Shown here one piece after another: positions 1-64,000 of a stretch of DNA of 64,000 nt (position 1 is its first letter; each line of letters begins with the position of its first letter). The stretch comes from Alphaproteobacteria bacterium. GTDB lineage: Bacteria; Pseudomonadota; Alphaproteobacteria; UBA2136; UBA6156. Where the stretch lies: assembly GCA_027485835.1 (NCBI GenBank), contig JAIXQG010000002.1:62001-126000 (forward strand), written 5' to 3'. The notes under the pieces were generated by a model. The model was given only the letters and a program-made list of their open reading frames with translations, ran no database searches and had not been told where the DNA came from. A program made the translations under genes and the position numbers.

Positions 1-36
1 GCGGCCGGCTGGGCCTTGGAAATTCACGTCGGGCAT
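1..36 (-). CDS. Start of a divergent gene, cut by the window edge
   Basis: Reading the minus strand from an ATG at 36 gives twelve codons, MPDVNFQGPAGR, open to the window edge. The opening resembles the N terminus of small alpha/beta hydrolases that often lie divergent to iscR in alphaproteobacteria, but twelve residues cannot prove a family. It would share the 1-270 intergenic region, including the FNR-type box, with iscR. Confidence 0.35.
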   Translation of the reverse strand, partial: MPDVNFQGPAGR

Positions 37-120
37 GGTTGGGGCTCCGTATTGTGGGCGTTGGAATAACGGGCTTATGGCATAGACGATGCTGTAATTT
101 CAAGAAAAATCGACAATTGT

Positions 121-134
121 TTGATTTGTATCAA
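121..134. promoter_or_regulatory. FNR/FixK-type box upstream of iscR
   Basis: The sequence TTGAT-TTGT-ATCAA is a perfect match to the TTGAT-N4-ATCAA consensus bound by FNR, FnrL and FixK type regulators. It lies in the gap between iscR and the divergent partial gene, about 137 bases before the iscR start. It suggests oxygen-responsive control of one or both genes. Binding is inferred from the consensus only. Confidence 0.6.
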
Positions 135-270
135 GTAATTTTTATGCAACTTTAATAACCCTAATACGGGCTCAGGTATTGACGCCCCTACCCTTTGGGC
201 TTATTTCTCAAGTAATGAGAGCGATAGACGGGGTCTATCGGCTTAACTACAGATTTAGAAAGAGACGGAC

Positions 271-762
271 ATGCATCTTTCCACCCGCGGACGTTACGCC
301 ATTATGGCGATGTTGGACCTCGCACTGCTTTCTGTTAGCAACAGCAAGCCGGTGACGTTGGCACAGATTGCCGACCGCCAGCAGATTTCGCTCAGCTATT
401 TGGAGCAACTGTTTGCCAAGCTGCGCAAGGCCGGTGTGGTGGATAGCATCCGTGGCCCTGGCGGCGGTTATATGATTCCGAAACCCCTCAACCTTGTGAT
501 GCTGGCGGATATTGTCGGCGCCGTGGATGAGGTTGTGGACGTGACCCGTTGCGGCATGGGCGACGACCCCCACGGCCCGCATACCGGTGGCGGCTGCGTA
601 CAGGGCAAGAAGTGTAATGCGCATGACCTGTGGAGTGCGCTGGGTACGCATATTGAGAGCTTCCTGCGTCGTGTGAGCCTGCAAATGGTGATGGACAACG
701 ATTTTGAAATTACACAGGACGCGATTGTGCCTGTCTCCTTCCAAAGTATTCGGATAGTTTAA
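271..762 (+). CDS. iscR: Rrf2-family iron-sulfur regulator, IscR-like
   Basis: This 163-residue protein has the N-terminal winged helix of Rrf2 regulators (MHLSTRGRYAIMAMLDLA, then SLSYLEQLFAKLRKAG and the wing RGPGGGY). IscR senses Fe-S status by binding a [2Fe-2S] cluster and adjusts cluster-biogenesis genes. The likely ligands are Cys94, Cys109, Cys115 and His118. The last three keep the spacing of E. coli IscR, but the first two cysteines are 15 residues apart rather than 6 because of an insert rich in Gly, Asp and His. An AAAGAGAC purine run precedes the ATG. The cysteine desulfurase gene begins one base after the stop codon, so the two are almost certainly cotranscribed. A perfect FNR-type box lies upstream. 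Confidence 0.9.
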   Translation: MHLSTRGRYAIMAMLDLALLSVSNSKPVTLAQIADRQQISLSYLEQLFAKLRKAGVVDSIRGPGGGYMIPKPLNLVMLADIVGAVDEVVDVTRCGMGDDPHGPHTGGGCVQGKKCNAHDLWSALGTHIESFLRRVSLQMVMDNDFEITQDAIVPVSFQSIRIV

Positions 763-763
763 C

Positions 764-1879
764 TTGTTCGGAGCCTTCCGAGCCCCTGCCCGCACGTATC
801 TGGACTATGCCGCCAGCGCGCCGTTGCGCCCTGTAGCGAAGGCGCGGATTGTGGAATTGCTCGACCTGTTTGGTAACCCCAGCAGTATCCATGCCGAAGG
901 ACAGGCCGCCCGTATGGAGCTTGACCAGAGCCGCCGTGTGATTGCTGACCTGTTGGGTGTGCGTGCTGAACGCGTGGTATTTACAAGCGGCGGGACTGAG
1001 GCAAATAATTTGTGTTTACGCGGTGTTATGCAGGCTTCTTCAGGCAAGCGTTTACTTGTTTCCGCCATTGAGCACGACTGCGTGCGCAACACGGGTAAGG
1101 CGCTGGGTGCGGAGGAGATTCCGGTCGATAACGGTGGGCTGGTGCGTTTGGACTGGCTGCGCGAAGAACTGGCCCGTGGCGATGTGGGCTTGGTCAGTGT
1201 GATGCACGCCAATAATGAAAACGGGATTTTGCAGCCGATTGAAGCGGTGGCGGCGATGTGTAAAGCGGTGGGCGTGCCCTTCCATACCGACGCCGTGCAG
1301 ACCGTGGGCCATGTGCCTGTGCATGTGGACGAGCTGGGTGCCGATTTACTAACCTTTACCGCGCACAAGTTTGGTGGGCCGCGCGGTGTGGGTGTGGTGG
1401 TTTTAAAACCAGAACTGGAGATGCTAGCGAGCATTACCGGTGGGGCCCAAGAGCGTAACCGCCGTGCGGGCACGGAAAACCTTGCCGCGATTGGTGGTGC
1501 GGCTGTTGCTTTAGAAGAAGCCGTTGCGAATATGAATGCCGAGCGTACCGTTGCGCGCGCCTTTAACGCGACAGTGTGTGCGGCGGCGGAGGGCATAGGC
1601 CTGCGTGTGGTGGGCAAAGACAGCCCGCGCGTGGAGCACGTGGCGCAGGTCATTACGCCGAAGAACGGCAGCGATGTGGTGATCGGGATGGATTTGAAAG
1701 GCGTGGCCATTAGCCAAGGCAGCGCCTGCGGCAGCGGCAAGGTGAAGGAAAGCCATGTGCTGCGCGCAATGGGGTACAGCGCTGAAGAGGCTACTCAGGC
1801 TGTGCGTTTGAGCTGGGGCTGGGCGACGACGGAGGGTGATATTCAGGCTGGCGTGAATGCCTTAAACGCCGTTCTGTAA
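764..1879 (+). CDS. iscS: Cysteine desulfurase, IscS/NifS family
   Basis: This is a PLP-dependent enzyme that takes sulfur from cysteine as a persulfide and feeds Fe-S cluster and thiocofactor synthesis. The 371 residues begin with the conserved TYLDYAASAPLRP segment. The PLP lysine is Lys202 in FTAHKFGGPRG and the persulfide cysteine is Cys322 in SQGSACGSGK. The start is a TTG one base after the iscR stop. No in-frame ATG lies early enough to keep the conserved N terminus, so translation is probably coupled. The protein is slightly shorter than typical IscS. No scaffold or sufBCD genes follow, because convergent gltA comes next, so the rest of the Fe-S machinery must be elsewhere (sufE is at 39205-39612). 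Confidence 0.9.
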   Translation: MFGAFRAPARTYLDYAASAPLRPVAKARIVELLDLFGNPSSIHAEGQAARMELDQSRRVIADLLGVRAERVVFTSGGTEANNLCLRGVMQASSGKRLLVSAIEHDCVRNTGKALGAEEIPVDNGGLVRLDWLREELARGDVGLVSVMHANNENGILQPIEAVAAMCKAVGVPFHTDAVQTVGHVPVHVDELGADLLTFTAHKFGGPRGVGVVVLKPELEMLASITGGAQERNRRAGTENLAAIGGAAVALEEAVANMNAERTVARAFNATVCAAAEGIGLRVVGKDSPRVEHVAQVITPKNGSDVVIGMDLKGVAISQGSACGSGKVKESHVLRAMGYSAEEATQAVRLSWGWATTEGDIQAGVNALNAVL

Positions 1880-1894
1880 TTTCCGATGTCACAT

Positions 1895-1921
1895 AAAAAA
1901 CCGGCCAGTGGCCGGTTTTTT
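1895..1921. terminator. Bidirectional terminator between iscS and gltA
   Basis: An A6 run, the stem CCGGCC/GGCCGG with an AGT loop, and a T7 run give intrinsic terminators in both directions between two convergent genes. Confidence 0.9.
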
Positions 1922-1932
1922 AGTGGTAGCGA

Positions 1933-3273
1933 CTAGCGCTTGCCGAGCGGGGCGACATCGCGGCGGGTGGGGCCGGTGTAGAGCTGGCGCGGGCGGCCGA
2001 TTTTCTGGTCCGGTTCGCCGATCATTTCCATCCAGTGGCTGATCCAGCCCACCGTACGGGCCAGCGCGAACAGGCAGGTGAACATCGGGGTGGGAATACC
2101 GATGGCACGCAGGATGATGCCGGAGTAGAAGTCGACGTTCGGGTATAGCTTGCGCTCGATGAAGTACGGGTCTTTCAGCGCCACTTCTTCCAGCTTCATG
2201 GCGATTTCGAGCATCGGGTCGTTGATGTTCAGCTCTTTCAACACTTCGTGGCAGGTTTCGCGCATGATCTTGGCGCGGGGGTCGAAGTTCTTGTACACGC
2301 GGTGACCGAAGCCCATCAGCTTGGTGTCGGAGAGTTTGTCCTTCACCTTGGCGATGAACGGCTCGACGTTCTCGACGGTGCCGATTTCGGCGAGCATTTT
2401 CAGCACGGCCTCGTTCGCGCCACCATGCAGCGGGCCCCACAAGGTAGCTACACCGGCGGCTACGCAGGCAAACGGGTTTGCGCCGCTGCTACCGGCCAAG
2501 CGTACGGTGCTGGTGCTGGCGTTCTGCTCGTGGTCGGCGTGCAGGGTGAAGATGCGGTCCATCGCGCGCTCTACCACCGGGTTCACTTCGTAATCCTTGG
2601 TGGGTACCGCAAACATCATGCGCAGGAAGTTGCCGGAGTAGCTCAGGTTGTTATCCGGGTACATGAACGGCTGGCCGACGCTGTATTTGTAGGCCATGGC
2701 GACAAGGGTCGGCATTTTGGCGATGAGGCGGTAGGCGGTTACTTCGCGGTGGCGCGGGTTATGGATATCGAGACTGTCGTGGTAGAAGCTGGCCAGTGCG
2801 CCGGTGACGCCGCAGAGAATCGACATCGGGTGGGCGTCCGGGCGGAAGCCGTGGAAGAAGGTGGCGACTTGCTCGTGCACCATGGTGTGGTCCATCACCA
2901 TATCTTCAAAGGCTTCCAGTTCAGCGCGGGCGGGGAGTTCTCCGAACAGCAGCAGGTAGCAGACTTCCAGATAGCTGGCTTTTTCGGCCAGTTGTTCGAT
3001 CGGATAACCGCGGTAAAGCAGCTCGCCCTTATCGCCATCGATATAAGTGATACCGGACTGGCAAGCGGCGGTGGACATAAAGCCGGGGTCGTAGGTGAAC
3101 ATGCCTTCGTTTTTGTAAAGCGCGCGGACATCGGCCACGTTGGGGCCTACGGTACCCTTAAGAACCGGCAGGGTGACAGTTACGGTGTTGTTATCGCCAG
3201 AATTGGCGCCCGAGCTGGCGGTACTGCCGCTGGATTGGGAACCTGACTTGTTGAGCTTGACTACGTTGGCCAT
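1933..3273 (-). CDS. gltA: Citrate synthase
   Basis: Type II (hexameric family) citrate synthase condenses acetyl-CoA and oxaloacetate at the entry of the TCA cycle. The 446 residues show the active-site segments [11 protein letters not shown] (catalytic His), [14 protein letters not shown] (substrate-binding His) and NVDFYSG (catalytic Asp). The family usually runs to about 430 residues. The extra length is a Ser/Gly/Asn-rich N-terminal stretch (about residues 9-30) that looks disordered and is absent from E. coli GltA. The gene is monocistronic, facing iscS across a shared terminator. A promoter candidate lies at 3343-3372. Confidence 0.97.
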
Positions 3274-3342
3274 GAGGCTTCTTCCTTCTTGTTCTTCACC
3301 ATGCCTTGAATGGGCTGGCGTTTCTTGAAATACGTTGATCGC

Positions 3343-3372
3343 ACTTTACGCTGCGCCGCAACATAACGTCAA
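3343..3372 (-). promoter_or_regulatory. Candidate sigma-70 promoter of gltA
   Basis: On the minus strand TTGACG is followed after 18 bases by TAAAGT, about 70 bases ahead of the gltA start codon. The -35 box is good and the -10 box is weak. It is assigned by consensus only. Confidence 0.4.
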
Positions 3373-3454
3373 GTTCTCAAGGTGTATCTGGCACAGGGGG
3401 ATGACACATGGATGGCACATGTGTAAGGCAGATGCGGGAATTTTGTAGGACAAA

Positions 3455-3488
3455 TGTAAAAACAGCCTCAAGTGAGGCTGTTTTTACA
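3455..3488 (-). terminator. Terminator of the pilus-like cluster
   Basis: A near-perfect palindrome (TGTAAAAACAGCCTCA, an AGT loop and its complement) ends in a T run directly behind the stop codon of the last pilin-like gene. It would stop transcription of the whole 10891-to-3490 gene cluster. Confidence 0.85.
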
Positions 3489-3489
3489 T

Positions 3490-4491
3490 TTAGCGACTCA
3501 GGCAGTTTTCGCCACTGCTGAAGCAGATGCTGGCCGAGAACGGCGGGTCGGTGCGCTGCGTAATGTTCGGGCTGAACATCAGCACGCGGCCCCAAGGGTC
3601 TTGGGCATAGGCGGCAGGTAGGCCGAGGTCGATCATCATCTGCTGCATTTCGGCAAGATTACCGCTGGCGTAGGCGCGTTTGTTCTGTACCTTGTCGGCA
3701 TAGTAGACCACGCCGGAGGTGTCGTCGGCATCCGACATCGGGTAGTAATTAAAGAGCGTGTAGTTCTTGCCGTCCAAACTGGTGCACCATGTGGGAATGG
3801 TTTCGGCACCGGTGGAGCAGGTATTTTGCGCTTCCAAGAACGCAGCGGACTCGACGGCTTCTAGCTTATCTACAATCAGTTGCGCGCGGCCGCGGTATTC
3901 CTGCAGGCGGCGCATTTCCACATCCCGCGAGATGAACTTGACGCCGACGTCGTCGCCGCGGGTCATCCAGGCGTTGTAGTCGTTTTCCGAGCTGACGCCG
4001 CCGGATTCCGCCACGCCGTCTTTCCCGCGGCTATAGATAACCGCCAATTGCATGGTGATGGGTGTGTCTTCTATCCGTACCGTGGCGGTGGCGCGCGAGT
4101 ACTCCCACGGGTTACCCCATGGGTCGCGGCGCAAGGAGGCGTCGGCAATGGTGGCCTCGCGGAACATATCGTCGAGCGTGGGAGGCAGTTGGTTGATACC
4201 GATTTGGGTATAGTAACGGCCTAGTGCTTCGCGCAGTTGCTCGGCTTGCATTTCGGCAGCCTGCACCTTGCTGCTTTCTAGCCGCGACATGATGGTGATA
4301 CCGCCTGCGGCCGTTAGGATGGCGGCGACAATCAGCGCGATACGCGCATCCATACCAAACATGGCACCGCCCTGCCCGCCCCATGCGGCGGCCTGCGACC
4401 TGACGGACGCGGCACATGCAGAGAGGTAGGTGAGAGGCTTATTCATCATATGTTGGAGATACGGTTGTTGATTCAGTCGGCGCTTGGTCAT
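3490..4491 (-). CDS. GspG-like pseudopilin domain protein
   Basis: This 333-residue protein has one membrane segment near residues 50-68 (ARIALIVAAILTAAGG), a long amphipathic helix after it, and the motif LRRDPWGNPWEYS. That motif is the signature of the calcium-binding loop of GspG-type major pseudopilins. A second DPWG motif, AQDPWGRVLMFSP, lies near the C terminus, so the globular part may contain two related pilin-like units. The N terminus is unusual. There is no G-FxxxE prepilin cleavage motif, and about 45 residues precede the membrane segment. An AAAAAGG run sits ahead of the ATG at 4491; in-frame ATGs at 4449 and 4446 are alternatives. The gene overlaps the preceding one by 53 bases and is last in the cluster. 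Confidence 0.65.
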   Translation of the reverse strand: MTKRRLNQQPYLQHMMNKPLTYLSACAASVRSQAAAWGGQGGAMFGMDARIALIVAAILTAAGGITIMSRLESSKVQAAEMQAEQLREALGRYYTQIGINQLPPTLDDMFREATIADASLRRDPWGNPWEYSRATATVRIEDTPITMQLAVIYSRGKDGVAESGGVSSENDYNAWMTRGDDVGVKFISRDVEMRRLQEYRGRAQLIVDKLEAVESAAFLEAQNTCSTGAETIPTWCTSLDGKNYTLFNYYPMSDADDTSGVVYYADKVQNKRAYASGNLAEMQQMMIDLGLPAAYAQDPWGRVLMFSPNITQRTDPPFSASICFSSGENCLSR

Positions 4492-5251
4492 CGTATTCTG
4501 CCTTTTTTTCCTCGTCTTTCAAGCTAAGAATCATGGTTTGCGTGTATTGCCAAGGAGTCGTGAAGCTGAGTGTGGCTTTTTGTCCGTCTTTTTCCGGTTT
4601 GTAGTCAAAATCCTGCCCCCAGGCATCGCGGACGCCTACCTTGCTGAGAAGGTCTTGATACTCACTGTCGGTGGGGAAACGGAATTTGGCGGCATAGAAG
4701 GTGTAGAGGCGTTCGGCCATCGCTTCCATACGGCCATTGCTGGTCATCACCTGCTGGTTACGCGCCAGCGAGGTATCGTACACCGCAACGTCCCCTCTTC
4801 CGCCGACGGATTTATCGAGGATATGCTCCTCGGTTTCGGTGCGGTAAACATGGCTGCGCACAAGCGTGTCGTCGGTGCCGACAATGGCGACGGCGGTGCC
4901 TTTTTGCCCGAATTGCTCGCGTTCGGAGTCTCGTGCGGCGAACATATAATCTTGTCCGCCACGGGTGCGGGCTTGAGCTGAGGAATAGGCGCGCGCACGT
5001 TCAAGGTCGTAGGTGTCGCTATAGCTTTGTTCGTTTTCCGTCAGAATGGCAAACTCCAGTCCCTTCGCCACTTCTTCCGCATTGGTTTTGGCACGCTCGG
5101 CCTGAAGTTGCTGGTATTCCGTGAGTTCTTGCTTAGCCCATTGCAACGAGAGGGCGGAGAATACCGACATGCCCATCACCAAACCGAACATGAACGGCGA
5201 AAAGCCGCCCGACTGGTCGGTGAGGAGTGAGGATGTTACGGAAACGCCCAT
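4439..5251 (-). CDS. Pilin-like single-pass membrane protein of the secretion/pilus cluster
   Basis: The 270 residues have one hydrophobic segment at about 16-36 (FMFGLVMGMSVFSALSLQ), followed by a long charged, Gln/Glu-rich helix. This is the shape of a type IV pilin or minor pseudopilin. A GG-F junction stands just before the hydrophobic helix as in prepilins, but position +5 is Met rather than the near-universal Glu, so cleavage by a prepilin peptidase is doubtful. The phrase VRDAWGQDFDYKP near residue 205 resembles the DxWG loop of GspG relatives. The C terminus is acidic and Thr/Ser-rich. A strong GAAGGG ribosome site precedes the ATG, and the gene starts 13 bases after the previous stop. 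Function is inferred from topology and neighbours. Confidence 0.55.
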   Translation of the reverse strand: MGVSVTSSLLTDQSGGFSPFMFGLVMGMSVFSALSLQWAKQELTEYQQLQAERAKTNAEEVAKGLEFAILTENEQSYSDTYDLERARAYSSAQARTRGGQDYMFAARDSEREQFGQKGTAVAIVGTDDTLVRSHVYRTETEEHILDKSVGGRGDVAVYDTSLARNQQVMTSNGRMEAMAERLYTFYAAKFRFPTDSEYQDLLSKVGVRDAWGQDFDYKPEKDGQKATLSFTTPWQYTQTMILSLKDEEKKAEYDDQAPTESTTVSPTYDE

Positions 5252-5264
5252 GTGGCCCTTCCGT

Positions 5265-6164
5265 TTAATACGCGTAGCGAATTTGCAAGGCGTGGGGTTG
5301 GCCGTCGAGATCCAGCATGACCTCGCGGCGCGTAATGCTCAGCACGCGTACGGGGATGACCAGCGTTTGCATGGCGATATCCGGGTTGCGTGTGCGGGCG
5401 GCCGTAAAGCTGTCCATGACCTCTCCATAGACCTTGCGGTAGTTCTCTTCCAGTGCGGGGGTCAGGGTTCCGCTTACCGGCATCTGGTTCTCCATGGCGC
5501 GCGTTAAGGCATCTTCTGGCACGCGCATGGGTACGCTGATACGGAATGTATCCCCCACCTGATATCTATGCTGGTTGATAACAGCGTAACTGACGGGCGA
5601 CGTGACAATGGCTTGCAATGACAGACCATTTAAGACGCTTGAGAAATTATAGCGCTTGGAATCCGGCTGCCAGTTGGCCAGCGTGCGGCTGATGGTGGCG
5701 CTTAATTGGCCGCGGAATTCGGTTAGGTCGGGCTCGGATGCGGCTTCGACGGTGGGGAGGTCGACCGCTTGGGCCATCAGTTTATCCATCAGGCTCTGGC
5801 GGTTGCTGACGGAGATGATATCCACCTCTTCGCCCTCGGTGCCCGACACATCGGTGGTGCCCGACACCGCGACGACAACCGGACTGGTAACCCCTAAGGG
5901 GTCGAGCGTGCCATCGTCATTCAGAATCGTTTCCACGCTGGGAACCATGGGAATAGGCGAGCCGCTGCGCGCGGCGTCGGAGCGGGCTTTGGTCACGGCT
6001 TCATCCCGCGTAAAGATGAAGTCCGGCGCGCCGGTAAAGGTGCGCGGCCATTCTAAGTTTTCAGCCCGCGAGCCACCCGTTTGCGCAAACGCACCGCTGG
6101 CTACCAGCAGTAGCAGGGCTGTGGCCGCCAGCAGGCTAGTAGAAGGTATCTTTATCGTATGCAT
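5265..6164 (-). CDS. Exported protein of the secretion/pilus cluster, function unknown
   Basis: This 299-residue protein starts with a clear Sec signal peptide (MHTIKIPSTSLLAATALLLL, then VASGAFAQ with likely cleavage after AFA). The ATG at 6164 has a GAAGGA ribosome site that lies inside the end of the upstream gene, which it overlaps by 29 bases. The mature part has no membrane segment and should be periplasmic. It sits where type IV pilus operons place PilP, between the PilO-like gene and the pilins, but I see no diagnostic PilP motif. A role linking the inner-membrane complex to an outer-membrane pore is an inference from position. Confidence 0.5.
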   Translation of the reverse strand: MHTIKIPSTSLLAATALLLLVASGAFAQTGGSRAENLEWPRTFTGAPDFIFTRDEAVTKARSDAARSGSPIPMVPSVETILNDDGTLDPLGVTSPVVVAVSGTTDVSGTEGEEVDIISVSNRQSLMDKLMAQAVDLPTVEAASEPDLTEFRGQLSATISRTLANWQPDSKRYNFSSVLNGLSLQAIVTSPVSYAVINQHRYQVGDTFRISVPMRVPEDALTRAMENQMPVSGTLTPALEENYRKVYGEVMDSFTAARTRNPDIAMQTLVIPVRVLSITRREVMLDLDGQPHALQIRYAY

Positions 6165-6636
6165 AAATATATCCTTCGATTTGAACCATACTGAGCTCGG
6201 GCGGTGCACCGCGCGGCGTGGAGCTACAGGCAAAGCAGAAACTGTACGGCACGTAGCCCGGCAGGCGAGTCATACGCTCCAGCACGCCTTGGGCCTCGGC
6301 ATAGGTGGCGGGGCCGGCAATACGGAACGTATAACGGGCCAGCGCCTTGTTGTTACCACGAATCAGCGGTTGGCCGATAATCCGCAGGTCGAGGCGCGGC
6401 GCACCGATATCCAAGGCGCGTTCCAGTTCGTTCTTTTGCACAAAGCGGATTTCCTGACTGACGCGGCGGATTTCGGCGATGCGTTTTTGCAGGTCCTTCC
6501 CGGCATCGCGTTTGTCGAGCGCGTCCATCAGTGCAAACTCGCGGCTTTCGTAATTGGAGGCGTTGTCGAAATACTTATAGCCACCCAGCATGAGGGTAAA
6601 CACTATCAAGGCGACACCAGCGGCAAAGCGGATCAT
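6136..6636 (-). CDS. PilO/GspM-like inner-membrane protein
   Basis: The 166 residues have one N-terminal membrane segment (FAAGVALIVFTLMLGG, about residues 4-20), a coiled-coil-prone charged stretch (residues 35-75), and a small periplasmic domain. This is the architecture of PilO and GspM, which with PilN/GspL form the inner-membrane alignment complex. The start codon overlaps the preceding stop as TAATG, with AGGAGG just ahead, so translation is coupled to the bitopic protein that would be its partner. Two cysteines in FCFACSS could form a disulfide. No sequence motif proves the family. Confidence 0.5.
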   Translation of the reverse strand: MIRFAAGVALIVFTLMLGGYKYFDNASNYESREFALMDALDKRDAGKDLQKRIAEIRRVSQEIRFVQKNELERALDIGAPRLDLRIIGQPLIRGNNKALARYTFRIAGPATYAEAQGVLERMTRLPGYVPYSFCFACSSTPRGAPPELSMVQIEGYIYAYDKDTFY

Positions 6637-8096
6637 TACTCGGTTCCTCCTGCGTTCTCACCCGTTGGCTTGGGCGCTGTGGCCGAAGCCTGAATGGAGG
6701 CCTTGTTCAGCTTGGACGCGAACGGCCGGTATTCACGCTCCAGCGCATTGGCATCGACCAAGCCTTCCAGCTTGAAGCCCACGGTTGTGGCGGGTTTGCG
6801 AATGGCATCCAGCACTGCGGAATTGAGGATGAGGCTGCGCGCGATAGGTTCTTGTTGCAGCCAGCCTTGGTAGGTATCGCTCTTGGCTTCAATTTCTACC
6901 ATGTAGGTGCGTGGCGGCTGGTCAGAGCTCGGGACTTCCACCTTAAACTGCTTGACCTGCATGCCGGATTTTTGAATGGCACGGGCCGTGTCTTTCGTTA
7001 CCACGGGGAAGAGCTCCCGTTTGCGCCACATGCGCTCTTGCTCGGTTATCGCGCGTTCAAGGTCGGAGAATTGTCCGCCACGGGGGATTTGCTGCTCGAT
7101 CATGCTGAGTTGATCGGAGAGCTCTTGCAACTGCTGCCCTTGGTACCACAGGCCCATGTAGGTAAGGATGGCGAGAACGACACCGGCGAGCAGGATGTGG
7201 CCGCCGTAGCGCTCTTGCACGGTGGGGCGGTTCAGCCATGTGGCGTCGTCCAGCGGCATATCGCGCACGTTATGCACGGTAATGCGGTCGGAGGGTGGCA
7301 GGATGTCGGTATCCCACTGCGTATAAAGGTGCGCGCGGGTAGTGCGCGGGTAGGTTTTCATCACCTGCTCTACATCTCGCACCCAGCTGGAGGGAGAGGT
7401 TGGCAGCACGTAGTTGTCTTTTACATCCCAATGGAAGAGCGTATCCGCCACCAGCAGCATGTTGATGGTGTTGGGCTCGCTTTTGGAAATACGGCAGAGG
7501 TCGAGCAGCGCCACAGGGCCCACCTGTTGCTCGGCCAGCGCTACCGCGTTGGGGTCGGCCAGTTCTTCTTCATCCGGCACCCCTTCTCCCATCAAAAACA
7601 GGTATGGGTTGACCGGTTTGCCATCCAGACCGCGCGGCGCAAAGAACAACAGGCCGGTGTGGCGCTTCATGTTGTCGGAGACCTGATCCGACCAGCTATC
7701 GCTAAAGACAGGCTGAACCTCGCCTTGCAGCAGAAGCTCCGACTTGTTAAGCCCGACAAAACAGAGGTGGCGGAAGGTGCCGCCTACCGAAGAAGCTACC
7801 GCGGTGGTAGCCAGCTTACGGCTGACACCGGAGAAGACGATGCGTGCCTCTGCCCAGAGCGGGCCTAAAAATTCCTTAGCGCCGTGCAGCACCTCTTGGG
7901 TCGTACGTTGCAGAACCGGCAGGTTGCGCTCCACCCGCGCTTGCAGGCCACCGGGCAGACGCTCCACCAACTGCTGCTTTAGTTTATTACGTACGGCTTC
8001 TACTACCGCGTCGTCGGTGGCGTGTACGCGCTCCGGCAGCGGTGCATTGGCCTGTTGCGGGTTGGGGTTTGGCGTGTGGTTGAAATCGTCGGTCAT
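6636..8096 (-). CDS. Bitopic assembly protein, GspL or PilM-PilN-like
   Basis: This 486-residue protein has a large N-terminal cytoplasmic part, one membrane segment at about residues 298-319 (ILLAGVVLAILTYMGLW), a coiled coil, and a periplasmic domain of roughly 150 residues. That order matches GspL, or a PilM-PilN fusion, which recruits the GspE/PilB ATPase to the inner membrane; the pilin accessory protein PilO of IncI plasmid thin pili has a comparable layout. I could not identify actin-fold motifs by eye. The gene starts 10 bases after the GspF-like gene, with an AAGGGCAGGG ribosome site, and its stop overlaps the next start. Confidence 0.5.
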   Translation of the reverse strand: MTDDFNHTPNPNPQQANAPLPERVHATDDAVVEAVRNKLKQQLVERLPGGLQARVERNLPVLQRTTQEVLHGAKEFLGPLWAEARIVFSGVSRKLATTAVASSVGGTFRHLCFVGLNKSELLLQGEVQPVFSDSWSDQVSDNMKRHTGLLFFAPRGLDGKPVNPYLFLMGEGVPDEEELADPNAVALAEQQVGPVALLDLCRISKSEPNTINMLLVADTLFHWDVKDNYVLPTSPSSWVRDVEQVMKTYPRTTRAHLYTQWDTDILPPSDRITVHNVRDMPLDDATWLNRPTVQERYGGHILLAGVVLAILTYMGLWYQGQQLQELSDQLSMIEQQIPRGGQFSDLERAITEQERMWRKRELFPVVTKDTARAIQKSGMQVKQFKVEVPSSDQPPRTYMVEIEAKSDTYQGWLQQEPIARSLILNSAVLDAIRKPATTVGFKLEGLVDANALEREYRPFASKLNKASIQASATAPKPTGENAGGTE

Positions 8097-8106
8097 GGCC
8101 CTGCCC

Positions 8107-9243
8107 TTACGCCTGCGAAAGTACGATTGATAACATATCGAGCATCATCACGGCTCCACCCAGCACCCACAGAATACCGCTGGCCATGGCAATAAAACGG
8201 CGTTGCGTGTCGTTCAACATCCGCTCCAGCAGCGTGTGCGCGTGGGTCATACCTTCAATCAGCACATCGTTCACGTGGCCTTCAGTCGGCGCGTAGTTTT
8301 CGGCAACGCTGACGGGGGTGACGATAAGCTCGGGGAAGCCGGCACGGTTCATCGCCTCGGCCAGCGTACCACCGGTAGTGATGACGTGGTTGAACTGGTC
8401 GATACGCCGGCGGATGACGCTGTTGGTGGCCAAGCCTTCCATAATGGGAATAAGCTGCTTGGGTTTAACCCCACTGGCGATAAGATACGGGAAATACAGC
8501 AGCATTTGTGTGTATGTTTGGTAAATAAGGTATTGCCCGTAGACCGGAATTTTAAGCTGCAACGCGTGCAGCGAGGTACGGCCTGCCGGATTGGAATTGA
8601 GCGACCAGATGACGATAGTGGCAATGAGTATGAACCCTACAAAAATATACCAGTAGTCGGCACAGAACTGGGTGGTCGACATGATACCCCCGGGAATGAC
8701 ACCCATAGGCTTGCCTTGCGCCTCGCGTAGCTTGGCCATAACCGGCAGGGTTTGCAAACCAGTGTTGAACACCGATACCAACGAGAGCACCAACATCAGC
8801 AACGGCGTGAGCAATTCGGCGAGACCGGCGCGTTTGGAATTGATCGCCTTGTCTTCCAGAATCCGCAGGATATCGAACGACTTCTGCATGTTGTTGGAAG
8901 CCTCACCGGCCAGAATGGCGGCACGGTGAAGGTCGGTGAACATGCGGCGCTCGGTCTGCATGGCTTGGCTGAGCGACTTACCCTGCGCGACCTTTTGCGA
9001 CAAACCAGCAATGGCATTGGCGACAGCTTCGTTTTTCTCGGAGCGGAAGGCACGGGCCACGGCGCGCAAGGCATCCGACGTGGTTTGGCCGGTCTTCATC
9101 ATCATCGCCATAAAGAAGAAGAAACGCTCGCGGTCGCGCGGGTCGATGCTCACGCCTCCGGCGCCGTTGAAGAACGGCAGACCGGACGAGCCGAAGCTAG
9201 CGGAGCGTTTCAAGATCGGCACTGAAGAATCTTTCCAGTTCAT
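8107..9243 (-). CDS. GspF/PilC-family inner-membrane platform protein
   Basis: The 378-residue protein shows a T2SSF-type layout: two cytoplasmic helical domains and three membrane segments (LLTPLLMLVLSLVSVF, YIFVGFILIATIVIWSL and a C-terminal segment near MASGILWVLGGAVMML). GspF/PilC forms the platform turned by the GspE/PilB ATPase to insert or extract pilin subunits. The first F domain is recognisable around MAMMMKTGQTTSDALRAVA and the second around LLYFPYLIASGVKPKQLI. Its start overlaps the end of the ATPase gene by 47 bases, as expected for subunits made together. Confidence 0.85.
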   Translation of the reverse strand: MNWKDSSVPILKRSASFGSSGLPFFNGAGGVSIDPRDRERFFFFMAMMMKTGQTTSDALRAVARAFRSEKNEAVANAIAGLSQKVAQGKSLSQAMQTERRMFTDLHRAAILAGEASNNMQKSFDILRILEDKAINSKRAGLAELLTPLLMLVLSLVSVFNTGLQTLPVMAKLREAQGKPMGVIPGGIMSTTQFCADYWYIFVGFILIATIVIWSLNSNPAGRTSLHALQLKIPVYGQYLIYQTYTQMLLYFPYLIASGVKPKQLIPIMEGLATNSVIRRRIDQFNHVITTGGTLAEAMNRAGFPELIVTPVSVAENYAPTEGHVNDVLIEGMTHAHTLLERMLNDTQRRFIAMASGILWVLGGAVMMLDMLSIVLSQA

Positions 9244-10891
9244 CGAGGCTTGTGATGCCGTTTTTAACGTGGCGGAGGCCTTGGGCTAACATATCCTTCA
9301 TGCCGGCCGCACGGGCTTGCTCGCGCACCACGTCAATCCAATCCGGTCGCAGGCGGTTACTGCTCCAGACATTGCGAGAAATTTCGCGGCGCCACATTTC
9401 GAGAATTTCTTCCATGGCAATACGGCCGCTATAGCCACGGTAGTGGCACAGTTCGCAACCGTTGCGGTTGGGGCGGCAGATGTTGTCACCACGCTTAAAG
9501 CCCATGTCGCGCACACTATTCAGGCTATCGGCCAGCTGTTGGTCCAGCTCGTACGGCACCTTGCACTTGGGGCATAGGCGGCGCACCAAACGCTGGGCGA
9601 TAATGCCGCGCACGTTGGAGAAAATCAGCTCGGGCGGCACGCCGCGTTGCAGCAGGCGGTCGAGCGTCATGAACGAATCATTCGCGTGCATGGTGGTGAT
9701 GACCAAGTGACCGGTATTACCGGCGTCAATCACGCGGCGGGTGTCTTCCGGCGAACGGACTTCCCCGATGAACATCACGTCGGGGTCGAGACCCAGCGCG
9801 GCATACAGGAAGGTTTCCAGATTCACGCCGGAGTTCAGATCCTCTTCGGTCTGGATCACGTTATCCATCCGCTCTTCGATCTGCTTTTCGTAGCTTATCA
9901 CGTTCTGGCCGGGGCGTTGACCGCGGCGGATCATCAGGCGCGAGGCGGTGGATTTACCCGAACCGGTTGGACCGGCGAAGATAATCACGCCTTCTTCAAA
10001 GCGCATCAGTTGGTCGATTTTATCAATCGTTTCGTCGCCGTAGCCGAAGGTTTCCATCTGGCCTTCAAACGGACGCAGGAAACGCATGGCGATTTTAGCG
10101 GTGTTTTCCAGCGTAATAGGCTGTGTGGTGTAACGGATATCCACGCTTTGGCGGTTGGTGAGATCGAACGTCATACGGCCATAGAGCGGCTTTTTGAAGT
10201 TTTCCGCACTCACGCCCGCCATGTGGCGCAAACGGCCTACCACGCGGTCGTACACTTCCATCGGCAATGCCACCAGCTCTTCCAGCTCGTTGTCGATACG
10301 GGCCATGACGGTGGGTTTGCGGTTGAGAATCTCGATGTGAAGGTCGGAGGCACCGTTTTTGTAGGCGGTTCGGATGATTTCATCCACAAGGTTCACAATC
10401 GCGTCATCGTTACCGGCATTCAGCTGGGCGTAGGCGTTTTCCACCAAGAACTTTAAGCTGTGCCCTTCCCGTTTGGACATCCGCTCAATCGCCGCTTCAA
10501 TGCTCTTAGCCGAGGCCCAGACAAAGGTGTGGCTGTTTTTGCGGTTGCGCAGCAGAATCTCGGAATGCAGACGCTTGTTCGGGAGATCCGCCGCCGCCCA
10601 TGTGACGTTGTTACGGCCGAGCTCAATCGGGCATGCGGTGTAGAAGGTCAGGAAAGCGCGATCGATGCTCTCCACCTGGTGGGGCGTGACCTTAGCCATT
10701 TCGTCGTCGTTTTTCACCGGAAAATCGTACGCCACCGCACGGTAGCGGCTTTGCTGGCCGGGGGTAAGCTTACCGGCTTTACCGAGGGCTTCGATCAGGG
10801 AATCCGGGTCCTTTTGCACGGTCACAGGCAGGTTGTGCAGGTCGGCCATGGAGATGACGCGGTCGGCGATCATCATATCAACGATGTCCAT
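9197..10891 (-). CDS. GspE/PilB-type secretion or pilus assembly ATPase
   Basis: This 564-residue hexameric ATPase should power assembly of a pilus or pseudopilus. Visible are the N2-type domain (SDLHIEILNRKPTVMARID), Walker A GPTGSGKST near residue 307, the Asp box, Walker B in LDPDVMFIGEVR, the His box (VITTMHANDS) and the C-terminal zinc site formed by CPKCKVPY and CELCHYRGYSG. The start was placed at the ATG at 10891 behind GGGGGG; an in-frame ATG at 10963 would add a 24-residue leader unlike the family. It is the first gene of a seven-gene run. No secretin, prepilin peptidase or retraction ATPase is present in the window, so the machine must be completed elsewhere. Confidence 0.9.
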   Translation of the reverse strand: MDIVDMMIADRVISMADLHNLPVTVQKDPDSLIEALGKAGKLTPGQQSRYRAVAYDFPVKNDDEMAKVTPHQVESIDRAFLTFYTACPIELGRNNVTWAAADLPNKRLHSEILLRNRKNSHTFVWASAKSIEAAIERMSKREGHSLKFLVENAYAQLNAGNDDAIVNLVDEIIRTAYKNGASDLHIEILNRKPTVMARIDNELEELVALPMEVYDRVVGRLRHMAGVSAENFKKPLYGRMTFDLTNRQSVDIRYTTQPITLENTAKIAMRFLRPFEGQMETFGYGDETIDKIDQLMRFEEGVIIFAGPTGSGKSTASRLMIRRGQRPGQNVISYEKQIEERMDNVIQTEEDLNSGVNLETFLYAALGLDPDVMFIGEVRSPEDTRRVIDAGNTGHLVITTMHANDSFMTLDRLLQRGVPPELIFSNVRGIIAQRLVRRLCPKCKVPYELDQQLADSLNSVRDMGFKRGDNICRPNRNGCELCHYRGYSGRIAMEEILEMWRREISRNVWSSNRLRPDWIDVVREQARAAGMKDMLAQGLRHVKNGITSLDELERFFSADLETLR

Positions 10892-11156
10892 GTGCGCCCC
10901 CCAAGCCTTGCAGTACCAGCCAATGCTTCGCATACGCCACAACGGCGCAACCAAGAGGCGCAAACATGAAACAGGTGCTCATTGGCTCCAAACTAGCGGA
11001 TTTTGGCGGGTTTTGGGAGAGCTTGGCTGGCTTTTGGGGGATGGGGGTGTGCAAGTTTGCCACCACGCGCTTTTCAGACAATTTTCGACCTCAAATGATT
11101 TTCATTTAATGCCCAATTGAACTAGCATTTAAACATCTTACGGAGACAAAACTCGC

Positions 11157-11627
11157 ATGAATTTAGAACCTATTCGCATTCAACCCTATAGCGATGAACC
11201 TCCTGAAATTCTTAAACAGATCAATCAAGCTTGCCTGCAACCCTTAGGACTTGAAAACCTTTTCTCCGTATCTGATTTAGACGACGTTCCAGCATTTTAC
11301 GCAGAAAAGGGCGGCATTTTCTTTACTATTAAGCACCATCAAGAAATCATAGGGTTTGGGGCGATAGACAATCTCTATGAAGGCATCATTGGCTCCCTCA
11401 CCCGTCTAAGAGTTTTGCCTGAACATCAAGGCAAGGGGATTGGATCTCAACTCATCGGAGAACTTATCTCCCAAGCTCGTTTAGCCGGCTATCAACGCCT
11501 TTTTCTTGACACATCCACCCTACAAAACACGGCAAGCCTTTATCAAAAATTTGGATTTACCGAATTTTTCCGCAGAACAGGCCCCGCTGGTGTAACAGAT
11601 GTGTTTTATGAAATGAAACTCTCTTAA
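11157..11627 (+). CDS. GNAT-family N-acetyltransferase
   Basis: The 156-residue protein has the GNAT acetyl-CoA motif A, RLRVLPEHQGKGIGSQLI (the Q-x-x-G-x-G pyrophosphate loop), and motif B around LDTSTLQNTASLYQKFGF. The substrate cannot be told from sequence. The gene is clearly more AT-rich than its neighbours and uses many A/T-ending codons. It stands alone between the pilus-like cluster and the tRNA-linked repeats, which suggests later acquisition. A CGGAG run lies 11 bases ahead of the ATG. Confidence 0.85.
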   Translation: MNLEPIRIQPYSDEPPEILKQINQACLQPLGLENLFSVSDLDDVPAFYAEKGGIFFTIKHHQEIIGFGAIDNLYEGIIGSLTRLRVLPEHQGKGIGSQLIGELISQARLAGYQRLFLDTSTLQNTASLYQKFGFTEFFRRTGPAGVTDVFYEMKLS

Positions 11628-11633
11628 CCGATT

Positions 11634-12126
11634 GCGATGAGCGATTACGCCTTGGATTTTTAGCCTGGCTTCGCCACGCCCTTTGAAAGGCGTTACCCTT
11701 CGGGTCCAACTGGCTTGTGGGATTAAAATCCTAAGCCCGAGAGATTTAAAAGCAGAGCCCCCGCTTGTGGGGATGTATCGTGGCTTATTTTAGGACTGGC
11801 GATGAGAGATTACGCCTTGGATTTTTAGATTGGCTTCGCCACGCTCTTTGAAAGGCGTTGCCCTTCGGGTCGAACTGGCTTGCGCGGTGCGAATTCTAAG
11901 CCCGAGAGATTTAAAAGCAGAGCCCCCGCTTGTGGGTTTTTATGGCGGCTAATTTGGGGCTGGGCGATGAGAGATTACGCCTTGGATTTTTAGCTTGGCT
12001 TCGCCACGCCCTTTGAAAGGCGTTGCCCTTCGGGTCGAACTGGCTTGCGCGGTGCGAATCCTAAGCCCGAGAGATTTAAAAGCAGAACCCCCGCTTGTGC
12101 GGGGGCTCTGCTTTTAAATCTGGTGG
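11634..12126. repeat. Three tandem ~165-bp structured units next to tRNA-Val
   Basis: Units begin at 11634, 11799 and 11964, with the tRNA-Val 3' end at 12127 starting a fourth period (165, 165 and 163 bases). Each begins on the plus strand with GCGATGAG(A/C)GATT, identical or nearly so to the 3' end of tRNA-Val. A ~100-base core follows with hairpins CCC-GAA-GGG and GGC-GAA-GCC and the inverted repeat ACGCC(C)TTT/AAAGGCGT. Each unit ends with one arm of the tRNA terminator (AAAAGCAGAGCCCCCGC). The first unit is the most diverged. Only a ~30-base stretch between units varies. No protein-coding capacity is credible. Confidence 0.85.
12073..12120 (-). terminator. Long hairpin terminator of the tRNA-Asp/tRNA-Val unit
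   Basis: A 48-base palindrome with a 22-base-pair stem (one mismatch) and TTGT loop begins right after the tRNA-Val CCA end. Its TTTT tract is on the minus strand. It is the expected terminator of the two minus-strand tRNAs. One arm of it recurs in each of the adjacent repeat units. Confidence 0.75.
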
Positions 12127-12195
12127 GCGATGAGAGATTCGAACTCCCGACCCGCTGCGTGTAAAGCAGCCGCTCTACCGCTGAGCTAATCGCCC
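12121..12195 (-). tRNA. tRNA-Val (anticodon TAC)
   Basis: The 75-base gene has acceptor GGGCGAT paired with ATCGCCC, D arm AGCTCAGCGGTAGAGC, anticodon stem GCTGC with loop TTTACAC, T arm GGGAG-TTCGAAT-CTCTC and an encoded CCA. The anticodon reads TAC, valine. Confidence 0.95.
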
Positions 12196-12247
12196 GGATG
12201 GACCGGTGTATCTGGTAGCAAACTTCTTTCACGGTAAGAAAGAAATC

Positions 12248-12324
12248 TGGCGGAAGCGACGGGACTCGAACCCGCGACCCTCGGCGTGACAAGCCGATAC
12301 TCTAACCAACTGAGCTACGCCTCC
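12248..12324 (-). tRNA. tRNA-Asp (anticodon GTC)
   Basis: The 77-base gene has acceptor GGAGGCG paired with CGCTTCC, discriminator G (an aspartate identity element), an anticodon loop containing GTC, T loop TTCGAGT and an encoded CCA. It lies upstream of tRNA-Val on the same strand, and the two are probably one transcript. Confidence 0.95.
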
Positions 12325-12485
12325 GCTGCCAGACGGGTGGGTTATAGGGGGCAAGCGGGGTCACGTCAAGCCCCATCGTGTTTTTTTACCGGCAAGCTGA
12401 ACATTTCTTATCCACAACCGTAGGTTTTAAAGAATATCCCGACAATACCTTGCCGACCTTTTCGCCTTCAACAAAGGATACTTTC

Positions 12486-12953
12486 ATGGACTTACCACCG
12501 ACCTCGCTGCTCGTCATGCTCCTGATCTTCTGCAAGGGAGACCGCTACGGACAGGGAGACTTCCCTAGCTGGTTGGCCCACTTTGACAGCCAGACACGCC
12601 AAGCTGGCCTTTGGCGCACCTTGTGCCAAGCGGCAGAACCCCCTTCTCATGCAGCGTTACGCTGCTTGAAAGAACAGCTCTGGCCAGAAGCCGATGACGT
12701 ATTGAAACCGACCGATTTCATCGCCTGCGGCGACAGCCTGAGTAAAGAAGCCCGCATTCGGCTTTACTGCGTGCCTTGGTTGTTACCGCAACAGTTTCTT
12801 AAGTTCGACAGCGCACTGTGCGTACCCATTGGCCCTTCTTTACCAGAGATGGACCCGCTTACGCTCCATGCGTTTCGGCATGCACCTTCGTCGCTACGGC
12901 ATCGCATGAAACTTCTTCCGAGAGACACTCCCGGCATCAACATGCCCGTTTAA
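12486..12953 (+). CDS. Hypothetical protein, no recognised family
   Basis: A 155-residue protein starts at the ATG at 12486 behind AAAGGA; an upstream in-frame start is less likely because it lacks a ribosome site. It is rich in Trp, Leu and Pro and has several Cys residues. The first ~17 residues (MDLPPTSLLVMLLIFCKG) are hydrophobic, but they carry no basic residue and look more like a buried helix than a signal peptide. A canonical terminator follows directly, which supports a real transcription unit. I recognise no domain. Confidence 0.6.
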   Translation: MDLPPTSLLVMLLIFCKGDRYGQGDFPSWLAHFDSQTRQAGLWRTLCQAAEPPSHAALRCLKEQLWPEADDVLKPTDFIACGDSLSKEARIRLYCVPWLLPQQFLKFDSALCVPIGPSLPEMDPLTLHAFRHAPSSLRHRMKLLPRDTPGINMPV

Positions 12954-12954
12954 C

Positions 12955-12982
12955 AAAAAAGCGGCCCGATTGGGCCGCTTTT
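12955..12982. terminator. Bidirectional terminator between the hypothetical gene and hup
   Basis: An A6 run, GCGGCCC/GGGCCGC stem with GATT loop, and TTTT lie between the convergent stops at 12953 and 13000. Confidence 0.85.
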
Positions 12983-12999
12983 GCTTACGCGGTTAACGA

Positions 13000-13272
13000 C
13001 TAGTTAACGGCGTCGCGCAGGCTCTTACCAGCACGGAACTTCGGCTGGGTGGAAGCCGGGATCTTGATGGTTTGGCCGGTGCGCGGGTTACGGCCGGTGG
13101 TGGCCTTGCGCTTGGTGGTAGCGAAGGTGCCGAAACCGGTCAGGCGAACTTCTTGGCCCTTCTTCAGGCTCTTGGTGATGATGTCTACGAAGGCATCCAG
13201 AGCGCTGGAAGCGTCGGACTTGGTCAGTTTAGCAGTGTCGGCGATCTTGCTGACGAGCTCTTGCTTGTTCAT
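13000..13272 (-). CDS. hup: DNA-binding protein HU
   Basis: This 90-residue HU/IHF-fold protein bends and compacts DNA as a dimer. The beta-arm signature GRNPRTGQTIKIPA and the preceding GFGTF are intact. The start MNKQELVSKIAD at 13272 is the family start; a further ATG at 13290 has no ribosome site. It stands downstream of lon as in many proteobacteria, but has its own promoter at 13376-13404. Confidence 0.97.
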   Translation of the reverse strand: MNKQELVSKIADTAKLTKSDASSALDAFVDIITKSLKKGQEVRLTGFGTFATTKRKATTGRNPRTGQTIKIPASTQPKFRAGKSLRDAVN

Positions 13273-13375
13273 GAGGGTGATCCTACTCATTACGGGTTAC
13301 GTTGTTTGCATACGGAAAGTATCTCGCGAAACCTCCCTACCCCGCAGCCAGCTTGGCTTGCCGCGTGATGGTTAG

Positions 13376-13404
13376 ATTAAAGTGCTGGTTTTCCGCAGTG
13401 TCAA
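13376..13404 (-). promoter_or_regulatory. Strong sigma-70 promoter of hup
   Basis: On the minus strand TTGACA is followed after exactly 17 bases by TTTAAT. This is a near-consensus promoter about 100 bases ahead of the HU start codon, consistent with a very abundant protein. Confidence 0.7.
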
Positions 13405-13574
13405 GCGTTTGTTGCAAAAAATATCGTCTCTTTTTTGAGGCCCACCAAGGCTTTGGCGTCCCCTCACCGCATCTGATAAGTTATGTGTAAGGTTAGTTGA
13501 TACTTTTAAGTATATGATATTAATTGTATTTATTAAGTGGCTGAGACTGTTCACTTTGCCCGACAACCGACCGC
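13405..13574. other. AT-rich spacer between hup promoter and lon terminator
   Basis: These ~170 bases are noticeably AT-rich (TATGATATTAATTG around 13515). I see no gene, repeat or RNA motif in them. With the hup promoter and lon terminator they fill the gap between hup and lon. Confidence 0.5.
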
Positions 13575-13605
13575 AAAAAGCCCTGTAACAACAGGGCTTT
13601 TTTTT
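13575..13605 (-). terminator. Terminator downstream of lon
   Basis: AAAAAGCCCTGT-AACA-ACAGGGCTTTTT is a perfect hairpin with A and T runs on both sides. It lies 16 bases past the lon stop codon. Confidence 0.85.
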
Positions 13606-13620
13606 CGCGTTTTTGCCTAT

Positions 13621-16239
13621 TTAGCGTGCATAGGCACCGCCGGAGCGACCATTTGGAGCCTTACGCGCCGGGGTTTTGCCGCGGCTGGGCGCCTTTACAG
13701 GGACCTTTTTGGTGCCTTTTTTGGCCGGAACCGGTGCCTTTTTGGTAGCCGGTTTGGCAGCAGACTTAGTTGCCTTAGCGCCTTTAACTGGCTTGGCTTT
13801 GGCCTTAGAACCGCCGCCTTTGCCACCACCGAACGGGTTGCGGACGAGTGCTTGGGCGAGAACTTCGTCCACACTATCGACCACCACAACCTTCAGGCCC
13901 TTTTTAATGACCTCGGGCATGTCGGCCATGTCCTTCTCGTTCTCACGCGGAATGAACACGGTGGTGATACCGCTGCGGAGGGCTGCGAGGAGCTTCTCCT
14001 TCAGGCCGCCAATCGGCAGGGCGCGGCCACGCAGGCTGACTTCACCGGTCATGGCGATGTCGTTGCGCACGGCAATACCGGTAAGCACGCTGACCAACGC
14101 GGTGACCATGGCGAGACCGGCGGACGGGCCGTCCTTTGGAGTGGCACCATCCGGCACGTGAATGTGGATGTCGTGCTTCTCGTAGAAGTTCTTGGCGATC
14201 TTCAGGTCATCGGCACGGCGGCGTACGTAGGAAGCCGCAGCTTGAATACTCTCCTGCATCACCTCGCCCAGCTTACCGGTGGTGAGCATTTTGCCCTTAC
14301 CATCCAGCACCGTGGCTTCGATCGGCAGAATGTCGCCGCCGACTTCGGTCCACGCGAGGCCGGTTACCACACCAATCTGGTCTTCGGCATCCTTCACACC
14401 GTAGGCGTACTGGTGCACACCTAAGTAATCCGGCAGGTTCTTCACGTTCACGGTAATGCTGAACGCTTTTTCCTTCACGGCCTTAGCCTTGGCGCCCTTT
14501 GCCGTCTTAACAGACTTGCCCTTGGCGTTGCGGGTTTCCTTGGTTTGGTGCATCAGGATTTCCTTCACGGCCTTACGGCAGAGGGCATCGACCATGCGCT
14601 TGAGGTTACGCACACCAGCTTCGCGGGTGTAGTAACGCACGATATCGCGCAGGACGTTTTCTTCCAACTTCAATTCGCCGGGGCGCAGGCCGTTGTCTTC
14701 CATCGCCTTCGGCATCAGGTGGCGGCGGGCGATTTCCAGCTTCTCTTCTTCGGTGTAACCCGAGAGACGGATGATTTCCATACGGTCGCGCAGGGCCGGC
14801 GGGATGTTGAAGCTGTTGGAGGTGCAGATAAACAGCACGTCCGACAAGTCGTAATCCACTTCCAGATAGTGGTCCTGGAAGGTGTGATTTTGCGCGGGGT
14901 CGAGCACTTCCAGCAGTGCACTGGAGGGGTCGCCACGGAAGTCTTGTCCGAGCTTGTCAATTTCATCCAGCAGGAAGAGCGGATTCGAAGAATTCGTCTT
15001 CTTGATGTTCTGAATAATCTTACCCGGCAAGGCACCGATGTAGGTACGGCGGTGACCGCGGATTTCGGCTTCATCGCGCACACCACCCAAAGCCATACGT
15101 ACGTACTCGCGGCCCGTAGCTTTGGCGATGCTTTCGGCAAGGCTGGTTTTACCAACCCCAGGAGGGCCAACGAGGCAGAGAATCGGCCCCTTCAGCTTGT
15201 TCACGCGCTGTTGCACGGCGAGGTACTCGACAATGCGTTCCTTGACCTTCTCCAGACCAAAGTGGTCTTCGTTGAGAACCTTTTCGGCGAAGGAGAGGTC
15301 CTTCTTCAGCTTTGTGCCTTTGCCCCATGGCAGCCCCAGCAGAACATCGAGGTAGTTACGCACCACGGTGGCTTCGGCCGACATCGGCGACATCATGCGC
15401 AGCTTCTTCAGCTCGGCTTCGGCTTTTTCCTTCGCTTCCTTGCTGAGCTTCAGATCCTTCATCTTCTTCTCATAGTCGCCGAAGTCGCCTTCTTCGCCTT
15501 CGCCTAATTCCTTCTGAATCGCCTTCATTTGCTCGTTCAGGTAGTATTCGCGCTGGCTCTTTTCCATCTGCTTCTTCACGCGGTTGCGGATTTTCCGCTC
15601 GACGTGCAGCAGGCCGATTTCGCCTTCCATGAACTGATAGAGTTTTTCCAGACGGTCATCGACCAGATCCAGCTCCAGCAGCTCCTGTTTCTGTTCAATC
15701 TTCAGGTTAAGGTGGCTGGCGATAGTGTCGGCCAAGCGGTTCGGTTCATCAATCGCGGCCAAGCTGACCAGAACTTCCGGCGGGATTTTCTTGTTCAGCT
15801 TCACGTATTCTTCAAACTCGGCCACCACGGTGCGTACCAAGGCTTCTAGCTCGGCTTCCTCGCCTTCGCGCTCCAAAAACATCTCGGCTTTGGCGGTAAA
15901 CATGGCACCGGCATCACGGATGTCTGTCAGGCGCACGCGGGTTTGGCCTTCGACAAGCACCTTAACGGTACCATCCGGTAGCTTCAGCATTTGCAGCACG
16001 TTGCCCAAGCAGCCGACGCGGTACACGTCGTCCACCGTCGGGTCGTCCAGTTCGTCATCGCGCTGGGTAACCAGAATGATCTGCTTGCTGGCGTTCATCA
16101 CCTCTTCCAAGGCTTTAACGCTTTTCTCGCGGCCGACAAACAACGGCACGATCATGTGCGGGAACACCACGATATTGCGCAGCGGCAATACCGGCAGTGT
16201 CTGCACATTCTCCGGAGATGATGTTGTGGCTCGTGGCAT
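13621..16239 (-). CDS. lon: ATP-dependent protease Lon with a lysine/alanine-rich C-terminal tail
   Basis: Lon unfolds and degrades damaged and regulatory proteins. The 872 residues show the N domain (TLPVLPLRNIVVFPHM), Walker A GPPGVGKTS, Walker B in LLDEIDK and the Ser-Lys dyad (Ser in KDGPSAGLAM, Lys in IGGLKEKLLAA). Two regions are unlike E. coli Lon: a lysine/alanine-rich insert at about residues 563-590, between the AAA small domain and the protease domain, and a ~69-residue C-terminal tail rich in Lys, Ala and Pro that resembles histone H1 tails. The start at 16239 has AGAGGAAA ahead of it; the ATG at 16305 lacks a ribosome site and lies within the operator. A CIRCE-like site overlaps the inferred promoter at 16299-16325. 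Confidence 0.97.
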   Translation of the reverse strand: MPRATTSSPENVQTLPVLPLRNIVVFPHMIVPLFVGREKSVKALEEVMNASKQIILVTQRDDELDDPTVDDVYRVGCLGNVLQMLKLPDGTVKVLVEGQTRVRLTDIRDAGAMFTAKAEMFLEREGEEAELEALVRTVVAEFEEYVKLNKKIPPEVLVSLAAIDEPNRLADTIASHLNLKIEQKQELLELDLVDDRLEKLYQFMEGEIGLLHVERKIRNRVKKQMEKSQREYYLNEQMKAIQKELGEGEEGDFGDYEKKMKDLKLSKEAKEKAEAELKKLRMMSPMSAEATVVRNYLDVLLGLPWGKGTKLKKDLSFAEKVLNEDHFGLEKVKERIVEYLAVQQRVNKLKGPILCLVGPPGVGKTSLAESIAKATGREYVRMALGGVRDEAEIRGHRRTYIGALPGKIIQNIKKTNSSNPLFLLDEIDKLGQDFRGDPSSALLEVLDPAQNHTFQDHYLEVDYDLSDVLFICTSNSFNIPPALRDRMEIIRLSGYTEEEKLEIARRHLMPKAMEDNGLRPGELKLEENVLRDIVRYYTREAGVRNLKRMVDALCRKAVKEILMHQTKETRNAKGKSVKTAKGAKAKAVKEKAFSITVNVKNLPDYLGVHQYAYGVKDAEDQIGVVTGLAWTEVGGDILPIEATVLDGKGKMLTTGKLGEVMQESIQAAASYVRRRADDLKIAKNFYEKHDIHIHVPDGATPKDGPSAGLAMVTALVSVLTGIAVRNDIAMTGEVSLRGRALPIGGLKEKLLAALRSGITTVFIPRENEKDMADMPEVIKKGLKVVVVDSVDEVLAQALVRNPFGGGKGGGSKAKAKPVKGAKATKSAAKPATKKAPVPAKKGTKKVPVKAPSRGKTPARKAPNGRSGGAYAR

Positions 16240-16293
16240 GTGGCGTTTCCTCTGCTTTATACTACTTGTCTTATTCTTGGCATTCTTGTGGAC

Positions 16294-16324
16294 GCAACTT
16301 ATCACTCAAACTATAGGAGTGACA
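16294..16324 (-). promoter_or_regulatory. Candidate lon promoter
   Basis: On the minus strand TTGTCA is followed after 17 bases by ATAAGT, about 55 bases before the lon start. The two boxes lie within and at the edge of the CIRCE-like repeat, the same geometry seen at groES. Confidence 0.5.
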
Positions 16325-16325
16325 A
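16299..16325. promoter_or_regulatory. CIRCE-like HrcA operator upstream of lon
   Basis: TTATCACTC-N9-GAGTGACAA matches the CIRCE consensus TTAGCACTC-N9-GAGTGCTAA with three mismatches in 18 and the exact 9-base spacing; the inner CACTC/GAGTG core is intact. It sits 60 bases ahead of lon and overlaps the promoter candidate, as an HrcA repressor site should. Confidence 0.65.
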
Positions 16326-16510
16326 GAGCTATTTCGAAATTCTTGTAATACCCGCCGGTATTCTTCAAATCCGGAAATCCTCTGCCCGCTGTTTGTATGG
16401 TGCGAAGGGCAGATTGTATATGCAAGCGGCGTGGCGCATTTTGGGGCACGTGTGGGGTGTATTTTGCCACCCGCGTACGCATTGGGTAAGGGAGTGTGGC
16501 GAAGGAGAAA

Positions 16511-16538
16511 CAAAAAGCGGGCCCAAACCCGCTTTTTG
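16511..16538 (-). terminator. Terminator downstream of clpX
   Basis: AAAAAGCGGG-CCCAAA-CCCGCTTTTT hairpin lies 11 bases past the clpX stop, so clpX and lon are separate units despite their order. Confidence 0.85.
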
Positions 16539-16548
16539 TTTGAACGAC

Positions 16549-17910
16549 TTAACTCGCTTTTTTGGTCTGTTTCTCGGCTTTTTCTGGCTTAGAGGTGGTG
16601 CCATTATTGACCGAGTCAGTAAATATTTTCAGAGGCTCGGCATCGCCACGCACGGTATTGGCGTTGATGACCACCTCTTCCAGCCCCTTGGCACTGGGGA
16701 TGTCGAACATCGTATCCAGCAGGATATTCTCCAAAATGGCACGCAGACCGCGGGCGCCGGTTTTGCGCTTGATAGCTTGAGTGGCGACTTCGGTCAGCGC
16801 CTCTTGTGCAAAGGTCAGGCGCACGTTTTCCATCTGGAAGAGTTGCTGATATTGCTTGGTGAGCGCGTTCTTCGGCTCGGTGAGGATTTGAATCAGCGCG
16901 GCTTCGTCGAGGTCGTTCAGCATCGCCAGTACGGGCAGACGGCCGACGAATTCGGGGATCAAGCCAAACTTCACCAAGTCTTCCGGCTCGGCCAGCTGGA
17001 ACAGTTCGCCAACGCCGCGGTTTTCTTCGCCTTCTACCTGCGCATTGAAGCCGATGCTGCGCTTTTTGAGACGCTGGCCAATGACTTTATCGAGACCTGC
17101 AAACGCACCGCCGCAGATGAAGAGAATGTTGGAGGTATCGACCTGCAGAAACTCTTGCTGCGGGTGCTTGCGGCCACCTTGCGGCGGTACGCTGGCGACC
17201 GTGCCTTCAATCAGCTTCAGCAGCGCTTGCTGGACACCTTCGCCGCTGACGTCGCGGGTGATGGAGGGGTTGTCGCCTTTGCGAGAAATTTTGTCGATTT
17301 CGTCAATATAAACAATACCGCGTTGGGCACGTTCAACGTTGTAATCGGAAGCCTGAAGCAGTTTTAGGATAATGTTTTCAACATCTTCACCTACATATCC
17401 GGCTTCGGTGAGTGTTGTTGCATCGGACATCGTGAACGGCACGTCGAGAATGCGTGCAAGTGTTTGTGCCAGAAGGGTTTTACCGGTACCGGTTGGACCG
17501 ATCAGCAAAATGTTCGATTTGGCAATTTCGATCGGGTTTTCGGTGCCCGAAGCTGCTGCAGCGGCCACGTGCTCGAGACGCTTATAGTGGTTATAAACGG
17601 CGACCGAGAGGATGCGCTTGGCGCGGCTTTGGCCGATGACGTAGTCGTCGAGGATGCCCATAATTTCGGTTGGGGTGGGGAGGCCATGCGCCCCCTGCCC
17701 GCCACCGGCGGCCTTAAGGGCTTTAGCGGCACTGGCCGGTTGGGCCTCTTCCTCACGGATAATATCCATGCACAGGCGCACGCATTCATCGCAGATGAAA
17801 ACGGTCGGACCGGCAATCAGTTTGCGAACCTCGTGCTGGCTTTTGCCGCAGAAGCTGCAATAGAGGGTGCCGCCTGCGGTTGGCGTGGAGGTGTCGGTCT
17901 TTTTGGCCAT
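16549..17910 (-). CDS. clpX: ClpX, ATP-dependent specificity subunit of ClpXP
   Basis: ClpX recognises tagged substrates such as SsrA-tagged proteins, unfolds them and threads them into ClpP. The 453 residues include the N-terminal zinc domain (CSFCGK and CDECV), Walker A GPTGTGKT, Walker B VYIDEIDK, the pore loop GYVGEDVEN, the ClpP-binding IGF loop (KKRSIGFNA) and the arginine sensor region [10 protein letters not shown]. An Ala/Gly-rich linker follows the zinc domain and the C terminus is Lys-rich. The gene lies between clpP and lon in the usual order, but the plus-strand hypothetical gene at 18157 separates it from clpP. A TTGACA lies about 65 bases upstream without a convincing -10 box. 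Confidence 0.97.
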
Positions 17911-18156
17911 GGGTAAAGGTCGCCTTTTTGTGTAATTGCGGCAGTTTTGGGCATTGGGCAGAGAGTGTCAAGCACCAAAGCCCGCACCGCTGCGCTGTAG
18001 CACAAGGGGTGTGTGGCTTACAGGAACCTAGCTTTGGTGCATTTCGGTATTTACAGTTTTGAATACAGATGCTTTGGTAAGCCTATAAACAACGATGTAA
18101 CTGCCCATACAACTGAGCCGACCCTTTCCCCTACACACTGTCTCGGAGGAGAACCC

Positions 18157-18450
18157 ATGAGATTTAAAACTGCCGTAAGCAACTTCATGGCGGTCCACGT
18201 TCAGGCTTCGCCGGAAGATATCCGCAAGGAGCTGGCCGACTACTACCTGCGCTGGGAACAGCGTATTCTGCCGCAATGGATGCGGAAGAGCATTGCCTAC
18301 GTCCGCTATCATCGGTGGCGGATTGCATATGCCCTTTACCGGCTCGCCAATGACGGTCACGTCAAGAAAGTTGCCGAAGGATATGTACTGGTAAGGCCCG
18401 AACGCACACGCGACCGGCGCATTGCCCGCCTCAGAAAAGCCTTCGCATAA
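18157..18450 (+). CDS. Small basic hypothetical protein inserted between clpX and clpP
   Basis: This 97-residue protein starts at an ATG with a near-perfect GGAGGA ribosome site; the longer open frame from 18013 has none. It is basic (many Arg and Lys), has no membrane segment, and its second half, with YRLANDGHVKKVAEGYVLV, reads like the helix-plus-wing part of a winged-helix domain. That is a shape impression, not a family match. It lies on the opposite strand between clpX and clpP, breaking a gene order usually contiguous. Confidence 0.7.
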   Translation: MRFKTAVSNFMAVHVQASPEDIRKELADYYLRWEQRILPQWMRKSIAYVRYHRWRIAYALYRLANDGHVKKVAEGYVLVRPERTRDRRIARLRKAFA

Positions 18451-18453
18451 TCG

Positions 18454-18472
18454 AAAAGCGGCCTTGCGGCCG
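18454..18472 (-). terminator. Terminator for clpP
   Basis: GCGGCC-TTGC-GGCCGC hairpin with a TTTT tract on the minus strand, 26 bases past the clpP stop. Confidence 0.6.
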
Positions 18473-18476
18473 CCCT

Positions 18477-18512
18477 CAAAAAAGTCGTCTAACTTGGTTA
18501 GGCGGCTTTTTT
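18477..18512 (+). terminator. Terminator of the small gene, overlapping the clpP C terminus
   Basis: AAAAAAGTCGTCTAAC-TTG-GTTAGGCGGCTTTTTT is an imperfect hairpin with a T run on the plus strand. It includes the last codons of clpP, whose Lys-Ala end supplies the T run. Confidence 0.6.
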
Positions 18513-19109
18513 CTTTTTCGGTTCGTCGCGGTGGGTAAGGACGTGGTCAACCAGACCGTACTTCTTGGCGTCGGCAGCGGTCATGAAGTTGTCGCGCTCG
18601 GTATCCTTGGCGATGGTGTCCATCTTCTGGCCGGTGTGCTCGGCGAGAATGTGGTTGATCATGTCGCGGGTGCGCTTGATTTCGTCGGCCTGAATCAGGA
18701 TATCGGTCGCCTGACCTTGGGCGCCGCCCAGCGGTTGGTGGATCATCACGCGCGAATTGCTCAGGGCATAACGCTTCCCGGCAGCCCCACCGGCCAGCAA
18801 CAGCGCGCCCATGCTGGCGGCTTGGCCTACCACGATGGTGGAAACCGGGCACTTGATGTACTGCATGGTGTCGTAAATGGCCATACCCGCGGTCACCACA
18901 CCACCCGGGCTGTTGATGTAGAAGTTGATTTCGGCGTCCGGATTTTCGGCTTCCAAAAACAATAATTGGGCGACAATCAGGTTGGCCACGCTGTCTTCCA
19001 CTTGGCCGGTGAGGAAGATGACGCGCTCCTTCAGCAGGCGGCTGAAGATATCGAAGGAACGTTCGCCGCGGGCGGTTTGCTCGATCACCATTGGGATGAG
19101 GTGGGACAT
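18498..19109 (-). CDS. clpP: ClpP, proteolytic subunit of ClpXP
   Basis: ClpP is the tetradecameric serine protease chamber fed by ClpX. The 203 residues have the catalytic triad Ser in [11 protein letters not shown], His in [10 protein letters not shown] and Asp in KDTERDNFM. The N terminus [20 protein letters not shown] is the usual one and carries a short propeptide-like segment. The end, EPKKKKAA, is a small lysine-rich tail not found in E. coli ClpP. A candidate heat-shock (RpoH) promoter lies at 19145-19171. Confidence 0.97.
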
Positions 19110-19144
19110 AATCTCGTCTTTCTTTTCTTGATATGCTGCGGATG

Positions 19145-19171
19145 ATACGGGGATGAACGCTTGCCGCCAAG
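19145..19171 (-). promoter_or_regulatory. Candidate RpoH (heat-shock) promoter of clpP
   Basis: On the minus strand CTTGGCG is followed after 12 bases by CCCCGTAT, close to the sigma-32 boxes CTTGAAA and CCCCATNT, about 35 bases before the clpP start. The spacing is slightly short for E. coli sigma-32 and fits the alphaproteobacterial CTTG-N17 rule. Confidence 0.35.
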
Positions 19172-19232
19172 CGCTTTTTGCCGTTAGATGCGGCCGACTT
19201 TGAGCAACCTGTGATTTTTGAGGAGATATGTG

Positions 19233-20282
19233 ATGCGTACACGCCGCCTTGGTACCACCGACCTGATGGTGACCGAAATTTGCCTAGGCACCATGACCTG
19301 GGGCAGCAGCCAAAATACCGAAGCCGATGCCCATGCGCAGATGGACTACGCCTTTGATGCGGGCGTGACCTTTTGGGACACCGCCGAGCTATACCCCGTA
19401 AACCCCACCGAGGCCGCCACCTACACACTGACCGAGCAGTACATCGGTAACTGGCTGAAGACGACCGGTAAGCGCAGTGAGATTATTCTGGCCAGCAAGG
19501 TGGCCGGTGCAGGGCGACCACACATCCGTGGTGGTCGGCCCTTTAATAAGGAGAGCATTCAGGAAGCCTTGGATGGCAGCCTAAAACGCCTCCACACCGA
19601 CTACCTAGACCTGTACCAACTGCACTGGCCTAACCGTGGCAGCTACCACTTTGGCCAGAACTGGACGTATCTGCCGAGCCAAGCCTCTACCGGCCTAATT
19701 GTCGACGACATGCTGGATACGCTGGAAGCCTTGGGCGATGCGGTTAAGGCCGGTAAAATCCGGCACTTCGGACTCTCTAATGAAACCGCATGGGGCACCA
19801 TGGAGTACCTGAAACTGGCGGAGAAGCATGGTTTGCCGAAGCCGGTAAGTATTCAGAACGAGTACAGCCTGATGTACCAGTTGCACAACTTAGACCTTGC
19901 CGAAGTGAGCATGCGCGAAGGGGTGAGCTTGCTGCCTTATACCCCCCTCGCCGCCGGTTGGCTGACCGGTAAATACTACGGTGGCGCCCGCCCCGCTGGT
20001 ACACGCTTTGTGCACGAGAGCTATGCCGCCAGCCAACGCCTGACGCCGCAAGCCCAAGCCTGCGCCGATGCCTATGTAGACGTTGCCCGCAAGCACGGCC
20101 TAGACCCCGCCCAAATGGCGATTGCGTGGACGCTGACCAAGCCGTTTGTGGCCAGCACGATTATTGGCGCTACCACCGTGGAGCAGCTAAAGGCTGATAT
20201 TGACGCCCGAAATGTGGTGCTGAGCGACGATGTGCTGACTGACCTTGCTGCTGTGCGGCGGGACTGGCCGATGCCCTATTAA
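19233..20282 (+). CDS. NADP(H)-dependent aldo/keto reductase, Tas-like
   Basis: The 349-residue protein follows E. coli Tas closely along its length: [20 protein letters not shown] at the N terminus, [39 protein letters not shown], and [16 protein letters not shown] at the cofactor-binding C terminus. The catalytic Tyr is in DTAELYPV and the Lys in ASKVAG. Aldo/keto reductases reduce carbonyls with NADPH; the physiological substrate is unknown. The ATG at 19233 has GAGGAG ahead of it. It is a single gene divergent from clpP and convergent with a chemoreceptor. Confidence 0.9.
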
Positions 20283-20290
20283 GTGACCGC

Positions 20291-20318
20291 AAAAAAGGAG
20301 CTTATCGGCTCCTTTTTT
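20291..20318. terminator. Bidirectional terminator between aldo/keto reductase and chemoreceptor
   Basis: AAAAAAGGAGC-TTATC-GGCTCCTTTTTT hairpin lies between the convergent stops at 20282 and 20336. Confidence 0.85.
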
Positions 20319-20335
20319 ATTTTGTATTTCCTCGT

Positions 20336-21730
20336 TTATAGGCGGAATAAGCCTGTTTTTTCGCGCAGTAACCCGCTTTCCCTTGATACAGCTGCGGAGG
20401 CTTGTGCGCTACGGCCGAGGTCGTTCACCACTTCCGAAAGCTGGTGTTTGAAGCTTTCGGCCGTACGGCTCACCTCCTCGATTGCAGCCGCTTGGCTTTG
20501 CACGGTCTGATTAACGCGTGCGTTGACTTCGTACATTTCCTCAATATTCGACGACATCTGGATAATCGCTGTTCGCGCAAGCTCAATGCTTTGCTTAAGC
20601 TCCACAACACGCTGAGAGATACTGCTGGCACTATTGTTCGCATTGCCTGCCAAAGTGCGGACTTCATCGGCCACCACAGCAAAGCCCCGGCCAGCATCAC
20701 CCGCGCGGGCCGCTTCGATACTCGCATTGAGGGCTAGCAGGTTTGTTTGCTCGGAGATTGCCGTGATCTGGCTACTGGTGCTGTCGATTTCTTCCGAGTT
20801 ACGCTCCAGCTTTTCCAATACTTCTTTAAGTTTAAGAGACTCCTCGCGCAGGTTGGCCGCGCGCTGGTTTGCCGTTTGCGACACTTGCGACATGGCGGCA
20901 ACCTGCTGGGCCGAGTCGTTCATCGTCGTAGCAATGGCTTCCGCAGCCTCTACCTGAGCATTACTGCGGGAGAGCACCGCATTCCCAGCATCGTCAAGCG
21001 CCCGAGACTCGCGCGCCAGAGTATCGCTCGTTGCTGAAATATCTTTCATCGCTTCATGGATTTTTGAGAGCAGTGCGTTAGCGGCTTTTGCCATGGATCC
21101 AACCTCGGTAGCAGGATCACCTTCCAGCTTCACAGCCAAATTCAGGCTTTCCGCAGCTTCTGAAAAGACACGACCAAAGCGATAGAGCTCGTTCAACATT
21201 TTCTCCAATGTGAAGGTAAACCAGACCAAGGCACCGGTTTCCACCACCACCGCCAATGCGTGGATGACCACACGAATAAAGCTGCCACCATTCGGAAAAA
21301 CCAGCTGTGGTAAAAGAAAGTTGAAACCGACGTGATGCAACGCCGTAAGGCCTGCAGCCGCGAGGATACTCTTCCAATCGACCATCAGAACCAGAATCGC
21401 TAACCAGGCAAAATAGAACATGTGACCGTCGATCTGCATGGGCTGACCGGCCGACATGGCAATAATCGCACTCACCTGTGCGACACCACTCAGTGCTAAC
21501 ACACAGCGCGCCCAGAAGCTTTGCGGCGAGAGAAGCCATAGTCCACCATTGATGGCTATGAGAACCAGTCCAAAGAGAGCGAACTTACCTTCATAGTTCT
21601 CTGATACCAGCATGTGCGCCAGTGGATAAAGCGATATAATTGCCAAAGCCGCAAAGTTGATTAGGTAACCAAACCGGCGGATACGGATAAGGAAGGATTC
21701 ATGACAGCGGGGTGCATCCGTTACCAACAT
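20336..21730 (-). CDS. Methyl-accepting chemotaxis protein with a six-helix membrane sensor
   Basis: The 464-residue receptor has about six membrane segments in its first 200 residues, with little periplasmic loop. This is a MASE-type integral-membrane sensor rather than a ligand pocket; the phrase [17 protein letters not shown] is typical of this sensor class. A cytoplasmic signalling domain follows with the highly conserved hairpin tip [19 protein letters not shown] and [12 protein letters not shown]. There is no HAMP domain that I can see and no C-terminal CheR pentapeptide. It would signal to CheA/CheW through the tip. Such multi-pass sensors are usually tied to membrane state or hydrophobic cues, an inference only. 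Confidence 0.9.
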
Positions 21731-21785
21731 AACAGCACTCTCTTTCTTCTTTTTTTATGGGTGGAATAGTTATATCAACTTTCTT

Positions 21786-22127
21786 ATGCTTCGCCAATTA
21801 TCCTACAAACTAAAACCCTTGTTTCTTGGCGTTCTTCTTTTTGGTTTGGCATTTACGCCGCTCCTTCTGGTACCTGCAAGGAATGACCTTGATGGTGTTG
21901 CGATTGCCTTTCTACCGCCTACGCGAGACTCCCTTTCTCATTACAAAACCCTTCGGGAGCAGAACATACAGGTTATAAGTGAGGGTTACCCTGGAGTATA
22001 TTTGGTAAAACCTACCGAGAAACTTACTGTGCCTTCCTTGGAAGATGGCTTTGTATTGCTGCCTGCAGCACTTGGGCTTGGGTGTGATTTTTCGTTACTC
22101 GATCAGGCGACAACATCCTCTTATTAA
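21786..22127 (+). CDS. Hypothetical exported or membrane-anchored small protein
   Basis: The 113 residues begin with a basic head and a hydrophobic run (PLFLGVLLFGLAFTPLLLV), which is either a signal peptide or a membrane anchor. The rest is small, soluble and of unknown family, with one Cys near the end. The start has no good ribosome site, and the gene is divergent from the chemoreceptor with only 55 bases between. A shared terminator with tig follows. Coding is likely but not certain. Confidence 0.5.
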   Translation: MLRQLSYKLKPLFLGVLLFGLAFTPLLLVPARNDLDGVAIAFLPPTRDSLSHYKTLREQNIQVISEGYPGVYLVKPTEKLTVPSLEDGFVLLPAALGLGCDFSLLDQATTSSY

Positions 22128-22129
22128 AC

Positions 22130-22160
22130 AAAAAGCCCCGTTGGATAACGGGGCTTTTTG
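22130..22160. terminator. Bidirectional terminator between the small gene and tig
   Basis: AAAAAGCCCCGTT-GGAT-AACGGGGCTTTTT is a perfect hairpin between the convergent stops at 22127 and 22172. Confidence 0.9.
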
Positions 22161-22171
22161 GTAAATGCCGC

Positions 22172-23524
22172 TTACTGAAGTTCGGTCAGCAGTTCGTTGG
22201 CGGAGATTTCCTTGGTGGTAACCTCGGCCTTTTCGATCAGCCAGCCGGTGACCTTGTCTTCCAGCACAGGGCCGCTCAATTGCTGGCGGTTTTGCGGGTT
22301 GGCAAAGTATTGGCGGGCTTGCTCGGCCTGCGGGCCAGCGGCGGCGATTTGGGCGCTCACGGCAGCTTCAATGTCGGAGGCGCTCACTTCGATCTTCTCG
22401 ATCTTGGCGATGGAGGCCATAACCAGACCCAGACGCACGCGGCGTTCGGCCAGCGGCTTGAGGGAGGCAATCGCTTCTTCCACGCTGCTGCCGAGGGCTT
22501 CGATCGGCAGGCGGCGTTGTTGCAGCTCTTGCAGCTGGGCGCGCCAGAGGGCTTGGTGTTCACTGTTGACGAGACCCTGCGGCAGGTCGAAGTCCTTGTT
22601 GGCTTCTTCCAGTGCGTCCAGCAGTTGGCGCTTGAGGCGTTGCTCAGTGGCCATGGTCAGGTCGCGGACGGCGCCCTTTTTCAGGATGTCCTTCAGGGCG
22701 TCGAGGGTTTCAAAGCCCAGTTGCTTGACGCTGTCGTCGCTGAGGGGTTCGTCCTTCGGGGCGGAGATGTCGTCGATCTTCAGCTTGAAGACAGCCGGTT
22801 GGCTGGCCAGTTCCTTGGCGTGGTAGTCGGCCGGGAAGGTTACCTTGACGTCGACTTCGTCGCCCACTTTGGCGCCGACCAGAGCGTCTTCGAAGCCCGG
22901 GATGAGTTGGCCGGAGCCGAGGACGATGCGGAAGTCCTTCAGGTTACCGCCAGCGAAGGCTTCTTCCGAGCCATCGGCTTTAACCGTGTAGCCTTGGCCG
23001 GTCACGGTCAGTTGGTCGCCTTGGGCAGCCTTAGCGCCCTTCTCTTTCGGCTCGTAGGATGCCATTTGGCCTTCCAGACGCTTGAGGGCGCTTTGCACCA
23101 GCTCGTCGGACGGCTCGGAGGTTTCCTTGGTCAGCTTGAGGCCGGTGTAGCCTTTGGCAGTGACGTCCGGGTAGATTTCGAATTCGGCAGTGAAGGTGAA
23201 GTCTTTACCTTCAGTGGCCTTGAAGCCTTCTTCCGGGTTGCCGGAGTGCACGCGCGGCTGGCCGGCGATGCTCAGCTTGTTTTCATCGAGCGCCTTGGGC
23301 AGGAATTGTTGGACGAGGCTTTGGGCGACGTCGGATGCGATTTGGTCGCCCATACGCTCCTTCACGACCTTGGCGGGCACCTTACCCGGACGGAAACCGG
23401 CGATTTTGACCGTGGCGGCCATGGCGTTGATGCGGTTTTCCATGTGCTTGGACACTTCGGCAGCCGGCACCGTAATGCTCATGGTGCGGTTAAGGCCTTG
23501 GCCGGTGGTTACTTCGGTTTGCAT
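22172..23524 (-). CDS. tig: Trigger factor
   Basis: Trigger factor is the ribosome-bound chaperone and peptidyl-prolyl isomerase that meets nascent chains. The 450 residues carry the ribosome-binding loop (GFRPGKVPAKVVKERMG at about residues 43-59), the FKBP-type isomerase domain (GQLIPGFEDALVGAKVGDE) and a helical C-terminal chaperone domain. A GGGGGA run lies ten bases ahead of the ATG. In many bacteria tig-clpP-clpX-lon-hup are contiguous. Here the order is kept, but three unrelated genes separate tig from clpP. Confidence 0.97.
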   Translation of the reverse strand: MQTEVTTGQGLNRTMSITVPAAEVSKHMENRINAMAATVKIAGFRPGKVPAKVVKERMGDQIASDVAQSLVQQFLPKALDENKLSIAGQPRVHSGNPEEGFKATEGKDFTFTAEFEIYPDVTAKGYTGLKLTKETSEPSDELVQSALKRLEGQMASYEPKEKGAKAAQGDQLTVTGQGYTVKADGSEEAFAGGNLKDFRIVLGSGQLIPGFEDALVGAKVGDEVDVKVTFPADYHAKELASQPAVFKLKIDDISAPKDEPLSDDSVKQLGFETLDALKDILKKGAVRDLTMATEQRLKRQLLDALEEANKDFDLPQGLVNSEHQALWRAQLQELQQRRLPIEALGSSVEEAIASLKPLAERRVRLGLVMASIAKIEKIEVSASDIEAAVSAQIAAAGPQAEQARQYFANPQNRQQLSGPVLEDKVTGWLIEKAEVTTKEISANELLTELQ

Positions 23525-23698
23525 GATTGCTTTATCCCCCTGAATACTATTCCTCTTCGGCCTACCTATGCAGGCCGGAATTGCCGGAACTTATAGGTCG
23601 GAATGCCTTGCAAGGCAAGGATTTGAATGTGGAAATGCCAGAAACTTGGGAGATACTGACAAAAAAAGAGGCACACTGCCTCGGAAATCTTAACAAAC

Positions 23699-23775
23699 TG
23701 GGGCGAACGACGGGGCTCGAACCCGCGACACCAAGATCCACAATCTTGTGCTCTACCAACTGAACTACGTCCGCC
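23699..23775 (-). tRNA. tRNA-His (anticodon GTG)
   Basis: The 77-base gene has acceptor GCGGACG paired with CGTTCGC, the extra G at position -1 opposite discriminator C (the histidine identity pair), anticodon GTG in loop TTGTGGA, and an encoded CCA. Confidence 0.95.
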
Positions 23776-23900
23776 ACCGGTATGCAGGGCGTTATTTGCC
23801 GCATGTTGAGACTTTTGGCAAGCATTTGTTGAAAGCTTGAACGATATTTGCCCTACAGGATTGGCAGACCGCGCTTTTTGCCTTACAAAGCCTGCCGAGT

Positions 23901-23985
<85 letters not shown>

Positions 23986-24036
23986 GAGTTTTATTTTAGT
24001 CTGGGCCAGAGCCTAGGCTGCGAAACCCACCCTAGT

Positions 24037-24282
24037 TTAGTTGAGCCGACCTGAATAACGGGCAGGGCTGACTATGTCCTGAAATGAATTCACGCGCAGC
24101 CAAAGGTCGCAAACGTTTTTATTCAGAAATTCCACATCGGCGGCCAGCCGGCGGTTCATTTCCAGCAGTTTGCTATTGTCGGAGGACATATGCTCGAGCT
24201 GATCCGTCAGGACCCTGAGGAGTTTAATCAGCCGGTCTATCTGTTCATCCTTAGATTCTGCTCTGGCTATGGGTGTATCCAT
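24037..24282 (-). CDS. Small coiled-coil protein downstream of a PAS chemoreceptor
   Basis: An 81-residue, highly charged protein with heptad-like Leu/Ile spacing from about residue 14 to 60 (IDRLIKLLRVLTDQLEHM). It has no membrane segment. It starts 27 bases after the stop of the double-PAS chemoreceptor on the same strand, so the two are likely cotranscribed, and it may bind that receptor or its partners. No family is recognised and the ribosome site is weak. Confidence 0.6.
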   Translation of the reverse strand: MDTPIARAESKDEQIDRLIKLLRVLTDQLEHMSSDNSKLLEMNRRLAADVEFLNKNVCDLWLRVNSFQDIVSPARYSGRLN

Positions 24283-24309
24283 GGTGAGGGCTCTGTTCGT
24301 TCTTATGGG

Positions 24310-25593
24310 TTAACGGCTGTTGGCTAGTTCGTTTAATTTTTGCATATTTGAGGATATCTGCATGGTGACGGCTGATTGCTCCTCTACCGCGGCAGCTACG
24401 GCACTGGACGTTTCCACCATGGCATTCACCGACACATCAATCCGCTGCAACGACCCTGCAACCTCGCCGGACACGACCTGCATGCTCTTGATCTCTTCCG
24501 ATATCTTTACCGTGGACTGACCGGCCTGCGAGGCCAGCCGCTTGACTTCATCGGCTACCACGGCGAAGCCCCTGCCCGCGTCACCCGCACGGGCCGCTTC
24601 GATCGCAGCGTTCAGTGCCAAGAGGTTAATCTGGTCGGAAATATCTTGAATAAAGCCCAGTACATTCGTCATAGCCTCGGTCGAAATAAGCAGCTTTTGC
24701 ATCGAGTTATTGGCGCTTGTAGCATGGGTACGGACGTCGGCAGAGGCATCGCGCGCAATAGAGGTGCTGTGTGAAATTTCTTCGATTGCGTTCGTCAGCT
24801 CTTGCGTGGCAACAGTCACACGCTGAATGGCCTCATTCGTCTCCAAATGGTTTTGTTTAGCATGTGTAATATCGGTAGCAAATTTAACGACTTGACAAGG
24901 TTTGCCCGCATTATCAAATTTTACGGTATAGGATGCCTGAAGCCAGATATCCCTTTTGTTTTTCCCATAGCGATGAAATTCCCCAGTCTGAAGTTCCCCA
25001 CGGTTAAGAGCCTGCCAGAATGCGGCATATTCCTCCGAATCAGCGTAATCAGGCTCGCAGAACATGCGGTGATGCTTACCTTTTATGTCTTGGAGAGTAT
25101 AGCCCGTAGCTTTTAGGAAGTTTTCATTTGCATCCTGAATGATCCCGTCCATACCAAAATAGATAAGTGCCTGCACCCTATCGAAGGAATCCCGAGTTTT
25201 TACAATCGAATTAGTAATATCGCTGGCGAATTTGATGATTTTACGGACACGGCCACTGCTATCGCAGATCGGGTTATACGTTGCCTGAATCCAGATTTCG
25301 CGCTGATTTCTGCCATAACGACGGTATTGACCGGCTTGAAACGCACCTTTGCGTAAATCTTCCCAAAAGGTTGTATAGTCTGTGCTTTGGGCATAGGTGG
25401 GGTCTACAAACATACTGTGGTGGCGTCCCTGAATATCTTCCAGGCTATACCCCATGGCATTTAAAAAATTCTCGTTTGCCCAGAGGATATTACCACTCGT
25501 ATCAAAATGAATGATGGCCTGGCTGCTATTTAAAGCCTTCATGATCTGTTTGCATTCCGTCAAGCGGGAGATAAATGAGAGGGGGATGCTCAT
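24310..25593 (-). CDS. Soluble chemoreceptor with two PAS domains, BdlA-like
   Basis: The 427 residues have two consecutive PAS domains, about residues 20-130 and 140-250, each ending in the PAC-like IKFASDIT or VKFATDIT. A short MCP signalling domain follows, with the tip [19 protein letters not shown]. No membrane segment is present. The same layout and size (about 417 residues) is found in Pseudomonas BdlA, which links redox or c-di-GMP cues to biofilm dispersal, and related proteins bind haem or flavin. The two PAS copies are clear internal duplicates ([15 protein letters not shown] and [15 protein letters not shown]). The divergent two-component genes next door may respond to the same cue. 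Confidence 0.9.
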
Positions 25594-25710
25594 AATTCGG
25601 ATTACCTGTCTTTATCTTCTTATGATCATCAGACCAGATGAGTCTTACGCGAGTATTACGTGTCCGGAAAATAATTGTAGGTGAGGTTTTCCTGCATTAC
25701 ATAAGAATAC

Positions 25711-26400
25711 ATGAGGTTATTACTTATCGAGGACGAAAAAGAACTTGCAGGACTCGTACGTGAAGGCCTTATTCAACAGGGTTATGACGTTGATATAGCT
25801 TATACTTTAGCAGATGCACGGTGTTACTTGACCTCATCTGACTACGATTTGATAATTTCTGACAGAACCATGCCGGATGGCGATAGCCTTGAGCTTATCC
25901 GCGACCTGACATCCCGGAACAAAGTGACGCAGGTACTTATACTCTCCGGCTGTGCCAGCTACGAAGACCGGGTTGCCGGGCTTAATAGTGGTGCCGACGA
26001 TTACCTCATCAAACCCTTTGCCATGATCGAGCTAAGTGCGCGCATACGCAATCTGCTGCGGCGCTCGGTTGGGTTACGCGGTTATCAACTCCGTGCCGGA
26101 AATATTGTGATTGACCTGACCTACAACACCGTGATGGTAGATGAGCAGCTCTGCAAGATGACACGGCGCGAAACCGTGCTACTGGAGGCGCTGATGCGCC
26201 GCATGGGGCGCCTTGTTACCAAGGAAAGCCTTGAAAAAAACATGTACGGACTGGATGATGAAGGCAGCAGCGGAGCGATTGATATTGCCATGTTTCGGTT
26301 GCGGAAAACCCTGAAAGCCCACGGCGCGAACGTGCAGATACACACCATGCGCGGGCTTGGATATGTTTTGGAGGAACCGAACGATGAAACTCAGACTTAG
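25711..26400 (+). CDS. OmpR-family response regulator
   Basis: This 229-residue regulator has a receiver domain with acidic pair IEDE, phospho-acceptor Asp in IISDRTMPDG, a Ser in place of the usual Thr in ILSGC, and the conserved Lys in LIKPFA. A C-terminal winged helix follows (TRRETVLLEALMRRMGRLVT, then RGLGYVLEE). It overlaps the histidine kinase start by 17 bases, so the two form a cognate pair. QseB/TctD-type regulators are nearest by eye; the target genes are unknown. Confidence 0.93.
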   Translation: MRLLLIEDEKELAGLVREGLIQQGYDVDIAYTLADARCYLTSSDYDLIISDRTMPDGDSLELIRDLTSRNKVTQVLILSGCASYEDRVAGLNSGADDYLIKPFAMIELSARIRNLLRRSVGLRGYQLRAGNIVIDLTYNTVMVDEQLCKMTRRETVLLEALMRRMGRLVTKESLEKNMYGLDDEGSSGAIDIAMFRLRKTLKAHGANVQIHTMRGLGYVLEEPNDETQT

Positions 26401-27748
26401 TACACGCATTTCGTCCGGCCTGACGATTCTTTACCTTGCCGTCGCCATTATTACGTTTGTGTGGGTTGACCATAGCGTACGTCAGGTTGCGACCGACTAT
26501 CAGTATGAGTCGTTATTGCGGCAAAGCAAAATGCTCACCAAGTACCTTCGTATGGGTGCGGATAATTTACCCGTCATTGATCTGCCTCATCCAATCGCCC
26601 ATACTTATGAGTATAAGAACCATGGTCGAGCTTATTTAATTGTTGATAAATCAGGAAAAATCATCTCATCGTCATCACACGATGCTGTAAGCTTGCTCTC
26701 CGAAGGTGTCTTAAATCTTCGTCACCTCTACACCTTCCAGTCTTTAGGGGATGATACAACGCCCCTTATTTTGGATGGTATGGTAATAAAGCTACCGCCG
26801 GAAAAAACCAATAATCAGGAATTCTTCCTAATTGCCGGACGCTTTGAAGGTGCGGAGGGTTTCATTATCGACAAGGCCGCCAGCAAGATTAGCTTGGAAC
26901 TTGTTTATCTGCTCACACCCCTTTATCTCCTGTCCATCCTCTTTTCAATATTCACGGTTATTCAGGGTATGCGCCCGCTTAACCAGTTGGCCAACCAAGC
27001 CAAGAAACTGACGCCAGACGATGTACAGACCCGTCTTGATGAAACACTTGCACCAAGCGAAGCTAAACCGTTAGTTCATGCCATTAACCGTCTTATTAGC
27101 CGGATTCAAATTAATTATACTGAACGGCACCATTTCCTGACGGACTCGGCCCACCAGTTGCGAACCCCCCTAGCCGTGATGCGGGCACGAATTGACCAAT
27201 TGCCTGATTTTCCGGGAAAATCCTTTCTCGAACAGGATATCAATCATCTAAGTGGACTGATACGGCAACTGCTCACACTGGCACAAATCGAGGGCAAACC
27301 CATCAAGCTGGTGAAAAAAGACATTATAGCAATTGTAAAAGACCGTATGGAGCAACTGGCACCGCTGGCACTCAAGCATGGCAATAGCTTCCAATTGGAT
27401 GCACCCGACCAACCTGTTTTGGTTGAGCTGGATGAAGCCACCGCGGGAGAAGCGATTGGAAACGTGCTGGATAATGCCATCCGGTTCTCTCCAAAAGGCA
27501 AAGATATTGAAGTCAACATCAACATGAATGGTCAGATACAAATCCATGACCGCGGACCGGGTGTAGACGCCGAAAAACGCCCCCACCTGTTTAAGCGTAC
27601 CTGGCAGGATAGCGGCCGTGAGGATGGCGTTGGACTAGGATTAGCGATTGTTGGAGAAATTATGCGCAAGCACTACGGAACCGCCTCGATTACCGACCGG
27701 GAGGGTGGTGGAAGTACGGTCACCCTTCAGTTTAATAAAGTGAATTAG
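26384..27748 (+). CDS. Two-component sensor histidine kinase
   Basis: The 454-residue kinase has two membrane segments (ILYLAVAIITFVWV and the second near LLTPLYLLSILFSIFTVI) that enclose a ~150-residue periplasmic sensor. A HAMP linker follows, then the H box SAHQLRTPLAVMRARI, N box NVLDNAIRFSPKG, G1 DRGPGVD and G2 GLGLAIVGEIM. The ATG at 26384 has GGAGGA eight bases ahead, inside the regulator gene. The signal is unknown. The last codons lie in a perfect 15-base tandem duplication (27734-27763), so a single slippage event could shift the stop. Confidence 0.93.
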   Translation: MKLRLSTRISSGLTILYLAVAIITFVWVDHSVRQVATDYQYESLLRQSKMLTKYLRMGADNLPVIDLPHPIAHTYEYKNHGRAYLIVDKSGKIISSSSHDAVSLLSEGVLNLRHLYTFQSLGDDTTPLILDGMVIKLPPEKTNNQEFFLIAGRFEGAEGFIIDKAASKISLELVYLLTPLYLLSILFSIFTVIQGMRPLNQLANQAKKLTPDDVQTRLDETLAPSEAKPLVHAINRLISRIQINYTERHHFLTDSAHQLRTPLAVMRARIDQLPDFPGKSFLEQDINHLSGLIRQLLTLAQIEGKPIKLVKKDIIAIVKDRMEQLAPLALKHGNSFQLDAPDQPVLVELDEATAGEAIGNVLDNAIRFSPKGKDIEVNINMNGQIQIHDRGPGVDAEKRPHLFKRTWQDSGREDGVGLGLAIVGEIMRKHYGTASITDREGGGSTVTLQFNKVN

Positions 27749-27763
27749 AATAAAGTGAATTAG

Positions 27764-27793
27764 AAAAAAAAGAGGGCCGATAAGCCCTCTTTT
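27764..27793. terminator. Bidirectional terminator between the kinase and the old yellow enzyme gene
   Basis: An A8 run, GAGGGC-CGATAA-GCCCTC stem and TTTT lie between convergent stops at 27748 and 27806. Confidence 0.85.
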
Positions 27794-27805
27794 ACATTAT
27801 CCCCT

Positions 27806-28915
27806 TTATTGTACGCTGGCCGCGCCGCGGTAGCGGGCGAGCCAGTGGGCGTAGGGTGTGGGTAACACGTTTGCGGGTTTTTCGACTCCCAGCTTGAGCG
27901 CAAGTTGGTAGGAGTAGTGTGGGTTAGCCAAGTGGGCGTGGCCCATCATCACAAGGTCCATTTGGCCCGTTGAAATCGCTTGCTCGGCAATCTGAGGGTC
28001 GTCCATGCCCCAAGCGGTGGCGACCGGCAGGGCGGTTTCCGCTTTAATACGTTGCGCTACAGGTGCTAGAAAACCGGGGCTCCACGGGATGTTGGAGTTG
28101 GGAGTGGAGAAGCCAATACTGACGCTGAGGAAGTCGAGTCCGCCTTCGCGGAACTTATGTGTGAGCTGAATGGCTTCCGACAGCGTTTCTTCGTCGCGGC
28201 CGTCGTACTCTATCACCCCCAGACGTGCGGTGAGTGGCAGGTTTTCCGGCCAGACTTCGCGGACGGCAGCAAGGGTTTCCAGCAAAAAGCGGCTGCGACC
28301 TGCGAAGTCTCCGCCATACTCATCGGTCCGCTGGTTGGCATGAACCGAGAGGAAGCTTTGGCCCAAGTAGCCGTGGGCAAAGTGAAGCTCTAACCACTTA
28401 AAGCCCGCTTTGTGCGCGCGCTTGGCGGCGGCGACAAAATCGGCCTTCACACGGGCGATGTCGTCATGCGTCATCTCTTGTGGTGTTTTGGATAACCCAC
28501 CGCCAAAGGCGATCGCCGAGGGCGACAGCGTGGGCCAGCCGCGCGGGTCACCTTCGGCGATATGGTCGTCGCCTTCCCATGGGCGGTTGGCGCTGGCCTT
28601 GCGTCCGGCATGACCGATTTGAATACCGGGGACGGCACCCGCGCTCTCAATCGCATGTGCAATTTTCGCCATCTCGGCGGCTTGGGTGTCGTTCCAAAGG
28701 CCCGTGCAGCCGGGGCTGATGCGGCCTTCCGGCGAGACGGCGGTGGCTTCGACAATCACCAGCCCTGCCCCACCGCGCGCCAGCCCCGTGTAGTGGGCAA
28801 GGTGCCAATCGTTCGGTACGCCATCGGTCGCGCTGTACTGGCACATGGGTGGCACGGCAATGCGATTGCGGAGCGTTACACCTTTAAGCGTGAAGGGACT
28901 AAAGAGGGTTGACAT
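27806..28915 (-). CDS. Old yellow enzyme family NADPH:flavin oxidoreductase, YqjM-like
   Basis: The 369-residue FMN enzyme reduces activated C=C bonds of enals, enones and related electrophiles. It begins with the YqjM-class start LFSPFTLKGVTLRNRIAVPP and has the redox-sensing Cys in PPMCQYS, IGHAGRKAS, and HFAHGYLGQSFLS with the substrate-binding His residues. The start at 28915 has AAAGGAA ahead of it; an upstream ATG would add 20 residues foreign to the family. Such enzymes often serve detoxification, but the real substrate is unknown. Confidence 0.92.
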   Translation of the reverse strand: MSTLFSPFTLKGVTLRNRIAVPPMCQYSATDGVPNDWHLAHYTGLARGGAGLVIVEATAVSPEGRISPGCTGLWNDTQAAEMAKIAHAIESAGAVPGIQIGHAGRKASANRPWEGDDHIAEGDPRGWPTLSPSAIAFGGGLSKTPQEMTHDDIARVKADFVAAAKRAHKAGFKWLELHFAHGYLGQSFLSVHANQRTDEYGGDFAGRSRFLLETLAAVREVWPENLPLTARLGVIEYDGRDEETLSEAIQLTHKFREGGLDFLSVSIGFSTPNSNIPWSPGFLAPVAQRIKAETALPVATAWGMDDPQIAEQAISTGQMDLVMMGHAHLANPHYSYQLALKLGVEKPANVLPTPYAHWLARYRGAASVQ

Positions 28916-29080
28916 GAGGTTAGGTTCCTTTATTTCGAATAATTCGTAATTAATCACGTTTGAGAGGTTTGGCATAGCCCTTTTTGCTGAATAGTTGTTG
29001 TGCGGTTACGCAGAGGCGGAGCTTCCCCTACCCTGCTACGTGGCGTTAAATGGGACTAGATTACGGGGGAGATAGACCAG

Positions 29081-29602
29081 ATGAAGATTATTGTAGGAAG
29101 CCAGAACGCCGCAAAGGTAGGTGCTGTGAAAATGGCCGCCGACGCCTATTGGGGCGAGAACGAAGTGTGGGGGATTGAGGCCGACAGCGGTGTGCCGGGC
29201 CAGCCAAAAGGGTGGGAGGAAACGATGCGCGGGGCCCTGACCCGTGCGCGCAACGCCTATTACGCCGCCGAAGGTAAAGCCGATTTGGGCGTGGGTTTGG
29301 AAGGTGGCGTGGTAGATATGGCCGGACGCATGGTGCTGATGAACGTGGCGGCAGTGTTTGATGGAACGCAGGAATCGGCAGCGCCCGGCACTGGCACGCC
29401 GCTACCGGAAAGCTGGGCCTTGGCGGTGCGTGAGGGACAGGAATTAGGCCCGTTTCTGGCAGAAAAATTTGCCGGATATAACCGTAAGATCGGTGCTATG
29501 CCGTTTGTGACGAATGGGGTTTTGCAGCGGGAAGCAATTTTTGCGGAAGCGCTGAAAGGCGCGCTGGCACCGTGGGTGACGCCCGAGGCGTTTGCGGCTT
29601 AA
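29081..29602 (+). CDS. Non-canonical purine NTP phosphatase, YjjX/DUF84 family
   Basis: The 173-residue protein opens with MKIIVGSQNAAKVGAVK, the nucleotide-binding start shared by YjjX-type inosine/xanthosine triphosphatases. It continues with SGVPGQPKGWEETMRGALTR and GVGLEGGV, the metal and phosphate segments of the fold. These enzymes cleanse deaminated purine nucleotides. A GGGGGAG ribosome site precedes the ATG. It is a single gene with a small terminator at 29671-29692. Confidence 0.88.
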   Translation: MKIIVGSQNAAKVGAVKMAADAYWGENEVWGIEADSGVPGQPKGWEETMRGALTRARNAYYAAEGKADLGVGLEGGVVDMAGRMVLMNVAAVFDGTQESAAPGTGTPLPESWALAVREGQELGPFLAEKFAGYNRKIGAMPFVTNGVLQREAIFAEALKGALAPWVTPEAFAA

Positions 29603-29843
29603 GCGCGTCTTTTTGTGCTATTCATGCCATGGTTATGGCGCCACAGGAGGGTACGCCAATCGGTTGTACAAGGGGCTGAAACGACCCCTTTTCGCTTGCC
29701 TGCGCTTAACCCACGCGCCTAGCATGCCAGTGCTGGAAAAAGATAATTTCAAACCAGCACCACGACTGACCGGAGAATAAAATAAACGAATAAATAACCG
29801 GTGATCAGGTTTTGCTCTGCAAGAGGGAAACCGGACTAAACGT
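29603..29843. other. Intergenic stretch, possible small RNA
   Basis: After the YjjX-like stop comes a weak hairpin terminator (AAGGGG/CCCCTTTT, 29671-29692), then ~150 bases with no credible gene that run into a strong terminator at 29844-29885. A leaderless 17-codon frame at 29723 is too short to defend. A small RNA ending at the second terminator is possible, but nothing in the sequence identifies one. Confidence 0.3.
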
Positions 29844-29885
29844 AAAGCCCTAAGAGCCAATAAGAATGCTCTAGGGCTTTTTTTT
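29844..29885 (+). terminator. Strong terminator without an assigned gene
   Basis: AAAGCCCTAAGAGC/GCTCTAGGGCTTT hairpin (one bulge) with a T8 run lies about 240 bases past the nearest plus-strand gene. It implies an unannotated plus-strand transcript, or a second terminator for the YjjX-like gene. Confidence 0.75.
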
Positions 29886-29895
29886 GATTCACCGC

Positions 29896-29998
29896 AGGGG
29901 TTAAAACCGCCCCCTGTGGCGTCGCCTCCTCCTCGTGTACGTTTCTCTGTACACGTCGTCGTCTGCGTCCTCCACAGGATGACGGTTTATAACCTCCT
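29896..29998. repeat. About 100-base imperfect palindrome downstream of ligA
   Basis: Outer arms AGGGGTTA-AAACCGCCCCCTGTGG and CCACAGGATGACGGTTTATAACCTCCT are imperfect inverted copies. They enclose the perfect hairpin CGTGTAC-N8-GTACACG at 29934-29955, with partly complementary TC-rich stretches between. It could be a cruciform-forming extragenic palindrome or a structured transcript end of ligA, whose stop is 15 bases away. Confidence 0.65.
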
Positions 29999-30012
29999 GC
30001 CCTTATCCCAAC

Positions 30013-33746
<3,734 letters not shown>

Positions 33747-33919
33747 GCTGCTACCCTAGCATTTGCGGCTTTTTTGGCAAGGGATTGGATACCAAGTTAA
33801 GCAACCAGCAAAAGAATTAACTACTGACTTGCCATTTTTTCCCTTGTTTTTTGCAATAAATTGAATACACTTCATTTTAGACACACCATTCACATTTTTC
33901 ACCCTCAGGAGAACCTGAC

Positions 33920-34846
33920 ATGCCGTCTGGAATTATCGAGAAAGTCGCTCAGTTCTTTTTTTCTAATCTTCAAGTTTCTTCAGGCTCAAATTTGAAGCCT
34001 GTCAATAAACAATTGGCAACTTGTTTGCCTCAAAAAATTAAATCTTCAGTACCTAGACCAATAAAAGAAAAAGAGAAAAACTTTAAAGCCTGCCTGCCTA
34101 AACGTATGAAGGAATCAGAAGAAGAGATACCGTATGTAAAAATCAAGCATATATCCATAATTCACACACCTGAATCCTACGAAGATTTTTTGAAAAAAAA
34201 TCCATCATTTAACAAAGATAACATCTCTTATCAATTGTATAGGCGCACTGAGTTCAGTCGTGAAAAACATGCCCACCGTTTGAATGAAGCAGATTCGTTT
34301 CTCAGAGTTCGCCTTGAAGAAGCATTAAATCCTTCTGAAGGCGAGTGGTTCAACGTTGATCTTGTGATGGCCTTCTACGCAAGAATTAATATTGAAATTG
34401 CTCATTCATACAAAGAGTATTGGGAGCACATTCACTACAGGAGCATTCCAAATGAAGAGCTTATCAATATTCTTCAAAGAGATGGGATACTTTTCACTGA
34501 GTCAATCGAGGAAATAAATCAATTAATTTTCTTTGTACAAGAGCTAAACCCTCTTTATGCTTATTACAAGGCTAAAGAGAGAAAAGAACTATTTGTTACA
34601 GAGAATGTAAGAAAATACACTTCTAAATCAAACCCAGATGAATATACCGAACACAATTTAGGAGGAAATTCTTCTCAACCTAATACGAATGAATACACTG
34701 GAGGTAACTCAGATCGCTGGGCACCAAAGGATACATTTGAAGCAGACTTCGCCAGAGATTGGTCCTTCGCTAAAGGATACGAGAACAGCTCCACCTATAA
34801 TGACAAGGACGGTGACTGTGGCTATGAAACTGGCGCAGGGACCTAA
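33920..34846 (+). CDS. AT-rich orphan protein of unknown function
   Basis: A 308-residue, charged protein with no signal peptide or membrane segment and no family I recognise. The gene is far more AT-rich than everything around it and uses A-rich Lys, Asn and Ile codons, which points to foreign origin. A strong CAGGAG ribosome site precedes the ATG and a terminator follows, so it should be expressed. The N-terminal 70 residues are very Lys-rich. The C-terminal 65 are low-complexity, Asn/Gly/Thr/Ser-rich, with EYT and GGNS repeated twice (NPDEYTEHNLGGNSSQ, then NTNEYTGGNSDRW). The middle part (about 75-225) is helical with aromatic residues. Confidence 0.75.
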   Translation: MPSGIIEKVAQFFFSNLQVSSGSNLKPVNKQLATCLPQKIKSSVPRPIKEKEKNFKACLPKRMKESEEEIPYVKIKHISIIHTPESYEDFLKKNPSFNKDNISYQLYRRTEFSREKHAHRLNEADSFLRVRLEEALNPSEGEWFNVDLVMAFYARINIEIAHSYKEYWEHIHYRSIPNEELINILQRDGILFTESIEEINQLIFFVQELNPLYAYYKAKERKELFVTENVRKYTSKSNPDEYTEHNLGGNSSQPNTNEYTGGNSDRWAPKDTFEADFARDWSFAKGYENSSTYNDKDGDCGYETGAGT

Positions 34847-34856
34847 CACACACGAC

Positions 34857-34882
34857 GAAAAGGCGGCCTCGGCCGCCTTTTC
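34857..34882. terminator. Bidirectional terminator between the orphan gene and bamD
   Basis: AAAAGGCGGCC-TC-GGCCGCCTTTT hairpin with flanking A and T runs lies between convergent stops at 34846 and 34889. Confidence 0.85.
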
Positions 34883-34888
34883 TGCTTT

Positions 34889-35704
34889 TTAAAAAATCTC
34901 TTCCACGCCTTTGGCGAGTTTTTTCGCCCAGCTTTCTTTTTGGCCTACGGGGGCGAGTTTGCGCTCGGTGAGGAGGTCGTAGGCGCGGGCGTACCACTCG
35001 GAGCCCGGGTAGTTGTGGCCGAGAATGGCGGCGGCGCGCACGGCTTCGTCATCTATCCCCAGTGCCACGTAGCTCTCGGTAATGCGGTAGAGCGCTTCCG
35101 GCGTTTGGCTGCTGGTCTGGTAACTTTGGATGACGCTGCGGAAGCGGTTGATGGCGGGCAGCCACATTTTTTGGGTTTGGTAGTAACGGCCGACCGTCAT
35201 TTCCTTACCGGCCAGGTGGTCTTGGCAGAGGGTCATTTTCAGGCGGGCGTCCCGCGCGTAAGGGCTTTGCGGGAAGCGGTTGACGACTTCGCTGAAGGCT
35301 TCCAGCGCCTTTTGCGTTTCCGACTGGTCGCGCATCACGTCGGCCATCTGGTAATAGTGGTTCAGGCCTGCCAGATAGTACATGTAGGCGAGGTCTTTAT
35401 GGCCCGGGTGCATGCGCACAAAACGCTCGATGGTGATGATCGAATCGTCGTGGTCTTCGTTCAGCATCTGGGCGTAGGCGGTCATGATCTGGCCTCGGGT
35501 GGCCCAGCCGGAATACGGGTATTGGCGCTCCAGCTCTTCAAACGCGTGGATGGCCTGCGGATAACGCTTTTCCTGCATGGCATCCATGGCGTTGTTGTAC
35601 AGCTCACCTACGCTGCCGGTGAGCTCGCCTTCTGGTTTGGCCGTGGCGCAGCCCGCAAGAATGGTTGCCGCAAGAAAGGCGAGAGCGAGAGTGTTCTTTT
35701 TCAT
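34889..35704 (-). CDS. bamD: Outer membrane assembly lipoprotein BamD
   Basis: BamD is the essential lipoprotein of the BAM complex that inserts beta-barrel proteins. The 271 residues begin with a lipoprotein signal peptide ending in LAGC. TPR-like repeats follow (YNNAMDAMQEKRYPQAIHAF, RGQIMTAYAQ, LAYMYYLAGLNHYYQMADV), and VGRYYQTQKMWLPAINRFR is the diagnostic BamD segment. The length is typical. It is a single gene. Confidence 0.94.
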   Translation of the reverse strand: MKKNTLALAFLAATILAGCATAKPEGELTGSVGELYNNAMDAMQEKRYPQAIHAFEELERQYPYSGWATRGQIMTAYAQMLNEDHDDSIITIERFVRMHPGHKDLAYMYYLAGLNHYYQMADVMRDQSETQKALEAFSEVVNRFPQSPYARDARLKMTLCQDHLAGKEMTVGRYYQTQKMWLPAINRFRSVIQSYQTSSQTPEALYRITESYVALGIDDEAVRAAAILGHNYPGSEWYARAYDLLTERKLAPVGQKESWAKKLAKGVEEIF

Positions 35705-35761
35705 GGCGGTAGAGTGACGCAGCAGGGCCTGCGTGACAAGAGGGTTTTTAGGCCCACGCCA

Positions 35762-35786
35762 CGAAAAGAGGCGGCCGCGCCGCCCC
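35762..35786 (-). terminator. Terminator of the diguanylate cyclase gene
   Basis: GGCGGC-GCG-GCCGCC stem with CTCTTTTC following on the minus strand, about 20 bases past the stop at 35802. Confidence 0.6.
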
Positions 35787-35801
35787 TTCCCTGTGCCTCC
35801 T

Positions 35802-36581
35802 TTAAGAGTAGAAGCGGTAGCCGTTACGGCCCGCTTTTTTCACGGCGTACATGGTTTCATCGGCAGCTTGCAGCAGCGATTCCACCGTGGCGCCATCGGT
35901 CGGTGCCATAGTGATGCCGATGGAGGCGCCGAGCTTGATGCGCAGGTCGTTCAGCCAGATCGGTTCGTTGATCAGGTCGATGATCTTCTTCACGCGTTCT
36001 TCCACCAACGCTTTGTCGGACTGGCCGTAGAGCACGATGATGAACTCGTCTCCGCCCAGACGTGCCACCGTATCGTCTTCCCGCACGCAGGCGCGGAAGA
36101 GTTCGGCCACCTTGCGCAGCACGGCGTCGCCCGCTTCGTGGCCGTAGGTGTCGTTCACCGGTTTAAACTTGTCGAGGTCGATATACAGCAACGCCAGCGG
36201 TTGTTGGCGCTTGAAGGCGGCATCCAGCTTTTGTAGCACGCCACGACGGTTGGCGAGACCCGTCAGGGGGTCGGTGTTCGCCTGCTGGGTGGCTTTATCG
36301 GCCTTGGAAAGACGACCGATAGCGGCGGCGAGATTGCCGATTTCATCGATGCGCTTCAGTTGCAAAGAATCCGGCACCATGCCGCTTTCAATTTTCTCTA
36401 CCGCGTGGCGCATCTGCTCGATCGCGGCGGTATCCTGCCGCGCCAGCAGTGCGACGAAGCCCAGAACACCTACGATAGTGATGATAGTTCCGAAGACAGG
36501 GCCAATAGCAAAGGTGAGCCCGGCACCTACTAACAGAGATGCGGCAACAGGAATGGTATAGCGTTGAGAAAAGGTTTTCAT
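35802..36581 (-). CDS. Membrane diguanylate cyclase
   Basis: The 259-residue protein has two N-terminal membrane segments (VAASLLVGAGLTFAIG and TIITIVGVLGFVALLA) with almost no periplasmic loop, a short linker with HAMP-like character, and a complete GGDEF domain. The active site ARLGGDEFIIVLYG is intact, and an RxxD product-inhibition site (REDD) stands five residues before it. It should therefore make c-di-GMP from two GTP and be feedback-controlled. The input signal is not evident. c-di-GMP would fit the adjacent chemotaxis and pilus themes. Confidence 0.93.
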   Translation of the reverse strand: MKTFSQRYTIPVAASLLVGAGLTFAIGPVFGTIITIVGVLGFVALLARQDTAAIEQMRHAVEKIESGMVPDSLQLKRIDEIGNLAAAIGRLSKADKATQQANTDPLTGLANRRGVLQKLDAAFKRQQPLALLYIDLDKFKPVNDTYGHEAGDAVLRKVAELFRACVREDDTVARLGGDEFIIVLYGQSDKALVEERVKKIIDLINEPIWLNDLRIKLGASIGITMAPTDGATVESLLQAADETMYAVKKAGRNGYRFYS

Positions 36582-36640
36582 GGGCGGTAGTTTTGAGGTT
36601 TTCGGAGAGGATGTCTAGTGGTTTCAGTAATGCAACGGGC

Positions 36641-36666
36641 AAAAAAACCGGCCCGAAGGCCGGTTT
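36641..36666 (-). terminator. Terminator of the ParA-like gene
   Basis: AACCGGCC-TTCG-GGCCGGTT hairpin followed by a T run on the minus strand, 18 bases past the ParA-like stop. Confidence 0.8.
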
Positions 36667-36683
36667 CAGCAGAAGCTGGACGC

Positions 36684-37796
36684 TTAGGCGGCCTTCTTCT
36701 TGCTGCTGGTGGTGCCAGTGCCGTTGTACACGGTCAGTTGGGCAGCCGGAGAGCTACGCTGAGCGGTCTTCGGAGCAGCCTTCTTTACAGCAGGCTTCTT
36801 AGCCGGAGCGGCCTTCTTCGGAGCAGCCTTCTTCACAGCAGGCTTAGCAGCTACCTTCTTCGGAGCGGCCTTCTTCACAGCAGGCTTAGCAGCTACCTTT
36901 TTAGGAGCAGCCTTTTTAACAGCCGGCTTTGCAGCTACCTTTTTAACAGCAGGCTTAGCTACTTTTTTAGCAGCAGGCTTAGCGGTTTTGGTTGCAGCCT
37001 TCTTAACAGCAGGCTTCTTTACTGCCGGTTTAGCGGCAGCCTTCTTTGCCGGTGCCTTTTTCGCAGCCGGTTTCTTCACAGCAGTTGCCATGTCTTTAGT
37101 TCCCGTTTCGTTGGAGGAGGAGGAGGTGCTCACCGCTGCAGCTTTTTTAGCTGAGCTGGCTGGCTTGCCCTTGAAGGCGAGGCCGATTTTTGCCGCGATA
37201 TCGCGAACAAGATTCATGATCTCGGTTTGCGACGGGTTGGCAAATCCATCCAGCACGGTGAGCCCGTTTTCCATGCTGGCGGCAAAGAGGACGCGGTTGC
37301 CGATTTCAGTTTCGGCGACCGGAATATCGAGTTGTTGAAGCTTTTGCTTCGTCTCAACAGTAATGTTGGCACGCTGGACCACACGGTTGAGAACAACCAT
37401 GGACTGACGCGATTCTGAGCTAATCGAATTGAAGGTTTCCTTCACGGCCCATACGTCTGCGGGAGACGGTTGGATCGGAACCAGCACGAGGTCGGCCGCG
37501 CGCACGCTCACCTTGATGTCCATCTCGGCATGCGGAGGGCAGTCGATGATGATGATGTCGTTGCTTTCGCGGGCCATGGAGAGGTCGCGGGTCAGGCGCC
37601 AGCCGGAGGTGGCGATGAGACCGATATCGTTGCTCTTGCGCTGGGCGTGCCAGTGGGTGGACGTGCCTTGCGGATCGGTATCGAACAGCATTGTGGAATA
37701 GCCTTGCTGTGCAAAAGCGACGGCCAGATGCGCAGACAATGTAGACTTACCGCATCCGCCTTTTTGATTTGCTACCGTGATGACGAAAGCCGACAT
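36684..37796 (-). CDS. ParA/MinD-like ATPase with a histone-H1-like tail
   Basis: The first ~205 residues are a ParA-family ATPase with deviant Walker A NQKGGCGKST, LFDTDPQGTSTHW, and Walker B-like IIIDCPPH. ParA ATPases cycle on nucleoid DNA to position chromosomes, plasmids or protein clusters. From about residue 210 the protein becomes a ~140-residue Lys/Ala/Pro tail built of PAVKKA and AAPKK units, like the C-terminal domain of histone H1. Three copies of a 14-residue unit (KVAAKPAVKKAAPK) are encoded by 42-base tandem repeats near 36816-36945. No ParB gene or parS-like site lies beside it, so it is probably not the chromosomal ParA. The tail would add strong non-specific DNA binding. Confidence 0.88.
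   Translation of the reverse strand: MSAFVITVANQKGGCGKSTLSAHLAVAFAQQGYSTMLFDTDPQGTSTHWHAQRKSNDIGLIATSGWRLTRDLSMARESNDIIIIDCPPHAEMDIKVSVRAADLVLVPIQPSPADVWAVKETFNSISSESRQSMVVLNRVVQRANITVETKQKLQQLDIPVAETEIGNRVLFAASMENGLTVLDGFANPSQTEIMNLVRDIAAKIGLAFKGKPASSAKKAAAVSTSSSSNETGTKDMATAVKKPAAKKAPAKKAAAKPAVKKPAVKKAATKTAKPAAKKVAKPAVKKVAAKPAVKKAAPKKVAAKPAVKKAAPKKVAAKPAVKKAAPKKAAPAKKPAVKKAAPKTAQRSSPAAQLTVYNGTGTTSSKKKAA
36816..36945 (-). repeat. 42-base tandem coding repeats in the ParA-like tail
   Basis: About three successive 42-base units, with several near-identical stretches, encode KVAAKPAVKKAAPK. Copy number is likely to vary by slippage between strains. Confidence 0.75.
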
Positions 37797-38054
37797 GATA
37801 TAGGTGTGCTCCTTGTTATTTAACTAACGCAGATGTTACGCATGAGTTGCATGAATGGTGAAGTAGGTATGGTGAAAACTCGTGCATTGCCAATGTGATG
37901 GTGTGACATATTTACGATAAAAACATTTGCATGCGCACGCGTTTTGTGGCGGAATTGCTGGAGATTTTGAATTCATCTGCTGATTGCACACGCACAGGAT
38001 GTGGATGATTTCTTAGCACGCAAACACGCATCAAATGACGAAAATTTTTACGCG

Positions 38055-39200
38055 ATGACATTCTCTTCTCTCTCTCCGCACACCGCAGAATGGTTGGCCA
38101 AACTGCGGATTGCACGCACCTCGGGAATTGGTCCCGTATCTTTCCGAAAACTTATGCGCTTGCGTGCAAGTGCGTGCGACATTGTTGCTGACTGGGAAAG
38201 CTTAAGCGCCAAATTACCCAAGCTGGCTGCGGCCGACAGCGTGATGCGCGAGCTGGATGTACTGCACAAAAACGGTGGCACACTCATGCTGCATGGTGAC
38301 GAAACCTATCCGAAATTCCTGACAGAACTTCCTGACGCGCCGCTCGTTTTGAGTGTGCTGGGAAACGTGAATGCGCTGCATGCGCGGCAAGTTGCGATTG
38401 TGGGAAACCGCAACGCCAGCGCGGCAGGCATGAGCTGGAGCAAACAGATGGCGAGTGAATTGGCGCGTGCGGGAGTTGCCGTTACAAGCGGCCTTGCACG
38501 CGGCATTGACACCGCTGCTCACGAAGGTGCGCTTGCCGCACATGGTGTGACGATTGCGGTTGTTGCGGGCGGCGTAGACAACATTTATCCGCCGGAAAAC
38601 TCCAAGCTGCGCGAGGCGATTATTGCGCACGGATGTGTGGTGAGCGAACAGGCGTGGGGCATGACGCCGACAGCGAGTTTATTCCCGCGGCGTAACCGCA
38701 TTATTGCAGGCCTGAGCATTGGTGTGGCGGTGAGTGAAGCGACGCGCCACAGCGGCAGTTTGATTACCGCAGAGTGTGCGTTGGAGTATAACCGCGACGT
38801 ATGGGCGGTGCCCGGAAGCCCTGCGGACCCACGCAGTGGCGGGCCAAACTGGTTATTGAAAAACGGGGCTACGTTGATTGAAAACGCCGCCGATATTTTG
38901 CAGGATTTGCCGAACTCCCCTGCCCCGTATGCTGCGAAAATTGTGCAGACGAATTTGTTTGATGCACCGGATGATGACGCATCGATTAGTGCGACAGTCG
39001 AGCAAGGCGTTGCTTCTGACGAGACGCATCTAACGCCGTCTCAAAACGTTTTTGGATTACTCAGCAGTGTTGGTATCAACTTCGATGATTTAATCCGTCA
39101 AACAGGCTTAGACGAAGCCGGTTTAAGTGGCGTGCTGATTGAACTGGAACTGGATGGACATGCCGTGCGCGAAGCGGATGGACGCTGGCGACGCGCATAG
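38055..39200 (+). CDS. dprA: DNA processing protein DprA (Smf)
   Basis: DprA protects incoming single-stranded DNA and loads RecA during natural transformation, and is conserved in many non-competent bacteria. The 381 residues show the Rossmann-fold core (VAIVGNRNASAAGMSWSKQM, SGLARGIDTAAHEGAL, FPRRNRIIAGLS, SGSLITAECALEY, VWAVPGSP) and a C-terminal winged helix (FDDLIRQTGLDEAGLSGVLI). Start choice is unsure: the ATG at 38055 fits the family but has a poor ribosome site, and a GTG at 38001 would add 18 residues. Confidence 0.94.
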   Translation: MTFSSLSPHTAEWLAKLRIARTSGIGPVSFRKLMRLRASACDIVADWESLSAKLPKLAAADSVMRELDVLHKNGGTLMLHGDETYPKFLTELPDAPLVLSVLGNVNALHARQVAIVGNRNASAAGMSWSKQMASELARAGVAVTSGLARGIDTAAHEGALAAHGVTIAVVAGGVDNIYPPENSKLREAIIAHGCVVSEQAWGMTPTASLFPRRNRIIAGLSIGVAVSEATRHSGSLITAECALEYNRDVWAVPGSPADPRSGGPNWLLKNGATLIENAADILQDLPNSPAPYAAKIVQTNLFDAPDDDASISATVEQGVASDETHLTPSQNVFGLLSSVGINFDDLIRQTGLDEAGLSGVLIELELDGHAVREADGRWRRA

Positions 39201-39204
39201 TTTT

Positions 39205-39612
39205 TTAAGCGGCGAGTGCCTGCAAACGCTTTACCACGCTGACAAAACCGTTGCGGCGGTTGGGCGAGAGGTGCTGCATCAGATTGGTAGGTTTGAGTAG
39301 CTCCGGTAGGTCGAGCGCCGCAATTTCGTGTCGTGTTTTGTTGTGGTAGGCGCTGTGCACCAGTGCCATCAGGCCTTTCACAATCAGCGCGTCGCTGTCG
39401 AGATGAATCTCCGTACGTTCTTCTTCATTTGCGTCCTTCCAACCCACCGTTAACCACACGCGCGAAGTGCAGCCGGGAACAAGATTTTGCTCGGTTTTCT
39501 CGGCTTCCGGCATGGGTGGCAGGCTGCGCGCGAGTTCGATCACATACGTGTAGCGCTGCTCCCAGTCGGGCAACAGTGAGAGCGTTTCGAGGGCTTCGGA
39601 GAGAGGCGTCAT
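39205..39612 (-). CDS. sufE: SufE sulfur acceptor protein
   Basis: SufE accepts persulfide sulfur from a SufS-type cysteine desulfurase. The 135 residues contain the active Cys in LVPGCTSRVW, and the C-terminal part LSPNRRNGFVSVVKRLQ is typical. It is far from iscRS and no other suf gene is near, so the Fe-S genes are scattered. The stop is four bases from the convergent dprA stop. The protein ends in ALAA, the same last four residues as the SsrA degradation tag. Confidence 0.93.
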   Translation of the reverse strand: MTPLSEALETLSLLPDWEQRYTYVIELARSLPPMPEAEKTEQNLVPGCTSRVWLTVGWKDANEEERTEIHLDSDALIVKGLMALVHSAYHNKTRHEIAALDLPELLKPTNLMQHLSPNRRNGFVSVVKRLQALAA

Positions 39613-39633
39613 AGGTGTTAGCTTTACTTAAAA

Positions 39634-40239
39634 TTAATCGCGCGGCTGCTTGCGGCGGTCGAACAGCCCCATACCGCCGTGGGCCACCATCGGCACCGAA
39701 TGCGCCGTAACCGGTGGGGCCGCTTTGGCGCTGCGTGCGGTGCGGATGATGGTGTAGATGTTGAGTGCGGAATAGAACACTTCCTGCCCGACGCCCATCA
39801 CCGACTGGTGGTAGAGGTTGTAGGCAATCCAGCAGGATGACACCAGCAGCATGGTGGCGCGTAGCTGACTGCCTTTCAGTTGGAACACCGCGTAGGTGGC
39901 CAGAATGTTCGCCATCACCGGCAGCGCGCTTTGCGGGCCGAGGTAGACCATGTGGCCGCACAGTAAGCCGAGGAGGATGAACACGGTCATCCAAATCAGT
40001 TTGTCGCGCGGTTCGGTCATCAGGTTGGCCACCCAATAGCGGCCTGCGGCGACGAAGCAGATGGCCACACCTATCCACGCCCCCAGCAGGGCGTAGTGCG
40101 CCGCCATGAGGACGGAGGAAATGGCGAACGCGGTGCGGAAGTTCCTATCGGCCGGATGTAAAAAGCCATAGACGCCATAGGCAAAGCTGGCGGCGGCAAA
40201 GAGCTGACTGAGCAGATAGGTGAGCGTACCGGAATCCAT
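39634..40239 (-). CDS. YgjV-family inner membrane protein
   Basis: The 201-residue protein has about five or six membrane segments (LLSQLFAAASFAYGVYGF, LMAAHYALLGAWIGVAICFV, LIWMTVFILLGLLCGHMVY and others) and matches the Imp-YgjV type of small bacterial membrane protein; no function is established for that family. The ATG at 40239 overlaps the cysS stop as TAATG, so it is coupled to cysS. The Arg/Lys-rich end (FDRRKQPRD) is cytoplasmic by the positive-inside rule. Confidence 0.75.
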   Translation of the reverse strand: MDSGTLTYLLSQLFAAASFAYGVYGFLHPADRNFRTAFAISSVLMAAHYALLGAWIGVAICFVAAGRYWVANLMTEPRDKLIWMTVFILLGLLCGHMVYLGPQSALPVMANILATYAVFQLKGSQLRATMLLVSSCWIAYNLYHQSVMGVGQEVFYSALNIYTIIRTARSAKAAPPVTAHSVPMVAHGGMGLFDRRKQPRD

Positions 40240-41675
40240 TACGCCCTGCGCCATGTTTGGCCGTTCGGGCCGTCTTCGACGATGATGCCGTGCTCATTTT
40301 TTAACAGGTCGCGCAGGCGGTCGGATTCCGCCCAGTTTTTAGCGGTGCGTGCGGCGATGCGGGCATCAAAAATTTTACCTTCTGACTCGGATAGGGGTTT
40401 TTGATAAGTACGAGGCAAAATTTCTAACCACGTTAACATTCGCACCTTCTTTGCAATGTCTTTTTCACATTCTGCAATTTCGAGAGCGGCCGCCGTATTT
40501 AAGTCATCTGAGAGAGCATCAATAAACGCATCAGGCAAATCCACCTCAACTATTGTTTTATCCATAAGCTGATGCAGATATTGCTGTGTGGTATTCTTCC
40601 ACCGAGAAACACGATTTTCTGCCGCCTGTAGCGCTTCATCCGAATAATCCACCGGTTTGCGGTAATGCGTTTGGAGGAGCCAGAGACGGATAGCTTCGGG
40701 GCTGTATTTCTTCAGGGCGTCTTCTACCAAAATGAAGTTGTTGAGCGACTTCGACATCTTCTGGCCTTCCACGGTGAGGAAAGCGACGTGCATCCACACG
40801 CTGCTCATGGTGCACTCGGGGTGGAAGGCTTCGGTCTGCGCGATTTCGCAACTGTGGTGCGGGAAGGCAAGGTCTTCGCCACCACCATGGATATCGAACA
40901 GTGCGGCATGGCCCTGCTGGTATTTTTTGCCGAGCAACTCTTCGCTCATCACCGAGCATTCGATGTGCCAGCCGGGGCGGCCTGCGGCGGTGAAGCCTTC
41001 AAACGTCGCGCCGAGTTCTTGCGGGTGGAAGGCTTGCTCCATTTTGGTGGCGGATTTGCTGTTGGCTTTCCAAATGGGGAAGTCGCGCGTGTCACGCTTT
41101 TCGGCGTCCTCTTCCACGCGGGCTTGCAGGTTATCGAACGTGCGGCGCGCGATGTGGCCGAAGGCGTTGTGCGGGCTGCCGAGCTTTTCAAAGTCTGGCA
41201 CCGAGAGCATGACATCGCCGCTGTTGGTTACATAGGCGAAACCCTTTTTCAGTAAGCCGTTCACCATGCTCACAATCTCGCGCATGTAGTCGCTCACGCG
41301 CGGCTTTTGCTCGCGCGGCAGGTCCAGCACGTTCATGCGGGCCATGTCGCGCTCGAAGATGCCGATAAACTCGTTGGAGAGCTCGAACGGATCTATCCCC
41401 TTCTCGGCGGCGCGCTGGACGATCTTGTCGTCGATATCGGTGTAATTGCGCACGTATTCCACCTTGTTGGGATACAGGTGGCGCAGCAGGCGGTACAGCA
41501 CATCGAACACCACAATAGTGCGCAGGTTGCCGATATGGGCGTAGTCGTACGGGGTGATGCCGCAGACATACATACGCACGCTTTGGGCGTTGCCTTCGGC
41601 GTCTATATCGAGCGGCTTAAACTCCTGCTTGTCGCGCGTGAGGGTGTTGTAGAGCTTAAGTTTGGGGTGGGTCAT
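40239..41675 (-). CDS. cysS: Cysteinyl-tRNA synthetase
   Basis: CysRS charges tRNA-Cys. The 478 residues contain the HIGH-type motif in CGITPYDYAHIGNLRT, the zinc-site Cys in GWHIECSVMS, and KMSKSLNNF. Length is typical. The part encoded by roughly 40381-40640 (C-terminal helical domain) is visibly more AT-rich than the catalytic part. It overlaps the DUF1653 gene by 20 bases at its start and the YgjV-like gene at its stop, so the three form an operon. Confidence 0.96.
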   Translation of the reverse strand: MTHPKLKLYNTLTRDKQEFKPLDIDAEGNAQSVRMYVCGITPYDYAHIGNLRTIVVFDVLYRLLRHLYPNKVEYVRNYTDIDDKIVQRAAEKGIDPFELSNEFIGIFERDMARMNVLDLPREQKPRVSDYMREIVSMVNGLLKKGFAYVTNSGDVMLSVPDFEKLGSPHNAFGHIARRTFDNLQARVEEDAEKRDTRDFPIWKANSKSATKMEQAFHPQELGATFEGFTAAGRPGWHIECSVMSEELLGKKYQQGHAALFDIHGGGEDLAFPHHSCEIAQTEAFHPECTMSSVWMHVAFLTVEGQKMSKSLNNFILVEDALKKYSPEAIRLWLLQTHYRKPVDYSDEALQAAENRVSRWKNTTQQYLHQLMDKTIVEVDLPDAFIDALSDDLNTAAALEIAECEKDIAKKVRMLTWLEILPRTYQKPLSESEGKIFDARIAARTAKNWAESDRLRDLLKNEHGIIVEDGPNGQTWRRA

Positions 41676-41925
41676 AATTCAGGCTTTTACGGATGGCTTT
41701 AGTGGTGGTTTGCGGGAACGGTGTGAAGCGTAGGCCCGTGTAATCTTCGGTGGTAATCGTCTCTTCAAACATCGCCTTGGGGCGACAGAACACGGCACCG
41801 CTGACGGCGCAGGTGTAGATCACCAGAATTTCGCCGGTTTCGGTATGCTCGGCTTCGCATAACTTCACATACACACCGCCCCCGTAGTGGCGGTAGGTGG
41901 CAAATTGGCGGAGGGGTTCGGTCAT
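41656..41925 (-). CDS. DUF1653 family small protein
   Basis: The 89-residue protein shows the DUF1653 pattern: YRHYGGGVYVKLCEAEHTET, then a YTC and VFCRPKAMFEE stretch. The family is widespread and uncharacterised, often beside metabolic or tRNA genes. A TAGGATA ribosome site precedes the ATG and the end overlaps the cysS start by 20 bases. Confidence 0.82.
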   Translation of the reverse strand: MTEPLRQFATYRHYGGGVYVKLCEAEHTETGEILVIYTCAVSGAVFCRPKAMFEETITTEDYTGLRFTPFPQTTTKAIRKSLNYDPPQT

Positions 41926-41961
41926 GGCTGTATCCTAATGTGTTTTGAAGAAGAAGACAAA

Positions 41962-41996
41962 AGCCTGCACCCAAACTCCTTTGGGTACAGGCTACT
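41962..41996 (-). terminator. Terminator of secA
   Basis: AGCCTG-ACCCAAA/TTTGGGT-CAGGCT hairpin (one bulge) with TTTTG following on the minus strand, about 65 bases past the secA stop. Confidence 0.7.
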
Positions 41997-42057
41997 TACA
42001 GCAAACTGTGCGGATACGCTTCATTGATAGGTATACTACCCCGTTTTACGACGCGTG

Positions 42058-44775
42058 TTAAGCCGCGCGGGAGACCTTTTTGATGCGGGCGATGCTGCCG
42101 TGGCAGGCCTTGAAGCGCTCGCCACTGCCGCACGGGCATGGGGCGTTGCGCGGAATGCGGCCGTCGAGCGGGTTCAGGTCGTCCCACGTGGCCACGCCAA
42201 AGGCTTGCGGCGTGAGGCTGCCCGCTTGTTGCGAGGCGGGGATATCCTGCGTCACGGGCCCCTGCTCGCTCGGGCCGGTCATCTGGGTCGGTTGCGCGGT
42301 CAGGCCTTGGGGCTCCGGCGCGTCTTCCACCAGTTGCACGCGGCTGAGGATGCTAACCGTCTCTTGCTTGGTCGCAGTCAGCAGGTCTTCAAACAGCATG
42401 TAGCTTTCGCGGGCGTACTCGTTCAGGGGGTCCTTCTGGGCGTAACCGCGCAGGCCGATACCTTTGCGGAGGATATCCAGCGCTTGCAGGTGCTGGCGCC
42501 AGAGACGGTCCAGCGTTTGCAGCAGAACCGATTTTTCAATGCTGTTGAGAACGTGCGGCTGGAACGGTGCGGTACGCTGGGTCCAGCTTTCTTCCACCGC
42601 TTTATGGCAGTGCTTGGCGATGGATTCGGCGCCGACGTCGGAATCCTTCAGCCATTGCTCCACCGGCAGGGTCAGATTGAAAATACGGCTCAGGCCTTCG
42701 GTCAGCACATCCGGTTGCCATTGCTCCGGCAGCGTGCCTTGCGGGAAGGCTTTTTCTAACAGCCCGTCGACGATTTCGGCGCGGAACTCGAGAATGGTTT
42801 CGTTGAGGTCTTCGCTGAACAGAATGCTGGTGCGCTGGTCGTAAACGACTTTCCGCTGGTCGTTCAGCACTTCGTCGTACTTCAGGATGTTTTTGCGCAG
42901 GTCGAAGTTGAGGGCTTCGATCTTGTTCTGGGCGTTTTCGATGCTCTTGCTGACGATGCCCATTTGCACGGCGTCGTCTTCCGGCACGTTGAGGCGGGTG
43001 AGCAGGCCCTCGATGTTCGGCACAAAGCGCTTGATGAGGTCGTCTTGCATGGACAGGTAGAACACGCTGGCGCCGACGTCGCCTTGGCGGCCGCTACGGC
43101 CGCGGAGCTGGTTGTCGATACGGCGGGATTCGTGGCGCTCGGTGCCGAGAACCTTGAGGCCACCGGCGGCCATGACTTCTTCGTGTTCCTTTTTATAGGC
43201 GGAGCGGATGCGTTCGGCGTCGGCTTCGTCCTTAGCTTCGGCCAGCAGCAATTCAATGTTACCGCCAAGTTTAATGTCGGTCCCGCGGCCCGCCATGTTG
43301 GTGGCGATGGTGACGGCACCTTTACGGCCTGCTTGGGAGATAATTGCGGCTTCTTGCTCGTGGTAGCGGGCGTTCAGCACGTTGTGCTTGATGCCTGCGG
43401 CCTTGAGGGCTTCGGAGAGTTCTTCGGAGCGCTCGATAGTGGTGGTACCGACCAGTACCGGCTGCCCCTTTTGCTGAGACTCTTGAATATCGCGCACGAT
43501 TGCCTTCATCTTGCCCTTGCGGCTGGGGTAGATGATGTCGGCGTAATCCTTCCGCTGCACCGCGTTATTGGTCGGGATGACCATCACCGGCAGGCGATAG
43601 ATGTTTTCGAATTCTTCGGCTTCGGTCGCGGCCGTACCAGTCATACCGGAGAGTTTTTCGTACAGGCGGAAGTAGTTCTGGAAAGTGATGCTCGCCAGTG
43701 TCTGGTTTTCTTGCTTGATATCAACGCCTTCCTTGGCCTCAATCGCTTGGTGAAGGCCATCAGAGAGGCGGCGGCCGGCCATCATGCGGCCGGTGAATTC
43801 GTCGATCAGCACGACTTCGCCATCTTTAACAATATATTCAGCATCCTTATGGAACAGCGTGTGGGCACGCAGGGCTTGGCCGACGTGGTGCACGAGCGAT
43901 ATGTTATGCACATCGTAAAGGTTATCGTCCTCGGCCAGCAGGCCTTTGGCGCGGAGGAAGGCTTCGGCTTTGTCCGTCCCCTCTTCGGTCAGGTGGGCGC
44001 TGCGCTGCTTTTCGTCCAGTTCGTAGTCTTCACCGTGCTTGAGGCTGGGGATGAGGTCGTTGATGGCGATATACAGGTCGGTTTTGTCGTCCGACGGACC
44101 GGAGATAATCAGCGGTGTACGGGCTTCATCGATCAGGATACTGTCGACTTCGTCGACAATCGCGTAGTGCAGCGGGCGTTGCACCAGTTGCAGCGGGCTA
44201 AGCACCATATGGTCGCGCAGGTAATCAAACCCCAGCTCGTTATTTGTGGCATAAGTCACATCGGCGCTGTAGGCGGCCTTGCGCTCCTCGGGGCTTTGGC
44301 CGTGGTAAATGGCGGAAGTGGTCATGCCCAATTGGGTGAAAACCTGGCCCATCCAGGCGGCGTCGCGCTTGGCGAGGTAGTCGTTGACCGTCACCACGTG
44401 AACCCCCTTACCGGATAGGGCGTTGAGGTAGGCAGCGAAGGTGGCGACAAGGGTTTTCCCCTCACCAGTCTTCATTTCGGCAATTTTACCGAAGTGGAGG
44501 GCAAGACCCCCCAGAATCTGCACATCGAACGCGCGCAGGCCGAGGGCGCGCTTGGCCCCTTCCCGCACGGCGGCAAAAGCTTCGGGTATCAGGCTATCCA
44601 GCTTGGCGCCTTTTTCCAGTTGCGCACGCAGGTCGGCGGTTACGGCCGCAAGCTGCTCATCGGTTTTGGCCTGCATGGCGCCTTCAAGGGCGGCAATTTT
44701 CGGCAAATAGGGCTGCATTTCCTTCAGGAAACGGCTGGAGGGAGTACCAAACAACGAACTGACAAATTTCAACAT
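42058..44775 (-). CDS. secA: Preprotein translocase ATPase SecA
   Basis: SecA drives Sec-dependent export through SecYEG. The 905 residues have NBD1 with Walker A MKTGEGKT, the DEAD-type box VDEVDSILIDEARTPLIISG, the preprotein cross-linking domain, NBD2 (TNMAGRGTDIKLGG and GRSGRQGDVGASVF) and the C-terminal zinc motif APCPCGSGERFKACHG that binds SecB and lipids. Length is typical of proteobacteria. It stands alone with its own terminator. Confidence 0.98.
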   Translation of the reverse strand: MLKFVSSLFGTPSSRFLKEMQPYLPKIAALEGAMQAKTDEQLAAVTADLRAQLEKGAKLDSLIPEAFAAVREGAKRALGLRAFDVQILGGLALHFGKIAEMKTGEGKTLVATFAAYLNALSGKGVHVVTVNDYLAKRDAAWMGQVFTQLGMTTSAIYHGQSPEERKAAYSADVTYATNNELGFDYLRDHMVLSPLQLVQRPLHYAIVDEVDSILIDEARTPLIISGPSDDKTDLYIAINDLIPSLKHGEDYELDEKQRSAHLTEEGTDKAEAFLRAKGLLAEDDNLYDVHNISLVHHVGQALRAHTLFHKDAEYIVKDGEVVLIDEFTGRMMAGRRLSDGLHQAIEAKEGVDIKQENQTLASITFQNYFRLYEKLSGMTGTAATEAEEFENIYRLPVMVIPTNNAVQRKDYADIIYPSRKGKMKAIVRDIQESQQKGQPVLVGTTTIERSEELSEALKAAGIKHNVLNARYHEQEAAIISQAGRKGAVTIATNMAGRGTDIKLGGNIELLLAEAKDEADAERIRSAYKKEHEEVMAAGGLKVLGTERHESRRIDNQLRGRSGRQGDVGASVFYLSMQDDLIKRFVPNIEGLLTRLNVPEDDAVQMGIVSKSIENAQNKIEALNFDLRKNILKYDEVLNDQRKVVYDQRTSILFSEDLNETILEFRAEIVDGLLEKAFPQGTLPEQWQPDVLTEGLSRIFNLTLPVEQWLKDSDVGAESIAKHCHKAVEESWTQRTAPFQPHVLNSIEKSVLLQTLDRLWRQHLQALDILRKGIGLRGYAQKDPLNEYARESYMLFEDLLTATKQETVSILSRVQLVEDAPEPQGLTAQPTQMTGPSEQGPVTQDIPASQQAGSLTPQAFGVATWDDLNPLDGRIPRNAPCPCGSGERFKACHGSIARIKKVSRAA

Positions 44776-44823
44776 GGGCGCACCATAGTACCAGTTGGGC
44801 GTTTGGCCAAGGGGATATGGAGA

Positions 44824-44848
44824 GGAATTCGGAATTCGGAATTCGGAA
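44824..44848. repeat. Short 7-base tandem repeat
   Basis: GGAATTC is repeated three times head to tail and then GGAA, in the gap between the secA start and the M23 peptidase stop. No function is apparent. Confidence 0.8.
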
Positions 44849-44908
44849 CAGGGAGGAAATTGCCTTTTTTGAAGGCGTTTACTCTAAGAACAAGCTCTTT
44901 CCGGCGCC

Positions 44909-45985
44909 TTACTTACGGGCGGTTTTGTTCTGGCGCTTGTATTCCGCCAAAAGCTCTTTGCCACGGCCTGCACGGGCTTCTTGCAGCACTTGATCGCGGG
45001 TATCCTTGATGAAAGCGATCGGGTTGAGGGCGTTACCATCTTTTCGTACCTCAAAGTGTAAGTGAGAACCCGTACTACGGCCGGTGGAGCCCATCAGCGC
45101 CACGAGGTCGCCCGCATTCACACGGTCTCCCTCTTCCACCGTGCCGCGGGTCAAGTGCCCGTAACGGGTGGTGAAGCCGTTTTCATGCTTAATTTCGACG
45201 AGATTACCATAGCCCATACGCCAGCCAACAAACACCACAGTACCGTCGGCCGCCGCAATAATAGGTGAGCCAATCTTGTCGGCAAAGTCCATCCCGCCAT
45301 GCCATTTACGCGTCTTACGGAAGGGGTCGGAACGCCAACCAAACGGAGAACTGAGACGATAAGTATCGGTAATAACCGGCCAAAGGTAAGGAATACCACC
45401 ACCACCGCCCGCGCCCAAGCTGCTACGGATAGCCATAGCGAGCGAGGTTTCCAGCGCGATTTCGGCAAAGTCGGCTTCTTCCGTCAGGCTTGTCACCTGC
45501 AGGCGCACGTCTTCCATACTGGGTATGGTCGACATCGGCGGTAGCTCTATCGGTCCGCCACGGCCACCTTCATCGGGGATACCTTCTTCCGCTTCGTAGT
45601 CGATGGTACCAGAGACATCAATAATCGTACCTTCCGCCTTCAGCTTATTGCCCAACGCATCAAAGCGGTCGAGACGGGCCTGTAGTACGCCCAATTGCTG
45701 CGCGATGGTACGCATTTGCTCGCGCTCGGCATCGCGCTGCGAGCGGAGTTCGGCGATCATATCTAGGTAGTATTTCACTTCGGTATTACCGGTCAGGGTC
45801 GCGGTAATACGGGCACCAGCAAGGTCTCCGGCAAGCACCATGCCCAACCAGCCGGACAAGGCAAACACGGCGGCACAAACAAGCCATGCCGTGCGGACAC
45901 GGAAGGTGTTGAGGTTGCCGGTATCCGTCAGCGCGACGGTGATCGTCAGACGGTGGTTCAGCAACTGGCGGATGCGCGGTAGCAT
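44909..45985 (-). CDS. M23 family (LytM) endopeptidase, membrane anchored
   Basis: The 358-residue protein has one N-terminal membrane segment (about residues 32-52), a coiled coil (about 70-115), a low-complexity linker and a C-terminal M23 domain. The zinc ligands are intact: His in WHGGMDFAD and the HxH of SHLHFEVRKD. M23 enzymes of this type cut peptidoglycan crosslinks during growth or division. The layout is that of MepM-like or divisome LytM factors. The substrate cannot be read from sequence. It is a single gene upstream of secA on the same strand. Confidence 0.9.
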   Translation of the reverse strand: MLPRIRQLLNHRLTITVALTDTGNLNTFRVRTAWLVCAAVFALSGWLGMVLAGDLAGARITATLTGNTEVKYYLDMIAELRSQRDAEREQMRTIAQQLGVLQARLDRFDALGNKLKAEGTIIDVSGTIDYEAEEGIPDEGGRGGPIELPPMSTIPSMEDVRLQVTSLTEEADFAEIALETSLAMAIRSSLGAGGGGGIPYLWPVITDTYRLSSPFGWRSDPFRKTRKWHGGMDFADKIGSPIIAAADGTVVFVGWRMGYGNLVEIKHENGFTTRYGHLTRGTVEEGDRVNAGDLVALMGSTGRSTGSHLHFEVRKDGNALNPIAFIKDTRDQVLQEARAGRGKELLAEYKRQNKTARK

Positions 45986-46181
45986 AGGTTTTTAAAGTGC
46001 GATGACGAGTGGGATTTGGTCAAGCATAACAACTCCGTCACCCCACCTTGGGTGCGGGTTTTTGCAGCAGCGGGCTTGCATTGTGGTCACGGTGGGCGCA
46101 TGGTTAGGCCAATTGGGGGCGAGGTGTCAACCTTACACATTTGCCTGCCAACACATTTTATTAATAACAAAGGGATGAACA

Positions 46182-47057
46182 ATGACCTTGGTACTCCGTA
46201 AAGGGCTCCTCGCCGTTGTAGCTGCCAGCGCGCTGGCTTTGGCTGCCTGTGGCGACAAAGATGAACAAACCGGTACTACGCTGGCCACTGTTAACGGCAT
46301 CGCCGTCAAGGAAAGCCGCGTGGATGACCAGCTCGGCCAAATTCCTGCAGCCCTGATGCAAGGCCGCGAAGCCGACGTAAAGCGCCAGATTCTGGACCGC
46401 GTGATTGACCAGGAACTGGTTGCTCAGGAAGCCAAGCGTTTGAAGATCACCAATGACGCCGAGTACAAGAAGCAGCTCGCTCTGGTAGAAAACCAACTGC
46501 AGGCCAACTTCGTTATCGCCAAAAAGGTAAGCGAAACCCTGACCACGGAAGCCCTGAAGCAAGCTTACGAAGCCAGCAAGGCCAACAACACCTTCCCGGC
46601 CGTGAAAGCCAGCCACATTCTGGTACCCACCGAGAACGAAGCTAACGCCCTGCTTGCCCAAGTGAACAAGGCTAACTTTGCCGATATGGCCAAGAAGTTC
46701 AGCAAGGGCCCCAGCGCCCAACAGGGTGGCGAACTGGGCTGGTTCCGTCGCGAAGCGATGATTCCGGAATTTGCCTCTGTCGCCTTCAACACCCCGGTTG
46801 GTACCGTAGCTAAAACTCCGGTGAAGACCCAATTCGGTTGGCACGTGATTCTGGTGGAAGACCGCAACGACAAGTACACCCCGCCGTTTGAACAAATGGA
46901 ACAACAGCTGCGTCAAGAAATGTCCCAGCAAGTTGTACAGGGCTACCTTGGCGACCTGCGCAAGAATGCCACCATCACCTACGCCGATGGTGTGGCACCT
47001 GCCGCCGATCAGACTGCTCCGGCTGCAGAACCTGCTGCTCCGGCCGCTGCCAAGTAA
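46182..47057 (+). CDS. Parvulin-type peptidyl-prolyl isomerase lipoprotein
   Basis: The 291 residues start with a lipoprotein signal peptide ending LAAC, followed by a SurA/PrsA-like N-terminal chaperone domain and a PpiC parvulin domain (VKASHILVPTENEANALLAQ, GPSAQQGGELGWFRREAMI, KTQFGWHVILVEDRND). The tail is Ala/Pro-rich. Such proteins fold exported and outer-membrane proteins in the periplasm. The anchor is unlike soluble SurA and more like PrsA or PpiD relatives. A GGGATGAACA site precedes the ATG. A terminator follows. Confidence 0.9.
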   Translation: MTLVLRKGLLAVVAASALALAACGDKDEQTGTTLATVNGIAVKESRVDDQLGQIPAALMQGREADVKRQILDRVIDQELVAQEAKRLKITNDAEYKKQLALVENQLQANFVIAKKVSETLTTEALKQAYEASKANNTFPAVKASHILVPTENEANALLAQVNKANFADMAKKFSKGPSAQQGGELGWFRREAMIPEFASVAFNTPVGTVAKTPVKTQFGWHVILVEDRNDKYTPPFEQMEQQLRQEMSQQVVQGYLGDLRKNATITYADGVAPAADQTAPAAEPAAPAAAK

Positions 47058-47069
47058 CTCTGGCAACGT

Positions 47070-47097
47070 AAAGCCGGCCTTCGGGCCGGTTTTTTTG
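47070..47097 (+). terminator. Terminator of the parvulin gene
   Basis: AAGCCGGCC-TTCG-GGCCGGTT hairpin with a T7 run, 13 bases past the stop. Confidence 0.85.
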
Positions 47098-47161
47098 TTG
47101 GACAATTTCGGATTGTTTTGTAGGGTGCATTCACCTTCGATCTGACGAGAAAGGACTTTTT

Positions 47162-47353
47162 ATGACTGCCTCGCATGACCGTTCTACCCTCACCCACCTG
47201 CCCCTAACCGACGACTCGGAAAGCCAGATGAATCAGGCTGATACCCAGGAAGCCTCGTCACCTGACGATACAGAGAAACCTGCTATCGAGACGTGGACAC
47301 CTTGGAAGGTGCCGACCAGTCCCTACTGGAACCTTCCGAACTCCCACGGCTAA
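47162..47353 (+). CDS. Small acidic hypothetical protein
   Basis: The 63 residues are very rich in Asp, Glu, Ser, Thr and Pro and look disordered, except for a Trp-containing end (TWTPWKVPTSPYWNLPN). An AAAGGA ribosome site lies six bases ahead of the ATG and a terminator 17 bases past the stop. The gene therefore looks real despite its size. No family is recognised. Confidence 0.65.
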   Translation: MTASHDRSTLTHLPLTDDSESQMNQADTQEASSPDDTEKPAIETWTPWKVPTSPYWNLPNSHG

Positions 47354-47369
47354 TCTGTCGTGCCAACTT

Positions 47370-47403
47370 AAAAGCCGCCTTTTCCAGTGAAAAGGCGGCT
47401 TTC
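47370..47403. terminator. Bidirectional terminator between the small gene and murF
   Basis: AAAGCCGCCTTTTC-CAGT-GAAAAGGCGGCTTT hairpin between convergent stops at 47353 and 47418. Confidence 0.8.
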
Positions 47404-47417
47404 CTTGTTTGGAGACT

Positions 47418-48794
47418 CTACTTTTGCAATTGCTCGGCCAGTTTGGCAGGAATAGCGGGCACGTAGAGCATCTTTTTACTGCCTTTCAGCAATACCGCAT
47501 CCCCGGTCTTCAACATCTTGCTGAAGGCGGCGATATCGAACGCGGCAGGGTCTTCCACCCAGCCGAGTTTCTTGTGTTCCGGTAGGGCGTCGTAAAGGTT
47601 CTTCATCAACGGGCCGATGGCAAACACGCCGTCCAGCACTTCGGTATGCGGCAGCAGGCCCTTGTGGTAGGCGGGCGCTTCTTTGCCCAGCTCCAGCATA
47701 TCGCCCAGCAAAGCCAGTTTACGGCCCTGTACCGTCTTCTCGGCAAGGCTTTGCAGGCCGGCAACCATGCTGGCAGGGTTGGCATTGAAGGAATCGTCGA
47801 TGAGGGTAATCCCCTTCCATACTTGCGCCACGCCGCGCCCCGCCATTTCGCCTTCGTTCGGCAACTGGCTGAGGGCTTTTTCCGGCGAGTAACCGGCAGC
47901 AACGGCGCTCGCTAGTGCGGCGGTGGCATTATACTCGCGGTGCGGGGCGCCATTGCGCAGCAGGCCCTCGTACTTTTGATCTTTGACCTTGAAGGTCACA
48001 CGATAATCGTCGCCTTCGGTTTTGTGAGTCAGCGCGCAGACGTCGGCACCATCCCCAAAAAAGAGCGTCTCGCCATTCCAGTTGGCGTGACGGATGTCCA
48101 AATCATTCGGTACCACCAAAACACCGCCTTTTTTCAGGCCTTCGGCGATAGAGAGCTTCTCGCGGGCGATGGCTTCCAAGCTGCCCAGATGCTCAAGGTG
48201 AACCGGACGCACATTGACGACCAGTGCCACATCCGGTTGGGTAAGTTGGCTCAGGCGGGCAATCTCGCCGGGGCGGTTCATACCCATTTCCACCACGGCA
48301 TAGGGTGCGGTGCGGGGTATGCGGCACAGTGTGAGCGGAACACCCCAGAAGTTGTTGTAACTACCCACACTGGCAGGCGCCCCCAGCATGGCTGCCAGCA
48401 TTTGCTTGGTGGTGGTTTTACCCGCGCTGCCGGTGAGACCGATAACTTTGCCCTGCATGCGCTTGCGGCTGGCGCGGGCGAGCGCCCAGAGGCCATCCAG
48501 CAGCGTATCCTTCACCACCAATTGCGGAAGGGTGAGTTCGGGGTTGGGTGTCGACACAACCGCCGCGACAGCCCCCTTCTCTTGCGCCATATGCAAGAAG
48601 TTATGCCCATCGCCGGAGCTGGCAAAACTGCTGGTAAAGCCGCCGGACGGAGTTCCGGTGAGCGCAATGAATAGGTCGCCGGGTTGCAGGGTACGGGTAT
48701 CGATACTCACGCCCGTAACAGCGGCATCGGCACCCTGCAGCGGCACGTTTAAAGCGGCGGCAGCTTCCGAGAGGGTAAAGAGAACGTTGGACAT
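47418..48794 (-). CDS. murF: UDP-N-acetylmuramoyl-tripeptide--D-alanyl-D-alanine ligase MurF
   Basis: MurF adds D-Ala-D-Ala to the UDP-MurNAc-tripeptide, the last cytoplasmic step of the peptidoglycan precursor. The 458 residues have the P-loop GLTGSAGKTTTKQM, the Mur-ligase segments FWGVPLTLCRIP and VVEMGMNRPGEIARL, and IDDSFNANPASM. Length is typical. It is isolated: no dcw cluster genes (murE, mraY, murD) are adjacent, which differs from the usual arrangement. Confidence 0.95.
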   Translation of the reverse strand: MSNVLFTLSEAAAALNVPLQGADAAVTGVSIDTRTLQPGDLFIALTGTPSGGFTSSFASSGDGHNFLHMAQEKGAVAAVVSTPNPELTLPQLVVKDTLLDGLWALARASRKRMQGKVIGLTGSAGKTTTKQMLAAMLGAPASVGSYNNFWGVPLTLCRIPRTAPYAVVEMGMNRPGEIARLSQLTQPDVALVVNVRPVHLEHLGSLEAIAREKLSIAEGLKKGGVLVVPNDLDIRHANWNGETLFFGDGADVCALTHKTEGDDYRVTFKVKDQKYEGLLRNGAPHREYNATAALASAVAAGYSPEKALSQLPNEGEMAGRGVAQVWKGITLIDDSFNANPASMVAGLQSLAEKTVQGRKLALLGDMLELGKEAPAYHKGLLPHTEVLDGVFAIGPLMKNLYDALPEHKKLGWVEDPAAFDIAAFSKMLKTGDAVLLKGSKKMLYVPAIPAKLAEQLQK

Positions 48795-48814
48795 ACCCTA
48801 ACCTACCAGAAAGG

Positions 48815-48856
48815 GCGGTACTCTCCAAGCCAGCGCCTGGAAAATACCGCCCTTTT
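48815..48856 (-). terminator. Hairpin behind the NIT chemoreceptor
   Basis: AAAGGGCGGTA and TACCGCCCTTT are perfect inverted copies around a 20-base loop between the chemoreceptor stop and the murF start. The T run is short, so termination is plausible but weak. Confidence 0.5.
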
Positions 48857-48871
48857 ACTTGGATACCCCGG

Positions 48872-50758
48872 TTAGGCGGCGGCACCTACCAAACGCAGCT
48901 GCTTCGCATCCCGCGCGCCGACATTCTTGATGAAGCGGCCGATTTCATTCGAGATCTTGCCCGTGTTGGCTTCCATGACGGTGATCTGCTTTTTCACATC
49001 CTGTGCGGCGTTGTTGGTGAGGTCGAGACCTACGGCCATATGCTGTACGCTCACGTTGGCGTTATCCAAACTGTTTCGCGCCTCCGCCATGTTGTGGTTA
49101 ATGGCGGCCATAGCTTCCATTTGCTCCACAATCGATACTTCAAAGTGCTGGTTCGCCTCGTAAATATCGCGAACCACCTGCATCACCGCCTCGATATGCG
49201 ACGTGACCTGTTGGGTAACGTTCTGCATGCCCTTGATCTTGTGATTAATTTCATCGGTTGCCTGAACCGTGCTTTGCGAGAGCTTTTTCACCTCTTCCGC
49301 CACCACGGCAAAGCCGCGGCCCGAGTCTCCGGCACGTGCGGCTTCAATCGCCGCATTCAGGGCCAACAGGTTGGTACGGTCGGCCACATTGGTAATCAGG
49401 CCGATGATGTCGCCAATATTCCGCGACATGATATTCAGTTCATCCAAACTGCTCATGGCCAATTCTCCCTTGCCGATAGCATCTTTCGAGACACCGGACG
49501 AATGCTGAACCTTTTGACGCGTGCTACTGACGCTGGCTTGCAGCTCTTCGGTTGCGGCGGCAATTTCCTTGATGTTCATCGCAATCTGGTTAGAGGTTTC
49601 GGCAATGCCCTGCCCCTTCTTCTGGTTGTCACTGCAGGCGTCCATCATGCTGCCGTAAGCCGTGTTCACTGTTGTGGATACCTTCTCAAGATCCATCACC
49701 GAGACTTCACATACGCCGGTGAACTCGGATATCGGGTAAATAATGCTACCGGTCACCAGCCACGTCATGAACACCACGGCCGCAATCGCAATCGTCATGA
49801 TAGCCACCATGGTTATAAAGGTTATGAAGGCATCATCCGCCATGTTCAGCATTTTATAGGCCGCTTCATCCTGCAGAACCTTGATTTCATCAATCATTGT
49901 AGTTGAGCTGCGCCACCAGGCGTCCCGTAATGCCTCCATTCCGGTAAAGTCGCCGCTATACGCTGCTGCACGTATGGAGTTTACGGTATTCATGGCGTCA
50001 CCTTTCATAAAGGCCGTCAGCTTCTCCGAGGTTGCGTCGGTAGAAAAATCCTTCAGCAGACTCACATAAGCCTGTTGCTGGGCGCTTAGTTTGCGGGCCT
50101 TTTCCAGCTGTGCTGCATCCGTACCCTGAGACAGGATTGCGCTCGACATGGCTCCGCGCTCCTGACCCGCCGCACCATTCAACTCTACCAGAAGGATGTA
50201 CTTCATCATCTGGCTCTTAAGTTCCGCGTTATGAATCCGCGACTCCACTCCGTACATGTCTTTTGTAAACAGGCGTACCAGATAAGAATAGTATGAGCGA
50301 ACCTTGGTGGGATTCGCTTCGCGGCTATCAATTTCCGTGCGATAAGCCGTCAGGCTATTGAGCTGGGTGAGAGCCTCGATCAAATACTGGTTCGCCTGCT
50401 CGTTCAGCTCCGTTTGCTGAATGTACTCATGCAATTTCGTCAAGCGTTCGTCCACGCGCTGGCGCTGCTCGGCCAGCGAGGCCGCCGTTACCTCGGCGTT
50501 ACCTGCCACAAAGCGTATGCTCATGCCCCGCTCCTTTTGCAGCTCATGAACCAATTCTCCGGCTTTCGCCGAAATTTTAACTTCTTGGGCCGTACGCTCA
50601 AAATCTTTATATTCGTGATAGGCCTCGGTTCCGTCTTCAAACACAATCAGCAGTAAGAAGCTGACCGGCACAACCAATAGAGCAACAAAGCGCCAAGGTA
50701 GTGAGAGCCGATAGATCCAAGGTTTTTTTTCGGACATACGTTTATAGGCTGTGGTCAT
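48872..50758 (-). CDS. Methyl-accepting chemotaxis protein with a NIT sensor domain
   Basis: The 628-residue receptor has a first membrane segment ([17 protein letters not shown]), a long helical periplasmic domain with the NIT signature [19 protein letters not shown], and a second membrane segment ([18 protein letters not shown]). A linker and an MCP signalling domain follow, with tip [22 protein letters not shown] domains are associated with nitrate/nitrite sensing in some regulators. The start at 50758 has CAGGAG ahead; the frame extends 48 codons upstream without support. No CheR pentapeptide. Confidence 0.92.
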
Positions 50759-50999
50759 GGGTGATACTCCTGTTTTGACCCAGCATAGGAGTATGGTTTT
50801 GGTACCGCATTGCGGAGCCAAACGAGAGAATGTGTCTTTCAGAAACCCTGCGGCCCACACACCACATGTGCGCGAATGCCGACTTACATCAAATCTATAC
50901 AAATCATACAGTTAAATACAATCATATGATAAAACAAACCCTTAAGCAGAGGCTGTCAAACATCTTATTATACAACTGTCTGATATCACAAATTAAAGT

Positions 51000-51076
51000 T
51001 GGTGCGCCCGGCAGGGATCGAACCTGCGACCGACAGCTTAGAAGGCTGTTGCTCTCATCCGCTGAGCTACGGGCGC
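51000..51076 (-). tRNA. tRNA-Arg (anticodon TCT)
   Basis: The 77-base gene has acceptor GCGCCCG paired with CGGGCGC, anticodon stem ACAGC/GCTGT with loop CTTCTAA, T loop TTCGATC and encoded CCA. TCT reads AGA/AGG arginine codons. Confidence 0.95.
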
Positions 51077-51099
51077 GCACAAGAGCTTCTATGACATAA

Positions 51100-52212
51100 C
51101 TAGCGCCGCTTACGCAACTGGCGGCGCAAAAAGCGTTGGCGCGGGGTATCCAGCTCCCAAATCACGTTTCCCAAACGGGTCGCCCGTGTCCGTACCTTCT
51201 TGTTGTTGCCAATCACCAGCGCGTAACGGCCTTCCTTCCAGACGTGCAGGTCGTCCTTACTATTACCGATGTAATCGAATTTTTTGACGCCCCAGCGCTC
51301 TACCAGCGCCGCCGCCTTGCGCGGGCCGGTGAGGTTCACCATGGCATTTTCGGTGCCGATCACTTCATAATCCAATCCCTTGTCGGTAATCGCGCGCTTG
51401 ACCAGTTTGGTGGTGCTGCCGGTGACCACAATCACCGTACGGCCGCGGGCTTTTTCTTGCGCGATGCGCTCCAGCACCCGTTCTTCCCACGGCAGCACCG
51501 GCACCCAGTCGTATTTTTCCGCCATCTGCTCCAGCGTCAGCTTCATGGCGGCACGGCCCTTGGTCAGGTGCAGCCACATGAGTTTGAAAAACAGCCACGG
51601 CCGGGTGGTAAGCACCCACAGCAAGCCTTCCAGTGTGAGGTCAGAGAGCTGCATGGTGCCGTCGAAGTCGACGATGAGCGGAATAGCGAGGTCGTTGGGT
51701 GCGGATTGCATTAATTTTATATACTTTATTATAATTTCAGCCGTCTCGTGTGGCGTCTGGTGGCCGTTATCAATAATCAGGTCGGTATGAACTGGGTTCT
51801 GATATCCCTGTTCATACATCGTCTTGATACGTTCCACTTCCCATTTCGTTAAGGTTCGCACTCCCCTGCTTTTGCTACATATTTCAAGGGATGGAGCCAG
51901 AGTTACCGATTTAAATATGATTCCATCCTTTTCCAAAGCTTTCCAGCTCCGGAAGTTCCCTTCACTCATCGGATACGCAAAAAGAATCACTTTGAATTTT
52001 TGCTTTTTTACATGCTGAGCAAGAGTAGTTTGCAGCACTTGAAGGCGATGGTTGATGCCTTCTTCAAAATCGAGTTTCAAGCGCTTTTGATCTGCATCGG
52101 ATAATAAATCGTCTACTTCAATAAACAGAGATTTTTCTAGACGCTTTTCCAGCAAGCGGCACACTGTGGTTTTGCGTGCATTTATCGGGCCATTTATGTT
52201 TAAAAGAATCAT
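51100..52212 (-). CDS. Fusion of a P-loop kinase-like domain with a HAD phosphatase domain
   Basis: Residues 1 to about 170 look like a small P-loop kinase: a Walker A-like GPINARKTT in which the usual Gly before Lys is Arg, acidic EVDDLLSD, and an Arg/Glu-rich lid (KSRGVRTLTKWEVERI). Residues from about 173 form a HAD domain with motif I LIVDFDGT, motif II VTGST, and motif IV YIGNSKDD. This HAD type is the one usually fused in front of UbiA prenyltransferases, around WLHLTKGRAAMK and ALVERWGVKKFDY. The DNA coding for the kinase half (51713-52212) is clearly AT-richer than the HAD half, as though the halves had different origins. Substrates are unknown; both halves may act on a phosphorylated metabolite. 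Confidence 0.75.
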   Translation of the reverse strand: MILLNINGPINARKTTVCRLLEKRLEKSLFIEVDDLLSDADQKRLKLDFEEGINHRLQVLQTTLAQHVKKQKFKVILFAYPMSEGNFRSWKALEKDGIIFKSVTLAPSLEICSKSRGVRTLTKWEVERIKTMYEQGYQNPVHTDLIIDNGHQTPHETAEIIIKYIKLMQSAPNDLAIPLIVDFDGTMQLSDLTLEGLLWVLTTRPWLFFKLMWLHLTKGRAAMKLTLEQMAEKYDWVPVLPWEERVLERIAQEKARGRTVIVVTGSTTKLVKRAITDKGLDYEVIGTENAMVNLTGPRKAAALVERWGVKKFDYIGNSKDDLHVWKEGRYALVIGNNKKVRTRATRLGNVIWELDTPRQRFLRRQLRKRR

Positions 52213-52320
52213 ATCGTTACACTAAGAGTTATTTGTATTTATTCTTTTCAATAAAACAAAGTTTCTAACATTCTTTCTTTACACATTACTAATACCATCG
52301 CTGTAAACGCATACGCTTCA

Positions 52321-53667
52321 CTAATTGTTATTTTGAAATACTATTTTAAACACCATGCCTTGTTCTTCTAAGGCGTCCTCGATAACCGAAGTGGCGCCAT
52401 GCATGTCGACGATGCGCTGAACCAGCGCAAGGCCTAAACCGATGCCCGTGGAAGGAGCGCCAGGCATACGTAAGAACCGCTGACGTACTTTTGTTCGCCA
52501 TTCAATTGGAATTCCCGGCCCCTGGTCCCTGACTTCCAAGCAATAACCCTCGTCGGTGCTTCTGCCTGTGACTGTAACCTGTGTCGCCTCGGGGCTGTAA
52601 CGAATCGCATTATCAAGAAGGTTTCTCAGTAAAATACCAAACAATACCGTGTTGGCACGGAGCGTGTGGTTCGTCGGTATCTGGTTGTTGATTTCTATGT
52701 TCCTGCTTTGGCTTAATTCCGCCAAATCCTGAATAACATTCTCAACTTCTTCACCGACACGTACATCTTCCAACTCCGGTTTAGCCAGAGCATCCAGCTT
52801 CGCCATCAAAAGCAGTTGAGAGACCGCGTGGCTTGCCCGGTCCACGCCCTGCATCATTTTTCTCAGCATCTCTCTGGCCTTGGTTGCATCACGTTCTTCC
52901 AAGGCTATTTGCGCCTGCATTCTGACAGCGGCTAACGGGGTACGCAGCTCATGTGCGGCATTGGAGAGAAACTCGCGCTCAATATCCCGCGATTGTCGTA
53001 GCTTTTTGAGCAATTGATTGAATGACATAACCAATGGCTTCCATTCAGGAGGCAAGCCTTTTATGTCGATATTTTCCAGACTATCAACCTTCATGTGGGC
53101 GATACGGCGGATGATCTTGCGCATGCTGCCATCCACCCACCGCACACTCACGACGATAGCGGATAGGATTACGACAATTTCGAGAAGGAAATGGCCTATC
53201 AGCATACGTACCATCGGCTTTACCAACAGATTTTGCAGTTTATAGTCAAATGCCACAATCACATCGGTTTTGGTCTGAGAGGACCGCGTATCAAGCCGAT
53301 ACACACGCCATACCTTGTCTTCAATCTGCATATCGCTAAACCCATAAGGTACCGAAAGTTTAAGCTCGGGGCCGTAATTGGTGCGCCTTACCGCTTCGCC
53401 CTCCACAAACATGGCGTAGGCCAGTGGCAGGTAATCAGGACTAATAAAATGCTGCGTTTTGTTATCAACGATAACCTCACCTTTCTTCAATAGACTGGTT
53501 TCCGCCATGATGACCGCGATTTGCATAACCTGCTTGTCGAGTAACTCCTGAGACTGTTTGCGCAAGGATAGATAGGACGACAGCGAAAAGCCTGCCCAGA
53601 TGGAAACAACCAGGCCGCATAACAGAATAATCAGCCGGGAACGCTGTGTGAGTATCAAACGACGCAT
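52321..53667 (-). CDS. Two-component sensor histidine kinase, QseC-like
   Basis: The 448-residue kinase has two membrane segments (LIILLCGLVVSIWAGFSL and LLEIVVILSAIVVSVRW), a ~125-residue periplasmic sensor between them, a HAMP-like linker, H box AAHELRTPLAAVRMQAQIAL, N box NLLDNAIRYSPE, G1 DQGPGIP and G2 GIGLGLALVQRIV. The start at 53667 is one base from the regulator stop. The layout and similarity of the H box suggest a QseC/PmrB type. The ligand is unknown. Confidence 0.93.
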   Translation of the reverse strand: MRRLILTQRSRLIILLCGLVVSIWAGFSLSSYLSLRKQSQELLDKQVMQIAVIMAETSLLKKGEVIVDNKTQHFISPDYLPLAYAMFVEGEAVRRTNYGPELKLSVPYGFSDMQIEDKVWRVYRLDTRSSQTKTDVIVAFDYKLQNLLVKPMVRMLIGHFLLEIVVILSAIVVSVRWVDGSMRKIIRRIAHMKVDSLENIDIKGLPPEWKPLVMSFNQLLKKLRQSRDIEREFLSNAAHELRTPLAAVRMQAQIALEERDATKAREMLRKMMQGVDRASHAVSQLLLMAKLDALAKPELEDVRVGEEVENVIQDLAELSQSRNIEINNQIPTNHTLRANTVLFGILLRNLLDNAIRYSPEATQVTVTGRSTDEGYCLEVRDQGPGIPIEWRTKVRQRFLRMPGAPSTGIGLGLALVQRIVDMHGATSVIEDALEEQGMVFKIVFQNNN

Positions 53668-53668
53668 A

Positions 53669-54334
53669 TTAAAGCTCTTCATTCAACCGGTATCCTGCGG
53701 ATCTCACATTAATAACAAGATGTTTCGAGGTTTTTTTACGGATCCGGTGCATATGAACCTCAACCGCGTTGCTTTCCACCTCCTGCCCCCAGCCGTACAT
53801 CAGGTTTTCCAGCTGTTCCCGCGTCACCAATTGGCCTTTTTGCTCTGCCAAGCGTTGCAGAATGCGGAACTCTTTGGCACTCAGGTCGATTTGCACCCCA
53901 GCATAGGTAGCCTGCAAACTATTACAATCCAATGTTAATTTTCCAAATGTTATGAGGGTTTGAGGAGGCTCGCCCCCTTTCCGACGATAGGCTGAACGGA
54001 TACGCGCTTTCAGCTCCCTGAGGTCAAACGGCTTCACCAAGTAATCGTCGGCGCCGGCATCTAGTCCGGTAATTTTTGAGTCCAGTTTATCGCGCGCGCT
54101 CACAATTATTACCGGAATCGGATTCTGTGCCTTACGCAGCATATTCAAGACATTTATTCCGTCACCATCTGGCAAACCAAGGTCTAATAGCACGCAATCG
54201 TACTGATGCGTACTGACTGCCAGCTGGGCATCGGCGCCTGTGGAAACAGCATCCACCACATACGCATCCTGTTCCAAACCGGCTTTAACAGCCTCGGCCA
54301 GCATGGCGTCGTCTTCTACAAGCAGTATGCGCAT
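53669..54334 (-). CDS. OmpR-family response regulator, QseB-like
   Basis: The 221 residues start at MRILLVEDDAMLAEAVKAGL (54334); a further 29 codons upstream lack family character. Receiver key residues are EDD, phospho-Asp in VLLDLGLPDGDG, the Ser in IIVSARD, and Lys in YLVKPFDLRELKAR. The winged helix is complete (VESNAVEVHMHRIRKK, VRSAGYRLNEE). It is the first gene of a two-gene operon with the kinase and divergent from the methyltransferase. Confidence 0.93.
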   Translation of the reverse strand: MRILLVEDDAMLAEAVKAGLEQDAYVVDAVSTGADAQLAVSTHQYDCVLLDLGLPDGDGINVLNMLRKAQNPIPVIIVSARDKLDSKITGLDAGADDYLVKPFDLRELKARIRSAYRRKGGEPPQTLITFGKLTLDCNSLQATYAGVQIDLSAKEFRILQRLAEQKGQLVTREQLENLMYGWGQEVESNAVEVHMHRIRKKTSKHLVINVRSAGYRLNEEL

Positions 54335-54408
54335 GATTCGATTTGTCTTTGTAAGTTTTCTGTCATTTTCATCCCGTAACTTGCCGTTCATAACGAAGGA
54401 TGACAAGT

Positions 54409-55380
54409 ATGAATTCTGCACAAAGTCTGAAGGTTGGCGATTTTCTTAACGCACACTTTGCGTGCCCTATCTGTTTGAAGCACGAACGGCGCGTTGTGTC
54501 CCTTATTGGCCGCAAGCGGCAAGCCCTTACGACTGTTATTTGCACCTCGTGTGGACTGGTACATTCCCACCCGATGCCGACGCGTGCGGAATTGGATGCG
54601 TTTTATCACCGCGATTACCGCGTGAGTTATAAATCCAGCTTCACGCCGAAACTCAAACATACCCTGCGTTATGCGCCCGGCGCCAAGCAGCGTGTGTCCG
54701 ACTTACTTAAGCACGCTGACGACCACCAGCGTACGTTATTGGATATTGGCTCTGGCAGTGGAGAATTTCTTTTCATGGCGTTGCAACAGGGCTTTAAGGC
54801 TGAGGGGATTGAGCCAAATGCCGGTTACGCCGAGTACACGCGCACTGCGCTTCATCTTCCGGTTGAACATACGACCCTTGAAAATGCAGGATTTGCTCCC
54901 GAAAGCTATGATATCATTAGCTTGAATCATGTACTCGAGCATATGCCAGAGCCCTTTGATACGTTAACCCGTATTCATGCCCTGCTTAAACCGAACGGGC
55001 TGCTCTCCATCGCCGTGCCGGATATCGCGGCGCTTAGCCACGCCCCCCAGACACGGTTCCACTATGCCCATGTGTTCAACTACAACCATGCTACCCTTAA
55101 AGCCTTGCTGACGAAGGCTGGCTTTGATGTTGTTACGGAGTGCCAAGGCACAAGCCTGATTGCCAAAAAGCAAGGCGTCCCCAACTTTGAACAGATTATT
55201 GAAATGACGGATAACTACGAGCTCTTATGGACTCAATTGGTCACGCAAACCCCAATCAAACATTACGCTACGGCCAAACCTTACCGCCGGTTGGTGAAAA
55301 AAGCACATCAATATGCCCGTGAGTGGTACGTGCTGAGGTCTCATAGCGATGCAAAAAGCATTTTAGCGGCTTTGGCTTAG
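54409..55380 (+). CDS. Class I SAM-dependent methyltransferase with N-terminal zinc motif
   Basis: The 323-residue protein has an N-terminal CPIC/CTSCG pair, probably a zinc ribbon, then a Methyltransf_23-type fold with the SAM motif LLDIGSGSGEFLF, acidic EGIEPN and LNHVLEHMPEP. Proteins with this layout often methylate sugars or quinones; the substrate is not evident. The ATG at 54409 has GAAGGA eight bases ahead, better than the ATG at 54400. It stands alone, divergent from the response regulator. Confidence 0.85.
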   Translation: MNSAQSLKVGDFLNAHFACPICLKHERRVVSLIGRKRQALTTVICTSCGLVHSHPMPTRAELDAFYHRDYRVSYKSSFTPKLKHTLRYAPGAKQRVSDLLKHADDHQRTLLDIGSGSGEFLFMALQQGFKAEGIEPNAGYAEYTRTALHLPVEHTTLENAGFAPESYDIISLNHVLEHMPEPFDTLTRIHALLKPNGLLSIAVPDIAALSHAPQTRFHYAHVFNYNHATLKALLTKAGFDVVTECQGTSLIAKKQGVPNFEQIIEMTDNYELLWTQLVTQTPIKHYATAKPYRRLVKKAHQYAREWYVLRSHSDAKSILAALA

Positions 55381-55443
55381 GCATATCCACACGACTCACG
55401 AGTGATGGTGGTTTCGGCCTATACAATCGGGAAGAATAGAGAA

Positions 55444-55518
55444 TGGTGCTGCTGGGCAGGATTGAACTGCCGACCTCGTCATTACCAATGACGCGCTCTA
55501 CCACTGAGCTACAGCAGC
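55444..55518 (-). tRNA. tRNA-Thr (anticodon GGT)
   Basis: The 75-base gene has acceptor GCTGCTG paired with CAGCAGC, anticodon stem CGTCA/TGACG with loop TTGGTAA, T loop TTCAATC and encoded CCA. GGT reads ACC/ACU. Confidence 0.95.
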
Positions 55519-55635
55519 GCACGGCGCACGTTTAACTGTATTGGCGGCTCTTCGTCAAATGGAAAAATGCAGTTTGCCCATAGAAATATCACATCTGGCT
55601 TGCCACACTACCGCTAAAGCCTTACAAACAGGGCC

Positions 55636-57165
55636 ATGAGCACCGTAAACACCACCCCCGACGCCCCCGAGATTTCTGACCTACGCGCCCAGCGTGAGTT
55701 TAAACTGAACGAATATGTGCGCCGTGGCGGAGAAGCCTACCCCAATGGCTTTACGCCCAACGCCACCACCGTGCAGCTGGCCGAAACCTATGCCGACGCC
55801 CAAACGTATAGCCAGCAGGCTTTGCACGACGCCCCCACGCCGGTTTTCAAGCTGGCAGGCCGCGTTATGCTGCTGCGCGCCTTTGGTAAGCTGATTTTTG
55901 CGCGGATTCAGGATGGTGCCGGTCAATTGCAGATCTCGCTGAGTGTGGATGCCAGCGGTGCGGAAGTGTTCGGCCTGTTTAATGATTGCATCGATATGGG
56001 CGATATTATCGGCGTGGAAGGCCCTATGAGCCGCACGAACAAGGGTGAGCTGACGCTTTCGGTGCAGAAATTCACGCTGCTGACCAAGGGTTTGCAGCCC
56101 CTGCCCGACAAGTACCACGGCATGGCTGACGTGGAGGCCCGTTACCGCCAGCGCTACCTCGACCTGATTACCAGCCCGGAAACCCGCCATGTGTTTGAAG
56201 TGCGCAGCCGTGCGATTTCGGCCATCCGCGGCTTTTTAGATGACCGTGGGTTTTTGGAAGTGGAAACCCCCGTGCTGCAAGTGCAGGCCGGTGGCGCCAG
56301 TGCCCGCCCGTTTAAAACCCACCACAATGCGCTGGACCTTGAATTGAACATGCGCATTGCGCCGGAATTGTTCCTGAAGCGCTTGCTGGTGGGCGGTTTT
56401 GAGCGCGTGTACGAACTTTCGCGGAACTTCCGTAACGAGGGGATTTCGGTCAAACACAACCCCGAGTTCACCATGCTGGAGTTTTACAGCGCCTATGGCA
56501 CCCGTGAGGACGCCATGCAGCTGATGGAAGAGATGCTGCGCCACACCGTAACCAAGGTGTGCGGTAACCACGCGATACCGTACGGCGAACACGTGATTGA
56601 TTTTGCGCCGGACTTTGTAAAGATGACAATGCGCGACGCATTGCTAAACCTTGCAGGCTTTACCGAAGCCGAGCTTGAGCACATTGACGGCCTTGCCGCC
56701 GCCGCTAAAGCCAAGGGCGTTGATGTACCGACACCGCTGCCGAGCTATGGCGAAGTGTTCCAACTGTGCTTTGAAGAGCTGGTGGAAAAGCAGCTGATTC
56801 AGCCGACGTATATTATGGATTACCCGATTGAAACGTCTCCGCTGGTGCGCCAGATCCCCGGTCGGCACGGCTGGACGCAGCGCGCCGAGCTGTATATTGC
56901 CGGCCGCGAGCATGGCGAGTTTTATAGCGAGCTAAATGATCCCATCGACCAGCGCAGCCGCTTTGAGCGCCAAGCCGAGCAAGCCCGCAAGGGGAATGCC
57001 GAGGCGATGCCGTTCGACCACGACTTCCTCAACGCGCTGGAAGTGGGGATGCCCCCTGCCCTTGGCGTAGGTTTGGGTATCGACCGCCTTGCCATGCTGC
57101 TGACCAACCAGCCGAGCATTCGGGATGTGCTGCTGTTCCCGCTGATGAAGCCGAAGGCGGAGTAG
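55636..57165 (+). CDS. lysS: Lysyl-tRNA synthetase, class II
   Basis: LysRS-II charges tRNA-Lys. The 509 residues have the N-terminal OB fold (VMLLRAFGKLIFARIQDGAG), class II motif 1 (FLDDRGFLEVETPVLQ), motif 2 (ELSRNFRNEGISVKHNPEFT) and motif 3 (GLGIDRLAMLLT). Length is typical. An AGGG run precedes the ATG. It is a single unit with its own terminator. Confidence 0.97.
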   Translation: MSTVNTTPDAPEISDLRAQREFKLNEYVRRGGEAYPNGFTPNATTVQLAETYADAQTYSQQALHDAPTPVFKLAGRVMLLRAFGKLIFARIQDGAGQLQISLSVDASGAEVFGLFNDCIDMGDIIGVEGPMSRTNKGELTLSVQKFTLLTKGLQPLPDKYHGMADVEARYRQRYLDLITSPETRHVFEVRSRAISAIRGFLDDRGFLEVETPVLQVQAGGASARPFKTHHNALDLELNMRIAPELFLKRLLVGGFERVYELSRNFRNEGISVKHNPEFTMLEFYSAYGTREDAMQLMEEMLRHTVTKVCGNHAIPYGEHVIDFAPDFVKMTMRDALLNLAGFTEAELEHIDGLAAAAKAKGVDVPTPLPSYGEVFQLCFEELVEKQLIQPTYIMDYPIETSPLVRQIPGRHGWTQRAELYIAGREHGEFYSELNDPIDQRSRFERQAEQARKGNAEAMPFDHDFLNALEVGMPPALGVGLGIDRLAMLLTNQPSIRDVLLFPLMKPKAE

Positions 57166-57176
57166 CTGGAAATCAT

Positions 57177-57201
57177 AAAAAGCCCCCGTGGGGGCTTTTT
57201 T
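57177..57201. terminator. Bidirectional terminator between lysS and the 4HB chemoreceptor
   Basis: AAAAAGCCCCC-GTG-GGGGCTTTTTT hairpin between the convergent stops at 57165 and 57213. Confidence 0.9.
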
Positions 57202-57212
57202 GTTGGGGCAGC

Positions 57213-58709
57213 TTATACCTTGAAGCGGCTGGTTTGCAGGTTGAGCTCTTCGGCCGACTGGCTGAGGCTTTCGCTTGCAACCTGCGCTTCCTGCACGTTG
57301 TGCATCACAGCAGCCATTTGGGCACGGAACTCGCCAATGCTGCTGCTGATGGTGTTCACGGCAATGGTTTGCTGGCCGACCGCAGTAACTACGCTGGCCG
57401 AGTTGCTCTTCACTTCGTCAAGGGCATTACCAACGCTGTCGAGGGCATTCTTGGTGCGGCTCACGCTGGCTTGTAGGTCGGTCACCACTTTGGCGATTTC
57501 GTCGGTGCTGGAGCTGGTGGAGCCTGCCAGTTTGCGCACTTCGTCGGCTACCACGGCAAACCCGCGGCCGGCATCGCCCGCACGGGCAGCCTCAATGGCG
57601 GCGTTGAGCGAGAGCAGGTTGATCTGTTCGGAGATACCCTTGATAACTTCCAATACCGAACCAATCGCGTTGGCGTTGGTTGAGAGCTCGGTGATGTTCG
57701 CCATCACGCCGTTAATGGCATTGACGATATCATCGGTAGCACGGCCACTGCGTTGCGCCTTGTTGTTCACTTCGGCGGCAGAGGCAGAGGTTTCTTCCAG
57801 GCTCGCGGCAATACTGGTCAGCGCGGCTTCTTGCTGGTGCGTGGTTGCGGCAATGCTTTCCATACCGGCGCTAAGCTCGTGTGCTGCGGCGCTTACGGTA
57901 TGACTGGCTTCTTGAGTGCCGCGTACCACACCGGTCAGCTCGGTCGCAGTTTTGTTGAATTGGTCCAGCGCCGTGCCGATTTCGTCCTTGCTTTCCACCT
58001 TACCGCGCACGCGTAGGTCGAGTTGAGAGAGAGCTCCAAACGCACGGTTCAGCTCCGTCATACCCTTGGTAATCCCGAACATAACGGGGAAGGTAACTAG
58101 AGCGACAAGTACAGCAATTATGCTGGCTACAATGATTAGTATTATAATTGCATTCTGGAAGTCTTTATCGGCATTCAATCCACTTTGTGTCATGCCATCT
58201 ACGTTAAAGTCGGAGAGAGCCTTCAAGTCTGCCATCATCTTATCAAATACTTCACGGCTATTGTTGCGTAGCTCGTTTTGCGCCTCACGTTTGCGTGCCA
58301 TATCGCGGGAAATCGTCAGAATTTCTTGAATACGCGCTTCATACGCTTCGTTACTTTTTACAAAGGCTTCAAAAAGCTTACGTTCCTCATCACTTTGAAT
58401 TAATTTCTCATATTCGGCTTTATCTTCATAAAACTGATCCGTAAACTTCTTAAAGCGAGCTTCACGCTTTTCCATTTCTTCCGGGGTATCCGCCATAGTG
58501 TGACTAAACGTCCCCAAACGCTGGTCTCGTAAGGATACGCGCATTTTGTAAGCTGCGATGGCAGATGGAGCCCAGTTGTCGGTAATCATATCCAACTCAG
58601 ATTTCATATTCTTCATCTGATAAAGACCTACCCCGGTTATCGCGGAAAGGCTTACAAATATCATCAGGCTCAAGCCGATAAGCCGCTGTTTAATAGTGAG
58701 GGAGTTCAT
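57213..58709 (-). CDS. Methyl-accepting chemotaxis protein with a four-helix-bundle sensor
   Basis: The 498-residue receptor has a first membrane segment ([19 protein letters not shown]), a helical ~150-residue periplasmic region like the 4HB_MCP sensor, a second membrane segment ([18 protein letters not shown]), HAMP and a signalling domain with tip [19 protein letters not shown]. The N-terminal half is encoded by AT-richer DNA than the signalling half, the usual mosaic of swapped sensors. The ATG at 58709 has ACGGACG ahead; an in-frame ATG at 58769 is possible. No CheR pentapeptide. Confidence 0.92.
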
Positions 58710-58899
58710 GGGGGCGTCCGTATTTCCGTTATTATTTTTTTTGCCAGACGTTGCGGGCTTTTGTCCCATAGTTAGACCCAAGGCATTAGCAACAGCAAGA
58801 GGGAGCGGATAGAGTTTGTGCAACTTCGTACAACACTATCATCATAAGCATTATAAAACAAAATGTTAAGACGTATCTTAAATACAACCTCCCCTCGTC

Positions 58900-58916
58900 T
58901 TATCTTTTAAAGATAA
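58900..58916. repeat. Short inverted repeat between chemoreceptor and prmA
   Basis: TTATCTTT-T-AAAGATAA is a perfect 8-base inverted repeat in the divergent intergenic region. A second perfect inverted repeat, ACGCATT-N9-AATGCGT, lies at 58926-58948. Either could be an operator. Confidence 0.4.
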
Positions 58917-58993
58917 CCATACTCCACGCATTTGTAAGACGAATGCGTGTTTTCCTTTGTTCTCGATTCGCCTCACGTGTTAAACAACTGCCT

Positions 58994-59839
58994 ATGAGCA
59001 CACTTCTTTCCGCCACCCTCACCGCCCCGCGAAGCCTTGCCGACGCCATGCTGAACCTGACCGATACCCTCTCTGGCCTTAGCCTTGATGTGGGTGAAGA
59101 CAGCAGCAATACCGACAACTACCGCTATACCTTCTTTTTATCACCCGATGCCAAACCGGAATTGCTCAGCGCCTTGAGCAGCATTGTTGAGACCAGCCCA
59201 AGCTTTGACGATGTGGACACCAGCATCGACTATATCGCCAAAAACCGTGAGCTTTTCCCGCCGCTGGTGATTGGGCCGTACTTTATTGCACGCAACGATG
59301 AAGACGCCCCCGCCGACCTGATTAAGCTCGACATCATGCCCAACCGTGCCTTTGGCAGCGGCGAGCACGCCACCACCACCGGCTGCCTGCTGGGCTATAT
59401 GCACCTGATGGAACAGCGCAGCACCCCGTTTACCAGCGGGTTGGACTTTGGCGCTGGTAGCGGCATTCTCGCCATTGCCTCCGCCAAGCGCGATGGCACA
59501 CCGTTTGTGTGCATTGATAATGATGAGCCGAGTGTCGAAATCAACATCCAAAACGGCCAACTGAATGGTGTGGCCGACAAACTGACCTGCTACGAGGGCG
59601 AAGTACCGCCGAGCGACCAACAGTTTGATCTGGTTTTTGCTAATATTTTGCTGCAGCCGCTGCTGGAGCTCTCTAAGCCCCTCACCGCTTGCACCGCTCA
59701 AGGCGGCAGCCTGATTCTCTCAGGCTTCACCACCGACCAAGCCGAGCAGATTGAAGCTTGCTACAGCGCGCTGGGCTTGAAAAAGGTTTGGCAGCACGAG
59801 CACGCTCACTGGGTTGCGCAGGTTTGGCAACACGCCTAG
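58994..59839 (+). CDS. prmA: Ribosomal protein L11 methyltransferase PrmA
   Basis: PrmA methylates ribosomal protein L11. The 281 residues have the characteristic NRAFGSGEHATTTGCL segment, the SAM-binding DFGAGSGILAIA, and FANILLQPLLEL in place of the catalytic NPPY-like motif. The start is uncertain. The ATG at 58994 fits the family length but has no clear ribosome site; an ATG at 58943 would add 17 residues. Confidence 0.9.
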   Translation: MSTLLSATLTAPRSLADAMLNLTDTLSGLSLDVGEDSSNTDNYRYTFFLSPDAKPELLSALSSIVETSPSFDDVDTSIDYIAKNRELFPPLVIGPYFIARNDEDAPADLIKLDIMPNRAFGSGEHATTTGCLLGYMHLMEQRSTPFTSGLDFGAGSGILAIASAKRDGTPFVCIDNDEPSVEINIQNGQLNGVADKLTCYEGEVPPSDQQFDLVFANILLQPLLELSKPLTACTAQGGSLILSGFTTDQAEQIEACYSALGLKKVWQHEHAHWVAQVWQHA

Positions 59840-59861
59840 GCGGCAAGTTGCCAAGTTGGTT

Positions 59862-59890
59862 AAAAAGCCATCGCGTTGCGGTGGCTTTTT
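59862..59890 (+). terminator. Terminator behind prmA
   Basis: AAAAAGCCATCGC-GTT-GCGGTGGCTTTTT hairpin (two G-T pairs) lies 22 bases past the prmA stop and just ahead of the peptidase start, so it may attenuate rather than fully stop transcription. Confidence 0.65.
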
Positions 59891-59906
59891 GCTTAGGGTG
59901 GTGAGT

Positions 59907-61064
59907 ATGAAACCTGCTCAACTGCTGTATGAAAACGGCCCCGACTGGCGCTACGCCACCGCCACCCAAATCAGTGACCCTGCGCTGTGGTATAAGTCGC
60001 CTAAAGGCGTTACGCACATTATCGTCAGCGAGCTGGAAATCGGACTTATGCGCAAGACAGCTAAGGTCGACAAGATTCATGCGTTTGGCGAGGTGCGTAC
60101 AACCCTCAAAGGTGCACCCATGACGCTGGAAGCCATGCTGCGCTACCTGACCACACAAGAAAAAGCCCAGCCCGATACGATTGAAGTGCCAAACCATTTT
60201 CCGACAGGATTGTTTCTGAAATTAAAAGAGCATGGCCTGCCGTTGGCAGTAGCGCAGCGTGCCCTGTTTTTTGAGCAACGCGCGATAAAGTCTGCCGAGG
60301 AAATTAAGAAGCTGAAAACCGCGCAAAAGCTGAATGAGCAGGCGTTTGAACATGCGTTTGGTATTCTGGCGGCGGCAAAAATCCGCAAAACAGACCATGT
60401 TTTGATGTGGCAGGGTGCGGTGCTTACGAGCGAAATTATGCAAGGTGAAATGAACGGCCTGCTGGCACGTTTTGGTGCCGAAGAATTTCACCATGGGCCT
60501 GTAGTGGCCGGTGGCGTGCAAGGCGCTATGCCGCATGCACGTGGTACTGGGCCGCTGAAGGCGCATGAATTCATCGTGATCGACTGCTTCCCCAAACACC
60601 CCAACGGCTATTGGGGAGACCTAACGCGCACGGTTCTCAAGGGCAAACCCAGCCCTTGGCACCGCAAGGTTTACAACGCGGTGTTAGATGCCCAGAAAAC
60701 CGGTTTAAAGCAGCTTAAGCCCGGTTTGAACGGCAAGGATATTCATGCCGCTGTTGTGGCCACGCTGGAGGCGCACGGTTTTACCACCGGCACCGATAAA
60801 AACGGTAACCCCTATGGGATGTTCCATGGCACCGGCCACGGCGTGGGGTTAGAGCTTCACGACCCCGGCCCGCGCACAATTTCGGCCATCAATTGCATCC
60901 TCAAACCCGGCATGGTGACCAGTGTGGAACCCGGATTGTATTACACCGATAAAAGTATCTCCGGCGGTGTGGGCGGCTGCCGGATTGAGGATGTTGTGGT
61001 GATTACCGAAACGGGGCACAAAAACCTGACCACGTTGAGTAAGACGGATTGGATTATTAAGTAG
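59907..61064 (+). CDS. M24 family Xaa-Pro aminopeptidase/dipeptidase
   Basis: The 385-residue protein has the creatinase-like N-terminal domain and the pita-bread M24 domain. The five metal ligands can be traced: Asp in VIDCFPKH, Asp in YWGDLTRT, His in FHGTGHGVGLELHD, Glu in TSVEPGLYY and Glu in GCRIEDVVVIT. It cleaves the N-terminal residue before proline or Xaa-Pro dipeptides. The start at 59907 has a GGTGGTGAG run; the frame extends upstream to 59814 across the hairpin without support. Confidence 0.9.
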   Translation: MKPAQLLYENGPDWRYATATQISDPALWYKSPKGVTHIIVSELEIGLMRKTAKVDKIHAFGEVRTTLKGAPMTLEAMLRYLTTQEKAQPDTIEVPNHFPTGLFLKLKEHGLPLAVAQRALFFEQRAIKSAEEIKKLKTAQKLNEQAFEHAFGILAAAKIRKTDHVLMWQGAVLTSEIMQGEMNGLLARFGAEEFHHGPVVAGGVQGAMPHARGTGPLKAHEFIVIDCFPKHPNGYWGDLTRTVLKGKPSPWHRKVYNAVLDAQKTGLKQLKPGLNGKDIHAAVVATLEAHGFTTGTDKNGNPYGMFHGTGHGVGLELHDPGPRTISAINCILKPGMVTSVEPGLYYTDKSISGGVGGCRIEDVVVITETGHKNLTTLSKTDWIIK

Positions 61065-61083
61065 TCCTTCAGCGGCCTTTTTC

Positions 61084-61114
61084 TGCCGTGGCTGAACATG
61101 CCACGGCATTTTTT
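61084..61114 (+). terminator. Terminator of the Xaa-Pro peptidase gene
   Basis: TGCCGTGGC-TGAACAT-GCCACGGCA hairpin with a T6 run, about 20 bases past the stop. Confidence 0.85.
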
Positions 61115-61134
61115 AGGCAGATGCCCACTCCCCC

Positions 61135-61161
61135 CTTGCACTCGGTTTTGCGGAGTGCTAA
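61135..61161. promoter_or_regulatory. First CIRCE operator of groESL
   Basis: CTTGCACTC-N9-GAGTGCTAA: the right half-site is perfect and the left differs from TTAGCACTC at two positions; spacing is exactly 9 bases. It overlaps a promoter (TTGCAC at 61136-61141, 17 bases, TAAATA at 61159-61164). HrcA binding here would block groESL transcription. Confidence 0.9.
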
Positions 61162-61164
61162 ATA
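61136..61164 (+). promoter_or_regulatory. Sigma-70-type promoter of groESL
   Basis: TTGCAC and TAAATA separated by 17 bases, with the boxes lying inside the first CIRCE. The geometry matches the promoter upstream of lon. Confidence 0.65.
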
Positions 61165-61188
61165 TCACTCTGCAATCGGGAGTGCTAA
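61162..61188. promoter_or_regulatory. Second CIRCE operator of groESL
   Basis: ATATCACTC-N9-GAGTGCTAA: the right half is perfect, the left has three mismatches, spacing 9. It directly abuts the first CIRCE with a 27-base period, close to two and a half helical turns. Confidence 0.8.
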
Positions 61189-61241
61189 ATTCTTCGGTTG
61201 CGGTAGATTATATTGATTTGTAACGAAACAGGAGAGCACAC

Positions 61242-61544
61242 ATGAGCATTGCTGCCAAAATCCAGCCTCTGGCCGACCGCGTGGTCATCAAGCGCCTTGC
61301 CGCCGAGGAAAAGACCGTATCCGGCATCATTATTCCGGACAACGCCAAGGAAAAGCCGCAACAAGGCGAAGTTGTCGCGACCGGCCCGGGCCGTTGGGAT
61401 GAAGACGGCGAAAACCGCGTAGCACTGGAAGTGAAGGTTGGCGACAAGGTTCTGTTCGGCAAATGGAGCGCCACCGAAGTGAAGATTGACGGCGAAGAAC
61501 TGCTCGTCATGAAAGAAGACGACATTATCGCCATCGTTAAGTAA
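61242..61544 (+). CDS. groES: Co-chaperonin GroES
   Basis: GroES caps the GroEL chamber as a heptamer. The 100 residues contain the conserved [13 protein letters not shown] start, the mobile loop ([20 protein letters not shown]) and [19 protein letters not shown] ribosome site precedes the ATG. groEL follows 34 bases later in the same operon under the double CIRCE. Confidence 0.98.
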
Positions 61545-61554
61545 CGCGTTTTAA

Positions 61555-63225
<1,671 letters not shown>

Positions 63226-63244
63226 TTCCAAAGCGCCCATTTGG

Positions 63245-63273
63245 AAAAAGCCCCTCGGAAAGAGGGGCTTTTT
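63245..63273 (+). terminator. Terminator of groESL
   Basis: AAAAAGCCCCTC-GGAAA-GAGGGGCTTTTT hairpin 20 bases past the groEL stop. Confidence 0.9.
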
Positions 63274-63750
63274 AGGCACATAACAAACTAAAAAAGGGGT
63301 TGCACACCCCAAAACCATCAGATACACTATATATAGTTGTTAAAGATTAATCCGCAACGAGGCCTATTGCCATTAGGAAGCTCGAAGGAAAGATAAGGCC
63401 TTATCTTTACCGAAAGCGTTAACAACTTGCGCCTCTTAGTAGCTAGTCTTTCCGTGATTCAGCTGCTAAGGGTTTTCTTTATTACCTCTACATATTACCT
63501 AGGTTTAATTCACACAGTCAACATTTTTTACAACTTTCTTCTTACTTCTTTCTACTATATTTTTTTATACGTATCTTTGCGCTCAATATATCATCGGATT
63601 TACGTTTTTTCGTTTTCTTAATTCGAAGCTACATTTGATTTTCTCAAGATATGTCAGCCGCCCTGTCAGCACGTATACAGTCAACTCCCCATAAGCGTTT
63701 TGTGAAAGGTTGGTTACCGACCTGACGAAACGAAACGGAGACTGACCTTT
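63274..63750. other. AT-rich intergenic region with a palindrome
   Basis: This ~480-base gap holds no gene I can support. A perfect 20-base palindrome, AAAGATAAGG and its complement, lies at 63389-63408 and would suit a dimeric regulator. The stretch 63470-63650 is very AT-rich and T-rich on the plus strand. A 64-codon frame there (63427-63621) is just hydrophobic low-complexity sequence. Confidence 0.6.
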
Positions 63751-63942
63751 ATGACTCACAAACGCCGCATGACCCTTATTGCCCTTGGGGCTTTTGCGAC
63801 CGGGCTGATTGCATCCTCGATTCTGGGTGCTTTAAATGTGCCCTCCGGCGTGAACATCGCCGCCGCACTGACCATTACGCTGGCCATGCTGGTGGAGGCC
63901 CCGCTGGCCGCCATGGCAATTGCCAAGTATAAGGGCCACTAA
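63751..63942 (+). CDS. Small two-helix membrane protein
   Basis: The 63 residues hold two hydrophobic segments (LIALGAFATGLIASSILGAL and AAALTITLAMLVEAPLAAMA) joined by a short turn, with a basic N terminus, so both ends are probably cytoplasmic. A GGAG run lies ten bases ahead of the ATG, and a hairpin with a T run starts at about 63977. No family is recognised. Composition matches the neighbours, and the long AT-rich gap upstream may carry its promoter. Confidence 0.7.
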   Translation: MTHKRRMTLIALGAFATGLIASSILGALNVPSGVNIAAALTITLAMLVEAPLAAMAIAKYKGH

Positions 63943-63976
63943 GCGCTGCTTAGCCTAAAGTTACCGAAAGCTTACG

Positions 63977-64000
63977 AAAAACCGCAGATTTCTGCGGTTT
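63977..64000 (+). terminator. Terminator at the window edge
   Basis: AAAACCGCAGA-TT-TCTGCGGTTT hairpin with the T run cut by the window end. It follows the small membrane protein gene. Confidence 0.7.

Follow-up and report, generated by a model that had tools for sequence, protein, structure and literature searches.

The window, the 64,000-nt stretch of alphaproteobacterial DNA analysed here, carries on its minus strand a tRNA-Val(TAC) gene, a terminator-like hairpin and, downstream of both, an array of three non-identical 165-nt units (11631-12072). The units run in the direction of the tRNA and keep an exact 165-nt register with no indels. They are the only three copies of this type in the host genome (1.53 Mb, 2 contigs). 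The features of the locus are:

12121-12195, minus strand: tRNA-Val (TAC), parent of the tail copies (ARAGORN; Rfam RF00005, 70.2 bits)
12073-12120, minus strand: 22-bp perfect terminator-like hairpin directly after the tRNA (fold, repeat comparison)
11961-12072, minus strand: unit 1, closest to the tRNA, with 5′ part, T-arm piece, hairpin insert and exact tail copy (repeat and unit comparison)
11796-11960, minus strand: unit 2, with linker, retained right arm of the terminator hairpin, insert and tail copy (repeat and unit comparison)
11631-11795, minus strand: unit 3, with the most decayed tail (repeat and unit comparison)
11971-12044, minus strand: covarying core (T-arm piece plus insert) of unit 1 (98.8 bits with R1, the window-family model; covariation)
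11806-11879, minus strand: covarying core of unit 2 (R1, 95.6 bits)
11641-11714, minus strand: covarying core of unit 3 (R1, 91.8 bits; 12.6 bits with R2, a model built from E. coli units alone, and the best match of R2 in the window)
12026-12034, minus strand: CCC-GAA-GGG hairpin of unit 1, common to E. coli RtT; in the other units at 11861-11869 and 11696-11704
11961-11976, minus strand: exact tail copy, tRNA positions 58-73; further copies at 11796-11811 and 11631-11646
11907-11929, minus strand: retained terminator arm of unit 2; that of unit 3 at 11742-11764

In the direction of the tRNA, the order within a unit is: a 5′ part; the T-arm piece AGTTCGA; an insert running from CCCGAAGGGCAACGCC to GGCGT; and AATCTCTCATCGCC, which is the 3′ end of tRNA-Val itself from T-loop position 58. 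The tail copies correspond to tRNA positions 58-73 and have lost the CCA. The copy nearest the tRNA is exact, and alteration grows with distance from it. An earlier sequence-only reading had assigned each unit the last ~16 bases of tRNA-Val. The tail copies agree with this; the description is too short, as the T-arm piece (positions 52-58) is also kept in every unit. The repeat is thus a T arm plus tail interrupted in the T loop, rather than a 16-nt tail alone.

The remaining anatomy proposed in that reading is borne out. Its three units of 165-base period are recovered by repeat comparison in exact register and by TRF (2.8 copies, 91% matches), the CCC-GAA-GGG and GGC-GAA-GCC hairpins are present in all three units, and one arm of the terminator is retained in units 2 and 3. 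Identity between units likewise follows the proposed difference between a well-kept core and looser linkers: 64-67/69 for the T-loop insert with the T arm and 25-26/26 for the retained terminator arm, against 17-26/37 for the linker. With copies that differ in this way, duplication during assembly is excluded.

Sequence downstream of tRNA-Val folds at -72.3 kcal/mol (z = -6.6 against shuffled sequence), and the 22-bp terminator-like hairpin supplies most of this stability. The T run of the hairpin lies within its extended stem. A scan for terminators and promoters reported only shorter variants of this same hairpin, and no sigma-70-like promoter for the units. The position of the terminator-like hairpin ahead of the units, together with the lack of an obvious promoter, argues for low expression.

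The array is faced by a convergent ORF (11157-11627), identified by reading as acetyltransferase-like (GNAT-type), which ends 3 nt before the tail copy of the last unit. In two relatives (G001 and G002), a gene for a secretion/pilus-type ATPase directly follows the tRNA-Val locus, so the GNAT-type ORF looks like a lineage-specific insertion. Elsewhere in the window, a tandem-repeat tract at 36767-36998 has periods of 15, 24, 33 and 42 and may encode a Lys/Ala-rich protein tail, and GGAATTC is repeated 3.6 times at 44824-44848.

Echoes behind other tRNA genes

A copy of a tRNA's own 3′ end, in a unit downstream of that tRNA gene, is here called a tRNA echo. The count of echoes covered tRNA genes and their flanks in seven genomes: five belong to the family of the host, two to different families of the same order. 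A match required that the 16 nt preceding the CCA of a tRNA recur no more than 400 nt downstream of it with up to 2 mismatches, other tRNA genes being masked. By this rule, 38 of 237 tRNA genes, representing 13 isotypes, have an own-tail copy downstream; the expectation from the ends of other isotypes is ~0.3. The reversed query gave no match among the 237 tRNAs, and no copies of the tRNA's own 3′ end were found upstream of them. The echo starts at position 58 in 29 of the 38 and retains CCA in 28. Echo units span 45-380 nt, are non-coding and often have an insert flanked on either side by T-arm sequence. A mirror-image class, in which the tRNA's own 5′ end is copied upstream, is seen at 9 of the 237 tRNAs. 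The idea that the array belongs to a tRNA-anchored repeat family, to be checked by looking beside other tRNA genes, is upheld by these counts, as units stand behind many other tRNA genes in relatives.

Units of the type recognized by R1 occur behind: Val, Ala-GGC, Ala-TGC and Ser in G001; two Ala genes in G002; Ala-GGC in G005; Tyr and Ser in G007; and Ala-TGC in G008. In every one of these units, the tail is that of the adjoining tRNA. Across the family, all 17 matches of R1 at E values up to 0.1 lie behind tRNA genes. The named relatives are uncultured Alphaproteobacteria represented by metagenome assemblies (for example UBA6156 and D8_MAG_00060). A private satellite of this locus is ruled out by the occurrence of echoes in all seven genomes counted, within the family and beyond it. 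At the Val loci of other alphaproteobacterial families, no such copy was found except where a true duplicated tRNA supplied it. Within the family, the Val array has two units in G001, and no unit was found at the tRNA-Val locus of the congener G002, which indicates fast turnover.

Three sets of matches away from tRNA genes were set aside. The R1 match in G310, from the class-wide search, falls in probable coding sequence, lacks a tRNA in its neighbourhood and is taken as chance, as is a pattern match in Paraburkholderia that likewise lacks a nearby tRNA. Pattern matches in viral contigs lie away from tRNAs in apparent coding sequence, and viral carriers were rejected.

Structure, conservation and origin

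A check for covariance across copies had also been proposed, and it yielded a signal. In eleven units aligned by sequence, paralogues included, the covariation score for the whole structure is 0.271, compared with 0.156 (sd 0.021) for shuffles that do not keep relatedness. Sliding the pairing partners abolishes the score. The outer helix of the insert is 97% paired, with both sides changed in 4 of its 7 pairs. Across the helices, G-U pairs show no clear excess over A-C mismatches (9 versus 6), so RNA and DNA palindrome are not separable as the form that is kept.

Further indications come from echoes of tRNAs other than tRNA-Val. The echo behind tRNA-Leu(TAA) is 98% identical over 50 nt between G002 and G005, of different genera, and a 5′-end copy with a D-loop hairpin, ~78 nt upstream of tRNA-Leu(CAG), is 96% identical over 50 nt between G002 (L168) and G007 (L193). 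Coding DNA beside tRNAs is only 61-67% identical between genera. The covariation, together with the identity of these two Leu echoes, suggests constraint, and with it that selection keeps the structure in at least some loci. Recent transfer is the alternative explanation for the two conserved echoes.

Taken together, the array probably represents three tandem echoes of the RtT type, which would have arisen by duplication at tRNA-Val, act through read-through and processing, and be under selection at some loci. The observations on which this reading draws are: the unit anatomy; the own-tail rule; the start at position 58; the covariation; and the relationship of intermediate units to RtT. The founding event would be a tandem duplication with its breakpoint in the T loop. 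The duplicated segment would start at T-loop position 58 of tRNA-Val and take in the CCA and the terminator hairpin together with a hairpin-rich insert of the T loop; the tRNA would stay whole, and every added unit would finish with the tail of that tRNA. RNA polymerase that passes the tRNA terminator would then produce a trailer RNA, in which each unit could fold into a branched hairpin structure with a closing helix that resembles the T stem. Enzymes of tRNA processing may release the unit RNA, as is reported for RtT in E. coli. The proposal of a processed RNA made downstream of tRNA-Val fits this closest relative.

The strongest rival is a neutral by-product. Here, tRNA arms would promote slippage or template switching, leaving partial tandem copies and perfected quasi-palindromes, and the units would have no function. 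The covariation would then be apparent, reflecting palindromes repaired by template switching, and the lack of a clear G-U excess over A-C agrees with this. So do the decaying tails and diverged linkers, and the 5′-end copies upstream of 9/237 tRNAs are expected if a segment is duplicated in tandem from a breakpoint within a tRNA loop. By eye, the echo behind tRNA-Met (L106 in G000, L158 in G002) has an inverted anticodon-arm-like copy beside a direct one, a pairing that suggests template switching. Slippage nevertheless leaves unexplained the 96-98% conservation of two echoes between genera, the RtT-like anatomy common to E. coli and the sharp start at position 58 (29/38), and we consider it rather unlikely as the full account.

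A small mobile hairpin element, inserting in tRNA loops near GA^AT and spreading among tRNA copies in the manner of organelle double-hairpin elements or REP/RAYT palindromes, would account for the recurrence of the same hairpin types from one tRNA copy to another, in T, anticodon and D loops alike. It would also fit TGCGNNCCTTTGGNNCGACGC, found five times in 11 genomes and in four of these five cases within tRNA echoes. Against it, inserts outside tRNA flanks do not exceed chance in 464 kb, and general hairpin dispersal was rejected for want of such an excess. Mobilization of REP palindromes by RAYT was likewise rejected, as the Y1 transposase (PF01797, Y1_Tnp) is absent from all 11 family genomes. 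A resident reverse transcriptase was discarded as the maker because RVT_1 occurs in only one of the 11; the start at position 58 would fit a reverse transcriptase stop at modified A58. A mobile element is accordingly improbable.

Least probable of all, and hardly credible, are serial scars of integrative elements recombining in the T loop, the att-site duplication raised by the sequence-only reading. The identity block does run from T loop to CCA, and in one empty-site comparison the G008 sequence after the distal copy resembles the G009 sequence directly after the tRNA; the units, however, are short and non-coding (165 bp here, 45-380 nt across echoes), often flank the insert with T-arm sequence on either side and span 13 isotypes, and between the repeat copies no integrase-bearing element is seen, the 165-bp spacing being too short for a gene.

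Relationship to RtT and other systems

The sequence-only reading knew of no named family matching the array; the RtT element of E. coli (RF00391) has the same anatomy. In E. coli K-12, the last 19 nt of tyrV (positions 58-76) recur unaltered three times downstream of the gene, at a spacing of 178 bp. Ahead of each copy stand GGTTCGA, CCCGAAGGGC and a terminal hairpin that ends in GTAATCC. These repeats of the tyrTV locus are RtT/rttR. RtT repeats have been on record in E. coli for decades without a clear role emerging; those of tyrT encode the protamine-like peptide Tpr, and tpr is annotated inside rttR in K-12. The RtT RNA is reportedly released by tRNA processing enzymes (Bosl and Kersten 1991, as cited in PMC11623569).

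A search of the window with RF00391 gave no match even at E values up to 5 (Rfam gathering cut-off 45 bits), and because the window units fall below this threshold they are called RtT-like rather than RtT. Units of intermediate character occur in the same order. Among the alphaproteobacterial echoes compared with RF00391, the one behind tRNA-Gly in G013 (L227) aligns with it end to end at 35.2 bits, below the cut-off (E=0.002 in 29 kb); a second related unit (L236) reaches 27.2 bits, also below it. With R2, echoes take the first three places in 132 kb of loci. Window unit 3 is among these, with a weak score of 12.6 bits (E=0.59 in 132 kb and 0.004 in 0.9 kb), and in 400 kb of the host genome R2 matches the tRNA-Met echo alone. 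In the reverse direction, R1 ranks three E. coli tyrT units first, weakly. The CCCGAAGGG hairpin followed by a terminal hairpin closing on AAUC is present in all three window units and also in the tyr, lys and arg units of E. coli. Judged from sequence, the window units are remote, diversified relatives of RtT, a kind already known.

The lysT (L309) and argV (L310) operons of E. coli K-12 also contain own-tail copies behind their tRNA-Lys and tRNA-Arg genes, with RtT-like cores. The lysT-operon units score 46.7-60 bits with RF00391, above threshold, and the argV-operon units score below it. At lysQ, the tRNA gene is followed by its terminator, a unit, the tail and then a duplicate of the terminator, an arrangement that matches the window.

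What is new, and open to test, is that the units span so many isotypes and that they link E. coli with an order of Alphaproteobacteria. With this anatomy present behind at least 13 tRNA isotypes of a second bacterial class, what was a curiosity of one locus can be studied comparatively: the echo always carries the tail of the adjacent tRNA and mostly starts at the same T-loop position. Selection, transcription and mechanism can be tested at several independent loci, among them the Lys and Arg operons of laboratory E. coli. A wider claim is put forward tentatively, as less than an even prospect: that RtT-type echoes form a general class of structured RNA, selected behind many tRNA genes in Alpha- and Gammaproteobacteria and each made from the T arm and tail of its own tRNA, with a mirror-image class upstream. 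In that case a role in the processing or quality control of tRNA is conceivable, and they would not be an oddity of one E. coli operon.

Compared with known systems, the window units share with RtT: a tandem, non-coding arrangement behind a tRNA; the tail of that tRNA from position 58; a T-arm piece (GGTTCGA in RtT); and the CCCGAAGGG hairpin and a terminal hairpin, then GTAATC. The period of the three units, 165 bp, is close to the 170-180 bp range, whereas that of RtT is 178 bp. RtT tails are exact over 19 nt and include CCA; in the window the tail covers 58-73 without it, exact in unit 1, where CCA is replaced, and diverged in units 2 and 3. The order of hairpins also differs from that of RtT, and in the window, unlike RtT, a terminator hairpin stands ahead of the units. 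The lysT and argV spacer repeats resemble the window in their own-tail copies with AACGTTGC..GCAACGGCCCGAAGGGC cores, and lysQ resembles it in placing the unit after the terminator. In contrast to the window, the lysT and argV repeats lie mostly between tRNA genes of one operon and have a shorter insert. The double-hairpin elements of fungal mitochondria are paired, variable hairpins in loops of structured RNA genes; they are dispersed, whereas the inserts described here lie almost only in tRNA copies.
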